Below, piece by piece: positions 1 to 64,000 of a DNA stretch of 64,000 bases. Each line of letters opens with the position of its first letter. The stretch's first letter is position 1. The translations under genes were made by a program, and so were the position numbers. This stretch comes from Bacteroidota bacterium (GTDB lineage Bacteria > Bacteroidota > Bacteroidia > UKL13-3): contig CANJUD010000003.1 in assembly GCA_947477885.1 (NCBI GenBank), positions 124,001-188,000 of the forward strand, written 5' to 3'. The notes under the pieces were generated by a model. It saw only the letters and a list, made by a program, of their open reading frames with translations. It made no database searches and had not been told where the DNA came from.

Positions 1-415
1 GACCATCTGTAACTTTGATGTTTTCTCCAACAATAAAAGGTTCCATCATGCTTTCGGGTTTTTCCGAAACTTCATCGATAGTACCTAATATTCTGTTCAC
101 TTCATTTTGACGTAAAGGTGTGGGGCCACCATCTTTAGCTCCTAAAAAGCCAACTACGCCATTGATAGCTTTAATAGTAGGTGCAACTTCACCTGTTAAA
201 TCAGCTTCAATAAGTATATATCCTGGGAAGTAATTTTTTTCTTTAGTGGTTTTTTTACCATTCTTTACTTGGTACACTTTCTCCATAGGAATTAGTATTT
301 GCGGGACATAGTCCAACAAACCCTCCCGGGAAAGTTCAGCCTCTATATAAGACTTAACTTTTCTTTCCTGCCCGCTTATGGCACGGACAACGTACCATTT
401 AAAATCGTGAGCCAT
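1..415 (-). CDS. nusG: Transcription termination/antitermination protein NusG (3' end outside window)
   Basis: NusG binds RNA polymerase through its N-terminal NGN domain and modulates elongation, termination and transcription-translation coupling. About 138 N-terminal codons are visible. They show the NGN signature: WYVVRAISGQE near residue 7, then FPGYILIEADL and the GVVGFLG stretch. The C-terminal KOW domain lies beyond base 1, so the gene is cut by the window edge and not truncated biologically. The ATG at 415-413 is chosen because the family normally starts just before the KWYV motif. It is the last visible gene of the tRNA-tuf-secE-nusG operon, 28 bases after secE. This neighbour order is conserved in bacteria and supports the call. 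Confidence 0.96.
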   Translation of the reverse strand, partial: MAHDFKWYVVRAISGQERKVKSYIEAELSREGLLDYVPQILIPMEKVYQVKNGKKTTKEKNYFPGYILIEADLTGEVAPTIKAINGVVGFLGAKDGGPTPLRQNEVNRILGTIDEVSEKPESMMEPFIVGENIKVTDG

Positions 416-443
416 TTTTTGTACCTTTATTATTATATGTTAG

Positions 444-635
444 TTAAGCCAATTGATACAAGAGGTTGATTAGTTGACTACCAACTAAATCAATAATTCC
501 AATCACTACAGCGAGTATTAAAGTAGCAACCATAACTAGTACAGTACTACTCTGCAACTCTTGCCATGTAGGCCAGGTTACTTTGTTTTTTAATTCGTCT
601 GTTGTTGTTTCTATTGCTTCTGAAAACTTGCTCAT
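444..635 (-). CDS. secE: Preprotein translocase subunit SecE
   Basis: SecE is the small essential subunit that clamps the SecYEG protein channel in the inner membrane. The 63-residue protein has the short single-helix form typical of most bacteria. An amphipathic N-terminal part contains the conserved KNKVTWPTWQEL segment at about residues 16-27. One transmembrane helix follows at about residues 31-52, rich in V, L and I. It sits between tRNA-Trp and nusG on the same strand, the classical arrangement. Its partner SecG is encoded at the far end of this window. Confidence 0.95.
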   Translation of the reverse strand: MSKFSEAIETTTDELKNKVTWPTWQELQSSTVLVMVATLILAVVIGIIDLVGSQLINLLYQLA

Positions 636-660
636 GATCGTCTTGTTTTTTTGTTTTTTG

Positions 661-731
661 CACGGGCACTAGGATTCGAACCCAGATCAAAGGTTTTGGA
701 GACCTCTATTCTACCATTGAACTATGCCCGT
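661..731 (-). tRNA. trnW: tRNA-Trp (CCA)
   Basis: The 71-base cloverleaf on the minus strand has acceptor arms ACGGGCA and TGCCCGT with discriminator G. The anticodon loop CTCCAAA contains CCA, and the T loop is TTCGAAT. CCA is not encoded at the 3' end. It lies between tuf and secE, where Bacteroidota usually carry tRNA-Trp. Confidence 0.96.
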
Positions 732-789
732 TTATGGATATAAAGTAAGCCATAAACGGTTGCTTATGGCTTACTCTCTTTCTGGTTAA

Positions 790-1977
790 TTACTTAATTA
801 TTTCTGTAACCTGACCAGCACCAATAGTACGTCCACCTTCACGGATAGCGAAGCGTAGACCTTTTTCCATAGCGATTGGTTGGATAAGGTTAACAGTAAC
901 TGATACGTTATCACCCGGCATAATCATTTCCATTCCGTCAGGCAACATAACTTCACCAGTTACGTCAGTGGTACGGAAATAAAACTGAGGGCGATATTTA
1001 TTGAAGAAAGGAGTATGACGTCCACCTTCATCTTTGCTTAGTACGTATACTTCTGCTTTGAAATCTGTGTGAGGGTGAACTGAACCTGGTTTGCAAATAA
1101 CCATACCACGACGGATATCGGTTTTCTCTATACCACGAAGCAATAAACCAGCATTATCACCAGCTTCACCACGATCTAAAAGTTTGCGGAACATCTCAAC
1201 ACCAGTACAAACTGATTTCAAGCCTTCAGCACCCATACCGATAATGTCGACAGGCTCACCGATATTAATTACACCACGCTCGATACGACCTGTAGCAACA
1301 GTTCCACGACCTGTGATAGAGAATACATCCTCTACAGGCATAAGGAAAGGCAACTCAACCGCACGAGGAGGTACTGGAATATATGAGTCAACACTCGCCA
1401 TAAGTTCCATGATTTTTTCAACCCATTTGGCATCACCATTAAGTCCACCAAGTGCTGAACCACGAATAATTGGAATTTCGTCTCCTGGGAAATCATACTT
1501 ATTAAGCAACTCACGAATTTCTAGCTCAACGAGGTCAAGTAATTCTTCATCATCAACCATGTCCACTTTATTCATGAACACTACAATACGAGGCACACCA
1601 ACCTGACGGGCCAATAGGATATGCTCACGAGTTTGTGGCATAGGACCATCAGTTGAAGCTACTACTAAAATAGCTCCGTCCATTTGGGCAGCACCAGTAA
1701 CCATGTTTTTTACATAGTCAGCGTGACCTGGACAGTCTACGTGAGCGTAGTGACGGTTTGCTGTAGAATATTCTACGTGTGCGGTGTTAATTGTAATACC
1801 GCGTTCTTTTTCTTCAGGAGCTGAGTCAATAGATTCGAATGAACGAGCTTCTGATAGTCCTGCGTCGGCTAGCACTTTGGTAATGGCAGCCGTAAGGGTG
1901 GTTTTACCATGATCTACGTGACCTATGGTACCGATGTTCACGTGTGGTTTGGAACGGTCGAAATTTTCTTTTGCCAT
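790..1977 (-). CDS. tuf: Translation elongation factor Tu
   Basis: EF-Tu delivers aminoacyl-tRNA to the ribosome as a GTP complex. The 395-residue protein is full length and collinear with the family. The G1 P-loop GHVDHGKT is at residues 19-26, the G3 motif DCPGH near 81 and the G4 motif NKVD near 136. The effector-region motif RGITIN is present. The two beta-barrel domains follow, and the protein ends GQVTEIIK. The start ATG follows the tRNA-Thr(GGU) gene by about 75 bases, so it is probably transcribed with the tRNAs from the promoter near 2560. tRNA-Trp, secE and nusG lie downstream. Confidence 0.98.
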
Positions 1978-2052
1978 TTTAGTAGAATTTAATTTTTGTT
2001 AGTTTTTATTTATTGTTTTATTGTTTTGTTTCTTCTTTTATTTCTTTTTTTG

Positions 2053-2124
<72 letters not shown>

Positions 2125-2177
2125 TTTCGCCTTTTGTGTTTTTTCGCAGCAGCCAAGCTTGGTTAAAGCTTGGATTG

Positions 2178-2250
2178 AGCGGGAGACCAGGTTCGAACCG
2201 GCGACCTACAGCTTGGAAGGCTGTCGCTCTACCAACTGAGCTACTCCCGC
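2178..2250 (-). tRNA. trnG: tRNA-Gly (UCC)
   Basis: The 73-base cloverleaf has acceptor arms GCGGGAG and CTCCCGC with discriminator U. The anticodon stem ACAGC/GCTGT encloses the loop CTTCCAA, which contains UCC. It is part of the tRNA cluster upstream of tuf. Confidence 0.96.
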
Positions 2251-2323
2251 AAGGTTATTTTCAACTTTCAATTTTACATTCTAAATATGCAATATCTTCA
2301 AATTGAAAAAAGGTTGTGCAGCG

Positions 2324-2404
2324 TGGGGAGAGAAGGATTCGAACCTTCGTAGATTTCTCAGCAGATTTACAGTCTGCCCCATTTGACCGCTCTGGTATCT
2401 CCCC
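2324..2404 (-). tRNA. trnY: tRNA-Tyr (GUA)
   Basis: This is an 81-base class II tRNA with a long variable arm, which tyrosine tRNAs have in bacteria. The acceptor arms are GGGGAGA and TCTCCCC with discriminator A. The anticodon loop CTGTAAA contains GUA. It lies between tRNA-Gly and tRNA-Thr(UGU). Confidence 0.96.
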
Positions 2405-2410
2405 TTTTTG

Positions 2411-2483
2411 AGCCACTTGCCGGGATCGAACCAGCGACCTACTGATTACAAATCAGTTGCTCTACCAGCTGAGCTAAAGTGGC
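2411..2483 (-). tRNA. trnT: tRNA-Thr (UGU)
   Basis: The 73-base cloverleaf has acceptor arms GCCACTT and AAGTGGC with discriminator U. The anticodon stem ACTGA/TCAGT encloses the loop TTTGTAA, which contains UGU. It is the first gene of the operon, about 60 bases after the predicted promoter, and only 6 bases separate it from tRNA-Tyr. Confidence 0.96.
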
Positions 2484-2546
2484 CTACACCTTGTTTATCA
2501 ATACATTAAGAACTGAATCTGAGCATTCCTGCTCAAAAAAGGACTG

Positions 2547-2576
2547 CAAATGTAGACCTATTTGTATTAAAAACAA
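2547..2576 (-). promoter_or_regulatory. Bacteroidota-type promoter of the tRNA-tuf-secE-nusG operon
   Basis: On the minus strand a TTG (2576-2574) is followed by exactly 19 bases and then TACATTTG (2554-2547). This matches the Bacteroidota -33/-7 consensus TTG-N19-TAnnTTTG. It is the best promoter match I found in the window and lies about 60 bases before the first tRNA, as expected for a strongly expressed operon. Position and consensus are seen; the activity is inferred. Confidence 0.8.
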
Positions 2577-2757
2577 TACAGGGCTTGCGAATTTCTTGAT
2601 AAGCCTTTGATAAATTTTTATGAAGAAGTCCTTTTTGCTTGATTTCCAGCGAATAAAAATTTGAGTTTTTATTGTGGAAGAATTTGAGAAATATCAAGGT
2701 TTTGAAAATCTTCTCGAGATAATTTTTAGTGACAAGGTTTTTAAGAATCAAGAAAAC

Positions 2758-3567
2758 TTAAAAAACGATGCTCAAATCAATAGAGACAGGGATGAGATAG
2801 CCGTGAATAATATGCGTAGGTTTATAATCCAGTTTATTATAGTCCACCACTATTTTATTATTCACATCTAAAAAGCCCCAACGCATCATTGCACGAAAAC
2901 CACAAACGTCACCTGAGTACTGATAGCCCAATAGGCCGCTGCTGTTCCATCTGTGTGGGTTTACAAATTTGTCAAAAAAATCTTCTTTATATCCGCCCGG
3001 GTCGAAATATACAGGGAATGGGTCATTGGCTTTATAGAATTCCCAGCTGATTAAATAATTGATATCGGCTCCGAATAGCACTTGGTGCGTTTGTTTGTTT
3101 CCAATGTCCCATACTAGCATTATTGGCAGTTCTAAGCCAAAGGTGGACATCTTATTAAAACGCCCCTCGCTACTTTTGGTGTAGCTACTAACCTTGCCTT
3201 CATTATTATATATAAAATGTCTTAAAGAATCTTTGGGTCCTTCGTAATAATTAAAATTACAACCTCTATAGGAACCACTGATTTCGGCTTGCCAATACCA
3301 ATTCTTAATTTCGCGACGGTTATAAAAAGGTCTGAAAAAGTTGGTCATCTTTTGCCTTGAATAAAGACTTACCGTAAACCCTGCATGAGGCTTAGCCGAG
3401 TAACGGACACTATCGCCTTGAACATTAAGTTTGTCGGTGCGGTACCATGAGGTGGTGAGTCCAGCAATTACGCCAAAATGGTATTTTTCCTCTTCTTCCA
3501 TTTTTTGAGCACTTGCAACGTTGCTAAGGCAGAAGGTAATAATCAAATATAAAATCTTAGTTCTCAA
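2758..3567 (-). CDS. Predicted outer-membrane/periplasmic beta-rich protein, function unknown
   Basis: From the TTG at 3567 the product is 269 residues and begins with a good signal peptide: RTK, a hydrophobic stretch ILYLIITFCL, then NVASAQ with likely cleavage after ASA. The mature part is rich in aromatic residues and alternating short strands such as GVIAGLTTSWY, and ends in SIDLSIVF with a terminal aromatic residue. These are features of outer-membrane beta-barrels. An upstream ATG at 3618 would add 17 residues before the signal peptide. I prefer TTG because a -7 box TAAATTTG (3587-3580) lies inside that extension, although the resulting leader would be only a few bases long. I recognise no specific family. 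The gene stands alone. Confidence 0.62.
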   Translation of the reverse strand: MRTKILYLIITFCLSNVASAQKMEEEEKYHFGVIAGLTTSWYRTDKLNVQGDSVRYSAKPHAGFTVSLYSRQKMTNFFRPFYNRREIKNWYWQAEISGSYRGCNFNYYEGPKDSLRHFIYNNEGKVSSYTKSSEGRFNKMSTFGLELPIMLVWDIGNKQTHQVLFGADINYLISWEFYKANDPFPVYFDPGGYKEDFFDKFVNPHRWNSSGLLGYQYSGDVCGFRAMMRWGFLDVNNKIVVDYNKLDYKPTHIIHGYLIPVSIDLSIVF

Positions 3568-3618
3568 AATATCAGTGGGCAAATTTACAAAAGTCAATCT
3601 TACAAAACACCATGCCAA

Positions 3619-3960
3619 ACATTAACAAGATATCAATATTAAGATTTTGGTTGCTTCGTTTCAAAAATAAACATGTAGACCGACGTTATTTTGAATATAA
3701 ACTAAAACACTTCACCCAGATTAAAAAACAATCCATGAGCACTTGACGCATCAAAACCATAACTAATAATTAGATTGATATTAGATTTTTTATTGAGCAT
3801 TACAGTAACCCGTAAAAAAGAAACATAACATTAATAAACAATTTAGTATATAAAATTAAGAGATTATTGTCCTTTCTCATTTAATTAATGGTATAATAAA
3901 AATGTTATAGCTATTCGGGTAAATTCAATAAAAAAAAGATAAGTACAGAAGCACGTTGAT
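3619..3960. other. AT-rich intergenic region, no feature recognised
   Basis: About 340 very AT-rich bases lie between the end of murF and the upstream gene. I found no open frame of note, no clear hairpin with a U-run and no repeat of the types seen elsewhere in the window. Confidence 0.5.
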
Positions 3961-5250
3961 TTATAAAGCATCTAATATTTTTTCCATTTGCATGCCTCTC
4001 GAGCCTTTAATAAAAATTGAAGAATTATTGATAGGATGTTTTATTAAATATTCATAAAGTGAGGCTGATGTTTCAAACCATTCACAATTCAAAACGTTTT
4101 TTTGGAGTCCAAATGCTTTTCCACACAGGTACACTTTGTTGGGATTTAAAGAAAAAATTAATTTAGCAATCGCCTCATGTTCTTCATTTTCAAATGCTCC
4201 AGTTTCATACATATCACCTAGCATCAAAACTGACCTTTTGCCTGGAATTTCCATTCCCATAAAATTTTTAATCGATACTTCCATACTGCTCGGATTTGCA
4301 TTATAACAATCTACAATAATATGGTTGGTGTTTTTTTCAATTACTTGCGAGCGATTATTGGTAGGTATATATTCTTCAATTCCTTTTTTTATTGATTCTG
4401 TTGAAACATTGAAATATAATCCAATAGCTATCGCCGTCATTATGTTTTCGGCATTATAGTTTCCAAAAAGCGGAGATTTTATTTCTGTATCGTTAATATA
4501 CAATTTTATAGAGGGATTTACAGATAATATTGTAGCAGAATAATTGGCATCTAATAAATCAAAGCCGTAGGTAATTTTATGAGCAAGTTTATTGGCCATT
4601 CTTACTACTAGCTCTTCTTGCAAGTTTACAAATGCAGTCCCGTCATTTTTTTGCAGATGATAAAACAATTCACTATTGCCCAGTGCAACACCTTCTATAT
4701 TGCCAAACCCTTCCAGATGTTCTTTGCCAATATTGGTAATAAGGCCAAAGTTGGGGTCAAATATTTCACACAATTCTGCATTGTCGCCTATTTTGTTTGC
4801 TCCCATTTCTATTACCGCCATCTCGGTATCTTTGGGCAACGATAGTAATGTTAGCGGCAAGCCTATATGGTTATTTAAATTGCCTTGGGTTACATGGGTT
4901 TTATATTTTTGTTTTAGTACATTGAAAACTAATTCTTTGGTAGTGGTTTTCCCATTTGACCCCGTAATGCCAATAAATGGGATGTTAAAACTTTGGCGGT
5001 GGCGATGAGCTAATTGTTGTAAAAATAACAATCCATCAGGTACTAAAAAAATATTTTCGTGTACCACAAATTCAGCTTCATCAACTACAGCATAGGCTGC
5101 TCCTTTAGTTAACGCATCCTGTGCAAAAGCGTTTCCATTAAAATTTTTTCCCTTTATGGCAATATACAGGCAACCTTTAGGTAGGGTTCGCGAGTCAATA
5201 CTTATTGAACCACAATTTGTGAATAGGTGGTACAGTTCTTCAAGGTTCAT
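3961..5250 (-). CDS. murF: UDP-N-acetylmuramoyl-tripeptide--D-alanyl-D-alanine ligase MurF
   Basis: MurF uses ATP to add D-Ala-D-Ala to the UDP-MurNAc tripeptide, the last cytoplasmic step of the peptidoglycan pentapeptide. The 429-residue protein has the Mur ligase layout. An N-terminal domain contains SIDSRTLPKG near residue 16. The ATP-binding P-loop GITGSNGKTTTKE is at about 94-106, and the central domain carries MGANKIGDNAEL and NIGKEHLEGFG. The C-terminal domain has VDCYNANPSSM and MLGDMYETG. The last two motifs separate MurF from MurE. The gene is monocistronic in this window, transcribed away from the FG-GAP gene, with about 200 bases between the two starts. I see no convincing -7 box for it. 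Confidence 0.94.
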   Translation of the reverse strand: MNLEELYHLFTNCGSISIDSRTLPKGCLYIAIKGKNFNGNAFAQDALTKGAAYAVVDEAEFVVHENIFLVPDGLLFLQQLAHRHRQSFNIPFIGITGSNGKTTTKELVFNVLKQKYKTHVTQGNLNNHIGLPLTLLSLPKDTEMAVIEMGANKIGDNAELCEIFDPNFGLITNIGKEHLEGFGNIEGVALGNSELFYHLQKNDGTAFVNLQEELVVRMANKLAHKITYGFDLLDANYSATILSVNPSIKLYINDTEIKSPLFGNYNAENIMTAIAIGLYFNVSTESIKKGIEEYIPTNNRSQVIEKNTNHIIVDCYNANPSSMEVSIKNFMGMEIPGKRSVLMLGDMYETGAFENEEHEAIAKLIFSLNPNKVYLCGKAFGLQKNVLNCEWFETSASLYEYLIKHPINNSSIFIKGSRGMQMEKILDAL

Positions 5251-5434
5251 GATTAATTGGTTAGTTTAAAATAAAAGTCCTGCAATTTTAGGCTTTGTGA
5301 CACATTGCAAAGCAATATTTTTTTTTGGCTTGCAGTTAAATGGGAAAGGCGGGATGCTGTTACTTGGTTTATAACATCGCTTGCCATTTTCTTTGCTGTT
5401 AATTTCCCAAATATGATAATTCGTTAATTAACCC

Positions 5435-5442
5435 TATATTTG
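5435..5442 (+). promoter_or_regulatory. -7 box TATATTTG upstream of the VCBS/FG-GAP gene
   Basis: TATATTTG matches the Bacteroidota -7 consensus TAnnTTTG and ends 14 bases before the ATG at 5457. No good TTG lies 19-21 bases upstream, so the call rests on the -7 element and its position. Confidence 0.5.
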
Positions 5443-5456
5443 AAAAATATTTTACG

Positions 5457-7721
5457 ATGAAAAAAATACTCCCTCTAGCAATACTAATTTGTTTTGTTTG
5501 CCAAGCATATTCTCAAATAAAATTGTATCCCACACAGCCAGATATTTTCATAAATTCTAAAACGAATAATTACTATCGACATCCATTTACTGGAGGAATA
5601 ACTGCACCACAGTTTGCCACTATTGATGCCAATTTTGATGGACGCAAAGATTTGGTTATGTATGATAGAGTTGGGGCTAACCTAGCAGTGTATGCCGATA
5701 CTGCAAAAAATGGTGCTCCCCTGTGGGTATATGATGCGTCTCTTTCTGCAAAATTCCCTAAAATCAATAATTGGTTTAGGATGGTAGATTATGACCGAGA
5801 CGGAGATTTGGATATTTTTACCAATCAGTATTCCGATATCATAGTATACGATAATAAATCGAAAAATGGGGAATTGATTTTTGAAAAAAAGCCCGACTCG
5901 TTATATACTTTTCTCGATTCTATTGTATTTGGATTTTCTACCATTAATCTACCCTGTTTTACTATTATGTATCCTGAGGTAACAGACATAGATAATGATG
6001 GAGACTATGATATAATAGTTACAGATTTATCAGGCAGTTATTTAACCATGTATCAGAATGTGCAAGTGGAGCGGAAATTACCGAAAGATAGTTTGATGTA
6101 TTACTATGCTGATGATTGTTACGCAGGATTTTCTTTGCCAGCGGGCGATAATAAAGTAATACTTGGAATGTCGTGTCATAAATTTTATGAACGAAATGCG
6201 CATGCAGGCACCTGCATAACAGCCTATGATTTCGATAATGATGGCGATAAAGATTTGTTATTGGGCGATGCTTCTTTATCGGAAGTGTTATATGTTAAGA
6301 ATGGTAAAAAAGACTATAGTTGGCCTTATGATACGGCTATTGGACAAGATACCATATATCTCCCCAATGAAGTTGCAGGAGGTGCTCGGGCTTTTACATT
6401 TCCAGCTTCAATGCTGGTGGATGTGGATGGTGACGATACACTAGATTTAATAGTAGCATCCAATGACGAAAAAGTTAACGAAGACATAAACAATATCCAA
6501 TTTTTTAAAAATACTGGCAGTAATGAATTACCCGTATTCAAATACCAAACAAATAGCTTTTTTCAAGAGCAAACTATTGATGAGGGCCATATAAACAACC
6601 CTGTGTTTTTTGATGTAAATGGAGATGCATTATTGGACATAATTGTGGGTACGGATGGCAACAATCTCATTAATCAAGATACAACTTCTGTGCTAAAATA
6701 TTATAGAAATAGAGGTACTAACAACAAACCAGAATATATATTAGAAGACAGTAATTGGTTAAATATGCGAAGTCAAAAATTGGCTTGGCCTCATCCTGCA
6801 TTTGGTGATGTAGATGGTGATAATATGCCTGATTTAATTGTTGGTCATACAAAAGGTAAAATATCATGGTGGAAAAATACTGGTAGTGCAACCTTACCAA
6901 TTTTTACTTTTCAAAATGATTCATTTGCACGCATCAACATGCGCACAACTATTGCTCCAGCGGTGGGAGATGTAGATGGCGATGGTGATAATGATTTACT
7001 GATCGGTAGATACAACGGAGAACTAAGCTATTATAGCAATAATAATAATGTATATACATTAATAACAGATACTTTTGGTAACATCAATGTATCAGATAGT
7101 TTTTTTGATTATACCTGTTATTGTTGGATGATGATGCATAACGGAATGGCAACACCTGTATTATATGATTTTGATAAAAATGGCAAATTAGATTTGATGG
7201 CTGGCAGTTATAAAGGAAGTTTGAGGTTATATATGGATGCATATAAATATATAAATACACTAGCACAAGAAACAGATAGCTTCCAGTATAATTTTGTGAT
7301 AGATACATTTGAAAATACAAGTTATCGTACTTATATATCACCCGCAGTAGCTTTTCTTGATGGCGATTCCTTGCCAGATGTTCTTGTGGGCACACAGCGT
7401 GGTGGATTATATTTTTGGGGCTCACAAAAGGTTCCGCAGTTCAAATCAATCATCAAAAATATTAATAACCCTAGCGAACACCTAGCCTTTGAAATATACC
7501 CCAATCCCACGCATGGATTAATTAATATTGTTTTGCCAAACGAGAATGGAAATATTCAGATATTATTAATGGATATTGCGGGAAAAACCATTTTGAGTAG
7601 TAAAATAAAATCGGGAAATTTTATAACCATTGATATGCAAAATCAACCAATGGGTATATATATATTGAAAGTAGAAAACGAAAATGGGGTAACAGGTTAC
7701 AAGAAAATTGTGAAAGATTAA
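5457..7721 (+). CDS. VCBS/FG-GAP repeat protein with T9SS type A sorting domain
   Basis: This is a 754-residue secreted protein. Residues 1-19 form a signal peptide (KKILPLAILICFVCQAYSQ). The body is a series of calcium-loop repeats of the integrin alpha/VCBS type with acidic motifs such as DYDRDGDLD, DIDNDGDYD, DFDNDGDKD, DVDGDNMPD and DVDGDGDND. These repeats usually fold into a beta-propeller that binds Ca2+. The last 80 or so residues are a T9SS sorting domain, starting FEIYPNPTHG and ending GYKKIVKD, so the protein is expected to be exported by the type IX system and kept at or released from the surface. The ligand is unknown. Its last 4 bases overlap the end of the convergent SprT-like gene. 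Confidence 0.88.
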   Translation: MKKILPLAILICFVCQAYSQIKLYPTQPDIFINSKTNNYYRHPFTGGITAPQFATIDANFDGRKDLVMYDRVGANLAVYADTAKNGAPLWVYDASLSAKFPKINNWFRMVDYDRDGDLDIFTNQYSDIIVYDNKSKNGELIFEKKPDSLYTFLDSIVFGFSTINLPCFTIMYPEVTDIDNDGDYDIIVTDLSGSYLTMYQNVQVERKLPKDSLMYYYADDCYAGFSLPAGDNKVILGMSCHKFYERNAHAGTCITAYDFDNDGDKDLLLGDASLSEVLYVKNGKKDYSWPYDTAIGQDTIYLPNEVAGGARAFTFPASMLVDVDGDDTLDLIVASNDEKVNEDINNIQFFKNTGSNELPVFKYQTNSFFQEQTIDEGHINNPVFFDVNGDALLDIIVGTDGNNLINQDTTSVLKYYRNRGTNNKPEYILEDSNWLNMRSQKLAWPHPAFGDVDGDNMPDLIVGHTKGKISWWKNTGSATLPIFTFQNDSFARINMRTTIAPAVGDVDGDGDNDLLIGRYNGELSYYSNNNNVYTLITDTFGNINVSDSFFDYTCYCWMMMHNGMATPVLYDFDKNGKLDLMAGSYKGSLRLYMDAYKYINTLAQETDSFQYNFVIDTFENTSYRTYISPAVAFLDGDSLPDVLVGTQRGGLYFWGSQKVPQFKSIIKNINNPSEHLAFEIYPNPTHGLINIVLPNENGNIQILLMDIAGKTILSSKIKSGNFITIDMQNQPMGIYILKVENENGVTGYKKIVKD

Positions 7722-8344
7722 AGCCCCAAAGTTTCTTGAACTGGAATTACTTCGGCAAGACCGCTTACCCAATAATCACGTCTGCTATTTAAGTCAAAAC
7801 ATTTATAGCGTTTTCGTGCTTTTTCTCCTTTACGAAACAAATAATTTTTGTTATCCACCATCTTAAAAGTTGAACCGAAGGCAAGTTCATCCAGCAAAAT
7901 TCCTTTTTTACGTTTGTCGTGGTTACGCAAACTTTTAATGAGCGATGGGCTACTGCAACTAGAAGCAGCGGGGTCTGCCATATAATGTAACAATGCATGC
8001 TTCACATCATCGGGGAAAATTTGCTCCTCGATAAATGGGTGCATGAGCACTTTAAAATGCATTTTCCATTCCTTGCCATGAGGGTTCGCTTTGTTGCGGT
8101 GACTTTGCCATGTAAGCAGATGGGCAAGTTCGTGCAAAAAAGTAATAAGGAAAGAATATTCGTTTAAGTCGTGATTGATAGTGATAGCGTGGAAATGCTC
8201 ATCGGGCAGGGCACGAAAATCTCCATATTTTGAAGCCCGCCTGCCCGTGATACGAATATTGACCGGGTGTCGCTGTAAAAGGTTGTTTACACGCGGCACG
8301 GCCGCATCGGGGATAAATTGCTCTAGCAGATGAAAGTTTTTCAC
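7718..8344 (-). CDS. SprT-like zinc metalloprotease domain protein
   Basis: This 208-residue cytoplasmic protein has no signal peptide. The SprT-like domain shows the zinc-protease motif HELAH at residues 71-75, with the third likely ligand in HGKEW near residue 89; this spacing is typical of SprT/Spartan-like domains. The C-terminal half contains a short beta-rich segment (FRKGEKARKRYKCFDL) that could be a degenerate zinc ribbon with too few cysteines. Eukaryotic Spartan proteases cleave DNA-protein crosslinks; the role of the bacterial proteins is not settled, so I claim only the domain. It is convergent with the FG-GAP gene (4-base overlap) and divergent from the lipoprotein gene at 8444. 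Confidence 0.85.
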   Translation of the reverse strand: MKNFHLLEQFIPDAAVPRVNNLLQRHPVNIRITGRRASKYGDFRALPDEHFHAITINHDLNEYSFLITFLHELAHLLTWQSHRNKANPHGKEWKMHFKVLMHPFIEEQIFPDDVKHALLHYMADPAASSCSSPSLIKSLRNHDKRKKGILLDELAFGSTFKMVDNKNYLFRKGEKARKRYKCFDLNSRRDYWVSGLAEVIPVQETLGL

Positions 8345-8443
8345 TAAATTTGTTTTGTGGGTATAGGAAAAATGCCTTTATTTTGAAATCATTAATCATT
8401 AACCAATTCCCAAGCAAATTTGGGCATAAAAAACTTTAACAGC

Positions 8444-8980
8444 ATGAAAAAAATATTCACACCCTTGGCTTTGGCCGCATTAGTATTTGTTGCAGGATGC
8501 AGCAAAAAGAATTTGGATGTCAAATTTGACCTCAATCCTAAAACTGTAGAATTCACAGTTCCTGTTACAACCCAATCGGGCGACATGACATTTGTTCTAA
8601 ACAAACTCGATTATAATCTGGACAGTTTAGCTAAAGCTAATAGCATAAGCATCTCACAGATCAAGTCAATGAAAATCGCTTTTATAAAATTAGAAATTAT
8701 TGATCAAAACATTGCTACTAATTTTGATGTGGTATCGTGGGTTGAGGCTTATTGTAAATTTGACAATCAAAATGAAACTAAGATGGCTTGGAAAAACCCA
8801 ATGCCTACTGACCATTCACGCAGTATAAATTTAGATTTAGCAGATGTGGATTTAGCGGATGATCTTAAAACTAGTTCAGCTCAGGTTCGTATTTCAGGTC
8901 ACACTAACGCACCTATAATTAACCCTATTCAGATGCGTGCAACAGTGCGTTTCAATGTGATAGGAAGATTAATAAACTAA
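8444..8980 (+). CDS. Small lipoprotein of unknown function
   Basis: The 178-residue protein starts at the ATG at 8444 with a lipoprotein signal: KKIFTPLALAALVF followed by the lipobox VAGC. An upstream in-frame TTG at 8420 would put eight extra residues before the signal and is rejected. The mature domain (residues 20-178) is beta-rich and soluble, with alternating hydrophobic strands such as VRISGHTN and ATVRFNVIGRLIN. I do not recognise the family. Asp-rich spacing after the lipobox is absent (SKKNLD follows Cys). A Rho-independent terminator follows at 9017, so it is probably a single-gene unit. Confidence 0.72.
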   Translation: MKKIFTPLALAALVFVAGCSKKNLDVKFDLNPKTVEFTVPVTTQSGDMTFVLNKLDYNLDSLAKANSISISQIKSMKIAFIKLEIIDQNIATNFDVVSWVEAYCKFDNQNETKMAWKNPMPTDHSRSINLDLADVDLADDLKTSSAQVRISGHTNAPIINPIQMRATVRFNVIGRLIN

Positions 8981-9016
8981 AATAACTTCGCTAAGGCGAA
9001 TAGATATTTTCTGAAA

Positions 9017-9047
9017 AGAGCAGGCCATTTGGTCTGCTCTTTTTTTG
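9017..9047 (+). terminator. Rho-independent terminator after the lipoprotein gene
   Basis: The stem AGAGCAG (9017-9023) pairs with CTGCTCT (9034-9040), extended inward by GCC/GGT around an ATTT loop, and is followed by a run of T to 9047. Confidence 0.88.
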
Positions 9048-9181
9048 TTAATAAAAATTATTGTATTTACTATTTGTGAATTAACTGTATATAACACACT
9101 ACAGTTTATTTTTTTGCCACCACAATAAATATTTCCTTTTTACGTTTCTAATTTTGTAATCATGTAACCCCATTTATTTTT

Positions 9182-10291
9182 ATGAAAAGTATTATATATG
9201 CCCTAGTAGGTTTGGTATTCATTTTTGCATCATGCCAAGATGAAGAAACCCCTTTCAATGTAGGATTAATAAACCCAATAGACACTTTATCATCTGACAC
9301 CATAGCCCAAATTCATAAAGACACTTTTGATTTAAGCAAAGTAAAATCGAAAGTACTAAAGAAAGTGGCTAAGCAAATATTTGCTGAAAAAAACCTGCTC
9401 ACGGTTACTGCTAGTTTGGCATCGGCAACTGGGGGTAAGGCATACCAAGTTAATGATATACAAAAACTATTGCCAGCTATTATAGAAGTATTGGATAAAA
9501 ATTTGAAGGATAAAACAGATGTTGTGTTTGTGATTGACAAAACGGGCAGCATGAGCGACGATATTGAAAAAGTAAAAAATCATGTGGGTCTGCTCATCCA
9601 TTGCTTGAGTAAATTTAATAAGGTAAAAACAGCAGTAGTATTATATGGCGATCAAAATTCTGATGGTGACAGTTGGCTTACTTTTGATAGCTTGAACAGC
9701 AATCACAGAAAAAGCCTAGAACGTTTAAAAAACATTGCAGTAACGGGTGGGGGCGATTGGCCTGAAAGTGCAAATGATGCTATGGCACAGGTAGTAAAGA
9801 AAATGAACTGGACTTCAGGTTCGTCACGCATGGTGCTTTTAATAGGTGATGCACCATCGCTTGAACCACCATTGAGTAAATACGCAACCAAAGATATTAT
9901 TAAGATGTGCAGGGCAGATGGCGTGGCAGCCAATATATATCCCATTCTGTTTTCATTAGATAAAGTGGCCGGTGCAATAGAGCCAAAGTCGCTAACAGAT
10001 GCACTGTATAAAGATGCAGCCATCCCCAATCCTGAATTAGTTCATAACAGCATCGCCAAATTGTATCCAAATCCAGCTGAGATGGAATCGTTTATTGAGT
10101 TGGTAGAAGACAATGCAATGTGTAATGTTTTATTAATTGATATGGCAGGCAATATTATAAAAAATGAATCATTCGCGGGCAAAAATCATAAGTTAGATTT
10201 AAGGCGAGTTTCAGCTGGTAACTATATTGTGAGGGTGAATGGTGAATCCTCAAAATGGACCGATACCAAAAAGATAATTGTGATAAAGTAG
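9182..10291 (+). CDS. von Willebrand factor A domain lipoprotein with C-terminal T9SS-type sorting domain
   Basis: The 369-residue protein starts with a lipoprotein signal (IIYALVGLVFIFASC, lipobox FASC, then QDEE). A vWA domain follows at about residues 110-290: VFVIDKTGSMSDD carries a DxTxS MIDAS variant for divalent metal and protein-ligand binding, followed later by VTGGGDWPESANDAM and VLLIGDAPS. The last 75 or so residues look like a T9SS type A domain (KLYPNPAEMES, then MAGNIIKN and SAGNYIVRVNG, ending KIIVIK). Having both a lipobox and a T9SS domain is uncommon and leaves the final location open. A possible -7 box TAATTTTG lies at 9149-9156. A strong terminator follows the gene. Confidence 0.86.
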   Translation: MKSIIYALVGLVFIFASCQDEETPFNVGLINPIDTLSSDTIAQIHKDTFDLSKVKSKVLKKVAKQIFAEKNLLTVTASLASATGGKAYQVNDIQKLLPAIIEVLDKNLKDKTDVVFVIDKTGSMSDDIEKVKNHVGLLIHCLSKFNKVKTAVVLYGDQNSDGDSWLTFDSLNSNHRKSLERLKNIAVTGGGDWPESANDAMAQVVKKMNWTSGSSRMVLLIGDAPSLEPPLSKYATKDIIKMCRADGVAANIYPILFSLDKVAGAIEPKSLTDALYKDAAIPNPELVHNSIAKLYPNPAEMESFIELVEDNAMCNVLLIDMAGNIIKNESFAGKNHKLDLRRVSAGNYIVRVNGESSKWTDTKKIIVIK

Positions 10292-10310
10292 GGGGTGGTT
10301 TTTTTTGAAG

Positions 10311-10345
10311 AAAGCCTCATTGCATTAAAAAGCGATGAGGCTTTT
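10311..10345 (+). terminator. Rho-independent terminator after the vWA gene
   Basis: A 13-base-pair stem, AAAGCCTCATTGC against GCGATGAGGCTTT with one G-T wobble, encloses an A-rich loop and is followed by TTTT. It is also stable on the other strand. Confidence 0.85.
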
Positions 10346-10505
10346 ATTATGAAAAGTTGAAATATTTGGGGGGGGATGGCAAAAGCAATATATTTTTTTC
10401 TATTGTAAATCAATTTATTGAGACAGTAAATGCTCCAAAATTTTTAAAGTGTGCAAAGTGGTGTATTATTGCACTTTCGCAAAAAAACTAAATAATTTTA
10501 AAAAT

Positions 10506-11882
10506 ATGAATCAACTATCTACAAGCAAAGGGCACCCAAAGGGGTTGTACCTATTATTCTTTACTGAAATGTGGGAAAGGTTTAGTTATTATGGAATGAG
10601 AGGTATATTAATACTCTATCTTACTAAATCATTATTTGAAGGGGGCCTAGCCATTGAAGAAAAAGATGCATCTCTGATTTATGGGTTTTTCACAGGTTTC
10701 GTATATTTCACTCCACTAATAGGTGGTTGGCTAGCAGACAAGTTTTTAGGGCAAAGAAAAGCAATCACAATTGGAGGTATTACTATGATGGTGGGGCAAT
10801 TTGTTTTATTTGGCATAAATACACATGCAGGATTATATCTTGGCTTGTTTTTGCTCATTATTGGGAACGGTTTTTTCAAACCAAACATTTCAACATTGGT
10901 AGGCAGACTATATACAGAAGATGATCCAAAGAGAGATGCGGCCTTCTCTATTTTTTATATGGGTATAAATTTAGGTGCTTTTCTAGCTCCATTGGTAATA
11001 GGTCTATTTGCAGAGAATTTATTTGCTGTAAAAGATGCAGCGGGTAAAATTTTAACTTATGGTTATAAGTACGGGTTTCTATTTGCCGGAATAGGTATGC
11101 TAATAGGGCAGATATTATTTAATTCATTGGCTCAGAAATATCTTGGGAGTATAGGTGAATCTCCAGCAAAAGCAAAAGCTACTGCAGCTGCCGAGAACAA
11201 AGTAGCAGAAGCTGAGAAACCATTGACTAAAGAAGAAAAGCAACGTGTAACCGTTGTTTTTATTTTAACGGCGTTTGTTATTTTCTTTTGGGCAGGGTTT
11301 GAACAAGCGGGCTCATCTTTAAGCTTGTATACTGATAAATTTATCAATAGGAATGTATTTGGATTTGAAATACCAACATCTTGGTTCCAATCTGTAAATC
11401 CATTATTTATAGTAGCCTTTGCACCTTTCTTTGCAATTTTTTGGACTAGCAAGATGGGAAAAAAACTGTCAACGCCCGTTAAAATGGGACTGGGTATGAT
11501 ACTTTTAGGAATTGGATTCTTCTTCATGCTAGGAGCTGTATCAGAAAGAGGAGGGGATAGTCAAGATGTTACTATTAAAGCAAGTTTGTTTTGGTTGGTA
11601 ATGACTTATTTTATTCATACAATTGGGGAGCTTTGCTTATCGCCTGTAGGGTTATCAGTAGTGACAAAATTGTCGCCAGTTAAATTAGCCTCATTGATGA
11701 TGGGAGTGTGGTTGCTGTCATCGTTTGTTGCAAATATTATAGGTGGTTTTGTAGCAGCTTATGTTGAGCAATTAGGAGCATTTACTATTTTTGCATCGAT
11801 AGCAGGATTTGTTATTTTCCTAGGTTTAATAATGATAGCATTAAGAAATCCGATACTTAAAATGATGCATGGAGTGCGTTAG
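10506..11882 (+). CDS. POT/PTR family proton-coupled peptide transporter
   Basis: The 458-residue inner-membrane protein belongs to the proton-dependent oligopeptide transporter branch of the major facilitator superfamily, which imports di- and tripeptides with protons. The POT signature is at the first helix: the E-x-x-E-R-F motif in FTEMWERFSYYGMRG at about residues 18-32. The PTR2 motif FYMGINLGAF follows near residue 155, and GELCLSPVGLSV occurs near 377. About 12-14 hydrophobic helices can be counted, with an Ala/Lys/Glu-rich cytoplasmic linker near residues 218-245. The ATG at 10506 is preferred because upstream in-frame codons encode no family sequence. It is a single gene closed by a terminator at 11904. 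Confidence 0.92.
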   Translation: MNQLSTSKGHPKGLYLLFFTEMWERFSYYGMRGILILYLTKSLFEGGLAIEEKDASLIYGFFTGFVYFTPLIGGWLADKFLGQRKAITIGGITMMVGQFVLFGINTHAGLYLGLFLLIIGNGFFKPNISTLVGRLYTEDDPKRDAAFSIFYMGINLGAFLAPLVIGLFAENLFAVKDAAGKILTYGYKYGFLFAGIGMLIGQILFNSLAQKYLGSIGESPAKAKATAAAENKVAEAEKPLTKEEKQRVTVVFILTAFVIFFWAGFEQAGSSLSLYTDKFINRNVFGFEIPTSWFQSVNPLFIVAFAPFFAIFWTSKMGKKLSTPVKMGLGMILLGIGFFFMLGAVSERGGDSQDVTIKASLFWLVMTYFIHTIGELCLSPVGLSVVTKLSPVKLASLMMGVWLLSSFVANIIGGFVAAYVEQLGAFTIFASIAGFVIFLGLIMIALRNPILKMMHGVR

Positions 11883-11903
11883 AGCTAACGAATATTTAAC
11901 TTA

Positions 11904-11939
11904 AAAAAACCCCGATTGTATTTTCAATCGGGGTTTTTT
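11904..11939 (+). terminator. Rho-independent terminator after the peptide transporter gene
   Basis: CCCCGATTG (11910-11918) pairs perfectly with CAATCGGGG (11925-11933), flanked by an A-run before and a T-run after. The stem extends through the A/T flanks and may work in both directions. Confidence 0.92.
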
Positions 11940-11957
11940 CGTTTGGATGGGTGTGCC

Positions 11958-11965
11958 TATATTTG
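11958..11965 (+). promoter_or_regulatory. -7 box TATATTTG of the polysaccharide export operon
   Basis: TATATTTG matches TAnnTTTG and lies 10 bases before the ATG at 11976, right after the preceding terminator. A canonical TTG at the usual distance is missing because that region is the terminator. It is the only candidate start site for the capsule operon. Confidence 0.55.
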
Positions 11966-11975
11966 CAGCCACGAA

Positions 11976-12728
11976 ATGAACAAGCATAATTTAAAACTTT
12001 TAGTATATATATTCTTTGCCCTGTGCGTTTTAGCATCATGTGTGAGTAAACGGAATTATTACTATTTGAACAAAAGTGGGGATGCCCCTGCCAAGGATTC
12101 TATTTATAATAATATAAAAACTAGCGTTGCATTCGAGCATATTTTAGATTTTAATGACCAAGTAACTATAGCTCTAGAACCCAACCAATATCAGTTAGGT
12201 GCAACACGATTAGGTACAATTTCCAACCTAAAAGTAGGTTTGGATGGTAATTTATCTATTCCCTTTGTAGGGAAAGTGAAAGTTGATGGAATGACTATAA
12301 GTCAGCTTAATGATACTATCTATTCATTATATAGTAGGGTATATTTAAACCCTAGTGTAAATGTACAGTTGTCTGCTTTCAATATTTCAGTATTGGGCGA
12401 CGTTCGTATGCCGGGACTTAAATTGGTAACCGTTTCTACAATAAATATTTTTGAAGCAATAGGCATGGCTAGTGACCTTAATGATGAAGCCAATAGAAGA
12501 ATAGTGAAAGTTTTACGCAAAAACAAGGACGGGAAAACTGATATGTATGAACTTGATTTAACAACTATATCAGTCCTATCTTCTGATGTATTTTATCTAA
12601 AGAGTAATGATATTGTAATTGTTCAGCAATATAACTACAAGCGATACTTAAACAAAACACAACAATTTTATGGAGTTTTAGGGGCAATCAATATTGCACT
12701 AACTATCTCACTTCGTTTTATTAAATAA
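11976..12728 (+). CDS. Polysaccharide export outer-membrane lipoprotein (Wza/BexD family)
   Basis: Wza-type proteins form the outer-membrane pore through which capsule or exopolysaccharide leaves the cell. The 250-residue protein has a lipoprotein signal with lipobox VLASC near residue 21. The polysaccharide export domain (about residues 50-150) includes NLKVGLDGNLSIPFVGKVKVDGMT and VYLNPSVNVQL. An SLBB-type segment NISVLGDVRMPG follows near 135-165. A final hydrophobic stretch (GVLGAINIALTISLRF) at 230-248 suggests a C-terminal membrane anchor. It is shorter than E. coli Wza (about 379 residues), as usual in Bacteroidota. The start is the ATG after the -7 box; an in-frame TTG further upstream lies before that box. 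It is first in the operon, 10 bases before the kinase gene. Confidence 0.92.
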   Translation: MNKHNLKLLVYIFFALCVLASCVSKRNYYYLNKSGDAPAKDSIYNNIKTSVAFEHILDFNDQVTIALEPNQYQLGATRLGTISNLKVGLDGNLSIPFVGKVKVDGMTISQLNDTIYSLYSRVYLNPSVNVQLSAFNISVLGDVRMPGLKLVTVSTINIFEAIGMASDLNDEANRRIVKVLRKNKDGKTDMYELDLTTISVLSSDVFYLKSNDIVIVQQYNYKRYLNKTQQFYGVLGAINIALTISLRFIK

Positions 12729-12738
12729 GATATAATTA

Positions 12739-15282
12739 ATGGCAAGCCAAGAAGAATCGATTTTAACGGGAATAGGTCAAAAATATAATTTTAGGCCTGT
12801 CATATATTTGATTATCAAATATTGGTATCTATACGCCATTATAGTTACCTCATCTATGGTAATTGCATATTTAATTAACAAGTATACCATACCTGTTTAC
12901 AAGGTTAGCAGTTCTGTGATGATTAATGATAAGCAAAGCTCGTCAGCCCAATCTATTTTGGGAGATAAAAATAGAGGTATGAGCTTTGTTGATTTTGGAT
13001 CTTCGCTGGCTGATGAGGTTCAAATAATCACTTCCCGCCAACTCACGTCTGAGGTATTGAATAATCTTGACTTCTCAGTTAGTTATTATGAAATAGGACA
13101 TATATCAACCCAAGAAATATACAATCAAAGTCCGATTAGGGCTCATGCACTTATCAAGGATAGCAGCGTGTATGGGAATGCTTTTTATGTGCAGACCCAA
13201 AATGAAAAAGAATTTAAACTCGTGTTTAAATATCCTAAGACAGGAGAAAATTATTCGGGCATATTCAAATTTGGGCAAATGATTAAGTTTAATTTTGGAG
13301 ATATTGTTCTTACTGTAAATGATAGTTTGAAAAAAGTACTTAGTTCTGAAAGTAAAGAATACAAGTTTTTTATCAATAGCAAAGAATCGTTGATAAAGGA
13401 ATTCAACGAAGCCATTACTACAAAAAATGACCGTGAGACCAATTTGCTCAATATATTAATATCATCATCCAATGTTCAGAAGGGAGTTGATTTTTTAAAT
13501 ATGTTATGCAAAGTATATTTAGAAAAAAATCTGGAAACAAAAAATCAAATATCCGAACGGTCGATACAATTTATCAATAATCAATTAGAGGAAATTTCAA
13601 ATTCATTGAATAGTGTTGAGAGTGATTTAGAGAATTTTAAAGAGAGCAAAAACTTTGTTGATCTGACAGATGAGGCTAGGCAGTTTATGGCAAACCTGAA
13701 TGAGATTAGTAAGCAGCAACAAGGCATACTTTTAAGATTAAACTCACTTGAGTTATTGAAAAGTTATATTATACTTAACAAGGACTTAAATATACTGGCA
13801 CCAACACTTGAGGATGTGAGAGATCCCTCTGTATTAAGGTTTGTGGAAGAACTGAGGGCAGCTCAAAGTAGTTTAAAAGAGTTACAGGTAAACGTTACCG
13901 ATGCTTTTCCTAGTATCAAGATATTAAAAGATAAAATTGCAAATGCCAAGAAATTATTATTGGAAAATATCAATAATACAATTCTAACAACCAAAAGTTC
14001 TATTGCTGCAATCAGGGAGCAAATGAATGAAATAGAAGGGCAATTAAAAAATGTGCCGCATAATGAGCGTGAGTTATTGCAAATAAAAAGAAGGTTCTCG
14101 CTAAGTGAAAACTTATATTTATATATGTTGCAAAAAAGGGCAGAACTAAGCATTACAAAAGCAGCAAATATTGCTGACAATACATTGGTGGACGGAGCAA
14201 CAGCAAAAGGAGTTATTAAGCCCTTAAAATCGCAAAACTATACCATTGCTATTATGATAGGTTTGTTTTTGCCTTCGCTGCTTATATATGTTATCAATAT
14301 GTTGGATGATAAAATAAGGAATAGGTTTCAAGTTGAAAAGGCATCTATGGTTCCCCTACTTGGTATTATAAGTCATAATTTTAAGAAAATAAATTTGGTG
14401 GTTAACAATAATCCCAAGTCGCATATTGCAGAAGCTTTTAGGGCTATTCGAACAAATCTTCAGTATTTTTCAACTGAGTCGGAGAAAAAAGTTATTCTTG
14501 TCAGCTCGACTGTGGGGGGTGAGGGTAAAACATTTTTCTCCATGAACTTGGCTACCATATTTGCACTTAGCGATAAGAAAGTAGTACTTCTTGGATTTGA
14601 CTTGCGTAAACCAAAACTATATTCAGATTTTAAATTGAAAAATGATTTAGGTATAACCAATTATTTGATTGGTAAAGCAGAGATAAAAGATATTACACAA
14701 CCTACACAAATAGAAAATCTATATTTTATTTCATCGGGACCTATTCCCCCAAACCCTGCGGAATTAGTTCAAAGTGAAAAAATTCCAATGTTATTTGACA
14801 CATTGAAGAAGGAATATGATTATATAATTGTTGATACACCTCCTTTAGGCTTGGTAACAGATGCTATCTTGTTAATGGATTATTCAAATATCAATATATA
14901 TGTAATGCGTGAAAATTATTCTAGATTGAATTTCCTACAAGCTATTAATGGACTTGTAGAAACCAGAAAATTAAAGAATACATGTATTGTACTTAACGAC
15001 TCAAATATATATTCGAGCAGCTACCGTTATGGATATAGTTATGGTTATGGCTCAGGTTATGGCTATGGTTATGGATACGGTGGTTATGGTGGCTATGGTA
15101 GTTATAGTGGCTATGGTAGTTATGGTGGGCAATATGGTGGTGGTAGTTACAATTATGGATACGGTTATGGATATGGCTACGGATATTATGATGAAGATGA
15201 TCACCATGAAAAGAATGTATTTAAGAAAATTATTAAATATATAAAAAACAAGCTCAATATCACCCCTAGACGTGAAGAATAA
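12739..15282 (+). CDS. Wzc/GumC-like chain-length determinant and BY-type tyrosine kinase with tyrosine-rich tail
   Basis: Such co-polymerases span the inner membrane, contact the Wza pore and control polymer length; phosphorylation of C-terminal tyrosines drives the cycle. The 847-residue protein has a first membrane helix at about 28-46 and a periplasmic Wzz domain with long coiled-coil stretches at about 255-460. A second helix lies at about 500-520. The cytoplasmic BY-kinase has Walker A VGGEGKT near 591-598, Walker A' LLGFDLRKPKL and Walker B YIIVDTPPLG. Residues 758-817 are mostly Tyr, Gly and Ser with 24 tyrosines, followed by an acidic patch and a basic end. E. coli Wzc has about seven tyrosines in its tail, so this cluster is unusually long. 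Six bases separate it from the next gene. Confidence 0.93.
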   Translation: MASQEESILTGIGQKYNFRPVIYLIIKYWYLYAIIVTSSMVIAYLINKYTIPVYKVSSSVMINDKQSSSAQSILGDKNRGMSFVDFGSSLADEVQIITSRQLTSEVLNNLDFSVSYYEIGHISTQEIYNQSPIRAHALIKDSSVYGNAFYVQTQNEKEFKLVFKYPKTGENYSGIFKFGQMIKFNFGDIVLTVNDSLKKVLSSESKEYKFFINSKESLIKEFNEAITTKNDRETNLLNILISSSNVQKGVDFLNMLCKVYLEKNLETKNQISERSIQFINNQLEEISNSLNSVESDLENFKESKNFVDLTDEARQFMANLNEISKQQQGILLRLNSLELLKSYIILNKDLNILAPTLEDVRDPSVLRFVEELRAAQSSLKELQVNVTDAFPSIKILKDKIANAKKLLLENINNTILTTKSSIAAIREQMNEIEGQLKNVPHNERELLQIKRRFSLSENLYLYMLQKRAELSITKAANIADNTLVDGATAKGVIKPLKSQNYTIAIMIGLFLPSLLIYVINMLDDKIRNRFQVEKASMVPLLGIISHNFKKINLVVNNNPKSHIAEAFRAIRTNLQYFSTESEKKVILVSSTVGGEGKTFFSMNLATIFALSDKKVVLLGFDLRKPKLYSDFKLKNDLGITNYLIGKAEIKDITQPTQIENLYFISSGPIPPNPAELVQSEKIPMLFDTLKKEYDYIIVDTPPLGLVTDAILLMDYSNINIYVMRENYSRLNFLQAINGLVETRKLKNTCIVLNDSNIYSSSYRYGYSYGYGSGYGYGYGYGGYGGYGSYSGYGSYGGQYGGGSYNYGYGYGYGYGYYDEDDHHEKNVFKKIIKYIKNKLNITPRREE
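15010..15189 (+). repeat. TATGGY-type hexanucleotide repeats encoding the Tyr/Gly kinase tail
   Basis: Degenerate TATGGT/TATGGC/TACGGT hexamers encode the YG and YGG pairs of the kinase tail. Codons alternate between TAT/TAC and GGT/GGC/GGA, so the tract is imperfect at DNA level but could gain or lose whole YG units in frame. Confidence 0.8.
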
Positions 15283-15288
15283 TTTATT

Positions 15289-16581
15289 ATGATGTTTCAA
15301 GAACTTTCAGAAAAGAAAAAAAAATTAGCAGTAATAGGTTTGGGCTATGTTGGCTTGCCTATTGCTCTGGAATTTGCAAAAAAATTTACGGTAGTTGGTT
15401 TCGATATTAACCCATCGAGAATTGATATGTTGAATAATAGGATTGATCCTAGTAAAGAAATAACCCCCGAAGAATTTGAAGGTACCGATATATTATTTAG
15501 CCATAGTATAGAAGACCTTCGCGATGTTTGTTTTTTTGTAGTAGCAGTTCCTACGCCGATAGATGAACATACAAATCCTGATTTGAGACCACTTATAGGT
15601 GCATCAACCACCGTAGGAAAAGTATTAAAAAAGGGAGATATTGTAGTATATGAATCAACGGTATATCCAGGTTGTACCGAAGAAGATTGTATACCAGTTT
15701 TAGAAAAGTACTCAGGTTTGAAATTTATGGAAGATTTTAAAGCGGGCTATTCTCCTGAGCGCATTAATCCAGGCGACAAAGAACATACACTTACAAAAAT
15801 ATTGAAAATAGTATCGGGTAGCGATGCGGAAAGTTTGGAAACTATTGCACAGATTTATGGCAGTATTATAAAAGCTGGAATACATAAAGCACCAACTATT
15901 AAAGTAGCAGAAGCAGCTAAAGTAATTGAAAATACACAACGTGATATTAATATAGCTTTGATGAACGAGCTGTCGCTTATTTTTCAAAAAATGAATATTA
16001 ATACTTTTGATGTGTTAGAAGCTGCGGGTACTAAATGGAACTTTCTTAAATTCACGCCAGGCTTAGTGGGTGGGCATTGTATAGGTGTCGATCCATATTA
16101 TCTTACTTATAAATCGAGCGAGTTGGGATATCATTCAAAAGTGATTTTATCTGGTCGCAGTATCAACGATTCGATGGGAGCACATATTGCACGCCAAGTA
16201 GTGAATGAGCTTATCTCGCGTGATAGAAATATTAAGCAATCGAAAGTGTTGGTGATGGGTGCTACCTTTAAAGAAAATGTTTCTGATATTCGCAATTCAA
16301 AAGTAGCAGATATCATCAATGAACTTAAATCATTTATGGTTAATGTTGAAGTAGTTGACCCTTGTGCGTCCTCAGATGAATTACAGCATGAATATAATTA
16401 TAGATTGACAGAAAAATTGGCATCTGATTATGATGGAATAATAGTAGCCGTTAGCCACAATGAATATATAAACCATGACGAAGATCACTTCAAGTTACTA
16501 ATGAAACCTGATGGTTTTGTAATAGATATTAAAGGAATATATCGTAATAAATTCAAAGATATTGGATACTGGAGCTTATAA
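15289..16581 (+). CDS. UDP-N-acetyl-hexosamine/UDP-glucose 6-dehydrogenase family protein (TviB/WbpO-like)
   Basis: These NAD-dependent enzymes oxidise C6 of a UDP-sugar twice to give a UDP-uronic acid for surface polymers. The 430-residue protein has the N-terminal Rossmann motif GLGYVGLPIALEF near residues 17-29. The motif GYSPERINPGD characterises the UDP-N-acetylhexosamine dehydrogenase branch (TviB, WbpO, WecC). The catalytic cysteine is Cys264 in GGHCIGVDPYY. A C-terminal UDP-binding domain starts near 320 (GATFKENVSDIRNSK). The sequence resembles TviB/WbpO more than UDP-glucose dehydrogenase, but substrate cannot be fixed from sequence; the neighbouring epimerase looks like a UDP-glucuronate enzyme. 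A second ATG directly follows the first. Confidence 0.88.
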   Translation: MMFQELSEKKKKLAVIGLGYVGLPIALEFAKKFTVVGFDINPSRIDMLNNRIDPSKEITPEEFEGTDILFSHSIEDLRDVCFFVVAVPTPIDEHTNPDLRPLIGASTTVGKVLKKGDIVVYESTVYPGCTEEDCIPVLEKYSGLKFMEDFKAGYSPERINPGDKEHTLTKILKIVSGSDAESLETIAQIYGSIIKAGIHKAPTIKVAEAAKVIENTQRDINIALMNELSLIFQKMNINTFDVLEAAGTKWNFLKFTPGLVGGHCIGVDPYYLTYKSSELGYHSKVILSGRSINDSMGAHIARQVVNELISRDRNIKQSKVLVMGATFKENVSDIRNSKVADIINELKSFMVNVEVVDPCASSDELQHEYNYRLTEKLASDYDGIIVAVSHNEYINHDEDHFKLLMKPDGFVIDIKGIYRNKFKDIGYWSL

Positions 16582-16590
16582 TATTTATAG

Positions 16591-17643
16591 ATGAAAACAC
16601 TTCTGATTACTGGTACTGCGGGTTTTATAGGTAACCACTTATTCAATCTTTTAAGTGACATGGATATTGAAATAACGGGGCTAGATGTTGTCAATGATTA
16701 TTATGATCCAAATCTCAAGCTACAACGTATAAAAAGACAAGGATTCGATATTGATAGTATTGAATATGGCAAATTAATAAATTCAATTTCTGGCAAACAC
16801 CATTTTATTAAACTCGACCTATCCGATAAGCAAGGAATAGACAAACTTTTTAAAGAAAGCAAATTTGACTATGTAGTGAATTTGGCCGCACAAGCTGGTG
16901 TTCGTTATTCATTGAGCAATCCAGAAGTATACATTAAGAGCAATATTGATGGATTTTTAAATATTATAGAAGCTTGTAGAAATAATCCAGTTAAGCATTT
17001 AATATATGCATCTACCTCGTCAGTATATGGTTTAAATCGGGAAATGCCATTTGCTGAAACAGCTATTACCGATCATCCAGTTTCGTTATATGCAGCCACT
17101 AAAAAAACCAATGAAATATTTGCACATACCTATGCCCATTTATTCAATGTGCCTTCTACAGGTTTGCGATTTTTTACGGTATATGGGCCATGGGGAAGAC
17201 CCGATATGGCATTGTTTCTTTTTACCAAAGCTATATTAAGTGGCGAAGCGATCAATGTATTTAATAATGGGCAAATGATGCGAGACTTTACCTATGTGGC
17301 AGACATTGTAGAATCAATATCTAGACTCATAGAAAAACCGCCTATCAGTAATCTAGATTATGATTTTAAACACACGCAATCTTCTGTGAGTTCGGCTCCT
17401 TATAGAGTATTTAATATAGGCAATAATAATCCAGTTAATTTAATGGACTTTATTCATGCAATTGAAGAAGAATTAAACATTAAAGCTAAAATAAATTATA
17501 TGCCAATGCAAGCTGGCGATGTTAAAGAAACATATGCCAACGTAGATAAACTTCAGGAATTAATTGACTTTAAACCTCAAACTAGTGTGCAGGAAGGAAT
17601 CAGAAATTTTATACAATGGTATAGAGAATATTATCAGGTATAG
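16591..17643 (+). CDS. NAD-dependent UDP-sugar epimerase, UDP-glucuronate 4-epimerase-like
   Basis: This short-chain dehydrogenase inverts C4 of a UDP-sugar, probably UDP-glucuronate to UDP-galacturonate. The 350-residue protein has the NAD motif TGTAGFIG at residues 8-15, the serine motif STSSVYG and the catalytic pair Tyr167 and Lys171 (YAATK). The sequence YGPWGRPDMALFLFTKAI, followed by GQMMRDFTYV, is typical of the bacterial UDP-glucuronate epimerases, as is DYYDPNLK near residue 37. It lies 9 bases after the dehydrogenase, so the two probably act in sequence to make one uronic acid donor. GalE or WbpP-like activity is possible but less likely. Confidence 0.88.
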   Translation: MKTLLITGTAGFIGNHLFNLLSDMDIEITGLDVVNDYYDPNLKLQRIKRQGFDIDSIEYGKLINSISGKHHFIKLDLSDKQGIDKLFKESKFDYVVNLAAQAGVRYSLSNPEVYIKSNIDGFLNIIEACRNNPVKHLIYASTSSVYGLNREMPFAETAITDHPVSLYAATKKTNEIFAHTYAHLFNVPSTGLRFFTVYGPWGRPDMALFLFTKAILSGEAINVFNNGQMMRDFTYVADIVESISRLIEKPPISNLDYDFKHTQSSVSSAPYRVFNIGNNNPVNLMDFIHAIEEELNIKAKINYMPMQAGDVKETYANVDKLQELIDFKPQTSVQEGIRNFIQWYREYYQV

Positions 17644-17743
17644 TTTTTAAAAAATAGGATTTAATATTATACTTTAATATTTATAGTATATACATACATA
17701 CACGATTTCGCATGACACTCAATAATAATTATAAAAATATATT

Positions 17744-19606
17744 ATGTGCGGCATAAGTGGTATTATAGATTTCAACACCCCAATTAGCTTAAATGAATTG
17801 ACTAAGCTTAATAGCACTATTAAGCACAGAGGCCCCGATGCATATGGGGTAAAAATTATTGATACTCATATTGGACTTGGACACAATAGGCTATCAATAA
17901 TTGATTTGTCAGAAGCAGGTAAGCAGCCTATGGCAGATATCAATGAGAAGGTATGGATTACTTTTAATGGTGAAATATATAATTATCAAACTTTAAGAAA
18001 TGAATTGGTACAATTAGGTTATCAATTTAAATCTAATTCAGATACTGAAGTGATTGTTAATTTATATTTACATTATGGGATTAATTTTATTGGAATGTTA
18101 AATGGTATTTTTGCATTTTCAATATATGATACCATTGAAAAAGTAGTTTATATAGTGCGTGATCATATAGGGATAAAACCATTGTATTATTCTACCATCA
18201 ATGAAAAGGTTATATTTTCATCTGAATTCAAATCCTTTTCGTTATTAGATTCCTCATTTAAAAAAATAAAGCATAGTGCACTTTCAGAGTATCTTACCTA
18301 TGGTTATTTCCCAGAGAATAACACCATATTTGAAGATATATATAAATTAGAACCCGCTCACTATTTAAAAATAACCGCTAGAGATATTTCTAAAACTAGG
18401 TATTGGAAATTGAATACGGATACTAGTATTATAGATGAGAATGAAGCTGAATATAATATTGAAACGGCATTAAATCATTCAATAAAAATGCAGTTGGTGA
18501 GCGATGTTTCTGTGGGGTTAACCTTGAGTGGAGGATTGGATTCAACCTATTTGCTTGGCAAAATGGCCGAATATCAAGGAAACAAAACTAAAGCATTTAC
18601 CATATCTTTTTCAAATGAAAGAGATGAAAGTTTGATTGCACAAGAATCCTGCAAGTTTTATAATATAGAATCAATAGTTGAGAATTTTGAAAAAAATGAA
18701 TCGCTCGAGTTTGTTGAAAAATTCTATTCCATATATGATGAACCTTTTGTTGATTCGAGTGCATATCCTACCATTCTATTGTCAGATGTAATAAGAAAAA
18801 ATCACACTAAAGTTGTTTTGGGTGGTGATGGTGGTGATGAGATATTTGCAGGATATAAAAGGTATGCAGCAGTGTGCAATAGTTATAAATATATTTCGCC
18901 CAAGTTGGCAAATACCAAATTGATTAGTACCATAGTCGAATCGGAGTTGTTTAAATATAAGGAAGTAAGCAGAAAGTATTTGAGTAGGCCCAGGGTAAAG
19001 TACTTTAATGAAGTTTCATTTTTTAAAAATGACGAAATCCGGCAATTATTAAATCCAGAAATATACGATAAGAATTATGATGAATTAAAATGGATTGATA
19101 AATATTGGGATAATAATATGCCGATAGTAGCGAATATGCAAAACATCGAAATTAACAATTATTTACCTAACAGTATTTTATTGAAAGTAGACAGGGCTAC
19201 CATGTTTCATGGCGTTGAAGCTAGGGTTCCATTTCTTGATGTAAACTTAGTTGAGCAAGCATCTAAAATAGATTCAAGTCTTGTATTTAAAAATAACACA
19301 CTTAAATACCTTTTGAAAAAAATATTGGTAAAAGGAATGCCAAAAGGGTTTAATATTCAGAACAAAAAGGGTTTTGGAGCCTCATTGAAATTGGTAGATA
19401 AAAGATATAAATCTAAATATATTGATTTTATTAAAAATGGAAATTTAGTTAAAGACAATATAATAATGGCGAATTATTTGGAAGTTCAATTTAACGAACA
19501 ATATTATAATCTGACCAAAATGTATATGTTAATTAATCTGGAACTTTGGTATTCAAAATGGATGTTGAATATGGATATCACTAGCAAGTTAAAAGAATTA
19601 TTATAA
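17744..19606 (+). CDS. asnB: Glutamine-hydrolysing asparagine synthase family protein (AsnB-type amidotransferase)
   Basis: The 620-residue protein has the two AsnB domains. The class II glutamine amidotransferase begins at the N-terminal Cys2 (MCGISGIIDF), with RLSIIDLSEAGKQPM and the glutamine-binding FNGEIYNY. The synthetase domain has the ATP pyrophosphatase loop SGGLDST near residue 265 and GGDGGDEIFAGYKRY near 363. AsnB makes asparagine, but copies in polysaccharide loci (for example WbpS-like enzymes) are thought to convert a uronic acid carboxylate to an amide. The position behind a UDP-sugar dehydrogenase and a uronate epimerase favours this role here; that is inference. A 100-base gap precedes it, and one base separates it from the next gene. 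Confidence 0.9.
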   Translation: MCGISGIIDFNTPISLNELTKLNSTIKHRGPDAYGVKIIDTHIGLGHNRLSIIDLSEAGKQPMADINEKVWITFNGEIYNYQTLRNELVQLGYQFKSNSDTEVIVNLYLHYGINFIGMLNGIFAFSIYDTIEKVVYIVRDHIGIKPLYYSTINEKVIFSSEFKSFSLLDSSFKKIKHSALSEYLTYGYFPENNTIFEDIYKLEPAHYLKITARDISKTRYWKLNTDTSIIDENEAEYNIETALNHSIKMQLVSDVSVGLTLSGGLDSTYLLGKMAEYQGNKTKAFTISFSNERDESLIAQESCKFYNIESIVENFEKNESLEFVEKFYSIYDEPFVDSSAYPTILLSDVIRKNHTKVVLGGDGGDEIFAGYKRYAAVCNSYKYISPKLANTKLISTIVESELFKYKEVSRKYLSRPRVKYFNEVSFFKNDEIRQLLNPEIYDKNYDELKWIDKYWDNNMPIVANMQNIEINNYLPNSILLKVDRATMFHGVEARVPFLDVNLVEQASKIDSSLVFKNNTLKYLLKKILVKGMPKGFNIQNKKGFGASLKLVDKRYKSKYIDFIKNGNLVKDNIIMANYLEVQFNEQYYNLTKMYMLINLELWYSKWMLNMDITSKLKELL

Positions 19607-19607
19607 G

Positions 19608-20444
19608 ATGGATTATTCAATTATTATAAGAAGCAGTGGAGAAAACACTACAAACGGGTTATATGATTTTCTTGTGAAACATGCCGATGATAAAGATTGT
19701 ATAGCTATAGTTAAAGGTTCTCCTTTTGAATACACTTTAAAGAAGTCCATTGAAAAAGCTATAGAATTGAACAAACCCAAAACTTTATTTATAGATGCTG
19801 ATATTACACCTGCTTTAAACTTTTTCAGTATGCTAAATTATGCATCTAGAAATTTTCCTGAGGATGCATTGGTTATAGAATTTAGGGCACTAGATTTTTT
19901 ATTAAAATATCCAGCTTGCAGAGGGTTGCATTTCTATAAGCTTGAATTCTTAAAAAGAGGGCTTGATTTAATACCAGAATATGGGAAAGAACTTAGACCT
20001 GAAACCTATCTGAAAAATCAAATCTGTAAATTTAACGATTGCATTACATACCGGCTTAATAAGCCCATCGCCCTGCACGACTACTATCAAAACCCCTATG
20101 ATATTTTTGCAAAATCTGTCGTTAGGTCGATAAGAATGGATGTGAAGCAGCAGCTCTATCTATCGAGTGAAAGCGAGAAAAACAATCACGGTAATTTTTA
20201 TAGTAAAATTATTAACTCGGGGGTTGAATATGGTTTAAAGATTGGTGCTTCAAAAATCAATAATAATAGAGAGTCTTATAGGGAAGAGTTTGATAGATTG
20301 TTTGGAGATGAATACAAAAAATTCAAACCCCAAAAGCAATCTGCATTTTTAATAAACTGGACCTTGCTTCGGGGTATGTATAAATGGTCTTTTAAAGAGT
20401 TATATAGATTTTTATTTCATAAAATAAGAATCTATAAATTCTAA
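19608..20444 (+). CDS. Unrecognised capsule-locus protein, possibly a GT-A-fold glycosyltransferase
   Basis: The 278-residue cytoplasmic protein has no signal peptide or membrane helix. The N-terminal part (MDYSIIIRSSGENTTNGLYDFL) resembles the opening strand of GT-A glycosyltransferases. TLFIDADITPALNFFSML near residues 63-80 contains a DAD triad in the place where such enzymes carry the metal-binding DxD. No other family signature is evident, and the C-terminal third is rich in basic and aromatic residues (KWSFKELYRFLFHKI), which could rest on the membrane. Its ATG is two bases after the asnB stop, so the two are surely co-transcribed. A glycosyltransferase role is inference. Confidence 0.6.
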   Translation: MDYSIIIRSSGENTTNGLYDFLVKHADDKDCIAIVKGSPFEYTLKKSIEKAIELNKPKTLFIDADITPALNFFSMLNYASRNFPEDALVIEFRALDFLLKYPACRGLHFYKLEFLKRGLDLIPEYGKELRPETYLKNQICKFNDCITYRLNKPIALHDYYQNPYDIFAKSVVRSIRMDVKQQLYLSSESEKNNHGNFYSKIINSGVEYGLKIGASKINNNRESYREEFDRLFGDEYKKFKPQKQSAFLINWTLLRGMYKWSFKELYRFLFHKIRIYKF

Positions 20445-20477
20445 TAGTTCACAATTTATTAAGCTAGTATTATAACC

Positions 20478-21443
20478 TTAATATTCCGTGTCAATTTTAT
20501 GCATTTGATAGGAGAATTTCATTAATTTCCTGGTGGGGGTAACGCGGCTAAGCAGGTAGGGTTTATCATGAGGTAATACCGTGCCCAATGCGGTTGTGAA
20601 GCTTTGTTTATAACCACACTGTCCCAAATATTTATATGAAATAGGGGAGTGGTTTCCATTGGGGTACGCAAAAAATTCTGGTCGTTGGCCCACGTTTAAT
20701 TCTATATCTTTTGTTGAATTAATTATTTCATTTGCTATTGTTTCTTCCGATTCAAAATCGGTATGAAGTTCATGGTCGACGCCATGCGAACCTATATAGC
20801 CCAATGCGTTTGAAATTTGTCTGCATTCATCCCAATTACATAGTTGAAACTGGGGAAGTTTTTCTATCATACTTTCAATAAAACCAGAAGGTAGTTGTTG
20901 GGTTATATATTGTAAATGTTTATTCTTATCAGCGGCATCCATTTTTTTTAATTTTCTTCTAATCTGTGTAAAAGAATCAATACGCATACTCTCAGTAGAT
21001 AAGTCAAATTTTGTATCGAACAATTCTATATGTTTAATGGGGGCTTTTAAGATATTAATAGAAAGCTCAACAGTCCATATACTGCGGGTTGTAGAACCTA
21101 TATGCCTTGTAGCTGCAAATACGATGTAGGGGCATTTGTATTTGTTTAATATCTCAGCGGCTAATAAATTATTGCGATATCCATCATCAAAAGTTATGAG
21201 TATTATATTGTCTAAATTTTTACCAGCTTTTAAATAATTGTCAAACTCATCAGCCGAAACTATATGATATTTTTTGCTTAATTGCTTGATGTGATATTCG
21301 AATTCATTTAGGAGATGAAAATTTCGTTCAAGTAAAGGCTCTGTGAATTTTTCTACCACACCATGGTACATCAGCACCCTGGCCCCGTTTACCCTTTAGC
21401 TGGTAAAGTGCCTGAACTTGTCTTTTACAATTGATAAATCCAT
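20478..21443 (-). pseudogene. Polysaccharide deacetylase (NodB-like) gene with an early in-frame TAA
   Basis: NodB-family enzymes remove acetyl groups from N-acetylglucosamine polymers. The open part (GTG at 21377 to 20478, 299 residues) holds the signatures: VLMYHGV at the start, the metal motif TFDDGYRNN near residue 62, and SHGVDHE. Upstream in the same frame are seven more codons (RVNGAR and preceding), then TAA at 21398-21396, then 15 codons (MDLSIVKDKFRHFTS) starting at an ATG at 21443. A -7 box TATATTTG lies at 21468-21461, correctly placed for that ATG. This suggests the original gene began at 21443 and took a nonsense mutation. Restart at GTG 21377 or ATG 21371 could still give an almost complete enzyme, so loss of function is not certain. 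Sequencing error is also possible. Confidence 0.72.
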
Positions 21444-21460
21444 TTATATAACAATAGTTG

Positions 21461-21468
21461 CAAATATA
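21461..21468 (-). promoter_or_regulatory. -7 box TATATTTG upstream of the deacetylase gene
   Basis: TATATTTG on the minus strand lies 17 bases before the ATG at 21443, which is upstream of the in-frame stop. It therefore supports 21443 as the ancestral start. The nearest TTG upstream is 22 bases away, slightly longer than ideal. Confidence 0.55.
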
Positions 21469-21566
21469 TAAGAAGTGATATTGAATAATTCAAATAATTT
21501 ACACCAACGAAAAAAAAGCAGCCCTATTAGCACTACTTTTATATACTAATTAAAATTAAGTTTTGC

Positions 21567-21797
21567 TTAAGCTAAGACAACAATTTTATTGTCCAACATT
21601 TCTACAATGCCTCCTTTTATTTCAAAATTTTGGTTGCCCTCTTTGCTTCTCACTTTTAAAGTTCCAGCTTTTAATCGGGCAACTATCGGTGCGTGGTTAT
21701 TCAGTATTTCAAAAGTGCCTGAACTACCTGGCAGTAATACACTTTCCACCTCACCATTGAAGAGGGATTTATCGGGAGTTAATATTTCTAGTGTCAT
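21567..21797 (-). CDS. atpC: F0F1 ATP synthase epsilon subunit
   Basis: The epsilon subunit sits on the central stalk of ATP synthase and couples rotation to the membrane ring. The 76-residue protein holds only the N-terminal beta-sandwich (MTLEILTPDKSLFNGEVESVLLPGSSGTF, given here in outline, then LNNHAPIVARLKAG and GGIVEMLDNKIVVLA). The regulatory C-terminal helical hairpin found in E. coli epsilon (about 138 residues) is absent. Short epsilon subunits are usual in Bacteroidota, so this is not a truncation. It follows atpD on the same strand with about 95 bases between. A short heptamer tract lies in that gap and touches the start codon. Confidence 0.93.
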   Translation of the reverse strand: MTLEILTPDKSLFNGEVESVLLPGSSGTFEILNNHAPIVARLKAGTLKVRSKEGNQNFEIKGGIVEMLDNKIVVLA

Positions 21798-21824
21798 TTA
21801 CGATGTACGATTTACGATTTACGA
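21797..21824 (+). repeat. Four heptamers TTTACGA/TGTACGA between atpD and atpC
   Basis: Units of seven bases (TTTACGA, TGTACGA, TTTACGA, TTTACGA) run from 21797 to 21824 and are followed by a partial unit. The first base overlaps the atpC start codon on the other strand. It is one of several 7-base-period tracts in this window. Confidence 0.75.
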
Positions 21825-21892
21825 TTTGGCTGACGCCTGATTTTAAAATGTCCGTGGTTGGTGTCCCCACCAACCGCACCATTGTCCAAAAA

Positions 21893-23416
<1,524 letters not shown>

Positions 23417-23425
23417 TTAAGGCCG

Positions 23426-23456
23426 CAAAAGTAAAAAAGGAAGTTCGATAAAACAA
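23426..23456 (-). promoter_or_regulatory. Promoter of atpD-atpC
   Basis: On the minus strand TTG (23456-23454), 20 bases, then TACTTTTG (23433-23426) match the Bacteroidota -33/-7 pattern. The -7 box ends 28 bases before the atpD ATG. Confidence 0.72.
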
Positions 23457-23540
23457 GGTATCGTTCAAAATTAAATGAATATATTTTCAACCGCCCCTAA
23501 GTCCTTTTGAGATAGCTACATTATATGGTGTTTACTTGCT

Positions 23541-23548
23541 TAACTTTG
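23541..23548 (+). promoter_or_regulatory. -7 box TAACTTTG upstream of the WecE-like gene
   Basis: TAACTTTG matches TAnnTTTG and lies 24 bases before the TTG at 23572. It excludes the longer frame starting at 23536 as the real start, because that frame would begin before the promoter. Confidence 0.6.
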
Positions 23549-23571
23549 TCCGCAAAAAACCGCTCACCGTT

Positions 23572-24690
23572 TTGCAAATCCCTTTCAACAAACCTTATTA
23601 TACAGGCAACGAAAATGACTACATGGCCCAAGTAATGGCCAATGGGAAAATTTCGGGCGGGGGTGAATTCACAACGCGTTGTCAGGATTTTTTCAAAACC
23701 AAATATGGTTTCAATAATTCGCTGCTTACCAATTCGTGCACTGCTGCTTTGGAGATGGCAGCGATTCTTATTGATATAAAACCAGGCGATGAAGTAATTA
23801 TGCCTTCCTATACTTTTGTTTCTACGGCAAATGCATTTGTGTTGCGAGGAGCAAAAATTGTTTTTGCAGATAGCAGTCCCTTGCATCCAAATTTGGATAC
23901 TGAAACTATGGAAGGACTTATCACTCCAAAAACAAAAGCTATAGTTGCGGTTCATTATGCAGGTAATGCTTGTAATATGGAAACATTGTTAGCCATGGCG
24001 AATAAACACAATTTATATATTATAGAAGATGCTGCCCAAGCAATTGATGGATATTATACATTTAAAGATGGCAGCTGCAAACCACTTGGTTCTATTGGCC
24101 ACTTGGCAGCTTTCTCATTTCATGACACCAAAAATATAATAAGTGGAGAAGGCGGATTGTTGGTAATTAATGATGAGAAATTTATTGAGCGTGCAGAAAT
24201 TATCTGGGAAAAAGGAACAGACAGAAGTAAATTTATAAGAGGCGAAACAACTAGTTATGGATGGGTTGATCTTGGTTCATCTTTTTTACCTTCTGAACTA
24301 ACAGCTGCATTCCTCTTGGCACAACTAGCACAACTAGAAAAAATCCAAAACAAACGACTGAGCATTTGGAACCATTATAATAATCTTTTTGCAAACTCAA
24401 ATTTCGAAACACCCAATATTCCAATTTATAGCAGCAACAACGCACAGATGTATTATATAGTTTTGAATGATATAGAACGAAGAAACCATATAATAGAACA
24501 TTGCAAAAAAGCAGGAATCAATACTGCATTTCATTATCTCCCTCTCCACCAAAGTAAGTATTATAATAGCCAACATGATGGGCGGGATTTGTCTAACTGC
24601 ACTAGGTTTGCGAATAGTTTATTACGATTACCATTATATTATGATTTGGGATTGGAGGATGTGGAATATGTCGTTAAAACTATCATATAA
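23572..24690 (+). CDS. wecE: dTDP-4-amino-4,6-dideoxygalactose transaminase (WecE/RffA, DegT/DnrJ/EryC1 family)
   Basis: WecE transfers an amino group from glutamate to dTDP-4-keto-6-deoxyglucose, making a donor for surface polysaccharides. From TTG 23572 the protein is 372 residues, close to the 376 of E. coli WecE, and begins QIPFNKPYYTGNE like the family. It has GDEVIMPSYTFVST, EDAAQA and the PLP-binding lysine Lys187 in SFHDTKN, followed by GEGG. The TTG start fits both the family N-terminus and the -7 box just upstream. It is not next to other sugar genes; the capsule operon ends 3 kb away, on the other side of atpDC. It may contribute to the same polymer or to another glycan. Confidence 0.9.
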   Translation: MQIPFNKPYYTGNENDYMAQVMANGKISGGGEFTTRCQDFFKTKYGFNNSLLTNSCTAALEMAAILIDIKPGDEVIMPSYTFVSTANAFVLRGAKIVFADSSPLHPNLDTETMEGLITPKTKAIVAVHYAGNACNMETLLAMANKHNLYIIEDAAQAIDGYYTFKDGSCKPLGSIGHLAAFSFHDTKNIISGEGGLLVINDEKFIERAEIIWEKGTDRSKFIRGETTSYGWVDLGSSFLPSELTAAFLLAQLAQLEKIQNKRLSIWNHYNNLFANSNFETPNIPIYSSNNAQMYYIVLNDIERRNHIIEHCKKAGINTAFHYLPLHQSKYYNSQHDGRDLSNCTRFANSLLRLPLYYDLGLEDVEYVVKTII

Positions 24691-24761
24691 TAATTCTGTA
24701 GTGGGTATACGGTCCAAGGTTGGTACCGACGCTATAACTGTTCGGAAGATTTTGCATCCCG

Positions 24762-24924
24762 CAATGTTGCGTCCCTAAAAGGACTTGGTGTGGTGTTGTT
24801 CTGCTTTTTTACCAATGTTACGACGCTCTGGGAATTACCAAAGTTAATTCATTATATATAATAGTTCTGTAGGGACGTAACATTGGTAAAAAAAAGATAG
24901 GTATAAACCTGAAGTCCCTTTAGG
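24762..24924. repeat. Intergenic inverted-repeat element
   Basis: Between two convergent genes, an 18-base arm (TTTTTTACCAATGTTACG, 24805-24822) pairs perfectly with 24876-24893. A related arm CAATGTTGCGTCCCTA near 24762 pairs with TAGGGACGTAACATTG ending at 24885. GTCCCTAAAAGGACTT near 24772 is also echoed in inverted form near 24911. This nested set resembles a REP-like extragenic element and could also end transcription from both sides. The rest of 24691-24985 shows no gene. Confidence 0.7.
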
Positions 24925-24985
24925 GGCGAAACAAACCGATGTTTCGAACACCTGTGGTGCCCTCACCAACCATGATGGACGACTA

Positions 24986-27900
24986 CTATTCTCTCACCAA
25001 TTTCCCTTTCCAACACCCATTTCCTTGACACACTTCTATAATATATATTCCCTGAGCATAATTGCTCAAATCCAAACTTAGTGATTTGTCGCTAACCCTT
25101 GTGTATGTGGCTTGCACCATGCGTCCATGAATATCTATGATATTAACTTTGGTATTTGATTGTAGCTCTACAGGCAAAATAATTTGCGTAACATTTGAAG
25201 TTGGATTTGGATACATCACTAATAGATTATTTATTCCAATATCAGATATTCCATTATAATATGTTGAAGTGCTAACACATCCAAAATTATTGGTTACTTT
25301 AACACTATATGCTCCACTTGTTGTGGGGGTGTAATCTTGAGTGTTTGCACTGGGAACGGGAACATTATTTACATACCATTGATTCCCTGTAGCACTACTT
25401 GAATGCAATGTATTTCCTATTTTTGTTATGATTGGAGTTGCTGGCAAAGGATTAACTGTAACACTTAGTTTGCCTGAAGTGGCAGCACACCCATTGCTGC
25501 CCGTAACTCGCACTTGATATGCACCTGCAGAAGCAGCAGTATAACTTTTTTGTGTTTCACCACTAATATCAATTGTATCTTTTATCCACTGATATTGCCA
25601 TCCATTTCCTTGACTTGAATTTAAAACAACACTATTACTTTGGCAGAATGTTAACGAGCCCGATGCAGTTACATTCACAGTGGGTGATGGAATCGTAGTT
25701 AATATAACTTCACTGCTTATATCAGAACACAAACCTAAAGTAGATACTGCACGATAACGCGTAGCTCCATAAGGATAAACTGTGATGGGATTTTTCGTTC
25801 CTTCCTTTACCCATTTTTGGGCGGTACTATCATAAGCTTGCCACAGTATTTTACCTGCATTATTATTTAAGGTTAATATAATGCCATCGCCTATACATGC
25901 AGTGGTAGCAGACGTTTGAATAGTGCCCGCAACAGCAGCAGGGAGTATATATATCAAATGCAGCGTAGTATAATCATCAGCACAAGAACCATTACTTAAT
26001 GCAGCTCTTATGTAATATGAAGTTGTTGGAGTAACAGAAATACTGTCAATATTTGTTGTAATATTTGTCCAACTACTACTTGTCGAATCATATTGTTGCC
26101 AAGTAATTTGTCCTGTATATTTATTTAGTTTTAGATTAACTATATTTCCCGCGCACACAGAATCTACGTCGGCTGTAATCGCGCCTGCAACAGGCTTTGT
26201 ATCCACTTGTATATATATGGATTGGCTATAATCAGGCTTGCAGAAATTATTGCTTAATGTTGCTCTGTACCACGCAGAAATAGTCACTACTATTTTAATA
26301 TTTGCATTACCTGTGCTGATATTTGTCCAACTGGAAGAGGTGGAATCATATACTTGCCAAGTAGGTGTTCCATATTGACCCATCAAAGACAATGCGGCAG
26401 TATCACCACTGCAATAAATGGTTTGATTTGCCATCGCCATTCCACCCATTGGTTGTGGTGCTACATATATATATACCGTATCTGAAAATGCCGAATCGCA
26501 AGGTGAAAGTTCTACCTTGGCTCTGTAATAAGCAGAAGTTTGTGGCATAGATAAAGTCGAATCTCCTGTTGCAAAATCTATATAACCTGCTCCTGCATCC
26601 ATCTGCCAAGTAATAGTTCCAGCGTGTCCAACTGATTTTAATTGTGCTGTATCTCCATAACATATAGAATCTTTAGAAGCTGCAATATTTCCTGCAACAG
26701 CAGCTTTGCTCATATATATAGTATATACAATTTCATCGGTATCACAAGGAGTAACAAAGTATGCACGGTACTTAGTTTGAAGCGTTGGAGTTACCATCAC
26801 CATTGATGAATTGGAGTTTAAACTTAGCCAAGTACTTCCAGTGTCCATATATTGCCAATCATCAGGGTATTGCCTATTCCATGACTGAGACGCTGCTGGC
26901 GTATAGTTGAGGTGAGTCATATCGCCTTTGCAAATAGTATCCATTGTAGCACTAACTGAACCTAATATATTAATTGGATTCACTATGATATCAATATCTT
27001 TGGTATATACATCACCACATTTTGCAGATGATACTCTTGCTCTAAATTTATTTGTTCCAAAGTTTTTATTTACAGAACCATATATATAATTTTTTGCTCC
27101 GTTATTATTCAATGTTATCCATTGACTATTCGCAACATTATATTCCTCAAAATATACAGTTCCATTCAAAACAGTATCAACTGACAAAGTAAAACTATCA
27201 TAACCACAAACTGTGTCTTTGTTCGTCAAAATACTGCTGGCGTATGGGCTTGCGATTGTATTAAGCCATATAGAATCATATACATTTTTACAACCATTAT
27301 TATATCCGATGCTTGCAATCATCCATCCGCTTTGGCTGTTATTCGTATTGATATTATTGCCGCTTAAGCCTGTATTCACCCATCCATTTCCGGTATTATA
27401 GTACCATGCTTGCACACTACCATTGCTGCCGCTCCAACTATAACTAACCGTATCAGGTGTACAAATGCTGTCTCTGCTTTTCACCAAATTACCATTCGAA
27501 GGAATAGGATTAACTATAATATATATACTATCTGTAAATTGTGTACCACATTTTGCAGTAGTTACTGAAGCTCTATACCACGCATAGTTAGCAGGTATTT
27601 GCCAAATTGTAGAATTTGTATCATTAATAGTTTGCCAACCATTGCCACTATTCATTTCCCAATTGGGAGAAGCCAAATTATTCTTTATGGATAATTGTAT
27701 ACTATCACTTAAGCATATAGTATCTTTTGAAGCAGAAATATCACCAGCATATAATATATTAGTATTATAACTTAATTGCTCAGAACAATTACTTGTTGAC
27801 AAGGTTGCTGTAATATTTTTATTGCCCGATATATTGTATAATACATCTTTTGCTTTGTTGCTGGTAAATCCTTGCCCATCACTCCACAATATTTTTGCAG

Positions 27901-30900
27901 AAGGAATGTGGACAAGGCTAGGGTTCAATGTTCCAAGATTGGTAACATTACTTGCTGATGCAATACTCCAATTGGTTTCATTATTATTATCTGATCCCAA
28001 TAATCTGCATCCTGCTCTTCCTTGCATATAGGCAATTTGCCCTTCCCAACCCAGTACATCACTCACATTGGAAGCAGTAGGAAAAACAAAACTATTTACT
28101 GCAACTGCATCTATAATGTGTCCGTTCATTTTTAATATATAACCTCTGGGGTCGCCTGATGCACTGGGGTTGTCAGCTATTCCAGTATTATAGAATAAGT
28201 GTGTTGAATCATCTGTCCCCGAATTTCCTATATGTAATACAGAAAGGCTATCGGGCAAAAGTTTGGCATAATTGGGCCAAGTAAATGAGGATATAATACT
28301 TGCACTATTCCAAATTTCAAAAGTTGTATTTGACAAGTCCATGGTATCAGTTCCCATATTGGTAACCTCCACAAAATCTGCAACAGAATTTTGTGTCGTA
28401 ATCCATGAAGGCATGGGCGATGTGGCTCCAGTAGCAGTCATGTTTTGTATAATCTCAGTAAAACGAACAGTGCTAATTTGTGGTGAAATTGCATCCATCG
28501 CTATACTATCACCCTTGCAAATGGTAGTTGGTGCAACTGTCGCTGAAAAGCCATCAACAACTTTAAAAGCAGTTGAATTTAATATACAACCCGTATTATT
28601 AATATTCACCGAATAATTCCCAGCTTGTTTTACATTAATTGTTTGTGTAGTTTCACCATTAGGAGTCCACAAATAAGTATTTCCACTTGCAGCTGTTAAT
28701 ATCATGCTATCACCACAATATAATATATGACTTTTATTAGAAGTAACCAATCCACTCATTGCAGTATCGGGTTTGGCATTAACTGCGTAAGCCCTTTCAC
28801 TGTGTGCTCCGCTCGATGATAGGTGACGAATAGTATACCAATAATTTTGTCCGCTTACCACATTGGTATCTGTATAAGAAGTTGTATTGTTTATAGTATC
28901 AATGGCGGTCCAACTATTATTGAATTGTTTATATATAATTTGATTAGCTGCTTGTGAAGTTGAATTCCATTTAAGTATTACACTTTTTGAACATGCAGTT
29001 GCACTCAGACTAGTCACACCTCTCATAATTGTAAACACCAGATCACTGCTATCACTCAACAAAGTATTTACTACTTTCATATATACTTTATCACTTGCAG
29101 TTGCACCAGGCACTGCCCAATCATAATAATTAATATTGTTGGCTATACCTGTTACAATACTCACCCAAGTTGCTCCACTATCTATTGAATAATATATATC
29201 ATAGGTACCTGTAATACCCGCTGTTTGCCAGCGAATAGTCTGCGAAGTTCCTTGGTCGAGGTGTTCTCCACCATTTGGATATAATACTTTGAGTTCGGGT
29301 TTTTGTTGCCAGTTTTGTATATAAAATTTCTGTGGACCCATTGCAACTGATGAACCATTTACCACTATTGTATAAGTACCATACTGCGGATTATCAATGG
29401 TTACTTGTTCCATATTGTTCAACGTATCTATCCCCTGAAAAGCAGCACTGCTAGGTAATGCAGGATTTAACATCCAAGGATATATAGTATCATTGGCAGG
29501 AGAGGTGATATACAAATCCAAATCATTCACCAAAGCTTTTTTAGCAGCAGGGTTTCCTTCCACATCCATCCAATTTAGCATACAACGAAACTGCACCAAA
29601 TTACTATCAACATATATATTATAGGTTTGTGTATTTCCGTTTGAAATTGTATCACTTGTCCAAAGAGAATCATGTATACATTGATAGGCTTTTAGCGAAT
29701 TGATATTTCCGTAACCATATTTAAAATCGACATGAGATGCACCTGCTTCATCAGCAGTATTACATATAATACCTTTCATTAATATCGCGTCCGGGTTTTT
29801 ATTATATATACTTTTATAATACTCGGTAAGTTGAGCCATAGTACCTGTAACACCAGGCGTTGCCATGCTGGTTCCATTCCATCCTCCTTGATAATTATTG
29901 CCCGGCAAGGTAGAATATACATTCACGCCATCAGCACAAATATCGGGTTTCACACGGCCATCGCGTGTTGGACCAAAACTGCTGAAGCTACTCATTGACC
30001 CTATATAATTCACTGCACCCACTGTAATCAAATTCTTGGAACTATTCCATCCGCTGGGGATTGTACCATATCCCCCGTTTCCGCAGTTCGATTGGGCATT
30101 TCCTGCTGCAAACATGTGTAAATAATTTGGGAAATTATTCGCCAACAAATCTATGGCACGGCTTTCGTCATCATATTGCCCACGTGGACATGCATCATAA
30201 GTGGGATCATAACCATACGAATTAGTGGTCATATTCAACCCATATTTCACTTGTGCCGAATCCATATTGGGGACAATATTTCCATAAAAATCGCTTGAAT
30301 ATAATATAGCATTCGGAGCCATTCCAGTTGCATAGGGATTGATAGTTCCATTGCCCAAAACTGTACCAGCAACATGGGTTGCATGGTCGCTTTGTACATT
30401 ATAATCTAATATGGTTTTTCTGCTATCATGGTCTATATGTTGGCCAACAAAGCCGCCATCCCACTCTCCTACTTTTATGCCATTACCTGTTAGGCCCAAA
30501 TTGTTTTGTAATATATTACTGCGGTGCAAAGTTTTACCAGGAAGGTTATCTGTGGTTAATGGAGGATGCACAGGCTCTAGCCATTTCACCATATCCATGT
30601 ATGTAAAATATATTATATTAATTTGTGGAACACGTATTTCCATATAATGATATTTTGTAAATATTTTTGTGATACTAGCGTAAAAAGAAATATTTGATGA
30701 TAGTTCAGAAATATTTGCATCGCTAAAAAATGTCACTCTCACATTGAATGAATCATTTACATACGACCAATTATTAACAGCAGGAACAAAACTATTGGGT
30801 TTATATTTGATTGCATTATACATATATATTTCTGTTGCCCCACTTCCTTCTATTATTGTTGCATCATAGGGTTTGGAAACATAATATATATTTTTATCAT

Positions 30901-31099
30901 ATAATCCATCAAATCGCCACCCTTTGGATTTATATAAATCTATGGTTTGTTGCGATGGCGTTTGTGCAAATTGAAGAAGCACAAACTCCGTTGTGCGAGG
31001 CATCACTTTTTTTGTTGTGGATGCAGAAACCAGATTCACAACAAATATTAAAAAGGCAAATACAAGAAGTGTTTTTAAGTAACGTAAGTATTTTATCAT
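24986..31099 (-). CDS. Giant subtilisin-like (S8) serine protease with Ig-like repeats and T9SS sorting domain
   Basis: The 2037-residue secreted protein begins with a signal peptide (hydrophobic LLVFAFLIFVVNLVSA at 11-26) and an N-terminal propeptide-like region to about 185. The S8 domain carries the triad: Asp214 in VGEWDGG, His239 in SDHATHVAGT and Ser411 in GWNGTSMATPG. A beta domain after the protease resembles the P-domain-like jelly roll found behind many S8 proteases. A fibronectin-like segment follows near 700-780, and a lamin-tail-like segment (ADFVEVTNMGTDTMDLSN) near 930-1080. About eight Ig-like repeats of 85-95 residues follow, each with a paired-cysteine motif such as SKDSICYGD and a WYRA or YRA strand. 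The last 80 residues are a T9SS type A domain (MYPNPTSNVTQ). It is probably a secreted protease or adhesin. Confidence 0.9.
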   Translation of the reverse strand: MIKYLRYLKTLLVFAFLIFVVNLVSASTTKKVMPRTTEFVLLQFAQTPSQQTIDLYKSKGWRFDGLYDKNIYYVSKPYDATIIEGSGATEIYMYNAIKYKPNSFVPAVNNWSYVNDSFNVRVTFFSDANISELSSNISFYASITKIFTKYHYMEIRVPQINIIYFTYMDMVKWLEPVHPPLTTDNLPGKTLHRSNILQNNLGLTGNGIKVGEWDGGFVGQHIDHDSRKTILDYNVQSDHATHVAGTVLGNGTINPYATGMAPNAILYSSDFYGNIVPNMDSAQVKYGLNMTTNSYGYDPTYDACPRGQYDDESRAIDLLANNFPNYLHMFAAGNAQSNCGNGGYGTIPSGWNSSKNLITVGAVNYIGSMSSFSSFGPTRDGRVKPDICADGVNVYSTLPGNNYQGGWNGTSMATPGVTGTMAQLTEYYKSIYNKNPDAILMKGIICNTADEAGASHVDFKYGYGNINSLKAYQCIHDSLWTSDTISNGNTQTYNIYVDSNLVQFRCMLNWMDVEGNPAAKKALVNDLDLYITSPANDTIYPWMLNPALPSSAAFQGIDTLNNMEQVTIDNPQYGTYTIVVNGSSVAMGPQKFYIQNWQQKPELKVLYPNGGEHLDQGTSQTIRWQTAGITGTYDIYYSIDSGATWVSIVTGIANNINYYDWAVPGATASDKVYMKVVNTLLSDSSDLVFTIMRGVTSLSATACSKSVILKWNSTSQAANQIIYKQFNNSWTAIDTINNTTSYTDTNVVSGQNYWYTIRHLSSSGAHSERAYAVNAKPDTAMSGLVTSNKSHILYCGDSMILTAASGNTYLWTPNGETTQTINVKQAGNYSVNINNTGCILNSTAFKVVDGFSATVAPTTICKGDSIAMDAISPQISTVRFTEIIQNMTATGATSPMPSWITTQNSVADFVEVTNMGTDTMDLSNTTFEIWNSASIISSFTWPNYAKLLPDSLSVLHIGNSGTDDSTHLFYNTGIADNPSASGDPRGYILKMNGHIIDAVAVNSFVFPTASNVSDVLGWEGQIAYMQGRAGCRLLGSDNNNETNWSIASASNVTNLGTLNPSLVHIPSAKILWSDGQGFTSNKAKDVLYNISGNKNITATLSTSNCSEQLSYNTNILYAGDISASKDTICLSDSIQLSIKNNLASPNWEMNSGNGWQTINDTNSTIWQIPANYAWYRASVTTAKCGTQFTDSIYIIVNPIPSNGNLVKSRDSICTPDTVSYSWSGSNGSVQAWYYNTGNGWVNTGLSGNNINTNNSQSGWMIASIGYNNGCKNVYDSIWLNTIASPYASSILTNKDTVCGYDSFTLSVDTVLNGTVYFEEYNVANSQWITLNNNGAKNYIYGSVNKNFGTNKFRARVSSAKCGDVYTKDIDIIVNPINILGSVSATMDTICKGDMTHLNYTPAASQSWNRQYPDDWQYMDTGSTWLSLNSNSSMVMVTPTLQTKYRAYFVTPCDTDEIVYTIYMSKAAVAGNIAASKDSICYGDTAQLKSVGHAGTITWQMDAGAGYIDFATGDSTLSMPQTSAYYRAKVELSPCDSAFSDTVYIYVAPQPMGGMAMANQTIYCSGDTAALSLMGQYGTPTWQVYDSTSSSWTNISTGNANIKIVVTISAWYRATLSNNFCKPDYSQSIYIQVDTKPVAGAITADVDSVCAGNIVNLKLNKYTGQITWQQYDSTSSSWTNITTNIDSISVTPTTSYYIRAALSNGSCADDYTTLHLIYILPAAVAGTIQTSATTACIGDGIILTLNNNAGKILWQAYDSTAQKWVKEGTKNPITVYPYGATRYRAVSTLGLCSDISSEVILTTIPSPTVNVTASGSLTFCQSNSVVLNSSQGNGWQYQWIKDTIDISGETQKSYTAASAGAYQVRVTGSNGCAATSGKLSVTVNPLPATPIITKIGNTLHSSSATGNQWYVNNVPVPSANTQDYTPTTSGAYSVKVTNNFGCVSTSTYYNGISDIGINNLLVMYPNPTSNVTQIILPVELQSNTKVNIIDIHGRMVQATYTRVSDKSLSLDLSNYAQGIYIIEVCQGNGCWKGKLVRE

Positions 31100-31208
31100 G
31101 GGCGGGAGTTGATATTGAACTGCGAATTTAAGGAATCTATATTATCTAATAAACACAAATTATCCGCACCCCTCACTCTTCATCTCACTTGGTCATTACT
31201 GCGTTCGG

Positions 31209-31226
31209 CCCCGTATTAGGGCGGGG
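31209..31226. repeat. GC-rich hairpin in the gap between the S8 protease and DUF1016 genes
   Basis: CCCCG (31209-31213) pairs with CGGGG (31222-31226), and CATCTC/GAGATG arms flank it further out. The surrounding GC-rich stretch stands out from AT-rich neighbours and looks like a REP-type extragenic element. Confidence 0.5.
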
Positions 31227-31237
31227 AGAGGGAGATG

Positions 31238-32452
31238 TCAGCCCATCAATTTCTTCAGTGTTGCCACATCAGGCAAGGCATTCTTATATTTCTTAGGCAA
31301 TTCAGTGCTGGTTTTATAAGTTGCAACTCCCATAGCTTTGTTAAAGTCTCTAAAAGAAAATTCAACTATTTTATTGTTTTTTTCTCTGCACAAAATAATT
31401 CCAATTGAAGGTAACTCATGTGCTTGTTTTATACTCTCGTCCAAAGCAGAAAGATAGAAATTCATTTTGCCAACATACTCAGGTTTAAACTTCCCTTTTT
31501 TCAAATCGAATGCTACCAAACATTGTAGTTTTCTATTATAAAATAATAGGTCAGCAAAGCATTCTTCATCATCCACCATCATTCGGTATTGGTTGCCAAT
31601 AAAAGCAAAATCAGCACCCAGCGACATGAGAAACTTTTTAATGTTACGCACTATCTCGTTTTCAATTAACCGTTCATCTTCTTCGCCTGGGTCTTCAATA
31701 TTTATAAAATCGAGCAAGTATTCATCCTTAAAACTTTGCAGTGCTTTTGCCCTTAAACTTTCATTAGTTATTGCTGCTGAAAAATTATTGGGCATGGTGC
31801 CTTTCTTCTTGAATAACTTACTTTTTAAATGGTGTTTTAAAGTAGCGACTGACCAAAACTCAGAAGCAATTTTACCAATATAAAACATGCGTTCGTCTAT
31901 GCTTTTCGTTTTCGGAAGTAACTCTATATGATGCGTAAAACTTACTAGAAAAAAATCAGAGGCTAATTGGTCCGTCACTGACGGACTAATTGGAATATTA
32001 GATGATTTTCGAGACCTTGAATTGGGCTTAATCGTCTTATTTTTTGCCCCTTGCAATTCGTCCGACGGTGTCGGACTAATTGTAAAAATTGACAATTTTT
32101 GAGGTGCAAAATTGGGCTTAATTTTCTTATTATTAGAGCTTTGTAATTGGTCCGTCGGTGACGGACTAATTGTAAAATAGGGGCACCATTCTTCATAAAA
32201 AGATTTCATCCTTTTGATATTCGTTGCCGAAAACCCTTTCAAGCCTGGAAGCTCCAACTGTAAATCATCCGATAATTGCTCCAATACTTTATCCCCCCAT
32301 TTCCCAATTTTTATTTTTTCATTTATCACTTTCCCTACATTAAAATATAGAGTAATGAGTTCGCGATTGGCTAAAGTAGCGGCCTTATAACGGCTAGCGA
32401 GTATCGCAGATTTTAACTGTTTAATTGTTTCGGTATATACTTTTAGTTGCAT
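31238..32452 (-). CDS. DUF1016/YhcG-type PDDEXK nuclease domain protein with inserted 30-residue repeats
   Basis: The N-terminal DUF1016 domain (about 1-95) shows NRELITLYFNVGKVI and LPGLKGFSATNIKRMKSFYEEW. The C-terminal domain (about 180-400) holds the PD-(D/E)XK-like core: DFAFIGNQYRMMVDDEECFADLLFYN, then VAFDLKKGKFKPEY, where D-x-K is the catalytic pattern. YhcG-like proteins are often found near restriction systems; their role is not firmly known. Between the two domains, where relatives run directly into the HH-ELL-K motif, there is an insert at about 95-165 made of 30-residue repeats (ISPSPTDQLQ, ISPTPSDELQ, ISPSVTDQLA). Length is 404 residues. It is divergent from a broken PD-(D/E)XK-like gene. 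Confidence 0.85.
   Translation of the reverse strand: MQLKVYTETIKQLKSAILASRYKAATLANRELITLYFNVGKVINEKIKIGKWGDKVLEQLSDDLQLELPGLKGFSATNIKRMKSFYEEWCPYFTISPSPTDQLQSSNNKKIKPNFAPQKLSIFTISPTPSDELQGAKNKTIKPNSRSRKSSNIPISPSVTDQLASDFFLVSFTHHIELLPKTKSIDERMFYIGKIASEFWSVATLKHHLKSKLFKKKGTMPNNFSAAITNESLRAKALQSFKDEYLLDFINIEDPGEEDERLIENEIVRNIKKFLMSLGADFAFIGNQYRMMVDDEECFADLLFYNRKLQCLVAFDLKKGKFKPEYVGKMNFYLSALDESIKQAHELPSIGIILCREKNNKIVEFSFRDFNKAMGVATYKTSTELPKKYKNALPDVATLKKLMG
31963..32173. repeat. Three 90-base repeats with 7-bp hairpins inside the DUF1016 gene
   Basis: Hairpins GTCCGTC-ACT-GACGGAC (31970-31986), GTCCGAC-GGT-GTCGGAC (32060-32076) and GTCCGTC-GGT-GACGGAC (32150-32166) are spaced exactly 90 bases apart, so the reading frame is kept. 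AATT-containing flanks extend each stem. In the middle copy one base pair is reversed on both arms. The sequence between the hairpins is also repeated, but less exactly. Confidence 0.9.
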
Positions 32453-32577
32453 AATAATAGTTTATTAAATGTATTTTTTGCAATTTTAACTATTCCTTTT
32501 TTTAGGTATTGCACAAGTTGTTCAAGAGAAATCCACGGGAGATAAATCTTAATTGGATTTGTGATTATTTTGTTACC

Positions 32578-32585
32578 TATATTTG
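32578..32585 (+). promoter_or_regulatory. -7 box TATATTTG upstream of the broken PD-(D/E)XK gene
   Basis: TATATTTG matches TAnnTTTG and lies 40 bases before the ATG at 32626, so the broken gene may still be transcribed. A TTG 22 bases upstream is a weak -33 candidate. Confidence 0.5.
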
Positions 32586-32625
32586 ACAACCCAACTACCC
32601 TATTTAACAATTTAATATATATCAA

Positions 32626-33617
32626 ATGAGTTTAACTTCTTTTATTTCCGACAAAAATTTCCAAGAACTTCGGGATAAGTTTAAGACCGTTTTCCCGAGA
32701 CCACAAATACAATTGGCTGGTGAAATGTTCGCACCTCCATTAACAGATAGTCATTCATTAGTAGGGCAGGCATTTGATTATATTTTGCGATTTACACTTG
32801 AGCATCGTCATAAATTAAAAATTAAATCTTGAGACGATTGGGTTGCAGACAGTTCTTATCTATTTATTGAAAGAACGCTTAAAGAGACAGATTCTAAAAC
32901 TATAAAAATTGGTTACCGACGAGACATAGAAAGAGATTGCAAAGAATTTCTTGTGATGTTGAACACCGAGTATTCAGAAGCAAAACAAAATCACCAAAAT
33001 ATATTTTGGATGGGATATTAACAGACTCTTTGATAAAATCAGCCTTGTTCTTAGCTCGACTTGGTATTAATTATCGTGTAGGAATAATTGACCAAAATCT
33101 CGGGAATGAAAATGAAATGAATATAAAAGATATTAGACAATTAATGGCTGTTTTAAAAGATGAATACTTCCAAGTTGATAATCATTGCATTATTAATCCT
33201 ACATTTGGTGATGGTTCACAACTAGTTCAAGGTGCAGATGGAGACCTTATAATTGACGACACTTTGATTGACATAAAGGTTACTAAAAATCTTGCAGTTG
33301 AAAGAATCCATTTAAATCAAACAATTGGTTATTATATTTTTTCGCTTATTGGTGGTGTAAATGATGACAAAGATTTTAAACCTATAAAAAACATTGGACT
33401 TTATTTCGCTAGACATGGCGTGCTATGGAAAATATCACTTTCCGTCCTCGCAGACGAAAAAACAATCTTAGAATTTAAAGATTGGTTTATTGATTACGCT
33501 GACAAAAAACTTTGGGGTGGGCGTCTTGAGGAAATAAAAAAAAGATATAATGAAAAAGAAGTAGAAGGAAAAACAAAAAAACCAGAGAAAAAGTCGAAAA
33601 AAATTGATAAACAGTAG
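32626..33617 (+). pseudogene. PD-(D/E)XK-like nuclease family protein, disrupted by one stop and one frameshift
   Basis: Codons from ATG 32626 encode 68 residues (starting MSLTSFISDKNFQEL) and stop at TGA 32830-32832. The same frame continues with protein-like sequence (DDWVADSSYLFIERTLKE, then EFLVMLNTEYSEAKQNH) to about 32993. There the frame shifts; restoring one C in the CC at 32994-32995 joins NH to PKYILDGILTDSLIKSALF and an open frame to 33617. The total of 992 bases is one short of a multiple of three, as expected for a single-base deletion. The C-terminal part holds GADGDLIIDDTLIDIKVTK, an acidic...D-x-K arrangement typical of PD-(D/E)XK nucleases, and ends Lys-rich. I do not recognise the exact family; restriction-like function is inference. 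Only two lesions suggest recent decay or sequencing error. Confidence 0.75.
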
Positions 33618-33636
33618 ATTTAAATAGTGACGGGTA

Positions 33637-33670
33637 TAAAATAAGCGTTATTGCAATGACGCTTATTTTA
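33637..33670. terminator. 12-bp perfect stem after the broken nuclease gene
   Basis: TAAAATAAGCGT (33637-33648) pairs with ACGCTTATTTTA (33659-33670) around a 10-base loop that itself contains ATTGCAAT. It starts 20 bases after the stop. The T-run is weak, so it could be a bidirectional terminator or a repeat element. Confidence 0.6.
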
Positions 33671-33868
33671 ACTTCGAAAATCTTAAATCGTTACTCCTTG
33701 TTCTAAAATCATGCTTCGACTACGCTCAGCATTGCAACCACCCTTAGTTAAAATATATAAATAACCGAATACACACTCAAGGAGATTGCCACGTCGGAAG
33801 CCTCCTCGTAATGACGGTTTTCTTTAAACTTCGCAAATCTTACTTCGTTAATCCTTGTTCTTAAATCA
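33670..33868. repeat. Diverged direct repeats and REP-like fragments between the pseudogene and moaCB
   Basis: A segment around 33653-33712 (aatgacg, then aacttcg, aaatctta, cgtta, ccttgttct) recurs in diverged form around 33811-33868. The part GGAGATTGCCACGTCGG near 33780, followed by AATGACGG, resembles a widespread extragenic repeat type. ATGCT/AGCAT arms enclose the motif TCGACTACGCTC at 33711-33732. No gene is visible. Confidence 0.55.
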
Positions 33869-33896
33869 AATCACACTTTTTGAATACGACTATGTG

Positions 33897-34820
33897 TTAA
33901 TGCCCTCCCCCATCCTTCACCTTAAACAAATGAAAAACATAAGGAAACAATGCATCCATCGTTTCAGCAGCACCGCGGGTTGAGCCGGGCATTGTTATAA
34001 TAAGTGTGTTTGAGGCAAAGCCCGCTATGCCGCGTGAAAGCATGGCATATGGCATTCTTTGTTGTCCATAATTTCTCGCTGCTTCCATCATGCCGGGAAT
34101 TTCTCGGTTGATTAAAGGAGCTACTGCTTCGGGAGTTATGTCTCTTTTTGAAAGACCAGTGCCACCCGTAATTAGTACCATATCAAAGTCAGCAGTTATA
34201 TATTGTTGAACATTGTTTTTTATAGTATCTGAATCATCTGGTATTATAATATATGCTGATGATTGTATATTGTATTTCTTGAGTTGTTCTTCAATAGCTT
34301 TGCCTGCTTTATCTTCTTTCTTTCCTGATGAAACACTATCAGAACTCACTATAATAGCTACTTTCAAATCAGGCTTTGGCATATCTTTATAATCAGATTT
34401 TCCTCCTGATTTTTCGAGTAGTTTTATATTGGATATTTCAACACCTTTGTCGATTGGTTTTAGCATATCATAGATTGTAAGTGCTACCACAGAGGCTCCG
34501 TGCATGGCTTCGACCTCAACTCCAGTTTTATATATTGTTTTCACTTCGCAATATATATTTATACTTAATCCTTCAATTTCAAATTTGATATTTGTATATT
34601 CTATGGGCAATGGATGGCAATCGGGAATCATATCAGCAGTGCGTTTTACGGCAAACAAACCGGCAGTGCGACTTACTTCCAATACATCGCCTTTGGGCAC
34701 GGTTTTATTGGCAACTGCTGCAATAGTTTCTGCTTTGCTTACTGTTACAACGGCTGATGCAATTGCCGTGCGAAGTGTGCTTGATTTTCTTGTTATATCT
34801 ATCATGAGTTCACTTTCCAT
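33897..34820 (-). CDS. moaCB: Bifunctional molybdenum cofactor biosynthesis protein MoaC/MoaB
   Basis: This fusion joins two steps. The N-terminal MoaC domain (about 1-150) converts the cyclised GTP intermediate made by MoaA into cyclic pyranopterin monophosphate; it shows MIPDCHPLPIEYTNI and VEVEAMHGASVVALTIYDM. The C-terminal MoaB/MogA domain (about 155-307) adenylates molybdopterin; it shows VITGGTGLSKRDITPEA-type sequence (LITGGTGLSKRD) and MPGSTRGAAETMDALFPYV. The 307-residue length fits the known MoaCB fusions. It is the last gene of the operon and overlaps moaE by 19 bases, suggesting translational coupling. Confidence 0.93.
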   Translation of the reverse strand: MESELMIDITRKSSTLRTAIASAVVTVSKAETIAAVANKTVPKGDVLEVSRTAGLFAVKRTADMIPDCHPLPIEYTNIKFEIEGLSINIYCEVKTIYKTGVEVEAMHGASVVALTIYDMLKPIDKGVEISNIKLLEKSGGKSDYKDMPKPDLKVAIIVSSDSVSSGKKEDKAGKAIEEQLKKYNIQSSAYIIIPDDSDTIKNNVQQYITADFDMVLITGGTGLSKRDITPEAVAPLINREIPGMMEAARNYGQQRMPYAMLSRGIAGFASNTLIITMPGSTRGAAETMDALFPYVFHLFKVKDGGGH

Positions 34821-35245
34821 TGATGGGTTTCATCCTCAAAAATTTCTTTGCCCCAAACGGGTGCATCTTTTTTAATTCTCTCAACTATATATCGGCATGC
34901 ATCAAAAGCTTGTTGGCGGTGGGATGAGGACACAAAAACAAACAAACTAATTTCTCCAGCATTCACTTTTCCTAAACTATGATATATATGCATGCAACTT
35001 AGTTCAAATTTCTCGAATGTATTTTCTCTGATTTGATAAAACACTTCATCGGCCATTTCATTATATGAACTATATTCAATCGCACTTACTTTCTTCCCAT
35101 CAATCTCGTCTGCACGGACTTGCCCGAGGAAAATATCATGAGCTCCAATATCTGTTTTGCTTTGGTGCTTGGCAATGGAATCAGCAATAAATGCAGGGGT
35201 AATTGCTCCTTCTACAAATACTTTTTTAGGTTTATGTTCTTTCAT
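34802..35245 (-). CDS. moaE: Molybdopterin synthase catalytic subunit MoaE
   Basis: MoaE, with thiocarboxylated MoaD, inserts two sulfurs into cyclic pyranopterin monophosphate to form molybdopterin. The 147-residue protein shows FLGQVRADEIDGKKVSAIEYSSY near residue 40 and HIYHSLGKVNAGEISLFVFVSS near 88. It ends with the conserved AFDACRYIVERIKKDAPVWGKE segment, which carries the active-site lysine region. It overlaps moaCB by 19 bases and moeB by 14 bases in the same direction, indicating tight coupling. Confidence 0.94.
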   Translation of the reverse strand: MKEHKPKKVFVEGAITPAFIADSIAKHQSKTDIGAHDIFLGQVRADEIDGKKVSAIEYSSYNEMADEVFYQIRENTFEKFELSCMHIYHSLGKVNAGEISLFVFVSSSHRQQAFDACRYIVERIKKDAPVWGKEIFEDETHQWKVNS

Positions 35246-35948
35246 ATTGGTGTGTAAAATTATATGTATTGAATTGGTTTTTCAGCATATCAAAAACTAA
35301 TAATTTCCCTGATAAAATATCACCGATTCCTGTTATCATTTTTATACATTCTGTTGCTTGCAGCATTCCTGTTATTCCAGGTAAGACGCCCAGCACACCC
35401 ACTGTTGCACAGTCTGGAATATCGGCTTCACTTTTATTTGGGAACAAGTCACGATAGGAGGGTCCTCCTTGATAATTGAATACTGACACTTGTCCTTCAT
35501 ATTTATGAATGGCTCCATAAATCCAAGGTTTTCTTAATTGTAAACAAGCATCATTCAATATATACCTAGTCTCGAAATTATCAGTACAATCTATTATAAT
35601 ATCATACTTTTCTATTATATCAATATTTGTTTGCGTTAATCGAAATATATATATAATAGTTTTAATTTCAGGATTCAGATTTTCTAAATATTTTCCTGAC
35701 GATTCTGCTTTGCTTTTTCCTAAATAATCTGTTCCGTAAATCACCTGCCTTTGTATATTACTTTCTTCTACGATGTCATTATCCACAATTCCAATCGTGC
35801 CTACCCCGGCAGCTGCGAGATACTGCAATACGGGGCATCCCAGTCCGCCTGCACCCACTACTAATACACTCGCACTTTGTATACGCAATTGTCCCTCTGT
35901 TCCAATTTCGGATAACTTAATTTGCCTATCGTATCGCGTTGTATTCAT
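35232..35948 (-). CDS. moeB: MoeB/ThiF-type adenylyltransferase lacking the zinc cysteines
   Basis: MoeB activates the C-terminal glycine of MoaD by adenylation before sulfur transfer. The 238-residue protein has the nucleotide motif VGAGGLGCPVLQYLAAAGVG near residue 31, the DNDIVEESNIQRQ loop, and a candidate catalytic-type Cys in DCATVGVLG near 176. The zinc-binding CxxC pairs of E. coli MoeB are both missing: the first is replaced by SYRD and the C-terminus ends THQYERT. The location six bases before moaD argues for a MoaD partner, not ThiS. Zinc-free relatives exist, so the protein is probably functional. Confidence 0.9.
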   Translation of the reverse strand: MNTTRYDRQIKLSEIGTEGQLRIQSASVLVVGAGGLGCPVLQYLAAAGVGTIGIVDNDIVEESNIQRQVIYGTDYLGKSKAESSGKYLENLNPEIKTIIYIFRLTQTNIDIIEKYDIIIDCTDNFETRYILNDACLQLRKPWIYGAIHKYEGQVSVFNYQGGPSYRDLFPNKSEADIPDCATVGVLGVLPGITGMLQATECIKMITGIGDILSGKLLVFDMLKNQFNTYNFTHQYERT

Positions 35949-35954
35949 ATCATA

Positions 35955-36194
35955 TTATCCTCCAGAAAAAGGTGGGAGTATGGCAATTTCTGAATCATTT
36001 GTTATAATAGTTTCATCTGCTGCAATAGTTTTATTAATAGCAACCAAATAATTAATCCCGTTCATATATATATACTTTTTCTCAAGCACTGTTCTAAGTT
36101 CAGATACATTGTAAACAGGCTCATTCAATTCTATCTCAGCTCCAATTTTCTCTTGCAACATCCCGAAAAGTTTTATATGCAATGTCTCATTCAT
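35955..36194 (-). CDS. moaD: Molybdopterin synthase sulfur carrier subunit MoaD
   Basis: MoaD is the small ubiquitin-fold protein that carries sulfur as a C-terminal thiocarboxylate. The 79-residue protein ends in the diagnostic PPFSGG, with the terminal Gly-Gly that is adenylated by MoeB. The beginning (HIKLFGMLQEKIGAEIEL) matches the family's first strand and helix. Its ATG overlaps the stop codon of the TauE-like gene (TAATG arrangement), and moeB starts six bases later. Confidence 0.93.
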   Translation of the reverse strand: MNETLHIKLFGMLQEKIGAEIELNEPVYNVSELRTVLEKKYIYMNGINYLVAINKTIAADETIITNDSEIAILPPFSGG

Positions 36195-36940
36195 TACGCA
36201 AATATAAGTTTAATTGATGCAATACCAAGTCCGATAGCGAGTAAGCGTTTGATCCAAGTTTCTTGTGCTTTGCTGCTGCCCCACCATGCACCTAATATGC
36301 CACCACCAACTACTACTCCTAACAATATATAGGTTTCATAAGTTAATACTTTATCAATATTAGACCAACCTTTATTATTCAACAAACCAGCAAGAGAATT
36401 TACCAAAATAAACAAAGCTGAAACTGCGGCTGTTTGTTTTGCAGAACCCCAACCCAAAAGTAATATAATCGGACTTAATATAATACCTCCACCAATTCCC
36501 AGCATGCCTGATAGAAATCCTATGACACTTCCAATTAAAAGAGCAATATATATATTCAGTTCTAATTTTACTTTTTTAATAGGAATTGGAATACCACTAA
36601 GTCTAATAACTGGTAATAGCAGAATCACGCCCAATATTTTTTTATATAATACAGGATCTAAATGAATGCCACCACCTATGTAGGCAAATGGTATGGATGC
36701 CAATGCAAAAGGATAAAACAATTTCCAATTGAAATATTTCTTTATATAATATTGACTAAACGAAATTCCTGATACTACAATATTCAAAATCAGTGCTGTG
36801 GTTTTCATATAATCTGTTGGCAATGCCCATATGGCCATTACTGCCAAATAACCACTTGCGCCTCCATGACCCACTGATGCATATAAAATTGAAACAAGTC
36901 CAATTAATATTATCATATATATATCGAAATGCTCTGGCAT
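36194..36940 (-). CDS. Sulfite exporter TauE/SafE family membrane protein inside the Mo-cofactor operon
   Basis: The 248-residue protein has about eight hydrophobic helices arranged as two halves. Each half begins with the family-type glycine-rich motif: ASVGHGGASGYLA near residue 23 and LSGMLGIGGGIILSPIILL near 143. TauE/SafE proteins move small sulfur-containing or organic anions across the inner membrane; substrates are known for only a few. It lies between moeA and moaD with an overlap to moaD and only six bases after moeA, so it is translated with the cofactor genes. An anion linked to molybdoenzymes, such as sulfite, or molybdate itself, is a guess from context. Confidence 0.88.
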   Translation of the reverse strand: MPEHFDIYMIILIGLVSILYASVGHGGASGYLAVMAIWALPTDYMKTTALILNIVVSGISFSQYYIKKYFNWKLFYPFALASIPFAYIGGGIHLDPVLYKKILGVILLLPVIRLSGIPIPIKKVKLELNIYIALLIGSVIGFLSGMLGIGGGIILSPIILLLGWGSAKQTAAVSALFILVNSLAGLLNNKGWSNIDKVLTYETYILLGVVVGGGILGAWWGSSKAQETWIKRLLAIGLGIASIKLIFA

Positions 36941-36946
36941 ATTATA

Positions 36947-38131
36947 TTAATTAATCCAATGAACTTCTACTGCATCGCCTATGTTTTTTTCTTCCACATC
37001 TTCTGGAATATATACCAAACAATTAGCCAATGCATACGAATGAAGAATATAAGACTCTTGACCAGAAAGGATTTCAACATCTTTATCATTAGCTATTGCT
37101 TTCAGAAAATGAGTCAATCCCTTTTTCTTTGTATATGAATTTTTAAGTGGTAGAGAAGATTTTTTTATTTCAGTATCTTGAAATCCCATTATCGATTTTA
37201 ATGCTACTGAAACATATTCATAAAAACAAGTCAACACCGATGCTGGATTACCCGGAAGCCCGAACACCAATTTATTTTCTTTGGTTCCAAAATATAATGG
37301 TTTGCCCGGTTTCTGTTTGATATTGTGAAATACCTTTTGTACGCCAGCTTTTTCTAACATGGGCACTACATAATCATAATCGCCAACTGATACACCACCA
37401 GTTACCAAGAGTATATCAACTTTTTCAAAAGCAATTTGTATATGATTATATAATAATTCTGGTTTATCAGGAACATGTATTATATATATTGGTTCTATAC
37501 CCAAACTCTTTAAAGCTGCTACCAGCATGGGTTTATTTGAATCATATATACTTCCTGTTTTTAATTCTAAGCCAGGTTCTATTACTTCATCGCCAGTTGT
37601 TATAATAGCAGCTTTAGGTTTATTATATACTACTACTTCAGTAATTCCCAATCCCGTTAAATGACCCACTGCGGCAGGCGTAATTAATTGTCCTTTTGCA
37701 AAAGCGATATCACCCTTTTGTATATGAGAACCTAGTGGTCGAACATTGGTTCCTTGATTAATTGGAAGTGGAGAAAAAGATATGGTTCCATCTTTCACAA
37801 TTGCGTGTTCTTGCATAATTACCGTATCTGTTCCTGCAGGTGCGGATGCTCCAGTAAAAATTCGAATTGCAGAATTTGATTCAATTTTTTTTATATAATT
37901 TCCACCTGCTGCAACTTCTCCACCAAGTGTAAAAATATTTGTATTTTCTAGATCGCTAAATTTAATAGCATAACCATCCATAGCACTTTGATCGAAAGGT
38001 GGCAAAGCCAATGGTGAATATATATCTTCAGCAGCAACAAATCCACAAGCATCAACAATGTCAAGTTTTGCCGAGGTTAACTGTGGTATGTGTTGTTTGA
38101 TAAATTCTACAGCTTCTGAAACACTAATCAT
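36947..38131 (-). CDS. moeA: Molybdopterin molybdenumtransferase MoeA
   Basis: MoeA inserts molybdenum into adenylated molybdopterin. The 394-residue protein shows LPPFDQSAMDGYA near residue 42, the MOFRL-type core with GDEVIEPG near 180 and LVTGGVSVGDYDYV near 245. The segment KPGKPLYFGTKENKLVFGLPGNPASVL is also present. A C-terminal beta domain closes the protein. It lies 12 bases after moaA and 6 bases before the TauE-like gene. Confidence 0.95.
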   Translation of the reverse strand: MISVSEAVEFIKQHIPQLTSAKLDIVDACGFVAAEDIYSPLALPPFDQSAMDGYAIKFSDLENTNIFTLGGEVAAGGNYIKKIESNSAIRIFTGASAPAGTDTVIMQEHAIVKDGTISFSPLPINQGTNVRPLGSHIQKGDIAFAKGQLITPAAVGHLTGLGITEVVVYNKPKAAIITTGDEVIEPGLELKTGSIYDSNKPMLVAALKSLGIEPIYIIHVPDKPELLYNHIQIAFEKVDILLVTGGVSVGDYDYVVPMLEKAGVQKVFHNIKQKPGKPLYFGTKENKLVFGLPGNPASVLTCFYEYVSVALKSIMGFQDTEIKKSSLPLKNSYTKKKGLTHFLKAIANDKDVEILSGQESYILHSYALANCLVYIPEDVEEKNIGDAVEVHWIN

Positions 38132-38143
38132 ATAATATATATA

Positions 38144-39118
38144 TTATCCGCCAATAGAAATCATACTGCGGTTTTCCATTTCATTACTTAATTGTTGACC
38201 ACCCAACATGGCAAATTTTGATTTTACATTTTGTATAATAAGTGGTCTAATATCTTCACCTCTTCTATATGCTCCAAGCAAATCAGTTTCGGTTTGCGAG
38301 AACAAGCAATTTTTCATTTTGCCATCTGCTGTTAAACGCAATCTGTTGCAATCACTGCAAAAAGGTTCTGTTACTGTACTTATAACAGCAAAGGTTCCCG
38401 CAAATCCTTTAGCCTGATATTTTTTAGCAGTATCATGCGGATTGTCCTGCAATTTTTCTATATCATATTTTGCAGAAACTTGGTCAATCATTTCTTTATA
38501 GGTATATACCTTTTCGTGGTCCCATTCATTTCCTTTAAACGGCATAAATTCAATGAAACGCACATGCACTGGCAAGTTGCGGGTGAGCTCCACAAAATCG
38601 CAAACTTCATTTTCGTTCATTCCTTTCATCACCACCGCGTTCAATTTTACATGAAAATGATGATGAATTAATTTTTCGATATTGCCAATAACTTTGCTAA
38701 ATGCATCCACCCGGGTAATTTCTTTGAACTTGTCTTTATTCAAAGTATCCAAACTCACATTGATGGAACGCAATCCAATTTCTTCAAAACATTCTAAATA
38801 TTTATCGAGGTAAACACCATTCGTGGTAATCGCCAATTTAAGAGGCAGTTTCCCAACTTTGTTAAAAATATTCAAGGCGTCTTTGCGAACTAATGGCTCA
38901 CCACCGGTAAAGCGGACGCGGTCAATCCCCAACTCAGAAAAAATCTGTATAATACCTTCAATTTCATCAGCCTGCATCAGGTGTGGCGATGGGTGGTTTA
39001 TTTCACCAAACGAAGCCACACAGTACTGACAACGAAAATTGCATGCATCCGTAAGCGAGACCCGCAAATAGTTGTGGGCTCGCCCAAAGTTGTCTGTAAG
39101 GCCATTCGCGTCAGTCAT
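38144..39118 (-). CDS. moaA: GTP 3',8-cyclase MoaA
   Basis: MoaA is the radical SAM enzyme that starts molybdenum cofactor synthesis by cyclising GTP. The 324-residue protein has the SAM cluster CNFRCQYC (Cys26, Cys30, Cys33) and RFTGGEPLVRKD. The C-terminal second 4Fe-4S cluster appears as FCSDCNRLRL with a further Cys 14 residues on (KNCLFS). The terminal double glycine (ISIGG), needed for activity in this family, is present. It is the first gene of the operon. A -7 box TAAATTTG lies at 39156-39149, 30 bases before its ATG. Confidence 0.96.
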   Translation of the reverse strand: MTDANGLTDNFGRAHNYLRVSLTDACNFRCQYCVASFGEINHPSPHLMQADEIEGIIQIFSELGIDRVRFTGGEPLVRKDALNIFNKVGKLPLKLAITTNGVYLDKYLECFEEIGLRSINVSLDTLNKDKFKEITRVDAFSKVIGNIEKLIHHHFHVKLNAVVMKGMNENEVCDFVELTRNLPVHVRFIEFMPFKGNEWDHEKVYTYKEMIDQVSAKYDIEKLQDNPHDTAKKYQAKGFAGTFAVISTVTEPFCSDCNRLRLTADGKMKNCLFSQTETDLLGAYRRGEDIRPLIIQNVKSKFAMLGGQQLSNEMENRSMISIGG

Positions 39119-39148
39119 TTAGAATTTAGGAGGCTTTTATTTTATATG

Positions 39149-39156
39149 CAAATTTA
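39149..39156 (-). promoter_or_regulatory. -7 box TAAATTTG of the Mo-cofactor operon
   Basis: TAAATTTG on the minus strand matches TAnnTTTG and lies 30 bases before the moaA start. No TTG is found at 19-21 bases upstream. The structure of a Moco riboswitch is not evident in the short leader. Confidence 0.5.
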
Positions 39157-39220
39157 CGATATCAAACCCAATTTCACTAAGAATTATAAATTCGACAAAG
39201 TATCATAGGAATTTGCACCT

Positions 39221-39228
39221 TATGTTTG
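39221..39228 (+). promoter_or_regulatory. -7 box TATGTTTG upstream of the glycosyltransferase pair
   Basis: TATGTTTG matches TAnnTTTG and ends 23 bases before the TTG start at 39252. An ATG at 39230 between them opens a frame that stops after 16 codons. Confidence 0.5.
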
Positions 39229-39251
39229 CATGAAATTTTGCAAAAACACCT

Positions 39252-40358
39252 TTGAAAAAGATACTATTTCTGTGCAGTGAATTCCCTCCCGGACCAGGAG
39301 GTATAGGCAATCATGGGTTTAACTTAATTAAAACTTTGCAGCAAAAAGGGTATCAAGTTTCCATCATTACCAATTTAGAAAATGCTACAACAACGGAAAG
39401 TCAAGATTTTGCAAAAAAAGAAAATTTAGAAATCAATTATATAAATCGCGAAGGGATTTTGCCTTTACAGTTCAGAAGAATTGCATCTGCATTCTCCAAA
39501 GTTTCACCTTATCATTATATACTTTGTTCGGGCATGTTCTCCTTATGGATAGGTGGATTATTGAAACTTATTTATCATAAGAAAAAAAATATTGCTATTA
39601 TACATGGTACTGAGGTGACTGATACCAATTCCATTCACCAGCGATTTACCAAATGGGCTTTGCGAAAATTTGATACTATCATATCTGTTTCAAAATATAC
39701 CCAAGAACAAATTGAACCCAAATATAATAAAATTAAATATGAAGTAATTCCTAATGCAATTTCTGTTGCTGATTTGCAAAAGTATATTCGCCGCGGCGAA
39801 CCCGAAACTACAAAGTGGAAAGGCAGTCCATCCTTACTCACTGTGGGAAATATTACTAGGAGAAAAGGCCAACAAAATATAATAAAAGCACTTCCTGAGC
39901 TAATTAAAATATATCCAGAAATTCATTATCATATGGTCGGTTTGCCATCAAAGAAAACTGAGTTTGAAAAATTAGCTCATGAATTAAATGTACAAGATTA
40001 TATTACATTTCATGGTAAAGTAGATACACAAACATTATATACTTCTTATCAATGTTGCGATGTATTTGTGATGCTGAGCGAGAAACAACCCGATGGCGAT
40101 GTGGAAGGGTTTGGTATAGCGATATTGGAAGCGAATTATTTTGGCAAACCCGCTATAGGTGCTATGGGATGCGGAATAGAAGATGCAATAGACGAAGGAA
40201 ATACCGGGTATAAAGTTCCCAATAATAATCCCGAATTAATTGCAGAAGCCCTACAAAAAATTATGAGTAATTATAATTATTATCATATCCATGCAAAAAA
40301 TTGGGCACTGAAACATGATTGGAGTGATATAGCCGAAAATTATATAAAATTGATGTAA
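39252..40358 (+). CDS. Glycosyltransferase family 4 protein
   Basis: The 368-residue GT-B-fold enzyme transfers sugar from a nucleotide donor, probably at the inner face of the membrane. The N-terminal domain starts KKILFLCSEFPPGPGGIGNHG, with the glycine-rich acceptor loop typical of GT4. The C-terminal domain has SLLTVGNITRRKGQQNIIKAL near residue 195 and ends with DGDVEGFGIAILEANYFGKPAIG near 278; its E-x7-E pattern is the GT4 donor-binding motif. The start is TTG at 39252, supported by KKILFL matching the family N-terminus and by the upstream -7 box. Its stop overlaps the ATG of a second GT4 by one base. Confidence 0.88.
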   Translation: MKKILFLCSEFPPGPGGIGNHGFNLIKTLQQKGYQVSIITNLENATTTESQDFAKKENLEINYINREGILPLQFRRIASAFSKVSPYHYILCSGMFSLWIGGLLKLIYHKKKNIAIIHGTEVTDTNSIHQRFTKWALRKFDTIISVSKYTQEQIEPKYNKIKYEVIPNAISVADLQKYIRRGEPETTKWKGSPSLLTVGNITRRKGQQNIIKALPELIKIYPEIHYHMVGLPSKKTEFEKLAHELNVQDYITFHGKVDTQTLYTSYQCCDVFVMLSEKQPDGDVEGFGIAILEANYFGKPAIGAMGCGIEDAIDEGNTGYKVPNNNPELIAEALQKIMSNYNYYHIHAKNWALKHDWSDIAENYIKLM

Positions 40359-41419
40359 TGACTAACAAGCCCATAGTAATATTTGATGCCACCAAAGCAG
40401 GTAATAAGGAAAGCGGCTTGGGGAATTTTTGTTATAATCTTGGCAAAGAAATTTCGATGCTGAAACCTGGACGGTTTGAAATACAGTTTTTGGTAAACAA
40501 AGAGCAAGATAATTTATTTGGCAGCGAACATAAATATATAACTTTAAATGCCACTCAGAAATTCCCGGTAAATAACTTTAAAGAAGTTGCACTCCTCCAC
40601 GCTTGCTGGCAACTTAGCTCATTGGAGAGCAGCAATAAAAAGCTAAAATGGTTATATACAGTTCATGATTTGAACTTTTTAATAAAATATAAAAGTTTCA
40701 AAAGAATATATTATACCCATAGATTTTTAAATAATATGAAAAACGCAGATAAAATTGTATGCATTTCAAATGCCACTAATGTATTATTTGCTGATTTAAC
40801 AAATGATAATTATCAAGCTGAAATCATCTACAATGGCAATTCATTATCAAATATCACAGAAGCTAAAAATCCGAATATAAATTTACCCAAAAGATATTTA
40901 TTCTTTATCGGTATCATATCGCCCAAAAAAAATATAGAAACTATTTTCGAACTCTTACAGCAAATACCTGAACTAAATTTAGTACTTGCTGGCGAAGCTC
41001 AAACAATATATAAACGACAGCTAAAGCTAAAAGCTACCCAATTAAATTTAGCAGAGAGAATTATATTTACGGGAAAAGTAAGCGAAGAAGAAAAATTATA
41101 TTTATATCAAAACTGCGAAGCTTGCATAAATCCATCAATTGCTGAAGGCTTTGGTATTCCTGTAGTTGAGGCGATGAGTTTGGGTAAGCCTTTGGTGTTA
41201 AACAATATCCCTGCATTTAAAGAAATTGCAGGTGATCTAGCTTTATATATAACTCCAGAAAATAAACTAAATTTTAAAAATGAATATGATACTTATATAG
41301 AAAAATTTAGCAATAGTTCTATTAGCAAAGATATACAAACTGCTTCTCAAAAATTCTCATGGAAGCATGCTGCTGAGAGTTATGTAAAATTATATGAAGA
41401 GGTTTTGTTTGGTGATTAA
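40358..41419 (+). CDS. Glycosyltransferase family 4 protein (second of pair)
   Basis: The 353-residue protein is another GT-B glycosyltransferase. It has VIFDATKAGNKESGLGNFCYNLG at the N-terminus (acceptor side). The C-terminal donor domain shows YLFFIGIISPKKNIETIF near 186 and the motif NPSIAEGFGIPVVEAMSLGKPLV near 257, with the E-x7-E pattern. It begins at the base where its partner ends, so the two are translationally coupled and likely add consecutive sugars. The acceptor is unknown. A long perfect inverted repeat follows the stop. Confidence 0.87.
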   Translation: MTNKPIVIFDATKAGNKESGLGNFCYNLGKEISMLKPGRFEIQFLVNKEQDNLFGSEHKYITLNATQKFPVNNFKEVALLHACWQLSSLESSNKKLKWLYTVHDLNFLIKYKSFKRIYYTHRFLNNMKNADKIVCISNATNVLFADLTNDNYQAEIIYNGNSLSNITEAKNPNINLPKRYLFFIGIISPKKNIETIFELLQQIPELNLVLAGEAQTIYKRQLKLKATQLNLAERIIFTGKVSEEEKLYLYQNCEACINPSIAEGFGIPVVEAMSLGKPLVLNNIPAFKEIAGDLALYITPENKLNFKNEYDTYIEKFSNSSISKDIQTASQKFSWKHAAESYVKLYEEVLFGD

Positions 41420-41441
41420 TAGGATTCAATGCAGTGGCACA

Positions 41442-41510
41442 CGTCATGCTGAATTTATTTCAGCATCTCTAATGTGTGTTCATGGATGCTGAAATAAATT
41501 CAGCATGACG
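41442..41510. repeat. Perfect 26-base inverted repeat between convergent genes
   Basis: The left arm 41442-41467 (CGTCATGCTGAATTTATT, then TCAGCATC) is perfectly complementary to 41485-41510, with a 17-base spacer. Inside each arm ATGCTGAA and TTCAGCAT are themselves palindromic. It lies between the end of the second GT4 gene and the end of birA, where it could stop transcription in both directions. Confidence 0.9.
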
Positions 41511-41519
41511 GGTCGGGGT

Positions 41520-42275
41520 TTAATATATAAACCCAATCTCACTATTCTTAAATTTTAAAACATTCCCATCAATTTCTACAAGCAAACAACCATATTCATC
41601 CACACCTTTTATGGTTCCTCTCACCACTTGATTTTCTATTAAAAAATTATGCGGCTGCGATATCTCGAAAAGATGTTTTATATAATCTGCTTTTAGTAAT
41701 TCAAATTGTCGTGCTTTCAATTGTTTATAGCGTTCGTCGATGCTGTCGGTCAATCGCAGCTGGCATGCAGAAAGATTGTATTCTTTTGCCGTAAGTCTTT
41801 TAAGAGACGTTGCAAACGACAACTCCGAATTAAAATTTATTTGGTTCACATTAAGCCCCAATCCGATGATACTATTAGAAATATTCTCCCCGCTTAACGT
41901 ATTCTGTATAAGCATGCCGCAGATTTTCTCATTCCCGACCATCATATCATTTGGCCATTTGATTGAAACGCCTGGCACCAATTCCGATAAAAAATCGTAA
42001 ACACCCAAACTGATTGCAATCGACAAATAAAATTGCTCCTCGGCTTTGATAGATAATGGATAAAGCACAAACGACATTAAAATATTTTGCCCAGGCTGTG
42101 AGTGCCAATGCTTACCCATCTGCCCACGACCACTATGCTGATATGCAGTGCTCACCGTGAAGCCTTCCTTAACAGGGCCGCTCTTAAGCAGCATCTGCAA
42201 TTGGTGATTGGTAGAGTCGGTCTCAGGCAAAAACACCTCCTCATGACCCACAATTTTTTCCTTAGAAATTACCAT
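41520..42275 (-). CDS. birA: Biotin--[acetyl-CoA-carboxylase] ligase
   Basis: BirA attaches biotin to the biotin carrier protein of acetyl-CoA carboxylase. From ATG 42275 the protein is 251 residues. The catalytic domain shows LPETDSTNHQLQ, the biotinyl-AMP loop GRGQMGKHWHSQPGQNILMS (an R-G-Q variant of GRGRxG), and IKWPNDMMVGNEKICGMLIQ. The C-terminal SH3-like beta domain ends GCLLVEIDGNVLKFKNSEIGF. There is no N-terminal DNA-binding domain, so it is the monofunctional group I type. An upstream in-frame ATG at 42323 would add 16 residues unlike the family. It is divergent from rsfS with about 65 bases between. Confidence 0.93.
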   Translation of the reverse strand: MVISKEKIVGHEEVFLPETDSTNHQLQMLLKSGPVKEGFTVSTAYQHSGRGQMGKHWHSQPGQNILMSFVLYPLSIKAEEQFYLSIAISLGVYDFLSELVPGVSIKWPNDMMVGNEKICGMLIQNTLSGENISNSIIGLGLNVNQINFNSELSFATSLKRLTAKEYNLSACQLRLTDSIDERYKQLKARQFELLKADYIKHLFEISQPHNFLIENQVVRGTIKGVDEYGCLLVEIDGNVLKFKNSEIGFIY

Positions 42276-42341
42276 GTTGCAAATGTGTGGTATTTGTATT
42301 ACATTTTTACACGATATTTGCAAAATATTTAATATTTATTA

Positions 42342-42728
42342 GTGAACGGTCAAATCAAACAAGCCCCAAAACAAAATGCCACTGCACAACAACTGTTAAA
42401 CAGTGTGATAGAAGGCATGCAGGAGAAAAAAGCCAAGAATATTGTTGTTCTGGATATGCTCAATCTTAAAACTGCACCCGCAGATTATTTCGTAATATGC
42501 CATGGTGACTCCAATAAACAAGTGGAAGCTATTGCCAGCAGCGTGGACGAATTTGTAAAAAAGAAAACTGGGGAAGACGCTCTGCATACTGAGGGAAAGG
42601 AAAATGCCGAATGGATTCTACTTGATTATTTCAATGTAGTGGTGCATATTTTCCAACAAGAAAAAAGAAACTTTTTCGATATCGAAGGACTTTGGGGCGA
42701 TGCTCATATCCGCACGATTGAGGATTAA
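42342..42728 (+). CDS. rsfS: Ribosome silencing factor RsfS
   Basis: RsfS binds ribosomal protein uL14 and blocks joining of the 30S and 50S subunits in starved cells. The 128-residue protein is full length, with LLNSVIEGMQEKKAKNIVVLDM, the conserved APADYFVICHGDSNKQVEAIA segment, and the family core EWILLDYFNVVVHIFQQEKRNFFDIEGLWGD, where the YFDIE-like motif is diagnostic. The start is GTG at 42342. The last 4 bases overlap the end of the convergent rsmE gene. Confidence 0.94.
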   Translation: MNGQIKQAPKQNATAQQLLNSVIEGMQEKKAKNIVVLDMLNLKTAPADYFVICHGDSNKQVEAIASSVDEFVKKKTGEDALHTEGKENAEWILLDYFNVVVHIFQQEKRNFFDIEGLWGDAHIRTIED

Positions 42729-43420
42729 TTCCCTAAATCCCAAACAGACGCCAAAGCCATAGCAGCTGTTTCAGTCCGCAATATTTGGTTTGAAATTAAT
42801 ACAGGTGCAAAACCTTGTGCAACTGCCAGTGCAATTTCAGTATCATCAAAATCTCCTTCAGGCCCGATCAAAATTGTGGCAGATTTGTGCTTATCGATTT
42901 TTATATATTCTTTGGCTTCGCAAAAAGCTATAATCTTCTCGCCAATAAATTCTTGATTTATATGATTCTCGAATGGAATAACTCCAACTATTTCTGGTAG
43001 CCACGCACGTTTACACTGTTTCAAAGCAGCAATTGCAATCTTTTGCATACGTTCTAAATTCAACTTATTCCGTTCAGTGCGGTTGCATTCAATAAAAGAG
43101 ATTTTGGATACACCCAGCTCTGTTAATTTTTCTAACATCCACTCCATGCGTTCATTAGTTTTTAAAACTGATACAGCAATTTCAAGATGATTTGTTGGTG
43201 GAGTATGATATAATACTTTATCTAAAATTACTTGGGTGTGTTTGTCGTGAACAGTTTCAATTCTACCTTCACCTATCCAACCTTTACCATTCAAAACTAT
43301 AATACTTTCATCTTTTTTTATACGCAACACTTTTGCTCCATGCCACGATTCTTCCGCATTAAGTGTTATGATAGCACCTTCTTCAAATTCTAAAATATCG
43401 GGAGTATAAAATGCAATCAT
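42725..43420 (-). CDS. rsmE: 16S rRNA (uracil(1498)-N(3))-methyltransferase
   Basis: RsmE methylates U1498 of 16S rRNA. The 231-residue SPOUT-class protein has an N-terminal PUA-like domain (AEESWHGAKVLRIKKDESIIVLNG near residue 22). The knotted methyltransferase domain includes EWMLEKLTELGVSKISFIECNRTE, RMQKIAIAALKQCKRAWLPEI and the SAM-binding ILIGPEGDFDDTEI near 184. It ends with LRTETAAMALASVWDL. It is convergent with rsfS (4-base overlap) and follows the SCO gene by 9 bases. Confidence 0.94.
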   Translation of the reverse strand: MIAFYTPDILEFEEGAIITLNAEESWHGAKVLRIKKDESIIVLNGKGWIGEGRIETVHDKHTQVILDKVLYHTPPTNHLEIAVSVLKTNERMEWMLEKLTELGVSKISFIECNRTERNKLNLERMQKIAIAALKQCKRAWLPEIVGVIPFENHINQEFIGEKIIAFCEAKEYIKIDKHKSATILIGPEGDFDDTEIALAVAQGFAPVLISNQILRTETAAMALASVWDLGN

Positions 43421-43429
43421 TATAATATA

Positions 43430-44044
43430 TTAATCACGCAACAACATCTTTGCATCATCAATCAATTTATATACTTTATTTAAGTCGGTTCCATCATACG
43501 CATCACCACGCAAATGGCCTTGTTTATCAACCAACATGAAATATTTTGTATGTAAAAAAAAATCGGGCGTTTTTACTTTTTCAGGTGCATCTAACAAATA
43601 ACTTTTGGTTGCAGTAGTATATAAATCATCTCTGGTTCCTGTTAGAAATATCCAGTTTTTACTGGCGTGGTGTGCATCGGCATAGGCTTTAAGTTGTGGC
43701 ACTGAATCGGTTTCCGGGTCAACGGTGTGCGACAAAATCATAACATCATTTCGGTCTTTAAAAGCAGAATCAACTTTCATCATGTTTTGTCCCATGGGCA
43801 CACATATACTTTGACAAGTAGTGAAAAAATATTCTACAATATATACTTTCTCTTTCACATCATTCTGCGTAAACACTTTCCCATCTTGATTGATAAATGA
43901 AAAACTCTTAACTACATGTCCCGAATCGCCAAGAATGGGGATTTCTCTAACAGGCAAAGCACTATTTTTTTGCCAAATACTATATAAGAAAAAACCAAGA
44001 CAAAGTATGCCAATTGGAATTAATATGATTTTAAAATTTTTCAT
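43430..44044 (-). CDS. SCO1/SenC family protein
   Basis: SCO proteins bind copper through a CxxxC motif and help assemble the CuA site of cytochrome oxidase, or act as thiol reductases. The 204-residue protein has a membrane anchor at about residues 5-23 and a thioredoxin-like domain. The motif CQSIC (Cys77 and Cys81) has the required spacing, and DAPEKVKTPDFFLHTKYFMLVDKQGHL carries the likely third copper ligand histidine. It overlaps the cca gene by 4 bases in the same direction; no oxidase gene is in the window. Confidence 0.9.
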   Translation of the reverse strand: MKNFKIILIPIGILCLGFFLYSIWQKNSALPVREIPILGDSGHVVKSFSFINQDGKVFTQNDVKEKVYIVEYFFTTCQSICVPMGQNMMKVDSAFKDRNDVMILSHTVDPETDSVPQLKAYADAHHASKNWIFLTGTRDDLYTTATKSYLLDAPEKVKTPDFFLHTKYFMLVDKQGHLRGDAYDGTDLNKVYKLIDDAKMLLRD

Positions 44045-45456
44045 TTTTTTATGTTTTCAACTAAGCCAATTTCTTTTCCTTTTTTCATCATAAATATCCA
44101 AGCAGCTTCTCTATTATTAGAGACTTGTCCATCAAGTATTGCTTCTTTTATCGCATCTTTTATAATACCCACTTCTTTGCTTGGGTTTATATTAAATGTT
44201 TCCATAATATCGAGTCCGGTAATGGGAGGCTGCCAGTAGCGCAAGTTGTCACGTTCCTCCACCTCACGCATACGTTCGCGTACTTCCGATAAATTTCTTC
44301 TAAATGTTTCTACTTTAGTTTTGTTTTTAGAAGTGATATCTGCAAAGCATAAAGTAAATAAACTATCCACTTCTTCACCTGCATCCACTATCAATCTTCT
44401 AAAACCACTATCCGTAATCTGCGGACTCTCAGCCAATGCTTTTGGGCGAAGATGTAACAATACCATTTTGGCTACAAATTCCATCTTCTCGTTCAATGGC
44501 AATTTTAGTTTTTTAAATATATGTTTCACCATTCGTGCTCCTTTGTCTTCATGACCATGAAAAGTGAAACCTTCAGGTTCAAATCTTTTGGTAATAGGTT
44601 TTGCAATGTCATGAAGAATGGCAGCCCACCTAAGCCACAAGTCATCGGTGAGTTCGCAAATTTGGTCGAGCACTTGCAAAGTATGATAGAAATTATCTTT
44701 ATGCGAAAGTCCATTTATAGTTTCTACACCTTGCAATGCAACCATCTCAGGAAAGAAACGATGTAATAGTTTCGTATCAAATAATATTTTGAATCCGATT
44801 GATGGAGTTTTAGATAATATAATTTTATTCAACTCATCACTGATTCTTTCCATCGATATAATATCCAATCGATGTGCATTTTTCGCCAAGGCATGATATG
44901 TTTTTTCTTCAATCTTAAAATCCAATTGCGTTGCAAATCTAATCGCACGCATCATTCGCAATGGGTCATCACTAAATGTAATATCTGGATCGAGTGGTGT
45001 TTTTATGATACAGTTTTTTATATCTTCCACGCCACCAAATGGGTCGGTAAGTTCGCCAAAACTATCCGGATGCAAACTCAAAGCAAGTGCATTAATTGTA
45101 AAGTCTCTGCGTTTCTGATCATCGTCCAAAGTGCCTGGTAACACTAGTGGATTGCGGGATTCGGGTGTATATGATTCTTTGCGTGCTCCTACAAATTCAA
45201 ATATCCAATCTTGTGTTTTTAATTGTGCAGTACCATAGTTTTTGAAAAAAGAAAAATCACATTTTTCAGTATATCTTTTTTTTACTTCGTGGGCCAGTTC
45301 TATACCATCACCCAGCACAACTATATCGGCATCTTTGCTGGTGCGTTGTAATAATAAATCACGTACGAAACCACCAATTACAAACACTTCTATCTGCTGC
45401 TCGCCAGCGATTTCACTTATAACATTAAATATGGGATGTTGTAATGATTCTTTCAT
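44041..45456 (-). CDS. cca: CCA tRNA nucleotidyltransferase with HD domain
   Basis: The enzyme adds or repairs the CCA end of tRNAs; this is needed here because tRNA genes in the window do not encode CCA. From ATG 45456 the protein is 471 residues. The class II nucleotidyltransferase head shows GGFVRDLLLQRTSKDADIVV with the two catalytic aspartates, followed by RRDFTINALALSL and RMMRAIRFA. The HD domain lies near 260-340 (WAAILHDIAKPITKRF). Poly(A) polymerase is a close alternative. The ATG at 45456 directly follows the argS stop codon with one base between; the in-frame TTG at 45471 would overlap argS. Confidence 0.9.
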   Translation of the reverse strand: MKESLQHPIFNVISEIAGEQQIEVFVIGGFVRDLLLQRTSKDADIVVLGDGIELAHEVKKRYTEKCDFSFFKNYGTAQLKTQDWIFEFVGARKESYTPESRNPLVLPGTLDDDQKRRDFTINALALSLHPDSFGELTDPFGGVEDIKNCIIKTPLDPDITFSDDPLRMMRAIRFATQLDFKIEEKTYHALAKNAHRLDIISMERISDELNKIILSKTPSIGFKILFDTKLLHRFFPEMVALQGVETINGLSHKDNFYHTLQVLDQICELTDDLWLRWAAILHDIAKPITKRFEPEGFTFHGHEDKGARMVKHIFKKLKLPLNEKMEFVAKMVLLHLRPKALAESPQITDSGFRRLIVDAGEEVDSLFTLCFADITSKNKTKVETFRRNLSEVRERMREVEERDNLRYWQPPITGLDIMETFNINPSKEVGIIKDAIKEAILDGQVSNNREAAWIFMMKKGKEIGLVENIKK

Positions 45457-45457
45457 T

Positions 45458-47224
45458 TTACATTCGCTCAACAGCTTCTATTCCCAATATATTGAGTCCT
45501 TGTTTGATTACATTTGCAGTAAGCTGCGACATTGCTAGGCGGTTGTTCTTTATGGTCTCATCAACTTCTCTCAGCAATGAAAGTTCATGATATAAACGGT
45601 TAAATTCTTTGGCCACTTCATATATATAGTTTGCGATAATAGCAGGACTATATAATTTACCAGCCTCTATGATAATGCTTGGCCATGTATATAATAATGC
45701 CAATAACTCTTTTTCAAATTTATCTAATGTTTCCACCAAAACCGGTTGCGGAATTTTTCCGAAAGTACGCATCACTGAACAGATACGTGCATGTGTGTAT
45801 TGTATGAACGGGCCAGTGTTGCCATGCAAATCAATACTCTCTGCAGGATTGAAAAGCATACGTTTTTGTGGGTCAACTTTTAATAGAAAATATTTAAGTG
45901 CTCCCATACCCAATGCATTATATAAATGATTCATTTCTGCATCGGTGAAGCCTTCTGTTTTTCCTAATTCTGTAGTTTTTTCTTTGGCTGCTTGTACCAT
46001 TTCGTCCATCAATTCATCAGCATCAACCACCGTTCCTTCGCGCGATTTCATTTTGCCACTCGGCAAATCTACCATGCCATAACTTAAATGAAAAATGCCT
46101 GGAGCATAAGGTTTACCAAGCTTCTGCAAAATTAGTTTTAATACTTTGAAATGATAATCCTGTTCATTCGCTACTACATATATAGATTTATCATAGCCTA
46201 CATCTTCATACTTTTTTTGAGCAGTTCCTAGGTCTTGTGTTATATATACCGATGTTCCATCTGCACGCAAAACCAATTTCTCATCTAGTCCATTAGCAGT
46301 TAAATCTATCCAAACGGAACCATCTGGTTTTTTATAAAACACGCCCTGGGCCAATCCTTCATCTACAAATTTTTTGCCCAGTAAATAGGTTTGCGATTCA
46401 TAATAATAATTATCAAAATCGACACCCATTCTATTATAAGTTTCTTCAAAACCTTTATATACCCAGCCATTCATCATGTTCCAAATTCTGAGCGTCTCTT
46501 CATCGTGAGCTTCCCATTTGCGTAGCATCTCCTGTGCTTCTATCATTAAAGGTGCTTGCTTTTCAGCATCGGCTTCTATAATGCCATTTGCAATTAATTC
46601 TTTTACTTCAGCTCTATAATACTTTTCAAATTCGACATAATATTTCCCTACCAATTTATCGCCTTTGGTATTTGTAGTTTCGGGGGTTTCTCCATTTCCA
46701 TATTTTATCCAAGCTATCATACTTTTGCAAATATGTATACCACGGTCATTAACTAAGTTGGCTTTATAAACATCGTAACCATTTGCTTTTAATATTTCTG
46801 AAACACTCCATCCCAACAAATTATTTCGGGTATGGCCTAAGTGCAAAGGTTTATTGGTATTTGGCGATGAATATTCCACCATCACTTTCTGCTCTTTTCC
46901 GATAATACCTTTTCCAAAATCCGAATTATTATATGCTGCATTTAAAAAATTACTCCAATAATTATCGGCAATCACCAAGTTTAAAAATCCTTTTACCACA
47001 TTAAAACTGCTAACTTCTGTGGTATTGGATATTATATATTCTCCAACTTCTGTGGCAGTTTGCTCAGGATTTTTCTTGCTAATTTTTATATAGGGAAATA
47101 CGACAAACGTATAATCACCCTCAAAATCTTGGCGGGTAGTTTCCAGTTTCACGCCCTCGGGCTGTTGTCCGTAGAGGGTTTCAAACGCTTGTGTTATGTA
47201 GCCTGTTAGCTCTTGTTCAATCAT
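45458..47224 (-). CDS. argS: Arginine--tRNA ligase
   Basis: ArgRS charges tRNA-Arg. The 588-residue class I synthetase has the N-terminal additional domain (1-110), the HIGH-type motif HLGH at 128-131 in SPNTNKPLHLGHTRNN, and a KMSKS-like motif in GKMKSREGTVVDADEL near 390. The alpha-helical anticodon-binding domain begins near 460 and ends NILGIEAVERM. It is the first gene of a unit with cca, the SCO gene and rsmE, and is divergent from ahcY with a 260-base gap. Confidence 0.96.
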   Translation of the reverse strand: MIEQELTGYITQAFETLYGQQPEGVKLETTRQDFEGDYTFVVFPYIKISKKNPEQTATEVGEYIISNTTEVSSFNVVKGFLNLVIADNYWSNFLNAAYNNSDFGKGIIGKEQKVMVEYSSPNTNKPLHLGHTRNNLLGWSVSEILKANGYDVYKANLVNDRGIHICKSMIAWIKYGNGETPETTNTKGDKLVGKYYVEFEKYYRAEVKELIANGIIEADAEKQAPLMIEAQEMLRKWEAHDEETLRIWNMMNGWVYKGFEETYNRMGVDFDNYYYESQTYLLGKKFVDEGLAQGVFYKKPDGSVWIDLTANGLDEKLVLRADGTSVYITQDLGTAQKKYEDVGYDKSIYVVANEQDYHFKVLKLILQKLGKPYAPGIFHLSYGMVDLPSGKMKSREGTVVDADELMDEMVQAAKEKTTELGKTEGFTDAEMNHLYNALGMGALKYFLLKVDPQKRMLFNPAESIDLHGNTGPFIQYTHARICSVMRTFGKIPQPVLVETLDKFEKELLALLYTWPSIIIEAGKLYSPAIIANYIYEVAKEFNRLYHELSLLREVDETIKNNRLAMSQLTANVIKQGLNILGIEAVERM

Positions 47225-47429
47225 AATTTAAAGCGGCAAATTTCGGTTAAATGAGGGACTAAGCCAAATTAAACATTTAACAACAAATAAGGGAATAAAA
47301 CTGCAGAATTATTTTTAAATATCTACTAAAACTATAAAACCTTTATCACAAATAAATGTTAATGTTTGTAAACCAAGTTTAATTTGTTTCTAAATTGAAG
47401 AGTTAACTTTCACATTTAGAAAAAGTTTT

Positions 47430-47462
47430 TTTGGTAATTAACTCACAGTTATTATATTTTTG
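47430..47462 (+). promoter_or_regulatory. Promoter of ahcY
   Basis: TTTG (47430-47433), 21 bases, then TATTTTTG (47455-47462) fit the Bacteroidota -33/-7 pattern with slightly long spacing. The ATG follows 22 bases later. I see no riboswitch-like fold in the 260-base divergent gap. Confidence 0.65.
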
Positions 47463-47484
47463 CACTGAAATTTAAAAATTAAAC

Positions 47485-48789
47485 ATGACAGATACAAACA
47501 CAATCCCTTACAAAGTTAAGGACATCACGTTGGCCGAATGGGGTCGCAAAGAAATTAGATTAGCCGAAGCAGAGATGCCGGGTCTTATGTCAATCCGCAA
47601 AGAATACGGACCTTCACAACCTTTGAAAGGTGCCCGCATTGCAGGATGTTTGCACATGACCATTCAAACTGCCGTACTAATTGAAACTTTGACAGCACTG
47701 GGTGCAGAAGTAACCTGGTCATCATGCAATATTTTCTCAACACAAGACCATGCTGCTGCTGCTATTGCTGCTGCGGGTATTCCTGTATTTGCATGGAAAG
47801 GTCAGAATGAAGAAGAATTTGACTGGTGTATCGAACAAACTTTGAATGCATTTAGCGATGGCCAAACTTTGAATATGATATTAGACGATGGCGGAGACCT
47901 TACCAATTTAGTTTTGGATAAAAATCCAGCAATGGTTGCAAACATCAAAGGTTTGTCAGAAGAAACAACAACTGGTGTACTTCGTTTATACGATCGCGTG
48001 AAAAAAGGAACTTTGCCTATGCCCGCTATCAATGTAAACGACTCAGTTACCAAATCGAAATTCGATAATAAATATGGTTGCAAAGAATCGTTGGTTGATG
48101 CGATTCGTCGTGCTACCGATATTATGCTTGCAGGTAAAGTTGCTGTAGTTGCCGGATATGGTGATGTAGGTAAAGGTTCTGCTGAATCATTGCGTGGGGC
48201 AGGTTGCCGTGTAATTGTTACTGAGATTGACCCCATATGTGCACTTCAAGCTTCAATGGATGGTTTCCAGGTAATGCCTATGAGCAAAGCGGTGAATCAT
48301 GCAAGTATTTTTGTTACCGCAACAGGAAACGTAAATATTATCAATGGCAAACATTTCGAAGCCATGCGTGATAAATCTATTGTTTGTAATATTGGTCACT
48401 TCGATAATGAAATTGATGTGGCTTGGTTAAATGCCAATCATAAAAAAGACACCTTGAAACCACAGGTAGATGTATACACTGTGAATGGCAAAGAAATTAT
48501 CTTGCTTGCTGAGGGACGTTTGGTAAACTTGGGTTGTGCTATGGGCCATCCATCTTTTGTAATGAGTAACTCGTTCACTAACCAAACTCTTGCCCAAATT
48601 GAGTTGTGGACCAACAGCCACAGCTACAAAAACGAAGTATATGTATTGCCTAAAATTCTTGACGAAAAAGTTGCTGCTTTACACCTTGCACACGTAGGTG
48701 CTGAATTAGAAACCCTCGACCAAAATCAAGCCGATTATATAGGTGTTCCAGTTCATGGACCTTATAAGAAAGATACCTATAGGTATTAA
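47485..48789 (+). CDS. ahcY: Adenosylhomocysteinase
   Basis: AhcY hydrolyses S-adenosylhomocysteine to homocysteine and adenosine and so relieves product inhibition of methyltransferases. The 434-residue protein is full length. It shows [15 protein letters not shown] near residue 56, [27 protein letters not shown], the NAD-binding [18 protein letters not shown] near 225, and ends [11 protein letters not shown] with the family's C-terminal tyrosine. The ATG follows a typical promoter. It stands alone and is closed by a terminator at 48808. Confidence 0.97.
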
Positions 48790-48807
48790 TCTTTATATCA
48801 TTTTAAG

Positions 48808-48842
48808 AAAGCCGAGCAATGTAAATTGCTCGGCTTTCTTTT
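48808..48842 (+). terminator. Rho-independent terminator after ahcY
   Basis: AAAGCCGAGCAAT (48808-48820) pairs perfectly with ATTGCTCGGCTTT (48825-48837) around a GTAA loop and is followed by a T-rich stretch. Confidence 0.92.
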
Positions 48843-48865
48843 GTTAAAATAACATCTATGGGTAA

Positions 48866-48902
48866 AAAAAGCAGCGTATCTTTTTAGGAAACGCTGCTTT
48901 TT
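48866..48902 (-). terminator. Rho-independent terminator of the broken T9SS gene
   Basis: AAAAAGCAGCGT (48866-48877) pairs perfectly with ACGCTGCTTTTT (48891-48902). On the minus strand it follows the stop codon at 48919 and ends in a U-run. It also folds on the plus strand, behind the ahcY terminator. Confidence 0.85.
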
Positions 48903-48918
48903 AAAATTAGAAAATTTC

Positions 48919-50087
48919 TTACTCTTTTATTATTTTAAACGATTTACGTGACCTCCCATTTTCTATTTTAATAAAATAAATCCCAGGCACATAATTTCCT
49001 ATATCAACACCCTGCGCATTTCCAGCAAATTTAACAGTATATACCAAAGTTCCTTAGCTATCATATATATTATAATTAACCAGATCGTAAGTTCTGGATT
49101 GTATATATAATATATCATCTGCAGGGTTGGGAAATACCCTAAAATATTCCAGTTCTGTTTGATTTGTATTATAGTTAGGAGGCAATACAATATTTGTAGG
49201 TTTTTCTATTTTTAACCATACAACTTCCGCACTATCCATATTAATTGTATCATTATTAAAGTTGCTGCAAAGACTAGTGGGTGTTGGGCCAGGATTGGTG
49301 AACGTGTCAATTTCGAAATCTTCTTTGAACTTGATAAGGAACAGGCGATAATAACCAGTATTAAATATCGAGCCTGCTGCCATTAATTTGTTGTCGGGAG
49401 TATTTTTTAATACAGCAGGTTCTGCCTGGTTTAGGATACTACTTTGTTTTAAAACTTTGCCAGAAGTATCAATCAACCGCACCATCAAATAATCATTATT
49501 AACTCTATATGGCGAATCTGCTTTTGTCCCTACTTCGAATATAAATGAATCATTTATTTTAACAGTCTTGCAGGGCAATTCATTTTTAAAACTATCCGAA
49601 GCGGCTCTTATCCATTGCAGGTTTCCATTTCCATTATTTTTTTGCTGTTGTGCAGTGAATTTGTAATTACTAAACCTTCATTATAGTTTGCATATCTGGG
49701 GGTAATTAAAACTATTAAAGAATCATGTATTTTATGAGGAATACTATTATAAACATTTATATAATTTTCAGCATCTAAAATTGTAAGTGTATCGCCCTTC
49801 AGTGATGCTATAGTGTCGTAATACATATTTGGGATTTTTATTAATTTCTTGCCCTCATTAAAAATAATTTTCTCATTCCCTGATTCATATCCAGTATAGT
49901 TTTGCGAACTATCAACAAATATATATAATCTTTTATACGAGTCTTTACAACATATATTGATGTATTGCTTATTTCTTTTGTTGATGCGGGAGGAGGTTAA
50001 TTTCCAAGTGCCTAAATAATCCTGCCCCACACAATTAATCACAGATACAAAACAAAAAAATGTAAATATATATTTCTTCAGATTCAT
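48919..50087 (-). pseudogene. Secreted T9SS-type protein gene broken by a frameshift and an in-frame stop
   Basis: The gene opens at ATG 50087 with a signal peptide (NLKKYIFTFFCFVSVINCVG). A lipocalin-like segment follows (YLGTWKLTSS) in a frame that stops at 49608. At a run of seven A on the coding strand (49643-49637) a one-base change of frame joins this to a continuing reading (GNGNLQWIRAASDSFKN) that runs to TAA at 49056-49054. After that stop the same frame still encodes the rest of a T9SS domain (GTLVYTVKFAGNAQG, GNYVPGIYFIKIENG, ending FKIIKE) to TAA at 48919. The sorting-domain start EYFRVFPNPADD is intact upstream. Total length 1169 is two over a multiple of three, consistent with a single frameshift. 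Slippage at the A-run could restore the first lesion; the second needs a mutation. Sequencing error is possible. Confidence 0.75.
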
Positions 50088-50150
50088 AGTTTCAAATAAA
50101 ATTGTATTAAATCTAAAAAGCGAATAACTGTTTAAAAATTCATAATTCAA

Positions 50151-50345
50151 ATTTGGTAGAAAGTGGGGTTGGACATGGTTCGGCTTCGCTGACCACCATC
50201 ACAGGCAATAAAAGCCAATCAATTGCCCTGCCCTTCAGGGCGGGGAACTGGAAGCAAAAAATCGCACATCGCATGTCGTGCATCATATGCTTCTACTCCG
50301 CTCAGCATAACATCGAGAATCGTACATTATATTTGCAGTAATTAT
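50151..50345. other. Intergenic region with REP-like motifs and a -7 box
   Basis: A GCCC-TTCA-GGGC hairpin lies near 50228-50239. ATGCT and AGCAT arms enclose TCTACTCCGCTC near 50287-50306, the same design as near 33711. TATATTTG at 50328-50335 is a -7 box 10 bases before the ATG at 50346. Confidence 0.55.
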
Positions 50346-51665
50346 ATGAAAAAAATACTCGTAATCGGGGCGGGCCTATCATCGGCATCATTGATTGATT
50401 ATTTGCTGGAGCAATCGGCTAGTGAGGACTGGCAAGTGACGGTGGGCGACGTTGATTTAATAGTTGCTGAAAGCAAATGCAGCAATCATAAAAATGCAAG
50501 ACCGATACAATTCGATATACATAACGAAACACAAAGAGCTGCAGAAATTCAAGCTTGCGATATCGTTATATCATTATTGCCACCTACGCTGCACCCATTG
50601 GCAGCTGTGGATTGTGTGAAGCTGGGCAAGCATCTAGTTACAGCTTCTTATGTGTCGCCGGCTATGCAAGAGTTACATGATGAGGCACTAAAAAAAGATA
50701 TTATATTATTAAACGAATGTGGTTTGGATCCGGGCATCGATCACCTCTCAGCCATGAAAGTGATGGATGAAATTAGAGAGCGTGGTGGAGAAATTACCTC
50801 GTTCCGTTCCTATTGCGGCGGACTTGTAGCACCCGAATATGATAACAATCCCTGGCACTATAAATTTACCTGGAACCCACGAAATGTTATTTTAGCAGGG
50901 CAAGCTACTGCTCAATTTCTAAAAAATGGAAAGATACATTATATAACTCCACAACGAATTTTTAGTGAATTGGAATTAATTAATATAGGGGAATATGGAA
51001 TTTACGAAGCGTATGCAAATCGTGATTCACTAAATTATATCATACCCTATAAATTACAAAAAGCAAAAGATGTATTGCGTGGTACTTTAAGAATACCCCC
51101 ATATAGTGAAGGCTGGAACTTATTGGTTTCATTGGGACTTACAGATGATACCTATAAAGTGGATTGTAATAGTTTGAGTTATAAAAATTGGGTGGATAGT
51201 TATTTGCCAAGAGAATATAATAGTATAGAAGATTATATAAAACGCAATTCGAAAAACCACCAAACTATTACAACAAATATTGAGTGGTTGGGTATATATA
51301 GTGATATATTAATTCCAGATGGCTCATATACACCCGCACAAATTTTGCAAAACTTATTGGCTCAGAAATGGAAGTTGGGAACAAATGAACTTGATATGAT
51401 AGTGATGCACCATATATTTGAATACGAACAAAACGGGAAACATAAAATGAGTACCGCAACTTTGGTGGTTAAAGGAAAGAATCAAACCCATACAGCCATG
51501 GCACAAACAGTAGGTTTGCCCTTGGGCATAGCAGCCAAACTCATATTAGGAAACAAAATTGCTGCAAGAGGCGTTATAATTCCTACAGAAAAAGAATTAT
51601 ATTTGCCCATTCTTAGCGAACTGGAAAAATACCATATCATATTTAATGAATATAATGAACAATAA
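50346..51665 (+). CDS. Saccharopine dehydrogenase family protein (LYS9-type)
   Basis: The 439-residue NAD(P)-dependent enzyme has the N-terminal Rossmann motif KILVIGAGLSSASLIDYLL, then DIVISLLPPTLHPLAAVDCVKLGKHLVTASYVS and ECGLDPGIDHLSAMKVMDEI. A C-terminal catalytic domain includes GGLVAPEYDNNPWHYKFTWNP. The closest described relatives are saccharopine reductase/dehydrogenase (LYS9-like). In bacteria such enzymes serve lysine degradation or related amino acid metabolism; the reaction direction cannot be told from sequence. The ATG at 50346 is chosen because upstream in-frame sequence is not protein-like and a -7 box sits at 50328. The next gene starts 4 bases after its stop. Confidence 0.87.
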   Translation: MKKILVIGAGLSSASLIDYLLEQSASEDWQVTVGDVDLIVAESKCSNHKNARPIQFDIHNETQRAAEIQACDIVISLLPPTLHPLAAVDCVKLGKHLVTASYVSPAMQELHDEALKKDIILLNECGLDPGIDHLSAMKVMDEIRERGGEITSFRSYCGGLVAPEYDNNPWHYKFTWNPRNVILAGQATAQFLKNGKIHYITPQRIFSELELINIGEYGIYEAYANRDSLNYIIPYKLQKAKDVLRGTLRIPPYSEGWNLLVSLGLTDDTYKVDCNSLSYKNWVDSYLPREYNSIEDYIKRNSKNHQTITTNIEWLGIYSDILIPDGSYTPAQILQNLLAQKWKLGTNELDMIVMHHIFEYEQNGKHKMSTATLVVKGKNQTHTAMAQTVGLPLGIAAKLILGNKIAARGVIIPTEKELYLPILSELEKYHIIFNEYNEQ

Positions 51666-51669
51666 ATTT

Positions 51670-52851
51670 ATGAAAAAATATATAATAGCAGCTACTTTAA
51701 TTTTGAATTTTGCAATAGTGGCATGTTCATCGAGCAGCGAAGAGGCAGCTGCCCAAAAGAAAAAGGGATATGAGTTAAAAGGTCGTTTTAAAACCTTTAA
51801 AAATATCAATAAAATTGAACTTACCGAAGTGTCGTTTGAAGGTGTGAAAACCATTGATAGCACACAGATTGATGAGAAGGGAGAATTCAATTTTAAAGGC
51901 ACCGGAAGTACTCCCCGTTTCTATCTGATTAGATATAGTAATTCAACGAATATCCCAGTGTATTTGGATTCAACTACGCATTTGGAAATAGTAATTGAAC
52001 CTGAAAATAGAGAAATCCCCTTCACTGTAAAAGGTGATAAAAACAATGAAGAATTGCAATATTATTTTTTAAGGAACAATGAATCTTATAAAAGTATTTC
52101 TGAAATGTCACAGAAATTTCGTAGTGGCCAAATGCCTGATTCATTGAAAGGAAGTATGGAAACTACCATGCAAGCATTGTTCGATGAACGTGCCAAAAAA
52201 CTTCAAAAATTAGTGGCAGATCGTGAGCCAAGTGCAGGTGCATTGTTCTGTGCGTTATACTTGATTCCCCCTCCGGGTCAGGACCAACAGCAGTCGATGC
52301 AGATATTGGAATCTTATTTAAAAGAATTTGAAGTATTTTATGTTGATTTAGACAAAAAGCATTTCGAAAGATTTGGGAAAGAGCCTTCATTTGCTCGTAT
52401 ACATAAATTTGTGAAAGCACAATCATCAACTGCTATTGGTACCGAGATGGAAAATTTCACCTTAAATAATCCCGATGGCAAACCAATTTCATTGAAAGAT
52501 TTCCGTGGCAAATATGTATTGGTCGATTTTTGGGCATCTTGGTGCAGACCTTGCCGCATGGAAAATCCCAATGTATTAAAAGCATATGCCAAATATCACA
52601 GTAAAGGTTTTGAAGTATTGGGTGTTTCCTTAGATACTGACAAAGCAAAATGGGTGGCAGCAATAAAAGCCGATGGACTAGACTGGGCACATGTGTGCGA
52701 AATGAAAGCTTGGGATGCTGATATAGCTCGCAAGTTTAATGTGAGCTCCATACCTTTTAGTGTATTGGTAGATAAGAACGGAAAAATTGTAGGAAAGAAT
52801 TTGCGTGGTGAGGCTTTGGATGAGAAGCTGAAAGAAGTGTTTGGGGAATAA
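51670..52851 (+). CDS. TlpA-like thioredoxin-family lipoprotein with DUF4369-type N-terminal domain
   Basis: The 393-residue protein starts with a lipoprotein signal (KKYIIAATLILNFAIVAC, lipobox IVAC) followed by a Ser/Glu/Ala linker. The N-terminal domain (about 35-230) resembles the DUF4369-type beta domain found before many Bacteroidota TlpA proteins. The C-terminal thioredoxin domain has the active site CRPC (Cys292 and Cys295) in FWASWCRPCRMENP and the cis-proline region SSIPFSVLVDKNGKI. Such proteins reduce disulfides in the periplasm, for example during cytochrome c maturation. A paralogue follows 47 bases downstream; the first starts 4 bases after the saccharopine dehydrogenase. Confidence 0.9.
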   Translation: MKKYIIAATLILNFAIVACSSSSEEAAAQKKKGYELKGRFKTFKNINKIELTEVSFEGVKTIDSTQIDEKGEFNFKGTGSTPRFYLIRYSNSTNIPVYLDSTTHLEIVIEPENREIPFTVKGDKNNEELQYYFLRNNESYKSISEMSQKFRSGQMPDSLKGSMETTMQALFDERAKKLQKLVADREPSAGALFCALYLIPPPGQDQQQSMQILESYLKEFEVFYVDLDKKHFERFGKEPSFARIHKFVKAQSSTAIGTEMENFTLNNPDGKPISLKDFRGKYVLVDFWASWCRPCRMENPNVLKAYAKYHSKGFEVLGVSLDTDKAKWVAAIKADGLDWAHVCEMKAWDADIARKFNVSSIPFSVLVDKNGKIVGKNLRGEALDEKLKEVFGE

Positions 52852-52898
52852 AAACCCAAAACCGAAATTTATATTCAATTATTTTTTAATATATTATA

Positions 52899-53981
52899 AT
52901 GAATAGAATAATTACTTTAATTTTATTAGGCATTATAATATTATCCTCCCGTGCAAATATATATGCACAAAGTGGCGACGGATATCAGATAAAAGGTAAG
53001 TATACATCATTTAAAGATCTTAATAAATTATATCTAATTGAAATTTCATTTGAAGATGTAAAAAAAATAGACAGTGCAAATATTAATGAAAAAGGGGAGT
53101 TTACTTTTAGAGGTAAAACAGCTACTCCTCATTTTTATTTTATATTTTCTGATGCCCTTGCTAGAGAACCTATTCCTGTATATATAAATGCCGGCATTTA
53201 TATAGAACTTTTAATAGACCCGAGCAATCTTGAAATCCCATATACTACAACAGGTGACAAAAACAATGAAGAAATTCAATATTTCACCGTAAAAAATATT
53301 GCCTCATATAAAGCAGTTGATTTATCAATGGATAAACGTGCAAAAGAATTTCAAAAAATAATCCTTGAACGTGAACCTTCAGCGGGAGCTTTGTTTTGCG
53401 CATTATATTTATTGTCACCGACTTTCAATGTTATTACAGAATATATAGAGAAATATGAAGCGTTTTATATAGAGATTGATAAAAAATATTTTGACATGTA
53501 TGGCAAAGAATCTTTGTTTGCAGGTGTTCATGATTTCTTGAAAGAACGAGGTGTTAGTCCCACAGCAATAGGAAAATATTTTGAAAATTTCACGCTGAAC
53601 AATCCCAATGGCAATCCTATTTCACTCACAGATTTTAGTGGCAAGTTTGTTCTGGTCGATTTCTGGGCATCTTGGTGTGGCCCTTGTCGCGAGGAGAATC
53701 CCAATTTGGTTCAGGCATATAATAAATATCATAAAAAAGGGTTTGAAATATTTGGTGTTTCGCTCGATGCTAAGAAGACACCTTGGAAAACTGCAATTTT
53801 ATCTGATGGTTTAAAGTGGCAGCAGGTATGCGAATTGGTGGAAACGTCATCATTAGCAACCAAGTTTGAAATTTCCGCCATCCCTTTTAATGTATTGCTA
53901 GATAAGGAAGGGAAAATTATTGCAAAGAATTTGAGAGGTGCCGCATTGGAGGAAAAACTGAAGGTAGTTTTTGGGGAATAG
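52899..53981 (+). CDS. TlpA-like thioredoxin-family protein, paralogue without lipobox
   Basis: The 360-residue protein is a tandem paralogue of the preceding one, with the same two-domain plan. The active site is CGPC (Cys260 and Cys263) in FWASWCGPCREENP. The signal peptide (IITLILLGIIILSSRANIYAQ) lacks a lipobox cysteine, so this copy should be soluble in the periplasm while its neighbour is lipid-anchored. It has lost about 20 residues between the N-terminal domain and the helix ending KRAKEFQ, compared with its neighbour. Different active-site dipeptides (RP against GP) suggest different redox potentials; that is inference. Confidence 0.88.
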   Translation: MNRIITLILLGIIILSSRANIYAQSGDGYQIKGKYTSFKDLNKLYLIEISFEDVKKIDSANINEKGEFTFRGKTATPHFYFIFSDALAREPIPVYINAGIYIELLIDPSNLEIPYTTTGDKNNEEIQYFTVKNIASYKAVDLSMDKRAKEFQKIILEREPSAGALFCALYLLSPTFNVITEYIEKYEAFYIEIDKKYFDMYGKESLFAGVHDFLKERGVSPTAIGKYFENFTLNNPNGNPISLTDFSGKFVLVDFWASWCGPCREENPNLVQAYNKYHKKGFEIFGVSLDAKKTPWKTAILSDGLKWQQVCELVETSSLATKFEISAIPFNVLLDKEGKIIAKNLRGAALEEKLKVVFGE

Positions 53982-54066
53982 CATTTTGACAGTTTTAAAC
54001 TCTCCAAATGCTCTGCAAAGCATTGCGGAAAACTTGGTGTTTCCTAAATTATATAAATACCTTAAT

Positions 54067-54100
54067 TTTGCCATCCTTCGACTCCGCTCAGGATGGCAAA
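54067..54100. repeat. Palindromic element TTTGCCATCC...GGATGGCAAA before the E2 gene
   Basis: The 10-base arms 54067-54076 and 54091-54100 are perfectly complementary around TTCGACTCCGCTCA, the same loop type as near 33715 and 50292. A -7 box TAATTTTG (54063-54070) overlaps its left edge, so the hairpin would sit at the 5' end of the E2 transcript. An 8-base-period AAATCATT tract follows up to the gene. Confidence 0.75.
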
Positions 54101-54129
54101 TCGTAAATCATTAAATCATTAAATATAAG

Positions 54130-55506
54130 ATGTCAGAATTCCAACTTATTATGCCCAAAATGGGCGAAAGCATTGCAGAAGCCACTATTATTCGGTGGCT
54201 TAAAAATGAAGGCGATACCATTGCTGCTGATGAAAGCGTGCTGGAAATTGCCACGGATAAAGTGGATAGTGAAGTGCCCACGCCTAAAGGTGGAGTACTG
54301 CTCAAAAAATTATATAATGAAAATGATGTGGTGGCAGTAGGCCAAGCTATTGCTATTATTAGCATTGAAGCAGGAGCTACACAAACAGCCCCAGCACCTG
54401 TGGTTGCTGCTTATGAGCAAGTTGTAGAGCCAGTAGCAATTATAGAAAAACAAATTGAACATGCCGTGCAAACTGCCAAACCTGTTGCTATTGCTCCACA
54501 AGGGAATCGATTTTATAGTCCCTTGGTTTTGAATATTGCCAAAGGAGAAAATGTATCGATGAGCGAATTGGAACAAATGCCAGGAACCGGTAGTGAAGGC
54601 CGTGTTACCAAACGCGATATCATGGCTTATATAAATGGCGGACGCAAACTTTCTGCGGCAACTGAAACCCCAGCCGCCGCTCCAGAAATATCTGAAACTA
54701 AAAAATCTGCTCCAGAAGTTTCGCAGCCAATCGAACAAAAGAAATCAGAGTCGTCGCCAGCAACTTTAAATAGTGGATCAAAGATAACTATGATGCCTGG
54801 TGATGAAATTATAGAAATGGATCGCATGCGTAAACTGATTGCCGACCATATGGTGATGAGTATGCAAACGAGTCCGCATGTAACCAGTTTTGTGGAAGCG
54901 GATGTGACCAACTTGGTGATGTGGCGTGAGAAACACAAGTCTGCATTTGAAAAACGCGAAGGCGAAAAAATAACTTTCACTCCTTGTTTTATTGAAGCAG
55001 TTACCAAAGCGATTAAAGATTTCCCAATGATTAATGTATCAGTGGATGGCAATCAAATTATTAAACGCAAATCAATCAATATAGGAATGGCCGCAGCATT
55101 GCCTACGGGTAATTTAATAGTTCCTGTAATACGCAATGCCGATCAACTTAATTTATATGGACTCACCAAATCTGTAAATGATTTGGCCAATAAAGCTCGA
55201 AATAATAAATTAAGTCCTGATGATATACAGGGCGGAACTTTTACTATTACAAATGTTGGAGGTTTTGGAAATTTGATGGGCACACCTATTATAAACCAAC
55301 CTCAAGTTGCGATACTTGCCACAGGTACTATTAAAAAGAAACCTGCAGTAATGGAGACAGAATATGGAGATACAATTGCTATCAGACATATGATGTTTCT
55401 TTCATTAAGTTACGACCATAGAGTTGTTGATGGTTCACTGGGTGGAACTTTCTTGCGTCGTATTGCTGATTATTTAGAGCAATGGGATGTGAATAGGGAA
55501 GTATGA
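54130..55506 (+). CDS. 2-oxo acid dehydrogenase complex E2 component (dihydrolipoamide acyltransferase)
   Basis: E2 is the lipoyl-bearing core of pyruvate, 2-oxoglutarate or branched-chain dehydrogenase complexes. The 458-residue protein has an N-terminal lipoyl domain with Lys44 in EIATDKVDSEVP and an Ala/Pro-rich linker. A peripheral subunit-binding domain follows near 135-175 (FYSPLVLNIAKGENVSMSELEQMPG given in outline, then EGRVTKRDIMAYI), then a second linker. The catalytic domain ends with the active-site motif HRVVDG (His430, Asp434). The sequence resembles the branched-chain/acetoin-type E2 used in Bacteroidota; the substrate is uncertain. No E1 or E3 gene is next to it. Confidence 0.9.
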   Translation: MSEFQLIMPKMGESIAEATIIRWLKNEGDTIAADESVLEIATDKVDSEVPTPKGGVLLKKLYNENDVVAVGQAIAIISIEAGATQTAPAPVVAAYEQVVEPVAIIEKQIEHAVQTAKPVAIAPQGNRFYSPLVLNIAKGENVSMSELEQMPGTGSEGRVTKRDIMAYINGGRKLSAATETPAAAPEISETKKSAPEVSQPIEQKKSESSPATLNSGSKITMMPGDEIIEMDRMRKLIADHMVMSMQTSPHVTSFVEADVTNLVMWREKHKSAFEKREGEKITFTPCFIEAVTKAIKDFPMINVSVDGNQIIKRKSINIGMAAALPTGNLIVPVIRNADQLNLYGLTKSVNDLANKARNNKLSPDDIQGGTFTITNVGGFGNLMGTPIINQPQVAILATGTIKKKPAVMETEYGDTIAIRHMMFLSLSYDHRVVDGSLGGTFLRRIADYLEQWDVNREV

Positions 55507-55510
55507 TAGA

Positions 55511-55559
55511 GGAATAAGGAATAAGGAGTAAGTAGTAAGTAGTAAGGGATAAGGGATAA
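55511..55559 (+). repeat. Seven heptamers GKRRTAA after the E2 gene
   Basis: Units GGAATAA, GGAATAA, GGAGTAA, GTAGTAA, GTAGTAA, GGGATAA, GGGATAA run without gaps from 55511 to 55559. Shorter heptamer pairs (CCATTAA twice, 55616-55629) lie just before the next gene. Confidence 0.82.
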
Positions 55560-55654
55560 GGTGTCAAGTATTACTGTTCTGCTGCACTAGTTAGTAATAT
55601 AGAATTAGGCGTCAGCCATTAACCATTAACCACTGGTCAATAAAAATATATATA

Positions 55655-56089
55655 ATGCAAACTCAAAACTATAATAACCATCGCCAAAAAATAAAACCAT
55701 TTGTATTATACTTATGTGCTTTATTGGTTTTAATTTTTCTTTCATCTGCATTTAGTTTGGGTTATAGAATATATCATTGCGAAAAGTTATATGTATCAAT
55801 TCATTTGCTAGGAATATCATTAGCACTTGTTGGTTTGTTTATATATAGTTATGTTAGGATATTTGCTTTACAAGACAGACTGATTAAACAAGAATTAAAT
55901 TTTAGACATTATATATTATATAACAAAACATTGGACGAAAGATTAAACACTAGACAAATTGTAGCCCTAAGATTCGCGTCTGATGCGGAGTTGCCTAGTT
56001 TGATAGAGCAAGCGATTAATGAAAAACTTTCCAATACTGAAATCAAGAAACGGATTAGCAATTGGGTGGGAGATTACGGGAGAGTATAA
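55655..56089 (+). CDS. DUF6526 family membrane protein
   Basis: The 144-residue protein has two membrane helices at about residues 17-36 and 47-66, a short basic N-terminus and a cytoplasmic C-terminal half. The conserved family pattern is visible: NYNNHRQKIKPF near the start, ALQDRLIKQELNFRHYIL after the second helix, then LNTRQIVALRFASDAELPSLIEQAI and IKKRISNWVGDYGRV. The function of the family is unknown. It is flanked on both sides by heptamer repeats, which suggests that it forms its own transcription unit. Confidence 0.85.
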   Translation: MQTQNYNNHRQKIKPFVLYLCALLVLIFLSSAFSLGYRIYHCEKLYVSIHLLGISLALVGLFIYSYVRIFALQDRLIKQELNFRHYILYNKTLDERLNTRQIVALRFASDAELPSLIEQAINEKLSNTEIKKRISNWVGDYGRV

Positions 56090-56160
56090 AGTATATAGTA
56101 TAAGGTATAAAGACGAAGGACATAAGATGAATGATGAATGGTGAGTGATGAATGATGAAT
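56083..56160 (+). repeat. Two adjoining heptamer tracts after the DUF6526 gene
   Basis: AGTATAA, AGTATAT, AGTATAA, GGTATAA fill 56083-56110. Two loosely related heptamers follow, then after a one-base phase change GATGAAT, GATGAAT, GGTGAGT, GATGAAT, GATGAAT fill 56126-56160. The first unit overlaps the end of the coding region. Confidence 0.8.
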
Positions 56161-56234
56161 GGCGGAGGCCAGATAATAGATATAATAAATCAGAAGAACA
56201 ATAGAAAAAATAACAATGTGGAAGTAGCGACAAA

Positions 56235-56312
56235 GTCTTTAATCTTTCGTCTTTATACTTTAATCTAGCAACAACATGGAAGCAGCGGCAAATACTTTAT
56301 ACTATATACTTT
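56235..56312 (+). repeat. Heptamer tracts before the fumarase gene
   Basis: GTCTTTA, ATCTTTC, GTCTTTA, TACTTTA, ATCTAGC fill 56235-56269. ATACTTT, ATACTAT, ATACTTT fill 56292-56312. The second set is the reverse complement of the AGTATAA/AGTATAT family at 56083, so the two flank the gap as inverted copies. Confidence 0.75.
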
Positions 56313-56322
56313 CTACTAAACA

Positions 56323-57852
56323 ATGACCACACTAGAACAAAGCATTTACGATTTAATCGTAGAAACGAGTACCAACTTACCTAGCGATGTGCGTAGGTCG
56401 GTTTTAAAAGCACATAACAGTGAATTAAAAGGTACCAAAGCAGGAATCGCACTCGATACTATTACCAATAATATTGATATGGCTTGCGATTTGGTGGGAC
56501 CCATTTGCCAAGATACCGGCATGCCCACATTTGAAGTAAAAACTCCAGTGGGTTTTGATCAGATTGAACTGGAAGAAGTAATTAAAAATATGATAGCACA
56601 TGCTACCATACAAGGTAAACTTCGCACCAATTCTGTTGACCCAATTGACGGAACCAATACAGGAAATAATTTAGGACCCGGAACACCAGTTATACATTTC
56701 CATCAGCACCGCGAAGATTATATAGATATCCGTTTATTATTAAAAGGTGGTGGTTGCGAAAATAAAAATATTCAATATTCATTGCCCTGCGAATTGGAAC
56801 ATTTGGGAAAAGCAGGCCGTGATGTGGATGGCATACGCAAATGTATTATGCATGCAGTATGGCAAGCACAGGGTCAGGGCTGCTCTACAGGTTTTATAGG
56901 TGTAGGAATTGGTGGCGATAGAACAAGTGGTTATACACTTGCTAAAGAACAATTATTTAGAAGAGTGGATGACGAAAATTCAGATCCAATATTGCGTGAT
57001 TTAGAAACCTATATCATGGATAATGCCGATAAATTAAAAATCGGTACCATGGGTTTTGGCGGATTGGTAACTTTGCTCGGTTGCAAAATTGGAAAGTATA
57101 ATAGACTGCCTGCATCGTTTTTTGTGAGTGTAGCATATAACTGTTGGGCATATCGCAGACTGGGTGTAAAGATTAATGCAGCAGATGGATGTATTATAGA
57201 GTGGATGTATCGTGATGCAGATGAGCCTAAAAAATTATATGATGAATCAGCAGCTGAAAAAACTTCTGATATAAAAGTACATAGTTTAACACCGCCCATT
57301 AGTGAAGAACAAATACGCAAAATAAAAGCAGGTGATGTAGTAGAATTAAATGGTATTATATATACTGGCCGCGATGCGATGCATCATTATATGTTGGAGC
57401 ACGACGCACCTTTCGATTTGCATGGCGCAGTTATATATCATTGCGGACCTGTAATAAATAAAGATGCTGAAGGCAAATGGAAAATCACTGCGGCGGGGCC
57501 AACAACAAGTATCCGCGAAGAACCTTACCAAGGAACTATTTTGAAAAAAACTGGAGCTAGGGTAGTGATGGGCAAAGGCGGAATGGGCCCAAAAACTTTA
57601 GATGCGTGCAAAGAACATGGTGCTATATATTTGAATGCAATAGGTGGTGCCGCACAATATTATGCCCGCTGTATTAAAGAAGTTGTAGACGGAAAATGTT
57701 TGGAATTTGGAACACCCGAAGCGATGTGGCAAATAGAGGTAGAAGGCTTTAGAGCAATATGTACCATGGATAGTCATGGTAACTCATTACACAAAGAAGT
57801 ATTGGCTGATAGCGGAAAAGAACTTGAGCAGTTTGCTGATAAAGTTTTTTGA
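56323..57852 (+). CDS. fum: Fumarate hydratase class I
   Basis: Class I fumarase is an oxygen-sensitive 4Fe-4S enzyme that hydrates fumarate to malate in the TCA cycle. The 509-residue protein carries the alpha and beta parts in one chain, like E. coli FumA/FumB. The candidate cluster cysteines are in GPICQDTGMP near residue 66, CELEHLG or the nearby region, and TLLGCKIG near 250. The beta part shows GRDAMHHYMLEHDAP near 350, YHCGPV, TSIREEPYQ and GKGGMGPKTLDACKEHGAIYL near 428. The assignment of the three cluster cysteines is by analogy. It is a single gene with heptamer repeats upstream. Confidence 0.93.
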   Translation: MTTLEQSIYDLIVETSTNLPSDVRRSVLKAHNSELKGTKAGIALDTITNNIDMACDLVGPICQDTGMPTFEVKTPVGFDQIELEEVIKNMIAHATIQGKLRTNSVDPIDGTNTGNNLGPGTPVIHFHQHREDYIDIRLLLKGGGCENKNIQYSLPCELEHLGKAGRDVDGIRKCIMHAVWQAQGQGCSTGFIGVGIGGDRTSGYTLAKEQLFRRVDDENSDPILRDLETYIMDNADKLKIGTMGFGGLVTLLGCKIGKYNRLPASFFVSVAYNCWAYRRLGVKINAADGCIIEWMYRDADEPKKLYDESAAEKTSDIKVHSLTPPISEEQIRKIKAGDVVELNGIIYTGRDAMHHYMLEHDAPFDLHGAVIYHCGPVINKDAEGKWKITAAGPTTSIREEPYQGTILKKTGARVVMGKGGMGPKTLDACKEHGAIYLNAIGGAAQYYARCIKEVVDGKCLEFGTPEAMWQIEVEGFRAICTMDSHGNSLHKEVLADSGKELEQFADKVF

Positions 57853-57909
57853 TAAACACATACAACCAAAAATAATGAGTGAGCGTTAAGAATATATATT
57901 AAATTTCTT

Positions 57910-58695
57910 TTGAAAAAGTCTGTACACATATTTATATATATAATTGCAACTATTTTATTTGCAAATTCAAACATATATGCCCAACAAAAAAAACCATTAG
58001 TACGACCCAATAGGGCAGTACAATATTTATTTCAATACACCCCAATAAAACCCATGGGCGAAATGGGCAAAAAATTTGGCATCATGAATACTATCGGATT
58101 TGGTGTGGGATTTAAATCGAATAAGCGTTGGCAATTTGCAACCTATGGAAGGTTTATGTATGGTAATAGTGTAGTGATGGTAAATCCGCTACAATATATT
58201 AATACTATTGATGGCGATATTATTAATGCAGATGGTTCTTTAATTCAACCCCGATATTATGCAAGGGGTATGCAAATTATGGCAGAGGTGGGTAAAGTTT
58301 TTTTGCTGAACCCCAAGCGAAATACAGGAACAGGAATATTGCTCAGTTTTGGTGGTGGTTATGTGCAGCACAAGTTGCGAATAGAAATTCCGGGCGAAGG
58401 AGCACCGCAACTATATCCCGATTATAAACATGGATATGATAGATTTCACAGTGGATTTTGTATGAGCCAATATATAGCCTTCCAATATATGGATCCCAAA
58501 AACAGAACTGTCAATTTTCAAATAGGATTGGAGCTCAACGAAGCATGGACCATCAACCGCCGTGGATTTAACTACGACGAAAGACAATATGATACCAAAA
58601 CTAAACGTGATTATTTCCCCGGCATCAGGTTTTGCTGGTTTATCCCGAAATACTTGAAAGGGTTTCAGGATGGGGATGGGTATCGGTGGAAATAA
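57910..58695 (+). CDS. Secreted or outer-membrane protein of unknown function
   Basis: From TTG 57910 the product is 261 residues and starts with a clear signal peptide: KKSVHIFIYIIATILFANSNIYAQ, cleaved after YAQ or nearby. No ATG gives this N-terminus. The mature protein alternates short hydrophobic strands and aromatic residues (IGFGVGFKSNKRWQFATYG, ILLSFGGGYVQHK, YIAFQYMDP) and suggests a small outer-membrane barrel. A Tyr/Arg/Asp-rich end (FNYDERQYDTKTKRDYFPG) is followed by FCWFIPKYLKGFQ. I do not recognise a characterised family. It lies 57 bases after the fumarase gene and may be co-transcribed. Confidence 0.65.
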   Translation: MKKSVHIFIYIIATILFANSNIYAQQKKPLVRPNRAVQYLFQYTPIKPMGEMGKKFGIMNTIGFGVGFKSNKRWQFATYGRFMYGNSVVMVNPLQYINTIDGDIINADGSLIQPRYYARGMQIMAEVGKVFLLNPKRNTGTGILLSFGGGYVQHKLRIEIPGEGAPQLYPDYKHGYDRFHSGFCMSQYIAFQYMDPKNRTVNFQIGLELNEAWTINRRGFNYDERQYDTKTKRDYFPGIRFCWFIPKYLKGFQDGDGYRWK

Positions 58696-59112
58696 AAACT
58701 TATATTTTAACTCAAAGTTGTCGACGTTCTACAAGAACGGTGACTTAATATAGAATGAAGGATTTGCAATCCATCAACCCAAGCACACTTATTAATTATA
58801 TACAATTGTTTCAACTATCCCCTCCGTGGTAGATGTATCGCCGTTCAAAAGAACGGACTTTATTAAAAGTCACCGTTTTGCAAAACGGCGACAACAGGTT
58901 AGGCAGTTTTTATTTTTGTCAAAAATAAATTTGCATTTGTAATCTGGCAACCCTAGCACCTCTCTTAAATTATATATATTGTTTCAATAAACACAAAGTA
59001 GGCAATTGTGCGAACACGATTTTAAAAATTAAAGGATTAGCATGATTATTATAATATAATTCATTAGTCTTTCATCTTTTGTTTTTCGGGATGATGATGA
59101 GTTTAATATCAC
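58696..59112. other. Intergenic region with three palindromic element copies
   Basis: Element A (58717-58746) and element C (58867-58895) are inverted copies of one another, each a CCGTT/AACGG palindrome flanked by GTTGTCG and GTGACTT. Copy C contains the perfect 16-base palindrome CCGTTTTGCAAAACGG (58873-58888). A shorter copy B lies at 58838-58860. The layout is REP/BIME-like. The remaining AT-rich sequence shows no gene. Confidence 0.72.
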
Positions 59113-59143
59113 AAAAAAAAGCCCGAATTCTCATTCAGGCTTT
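59113..59143 (-). terminator. Rho-independent terminator of the TPR-secG unit
   Basis: On the minus strand AGCCTGAAT pairs with ATTCGGGCT (one G-U pair) around GAGA and is followed by eight U. It begins about 20 bases after the secG stop. Confidence 0.88.
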
Positions 59144-59163
59144 TCTATTAAAGATATTTTATA

Positions 59164-59490
59164 TTAAGGAGTTGCAGGTGCTGGAGCTCCAGGTGCGGCA
59201 GGAGGTGCTGCAGGTGCGGCAGAATTATCGAAATGGTCTTTTACTTTGGTGTCGAAACCTTGGCCTTGGTCGGGTTTGCTAAAGCTGGTGCCTAGGCAAA
59301 TTACGAAGATACCGATGACAACACCCCAAGTGATTTTTTCAATAAGGTCACTGGTGCGCTGTACACCCACTATTTGTTGTGGGAAATTGAAGTTGGCAGC
59401 AATGCCACCACCTTTAGGATTTTGAATCAATACCGCCAATATTAATATAAAGGAGATGATGATAAGTATGATGCATAAAAAAGTAAACAT
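59164..59490 (-). CDS. secG: Preprotein translocase subunit SecG
   Basis: SecG is the accessory subunit of the SecYEG channel. The 108-residue protein has two helices: residues 1-20 (LCIILIIISFILILAVLIQ) followed by the conserved NPKGGGIAANF loop near 24-34, and a second helix near 53-70 (KITWGVVIGIFVICLGTSF). The C-terminal 35 residues are Ala/Pro-rich (APAAPPAAPGAPAPATP) and not part of the family core; such low-complexity tails are common in Bacteroidota SecG. It starts one base after the upstream TPR-like gene ends, and a terminator follows. Confidence 0.93.
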   Translation of the reverse strand: MFTFLCIILIIISFILILAVLIQNPKGGGIAANFNFPQQIVGVQRTSDLIEKITWGVVIGIFVICLGTSFSKPDQGQGFDTKVKDHFDNSAAPAAPPAAPGAPAPATP

Positions 59491-59491
59491 A

Positions 59492-60757
59492 TTATTCTAA
59501 GTTATTATCGGTTTTAATCTTTTTAATTTGGGTTGCAAATATCGTAAACTTTTCTGGGAATCTCAAACTTAATTTCTCATAAATTTTTATGGCTTTTAAG
59601 TAGTTGTTTTGCTTCAGTGCAATCTTTGCAAGTGTTTCAGTAGCAAGGTTTTCATCTGGCTCCAAGCTTTTCTTGGCTGCCTTTGAGGGATTGAAAAACT
59701 CTGTTTTAGGTCGGCTAATGGTAGGATTGGAGCTGATGAACTTTTCCAAAATCTCGTCACTGAAAGTAGGTTTTGGAGGTTGAATGGGTTCTTGCTTGGC
59801 AATACTTAGCTGGGATTGCTCATTGCTTTTTTCTGATGATTGAGAAGGTATTATATAATTAGTTTCGGGTTGTTTTAAAGTGCTATTGTCGGTTACATCA
59901 CCAAGGAAAACACTGTTACCCGATGATGATGTTTGCCTGAGCCAATCGGTGAAAGCTCTTTGTGCAATTGGTTCTTCTGCGATAGGTTCGTCAATTATAA
60001 CTGCTTCTACTTCTATCTTAACTGGCAATTCCTCTATAATAGTTTCTTCAACAATAATATCTCCTGTAGTGATATCTTCTATAATCAGTTCTTCTGTAAC
60101 TGTATCTGCAACAATAGTTTCGTCTGCAATAGTCAGTTCTTCTGTTACAATATTAGATATGATAATTTCGTTTTCAATTATTTCTTCAACAACAGAATCT
60201 GTTATAATAGTTTGCTCCTCTATAGTTTCTGCTGTAATGATCTCAGTAATGTAGATTACACCTTCGGGCAGTTCAGGAGCTACGGTCTCTGGTTCGGCTG
60301 GTATGTCAATAGCTTTAGCGGTTATTGGAGTTTCTGTTTCAGCAATAATCTCTGCTTCAGTTTCTATAATACTTTCTGTTTTTTCTTCTGGAATTTCTTC
60401 CGCGGTTTCCGCGGCAACTAATATCACTTCTTCAATCACTTCAATTGGTTCTGCTTCTTGCTCAATCGGTTCAGCAACAGTTTCAGCAACTGGGAAAGCT
60501 ATAGCCTCTATCATCACTGGCTTGCTTGCCGATTTCAATAAACTATATAATAGTGAACGATTGGGTGCATATAATGCCGCTAGTTTCAACTGCTTTTCAA
60601 AAGAATAATTATCTTGGTTTTTTAAACACTTAGCCAATAGCAAATGGGCCGCCTGAAAATACGGGTAGTCTTTGATAAGCCCACGCAACTGAACCTCGTC
60701 ATGCAAGTTCAGGTTATCGGGGTATTGGGTGTATTGGTAGAATTGCCAGGAGTTCAT
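59492..60757 (-). CDS. TPR-like protein with long acidic Ile/Glu/Thr/Val-rich middle
   Basis: The 421-residue protein lacks a signal peptide. The N-terminal part (about 1-80) has helical repeats resembling TPR units (YPYFQAAHLLLAKCLKNQDN, then LKLAALYAPNRSLLYSLL). The middle (about 85-270) is extremely rich in E, I, V, T and A (for example VEEIIENEIIISNIVTEEL), with net negative charge, and looks disordered. The C-terminal part (about 330-421) has another TPR-like helix pair (LAKIALKQNNYLKAIKIYEKLSLRFPEKF). Function unknown. The gene is one base from secG, so the two are co-translated. Its ATG stands seven bases from the large heptamer array, with no recognisable promoter between. Confidence 0.75.
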   Translation of the reverse strand: MNSWQFYQYTQYPDNLNLHDEVQLRGLIKDYPYFQAAHLLLAKCLKNQDNYSFEKQLKLAALYAPNRSLLYSLLKSASKPVMIEAIAFPVAETVAEPIEQEAEPIEVIEEVILVAAETAEEIPEEKTESIIETEAEIIAETETPITAKAIDIPAEPETVAPELPEGVIYITEIITAETIEEQTIITDSVVEEIIENEIIISNIVTEELTIADETIVADTVTEELIIEDITTGDIIVEETIIEELPVKIEVEAVIIDEPIAEEPIAQRAFTDWLRQTSSSGNSVFLGDVTDNSTLKQPETNYIIPSQSSEKSNEQSQLSIAKQEPIQPPKPTFSDEILEKFISSNPTISRPKTEFFNPSKAAKKSLEPDENLATETLAKIALKQNNYLKAIKIYEKLSLRFPEKFTIFATQIKKIKTDNNLE

Positions 60758-60764
60758 ATTAGTG

Positions 60765-61317
60765 GTCAGTAGTCAGTGGTCAGTAGTCAGTGGTCAGTAG
60801 TCAGTGGTCAGTAGTCAGTAGTCAGTGGTCAGTAGTCAGTAGTCAGTAGTCAGTAGTCAGTAGTCAGTGGTCAGTAGTCAGTGGTCAGTAGTCAGTAGTC
60901 AGTAGTCAGTAGTCAGTGGTCAGTGGTCAGTAGTCAGTAGTCAGTGGTCAGTGGTCAGTAGTCAGTGGTCAGTAGTCAGTGGTCAGTAGTCAGTAGTCAG
61001 TGGTCAGTAGTCAGTGGTCAGTAGTCAGTGGTCAGTAGTCAGTGGTCAGTAGTCAGTGGTCAGTAGTCAGTGGTCAGTGGTCAGTGGTCAGTAGTCAGTG
61101 GTCAGTAGTCAGTAGTCAGTAGTCAGTGGTCAGTGGTCAGTGGTCAGTAGTCAGTGGTCAGTAGTCAGTAGTCAGTAGTCAGTGGTCAGTAGTCAGTAGT
61201 CAGTAGTCAGTAGTCAGTGGTCAGTGGTCAGTAGTCAGTGGTCAGTAGTCAGTGGTCAGTAGTCAGTAGTCAGTGGTCAGTAGTCAGTGGTCAGTGGTCA
61301 GTGGTCAGTGGTCAGTG
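60765..61317 (+). repeat. Perfect array of 79 heptamers GTCAGTR
   Basis: The 553 bases are exactly 79 consecutive 7-base units with no insertion or deletion. The first six bases are always GTCAGT and the seventh is A (43 units) or G (36 units). The order is irregular, with alternating AG stretches and runs up to five A or five G. It fills almost the whole gap between the TPR-secG unit and the T9SS gene at 61360. It has stops in all frames, so it is not coding. Right after it four inverted-sense units (ACTGATT, ACTGGCT, ACTGATT, ACTGTTT; 61334-61361) run into the stop codon of the next gene. Confidence 0.97.
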
Positions 61318-61359
61318 GTGGTTGCCGTATGGCACTGATTACTGGCTACTGATTACTGT

Positions 61360-63312
61360 TTACTCAACAATAAATTTCACAGTTTTTAATATTTCAGTAT
61401 TATACAATTGAAGCATATAAACACCTTTTGAAAAGCTTTGCAAATCGATGGTGTTGAGGTTGCCTTTTATATTTTTTATTACTAGTTCTTTTCCTTGCAA
61501 ATCGAATACAGATAAGGTGAAGGTATTGGTATTATTAGGAGTTTGAATATATAATATATCTTTTGCAGGATTAGGATATACGCTCATTTCTATATTATTT
61601 TTTACTTGCGAAATTCCAGTATTTAATTTTACTTCTCCGCTAATTCCCAAACTCTGATTATAATAACTTCCTGATGGAGTTTCTTCCAATAATACCGCAC
61701 GAACCATATAGGCATTGTTGCCATTTTTAGGTGTCATATCTGTATAGGTGTTACCGATAACTGGGCTTGTGGTGATTTGTTTATACATACCCAATAAACT
61801 ATCTGCACGAAATAGATGATAACCTATTACACGGCTATCAGGCGATACTTTCCAGCTTAATACTGCTTGTTGTCCATTAGTGCTTGCTTTTACTGCAAGC
61901 AGTGATGGGGGCTGCACATACTGCATACGTAGAGACGGATCGCCCATCAATGATATATGCACAAAACCATTTCCATAACTGTATCCATTTGAATAAGTTC
62001 CAGTATTGTTCATGGCCAAATTAGCAGAGAAACCTATATTATTTCCCAAAGCCATATGATGAAATTGCCACCAAGGGCGACCCGCCCACACATTGGTAAG
62101 TATGCTAGAATAAGGCGATGCCAAAGGACCGCGAAGGAAACTGTTTTGTACATCCCAATCGCCAAAATAACTGCCGAATAGCATAGAGAATGTGCCTAAA
62201 ATAGTATCATACTTAAAACTATCTTGATTGCCCACACCGCTTGCTCCTTGGTACCAGCCACCTCCAGTGCCATAGCTCCATAAGTAGGGATGTGTTTTCA
62301 TGGATTCGAAATATTTGCCATTGGCATAATTGTTCATTCCAATGAGTGGAGCAAAGTTACGCCAAGCATTGCCCGCAAATGCTTCGCCACCAAAGTACCC
62401 AAAGTTGTCGTCAATTACTGCATACATTTCAGGTTTGGTATTTCCCATTTTAAAAGTATGGGCTTTCGCTAAATATTTTTGCATCAATTCAGTTTCAGTT
62501 TCACTAAAAACTGTAAAATCGCCCAAGTATACACGGCCTACTTGCAGCTCGACCAATCCCGGAAAAGCACTAAGGTCGAACTTACCATCTTTGGGAACAT
62601 TCCTATTTTCGGCACGGCTTGCATTACTATTGTTCACGCTATAGTCCAACCATGCTTGATCCATATCGGCATAATATCCATCGGCTGGCCAAGCACCTAA
62701 GTGGTCGGGATGGCCATCAGGATTTATATTTCCTGAATAGGGGATAGGCACATGGCCCAATAAATATATAGCTTTCATATCGGCACTGTAGATCGTCCAC
62801 ATATCGTCGAGCAAAGCTTTTATAGAATCTACTTTTCCATTTGAAGGCACATCTATGCGGTGCACAAACCAACCATCAGCTACCAAATCGGCTTGCAAAT
62901 CAGCTACTTCATTACTGAGCGATGCCGCCATTTGTTTTTCGCAAATTAAAACCATACGACCACGATATCCTACCGAGGGTATTTGTATGCCGGCATTGAT
63001 AAATCCTACGCCATTAACACCTCCAGTGTATTTCACCACTTCATATTCGTAGGCTTTGCCCACAACTATATTGGTATCTTTATAAGCAGTATCTGTTTTT
63101 TTGAGTGTTTTTATTTTGGTAAAACCTCCCGCCGCATTCACTTTGTATATATAATAACTATTACAATTGGTATCAGGCCACCACTGCAAGGTAATGCTGT
63201 GGTTGGCTGAATCGGTAATGGCTATAAGTTCAACAGCCACGTCCCTAGATACTTGAGCCATTACGGCGGTTTGAATTAATAGAATGATAAAGAGTATATT
63301 GAGTTTCTTCAT
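61360..63312 (-). CDS. Secreted protein with possible gingipain (C25)-like fold, Fn3-like domain and T9SS sorting domain
   Basis: The 650-residue protein starts with a signal peptide (KKLNILFIILLIQTAVMAQ). A fibronectin-type module follows (about 25-95: SITLQWWPDTNCNSYYIYKV). The middle (about 115-470) contains IYLLGHVPIPYSG, then MLFGSYFGDWD, and ends FVHISLMGDPSLRMQYV. The order of a GH motif, a glycine-rich strand and a GDPSLR-type end recalls peptidase C25, but the position where C25 proteases have the catalytic Cys is not a cysteine here, so proteolytic activity is doubtful. A second Fn3-like domain (about 480-555) and a T9SS type A domain (EMSVYPNPAKD to VKFIVE) complete it. A -7 box TATATTTG is at 63343-63336. 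Confidence 0.82.
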   Translation of the reverse strand: MKKLNILFIILLIQTAVMAQVSRDVAVELIAITDSANHSITLQWWPDTNCNSYYIYKVNAAGGFTKIKTLKKTDTAYKDTNIVVGKAYEYEVVKYTGGVNGVGFINAGIQIPSVGYRGRMVLICEKQMAASLSNEVADLQADLVADGWFVHRIDVPSNGKVDSIKALLDDMWTIYSADMKAIYLLGHVPIPYSGNINPDGHPDHLGAWPADGYYADMDQAWLDYSVNNSNASRAENRNVPKDGKFDLSAFPGLVELQVGRVYLGDFTVFSETETELMQKYLAKAHTFKMGNTKPEMYAVIDDNFGYFGGEAFAGNAWRNFAPLIGMNNYANGKYFESMKTHPYLWSYGTGGGWYQGASGVGNQDSFKYDTILGTFSMLFGSYFGDWDVQNSFLRGPLASPYSSILTNVWAGRPWWQFHHMALGNNIGFSANLAMNNTGTYSNGYSYGNGFVHISLMGDPSLRMQYVQPPSLLAVKASTNGQQAVLSWKVSPDSRVIGYHLFRADSLLGMYKQITTSPVIGNTYTDMTPKNGNNAYMVRAVLLEETPSGSYYNQSLGISGEVKLNTGISQVKNNIEMSVYPNPAKDILYIQTPNNTNTFTLSVFDLQGKELVIKNIKGNLNTIDLQSFSKGVYMLQLYNTEILKTVKFIVE

Positions 63313-63439
63313 GTATAAAATGGTTTTGGAGTTTGCAAATATAATTGATAAGCTACTTGAAAACTAGAAGGACGAAAACCTAATTGAATTTTTTTTAGTA
63401 TGAAAATAAAAAAGCAGTTCGATAATACAAATGAAAAAA

Positions 63440-64000
63440 CTACCACCACACCATTTTAAAAGTACCCATGTCGCAAACTATATTATACAATCCGGGTGCA
63501 AAGCTGCCCATATCAATTACAGCGGGGCTGCCGTTGGATGTACTATTATATATAAGCCTGCCGCTTGCATCTATCATTTTAATGGGGCTGTTAGCGGTGC
63601 AATTATATATATTTATTGTTTTAGCAGCATGGTCGTAAACTATATAACAATCTTTGTCAGATATATTATATAGCCCTGTGAACACATAAGCAGCCGAGTA
63701 GCCAATGCAACCATGGACATCAGATATTTTTACCCCATAAGTTCCCTTAGTGGGGTTGCTTATTTCATCAGTAGTGTCGTTTGGTAATTGGTTCCCGTCA
63801 AGCCTCCACAGCCAGGCTTTTGCACCGGGGCTTGATATACATTTCAGCTTGCCGTTTATATAAGTAATATATACCGATGGTGTGGGATTAAACACAAGCT
63901 TTTGAGCGAGAGATGTCGCCTTGCAACCTTGAGTATCCGTTACGGTTACAGTATAGTCGCCAGTTTTGCGGGCTTTTATTATAACCGTTGTATCGCCCGT
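63440..64000 (-). CDS. Secreted T9SS-type protein, 5' part outside window
   Basis: The frame is open to base 64000, so the start is missing; the last 186 residues are visible. They contain a PKD/Ig-like piece (VIIKARKTGDYTVTVTD, QGCKATS) and a second similar piece ending DVHGCIGYSAAYV. A short C-terminal segment of T9SS type follows (INIYNCTANSPIKMID, then SGRLIYN, ending FAPGLYNIVCDMGTFKMVWW). The C-terminal segment lacks the usual YPNP motif and is somewhat atypical, so the T9SS label is moderate. It lies 127 bases upstream of the preceding gene on the same strand. Confidence 0.75.
   Translation of the reverse strand, partial: TGDTTVIIKARKTGDYTVTVTDTQGCKATSLAQKLVFNPTPSVYITYINGKLKCISSPGAKAWLWRLDGNQLPNDTTDEISNPTKGTYGVKISDVHGCIGYSAAYVFTGLYNISDKDCYIVYDHAAKTINIYNCTANSPIKMIDASGRLIYNSTSNGSPAVIDMGSFAPGLYNIVCDMGTFKMVWW

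Follow-up and report, generated by a model that had tools for sequence, protein, structure and literature searches.

A covarying palindrome at a fixed coding position in DUF1016/YhcG genes

Within the window (the whole 64-kb stretch of DNA that was analysed) a gene of the DUF1016/YhcG family carries three short hairpins, and in the middle one a base change on the left arm is matched by a change of its partner on the right arm. The question that this locus raises is whether the pairing itself is kept inside a protein-coding sequence and, if so, at the level of the protein, the RNA or the DNA. The features on which the analysis was built are the following.

31238-32452, minus strand: DUF1016/YhcG gene, an open reading frame of 404 aa (Pfam PF06250, E 2.2e-53; PF17761, E 1.8e-29; PADLOC PDC-S02, E 3.7e-123), encoding in order a helical DUF1016_N domain, a palindrome-bearing linker and a YhcG_C PD-(D/E)XK nuclease
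31271-31738, minus strand: YhcG_C nuclease domain, residues 239-394 (Pfam PF06250)
31965-32178: tandem array of a diverged 90-nt unit in direct repeat, with a palindrome at the start of each, encoding the linker (about residues 98-158)
31965-31991: palindrome unit 1, core 31970-31986 GTCCGTC-ACT-GACGGAC; the third unit on the coding strand, encoding ISPSVTDQL
32055-32081: palindrome unit 2, the compensated copy, core 32060-32076 GTCCGAC-GGT-GTCGGAC, with A at 32065 and T at 32071; encoding ISPTPSDEL
32145-32171: palindrome unit 3, core 32150-32166 GTCCGTC-GGT-GACGGAC; the first unit on the coding strand, encoding ISPSPTDQL

As the original prediction had stated, three hairpins with 7-bp stems lie at 31970, 32060 and 32150. 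The pattern GTCCGWC-NNN-GWCGGAC matches three times in the window, at a spacing of exactly 90 and against a chance expectation of 0.01, and the genome search that the prediction had proposed returned, from the whole 3.1-Mb genome, exact matches only at these three known copies, with two more places differing by 2 bases. The outer units have T at 31975/32155 and A at 31981/32161; in the middle one these are replaced by A (32065) and T (32071), and pairing is kept. Both changes are indeed non-synonymous and swap Ser and Thr (S-P-S-P-T-D-Q to S-P-T-P-S-D-E; on the coding, minus strand the outer copies read S-P-S-P/V-T-D-Q-L and the middle one S-P-T-P-S-D-E-L). Each unit is a 27-nt interrupted inverted repeat in which the 7-bp stem is followed by a single mismatch, A-C or A-G as read on the coding strand, and then by AATT outer arms, and single-strand folding of the units as DNA gave z values of -4.2 to -5.7. 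The 90-nt unit is a diverged duplication whose first two copies are 71% identical, and conservation within it is highest in the palindrome. One compensated pair in three tandem copies is weak evidence by itself, and the middle copy may have arisen by recombination with a different existing palindrome; such an event would leave unexplained the family-wide pattern described below.

Judged by its profile matches, the host gene is an ordinary member of the DUF1016/YhcG family (PF17761 and PF06250), scoring 103 bits for DUF1016_N (cut-off 32.8) and 180.8 bits for YhcG_C (cut-off 32.5), both above the curated Pfam cut-offs. It also matched the profile of the PADLOC defence candidate PDC-S02, a putative defence role. 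The linker that bears the palindromes is predicted to be disordered, with AlphaFold2 pLDDT below 50 at residues 98-122 and 124-158. A search by sequence found no relatives of the protein in the PDB, and when a compact homologue was compared by structure, its nuclease domain came nearest in the PDB to that of the EndoMS/NucS mismatch endonucleases (5gke, 2vld; Foldseek E 1e-4), a match confined to that domain, with a TM score of 0.26 by query length. Kosinski et al. grouped YhcG with Holliday-junction-resolvase-like nucleases (PMC1189080). Among the neighbours of DUF1016 in our gene sample were BREX pglX, Shedu, a type I-D CRISPR gene and type I restriction subunits. In the window, the gene adjoining the DUF1016 gene (about 32626-33617, plus strand) is seemingly split into two reading frames, and the longer piece (226 aa) had no Pfam match.

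Next, we considered the family as a whole. The sample comprised 195 distinct DUF1016 genes from Bacteroidota genomes, plasmid and phage records of Cyanobacteriota, Pseudomonadota, Deinococcota, Chlamydiota and Actinomycetota, viral contigs (27 loci found with the family alignment) and E. coli; over half of the genes are from Bacteroidota, and phylogenetic non-independence was handled by clustering only. An equivalent palindrome was present in the corresponding protein loop of 180 of the 195 genes (~92%), spanning at least six phyla and including E. coli K-12 yhcG, and about 8% had no unit at all. The element has inverted arms of about 8-19 bp each around a 3-nt centre and lies in the loop just ahead of a conserved [IL]-x-W-[SG]-H segment; the distance from its centre forward to the conserved Trp is most commonly exactly 6 codons. 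Under a slightly wider definition, a strict unit stood in the canonical phase in 180 of the 195 genes, whereas 7 and 11 genes had one in the two remaining phases, and the central base fell on codon position 1 in 125 of the 134 perfect units with 8-bp arms. Unit density was 6.2 per 10 kb in DUF1016 genes and 1.0 per 10 kb in flanking DNA. We regard the existence of an inverted repeat fixed in position and phase in DUF1016 coding DNA as highly probable, with the three 90-nt units of the window being a tandem expansion of it. Full-text literature searches returned no mention of an intragenic palindrome in DUF1016/YhcG.

A scan of genome contigs showed that orthologues carry other arms at the same linker: ATTTATCAATTGGTTCGAC-AGT-GTCGAACCAATTGATAAAT in Olivibacter, TTTCTAATTCGGCAGTT-GGC-AACTGCCGAATTAGAAA in Flavobacterium, AAATCGTCAGTT-GCC-AACTGACGATTT in an unclassified bacterium and AATTGTCTCCGC-ACT-GCGGAGACAATT at the homologous site of a second DUF1016 gene of the window's own genome. 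E. coli K-12 yhcG has AAAGATTTGGCAGAC-GCT-GTCTGCCAAATCTTT, with 15-bp arms, together with two shorter units; the three lie at about 6130-6240 of locus L138. A relative from another family had one such palindrome, in its DUF1016 gene, and no other match by that pattern.

The alignment of DUF1016 genes from relatives, with a test for covariation, had been named in the original prediction as the way to check it. In 155 genes we set the centre by protein alignment alone, 6 codons before the conserved Trp and with the DNA not consulted. The eight arm pairs at positions 2-9 from this centre were complementary in 68-83% of the genes, compared with 29-45% when partners were shuffled (z 10-16), and the z values were 3.6-7.5 when only 61 cluster representatives were used. 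All four Watson-Crick pair types occurred at most arm positions, and the pair first flagged in the window is T-A, A-T and G-C among near relatives. Arm sequences differ highly between subfamilies with complementarity retained, and when the centre is set from the protein the number of paired positions has two modes, most genes having 7-8 of 8 or 0-4. To see this against the coding constraint, synonymous codons were shuffled within each gene, which gave 7.0 perfect units (maximum 11) in place of the 134 observed. This rules out protein constraint as the cause of the palindrome and shows that the protein does not require it; with the covariation across the 155 genes, it strongly supports the claim that the fold is maintained and not the protein alone.

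How the symmetry is kept could be followed between close relatives. Among genes 80-90% identical the arms diverged by 0.171 and the genes by 0.153 (a further pair of values was 0.255 vs 0.277), and two-sided arm changes numbered 17 against 7 one-sided changes, with 3.5 two-sided changes expected under independence. Since the arms diverge about as fast as the gene as a whole and most of their changes are two-sided, it is the complementarity that is kept and not the arm sequence. Moreover, within groups sharing the same arms 11 of 64 loop pairs were reverse-complementary, twice the shuffled rate (8.7%), a signature of inverted centres, which template switching in a hairpin would produce. It is well supported that the maintained property is self-complementarity of the DNA, of a structural type, and likewise that arm-to-arm copying contributes to the symmetry. 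For coding DNA, covariation of this sort, in which pairing and not sequence is preserved at a single position and phase, is very unusual.

Our preferred reading, to which we give a probability of roughly 40%, is that the palindrome acts in cis as a DNA structure, most likely recognised by the nuclease that the gene itself encodes, a function suggested by its retention. The two arms would form a hairpin or cruciform, or a two-fold site, and the encoded DUF1016 nuclease would recognise it, for self-recognition or autoregulation. When one arm mutated, the other would be copied over it by template switching, restoring symmetry, and selection would keep at least one good unit per gene. Still more tentatively, the palindrome may be a self-recognition element of a defence-candidate family, in which the nuclease recognises the cis structure, arm copying and selection preserve it, and it can be duplicated within or beside the gene. 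We counted in favour of the functional reading the fixed place and phase, the fact that the palindrome is not a by-product of the protein, its restriction to the gene, its occurrence at about one unit per gene, and the nearness of the encoded nuclease domain to EndoMS/NucS. The one-unit-per-gene pattern is partly definitional, as insertions between unit and Trp shift the unit "upstream". Most E. coli genomes encode a member of the DUF1016/YhcG nuclease family, which is spread over at least six bacterial phyla. It consists of suspected phage-defence nucleases to which no function is assigned, and the palindrome points at what the family does.

The main rival to the functional reading is a neutral one, doubtful to our mind and yet a serious possibility: an ancestral palindrome sits in a tolerant loop, template switching (quasipalindrome correction) copies arm onto arm, and the sequence drifts with no function. 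The bimodal pairing and the enriched inverted centres also fit such pure mutational conversion, as do the excess of two-sided over one-sided changes at modest divergence, the concentration of differences between E. coli yhcG alleles in the palindromes and the symmetric variation of a copy outside the coding frame near yhcG. The same process has been proposed for Nematomorpha mitochondrial genes, in which perfect coding palindromes show concerted evolution of their arms (PMC6649704). By itself, however, it leaves unexplained the retention at one position and phase across phyla, the restriction to one gene family and the second-loop units in genes that have lost or lack the first-loop one, and decayed copies beside a paralogue carry one uncorrected mismatch each. 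If the palindrome is neutral, it offers a clear natural archive of template switching within coding sequence, which thousands of E. coli genomes would allow one to measure.

A selected hairpin in the DUF1016 mRNA, for instance a protein-binding site or a translational regulator, is improbable in our judgement. The stems with 3-nt centres are stable (folded as DNA) and lie in a transcribed region, and the original prediction had left open whether the fold belongs to DNA or RNA. If selection acted on an RNA stem, G-U would be tolerated far better on the coding strand than A-C; among units with at least 7 of 8 pairs, the mismatches were 41 G-U and 49 A-C, and 11 and 24 when one unit per cluster was taken. 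As G-T is thus favoured no more than A-C, the counts favour symmetry at the level of the DNA over an mRNA hairpin, despite a slight lean to G-U in the noisier protein-anchored set (about 78 vs 51 A-C, summed over k=2-9). An early hand count over 106 genes had suggested an excess of G-U, which the larger cleaned set did not bear out. Also against an RNA role are the symmetric, covarying copy outside the gene in E. coli and the lack of any Rfam family above threshold, the only match being a sub-threshold miRNA one (33.5 bits, gathering 86).

Equally improbable is a sequence-specific operator bound by a homodimer, of DUF1016 itself or of a neighbour, with a specificity that coevolves with the arms. 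It would account for the two-fold symmetry, for the arms shared among copies within one gene and for the copy of the internal palindrome, identical at 18 of 19 positions, that one genome has ~50 bp ahead of the DUF1016 reading frame (locus L048). On the other hand, the arms evolve at the gene-average rate and not slower, the presence of all pair types at most positions would need an unusually fast change of specificity, and copies outside the gene are rare. The upstream copy at L048 (about 919-941) stands in an operator-like position, and no other DUF1016 remnant was noticed around it.

A dispersed mobile palindrome inserting into genes, REP-like or like the Rickettsia palindromic elements, is very improbable and largely refuted: units are duplicated and in a few cases lie in a second loop or beside the gene, but the arms differ between homologous sites and no copies outside DUF1016 neighbourhoods were seen in the window's genome, its relatives, 296 Bacteroidota genomes (one arm type) or all complete E. 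coli. In the 296 genomes, a degenerate pattern for that arm type gave 13 matches whose arms are truly symmetric, each of them within a DUF1016 gene or a recognisable remnant of one, except for a single match about 50 bp upstream of such a gene. The 33-mer of the E. coli palindrome gave two matches per genome, the number expected when one palindrome matches itself on both strands, and hence there is no second copy elsewhere. Y1 (REP-type) transposases had 4 matches in the window's genome, none of them tied to a palindrome.

The nearest precedents are the Nematomorpha palindromes and the Rickettsia palindromic elements. The former resemble the DUF1016 palindrome as inverted repeats inside protein-coding genes, with both arms coding and evolving in concert, but they are numerous and long, with arms of up to 142 bp, are distributed over mitochondrial genes and in many cases belong to a single species (PMC6649704), whereas ours is one short unit whose position and phase are fixed within a single bacterial gene family. 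The latter, as later papers summarise them, are selfish elements of about 100-150 nt in many genes (Ogata 2000, 2002, cited in PMC4316617 and PMC6649704); on that description they too are palindromes in bacterial reading frames whose protein still functions, and differ from the DUF1016 palindrome, which has no dispersed copies, has arms unconserved between sites and is found in one gene family. REP and Rickettsia elements stand in many copies at unrelated sites, which was not the case here. Quasipalindrome correction by template switching (van Noort 2003, as cited in PMC6060812) would, as described there, yield the compensated arm changes and inverted centres that we observed; being a general mutation process, it predicts no single gene family, position or phase across phyla.

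Copy number and placement vary within the family. The number of units in yhcG varies among E. coli alleles from one to three, and the alleles differ by compensated changes (CGCC/GGCG vs GTGC/GCAC; CGCC/GGCG vs CTCC/GGAG), and it is in the palindromes that allele differences are concentrated. E. coli K-12 has an extra palindrome of the yhcG type 30 bp past the yhcG stop, between yhcG and nanQ (L138, about 6970-7000), which could double as a terminator. Between strains this unit is compensated and its centre inverted, CTGCAGAC-AGT-GTCTGCAG and CTCCAGAC-ACT-GTCTGGAG. In seven genes (L085, L121, L082, L151, L083, L114, L221) a unit lies in a second loop, at a distance of exactly 55 codons downstream from the conserved Trp. 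In genes with a unit at both sites the two have similar arms, and in 3 of the 7 the first-loop unit is absent. Among genes of the Trp type, a unit elsewhere was found in 52 of the 63 without a canonical unit and in 15 of the 92 with one.

Remnants of the gene were also observed. At L231 (about 1390-1600) and L232 (minus strand), DUF1016 remnants consisting almost only of four tandem palindrome units sit between genes that, by eye from the translation, are putative type I restriction M and S subunits. Decayed DUF1016 fragments lie downstream of a paralogue in the window's own genome (L015, about 2270-2370, contig C1); their two palindromes have one uncompensated mismatch each, and few decayed copies were seen overall.

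Finally, breaks in E. coli alignments close to the palindrome had raised the possibility of module swapping there. Over 195 proteins the N- and C-terminal parts have correlated identities (0.77) and only 4 pairs are strongly discordant, which speaks against it, and the breaks that we examined were changes in unit number, a truncation, an IS1 insertion and a divergent N-terminal allele. Some E. coli strains have a yhcG that is interrupted in the palindrome or next to it: in F9792 it is truncated at the right arm (L158, about 1560-1600), and strain Res13-Lact-EB12-05 has the IS1 insertion (L154, about 1480-1510). Elsewhere in the window, positions 60761-61316 hold an array of ~79 copies of the 7-bp unit AGTAGTC (90% matches).
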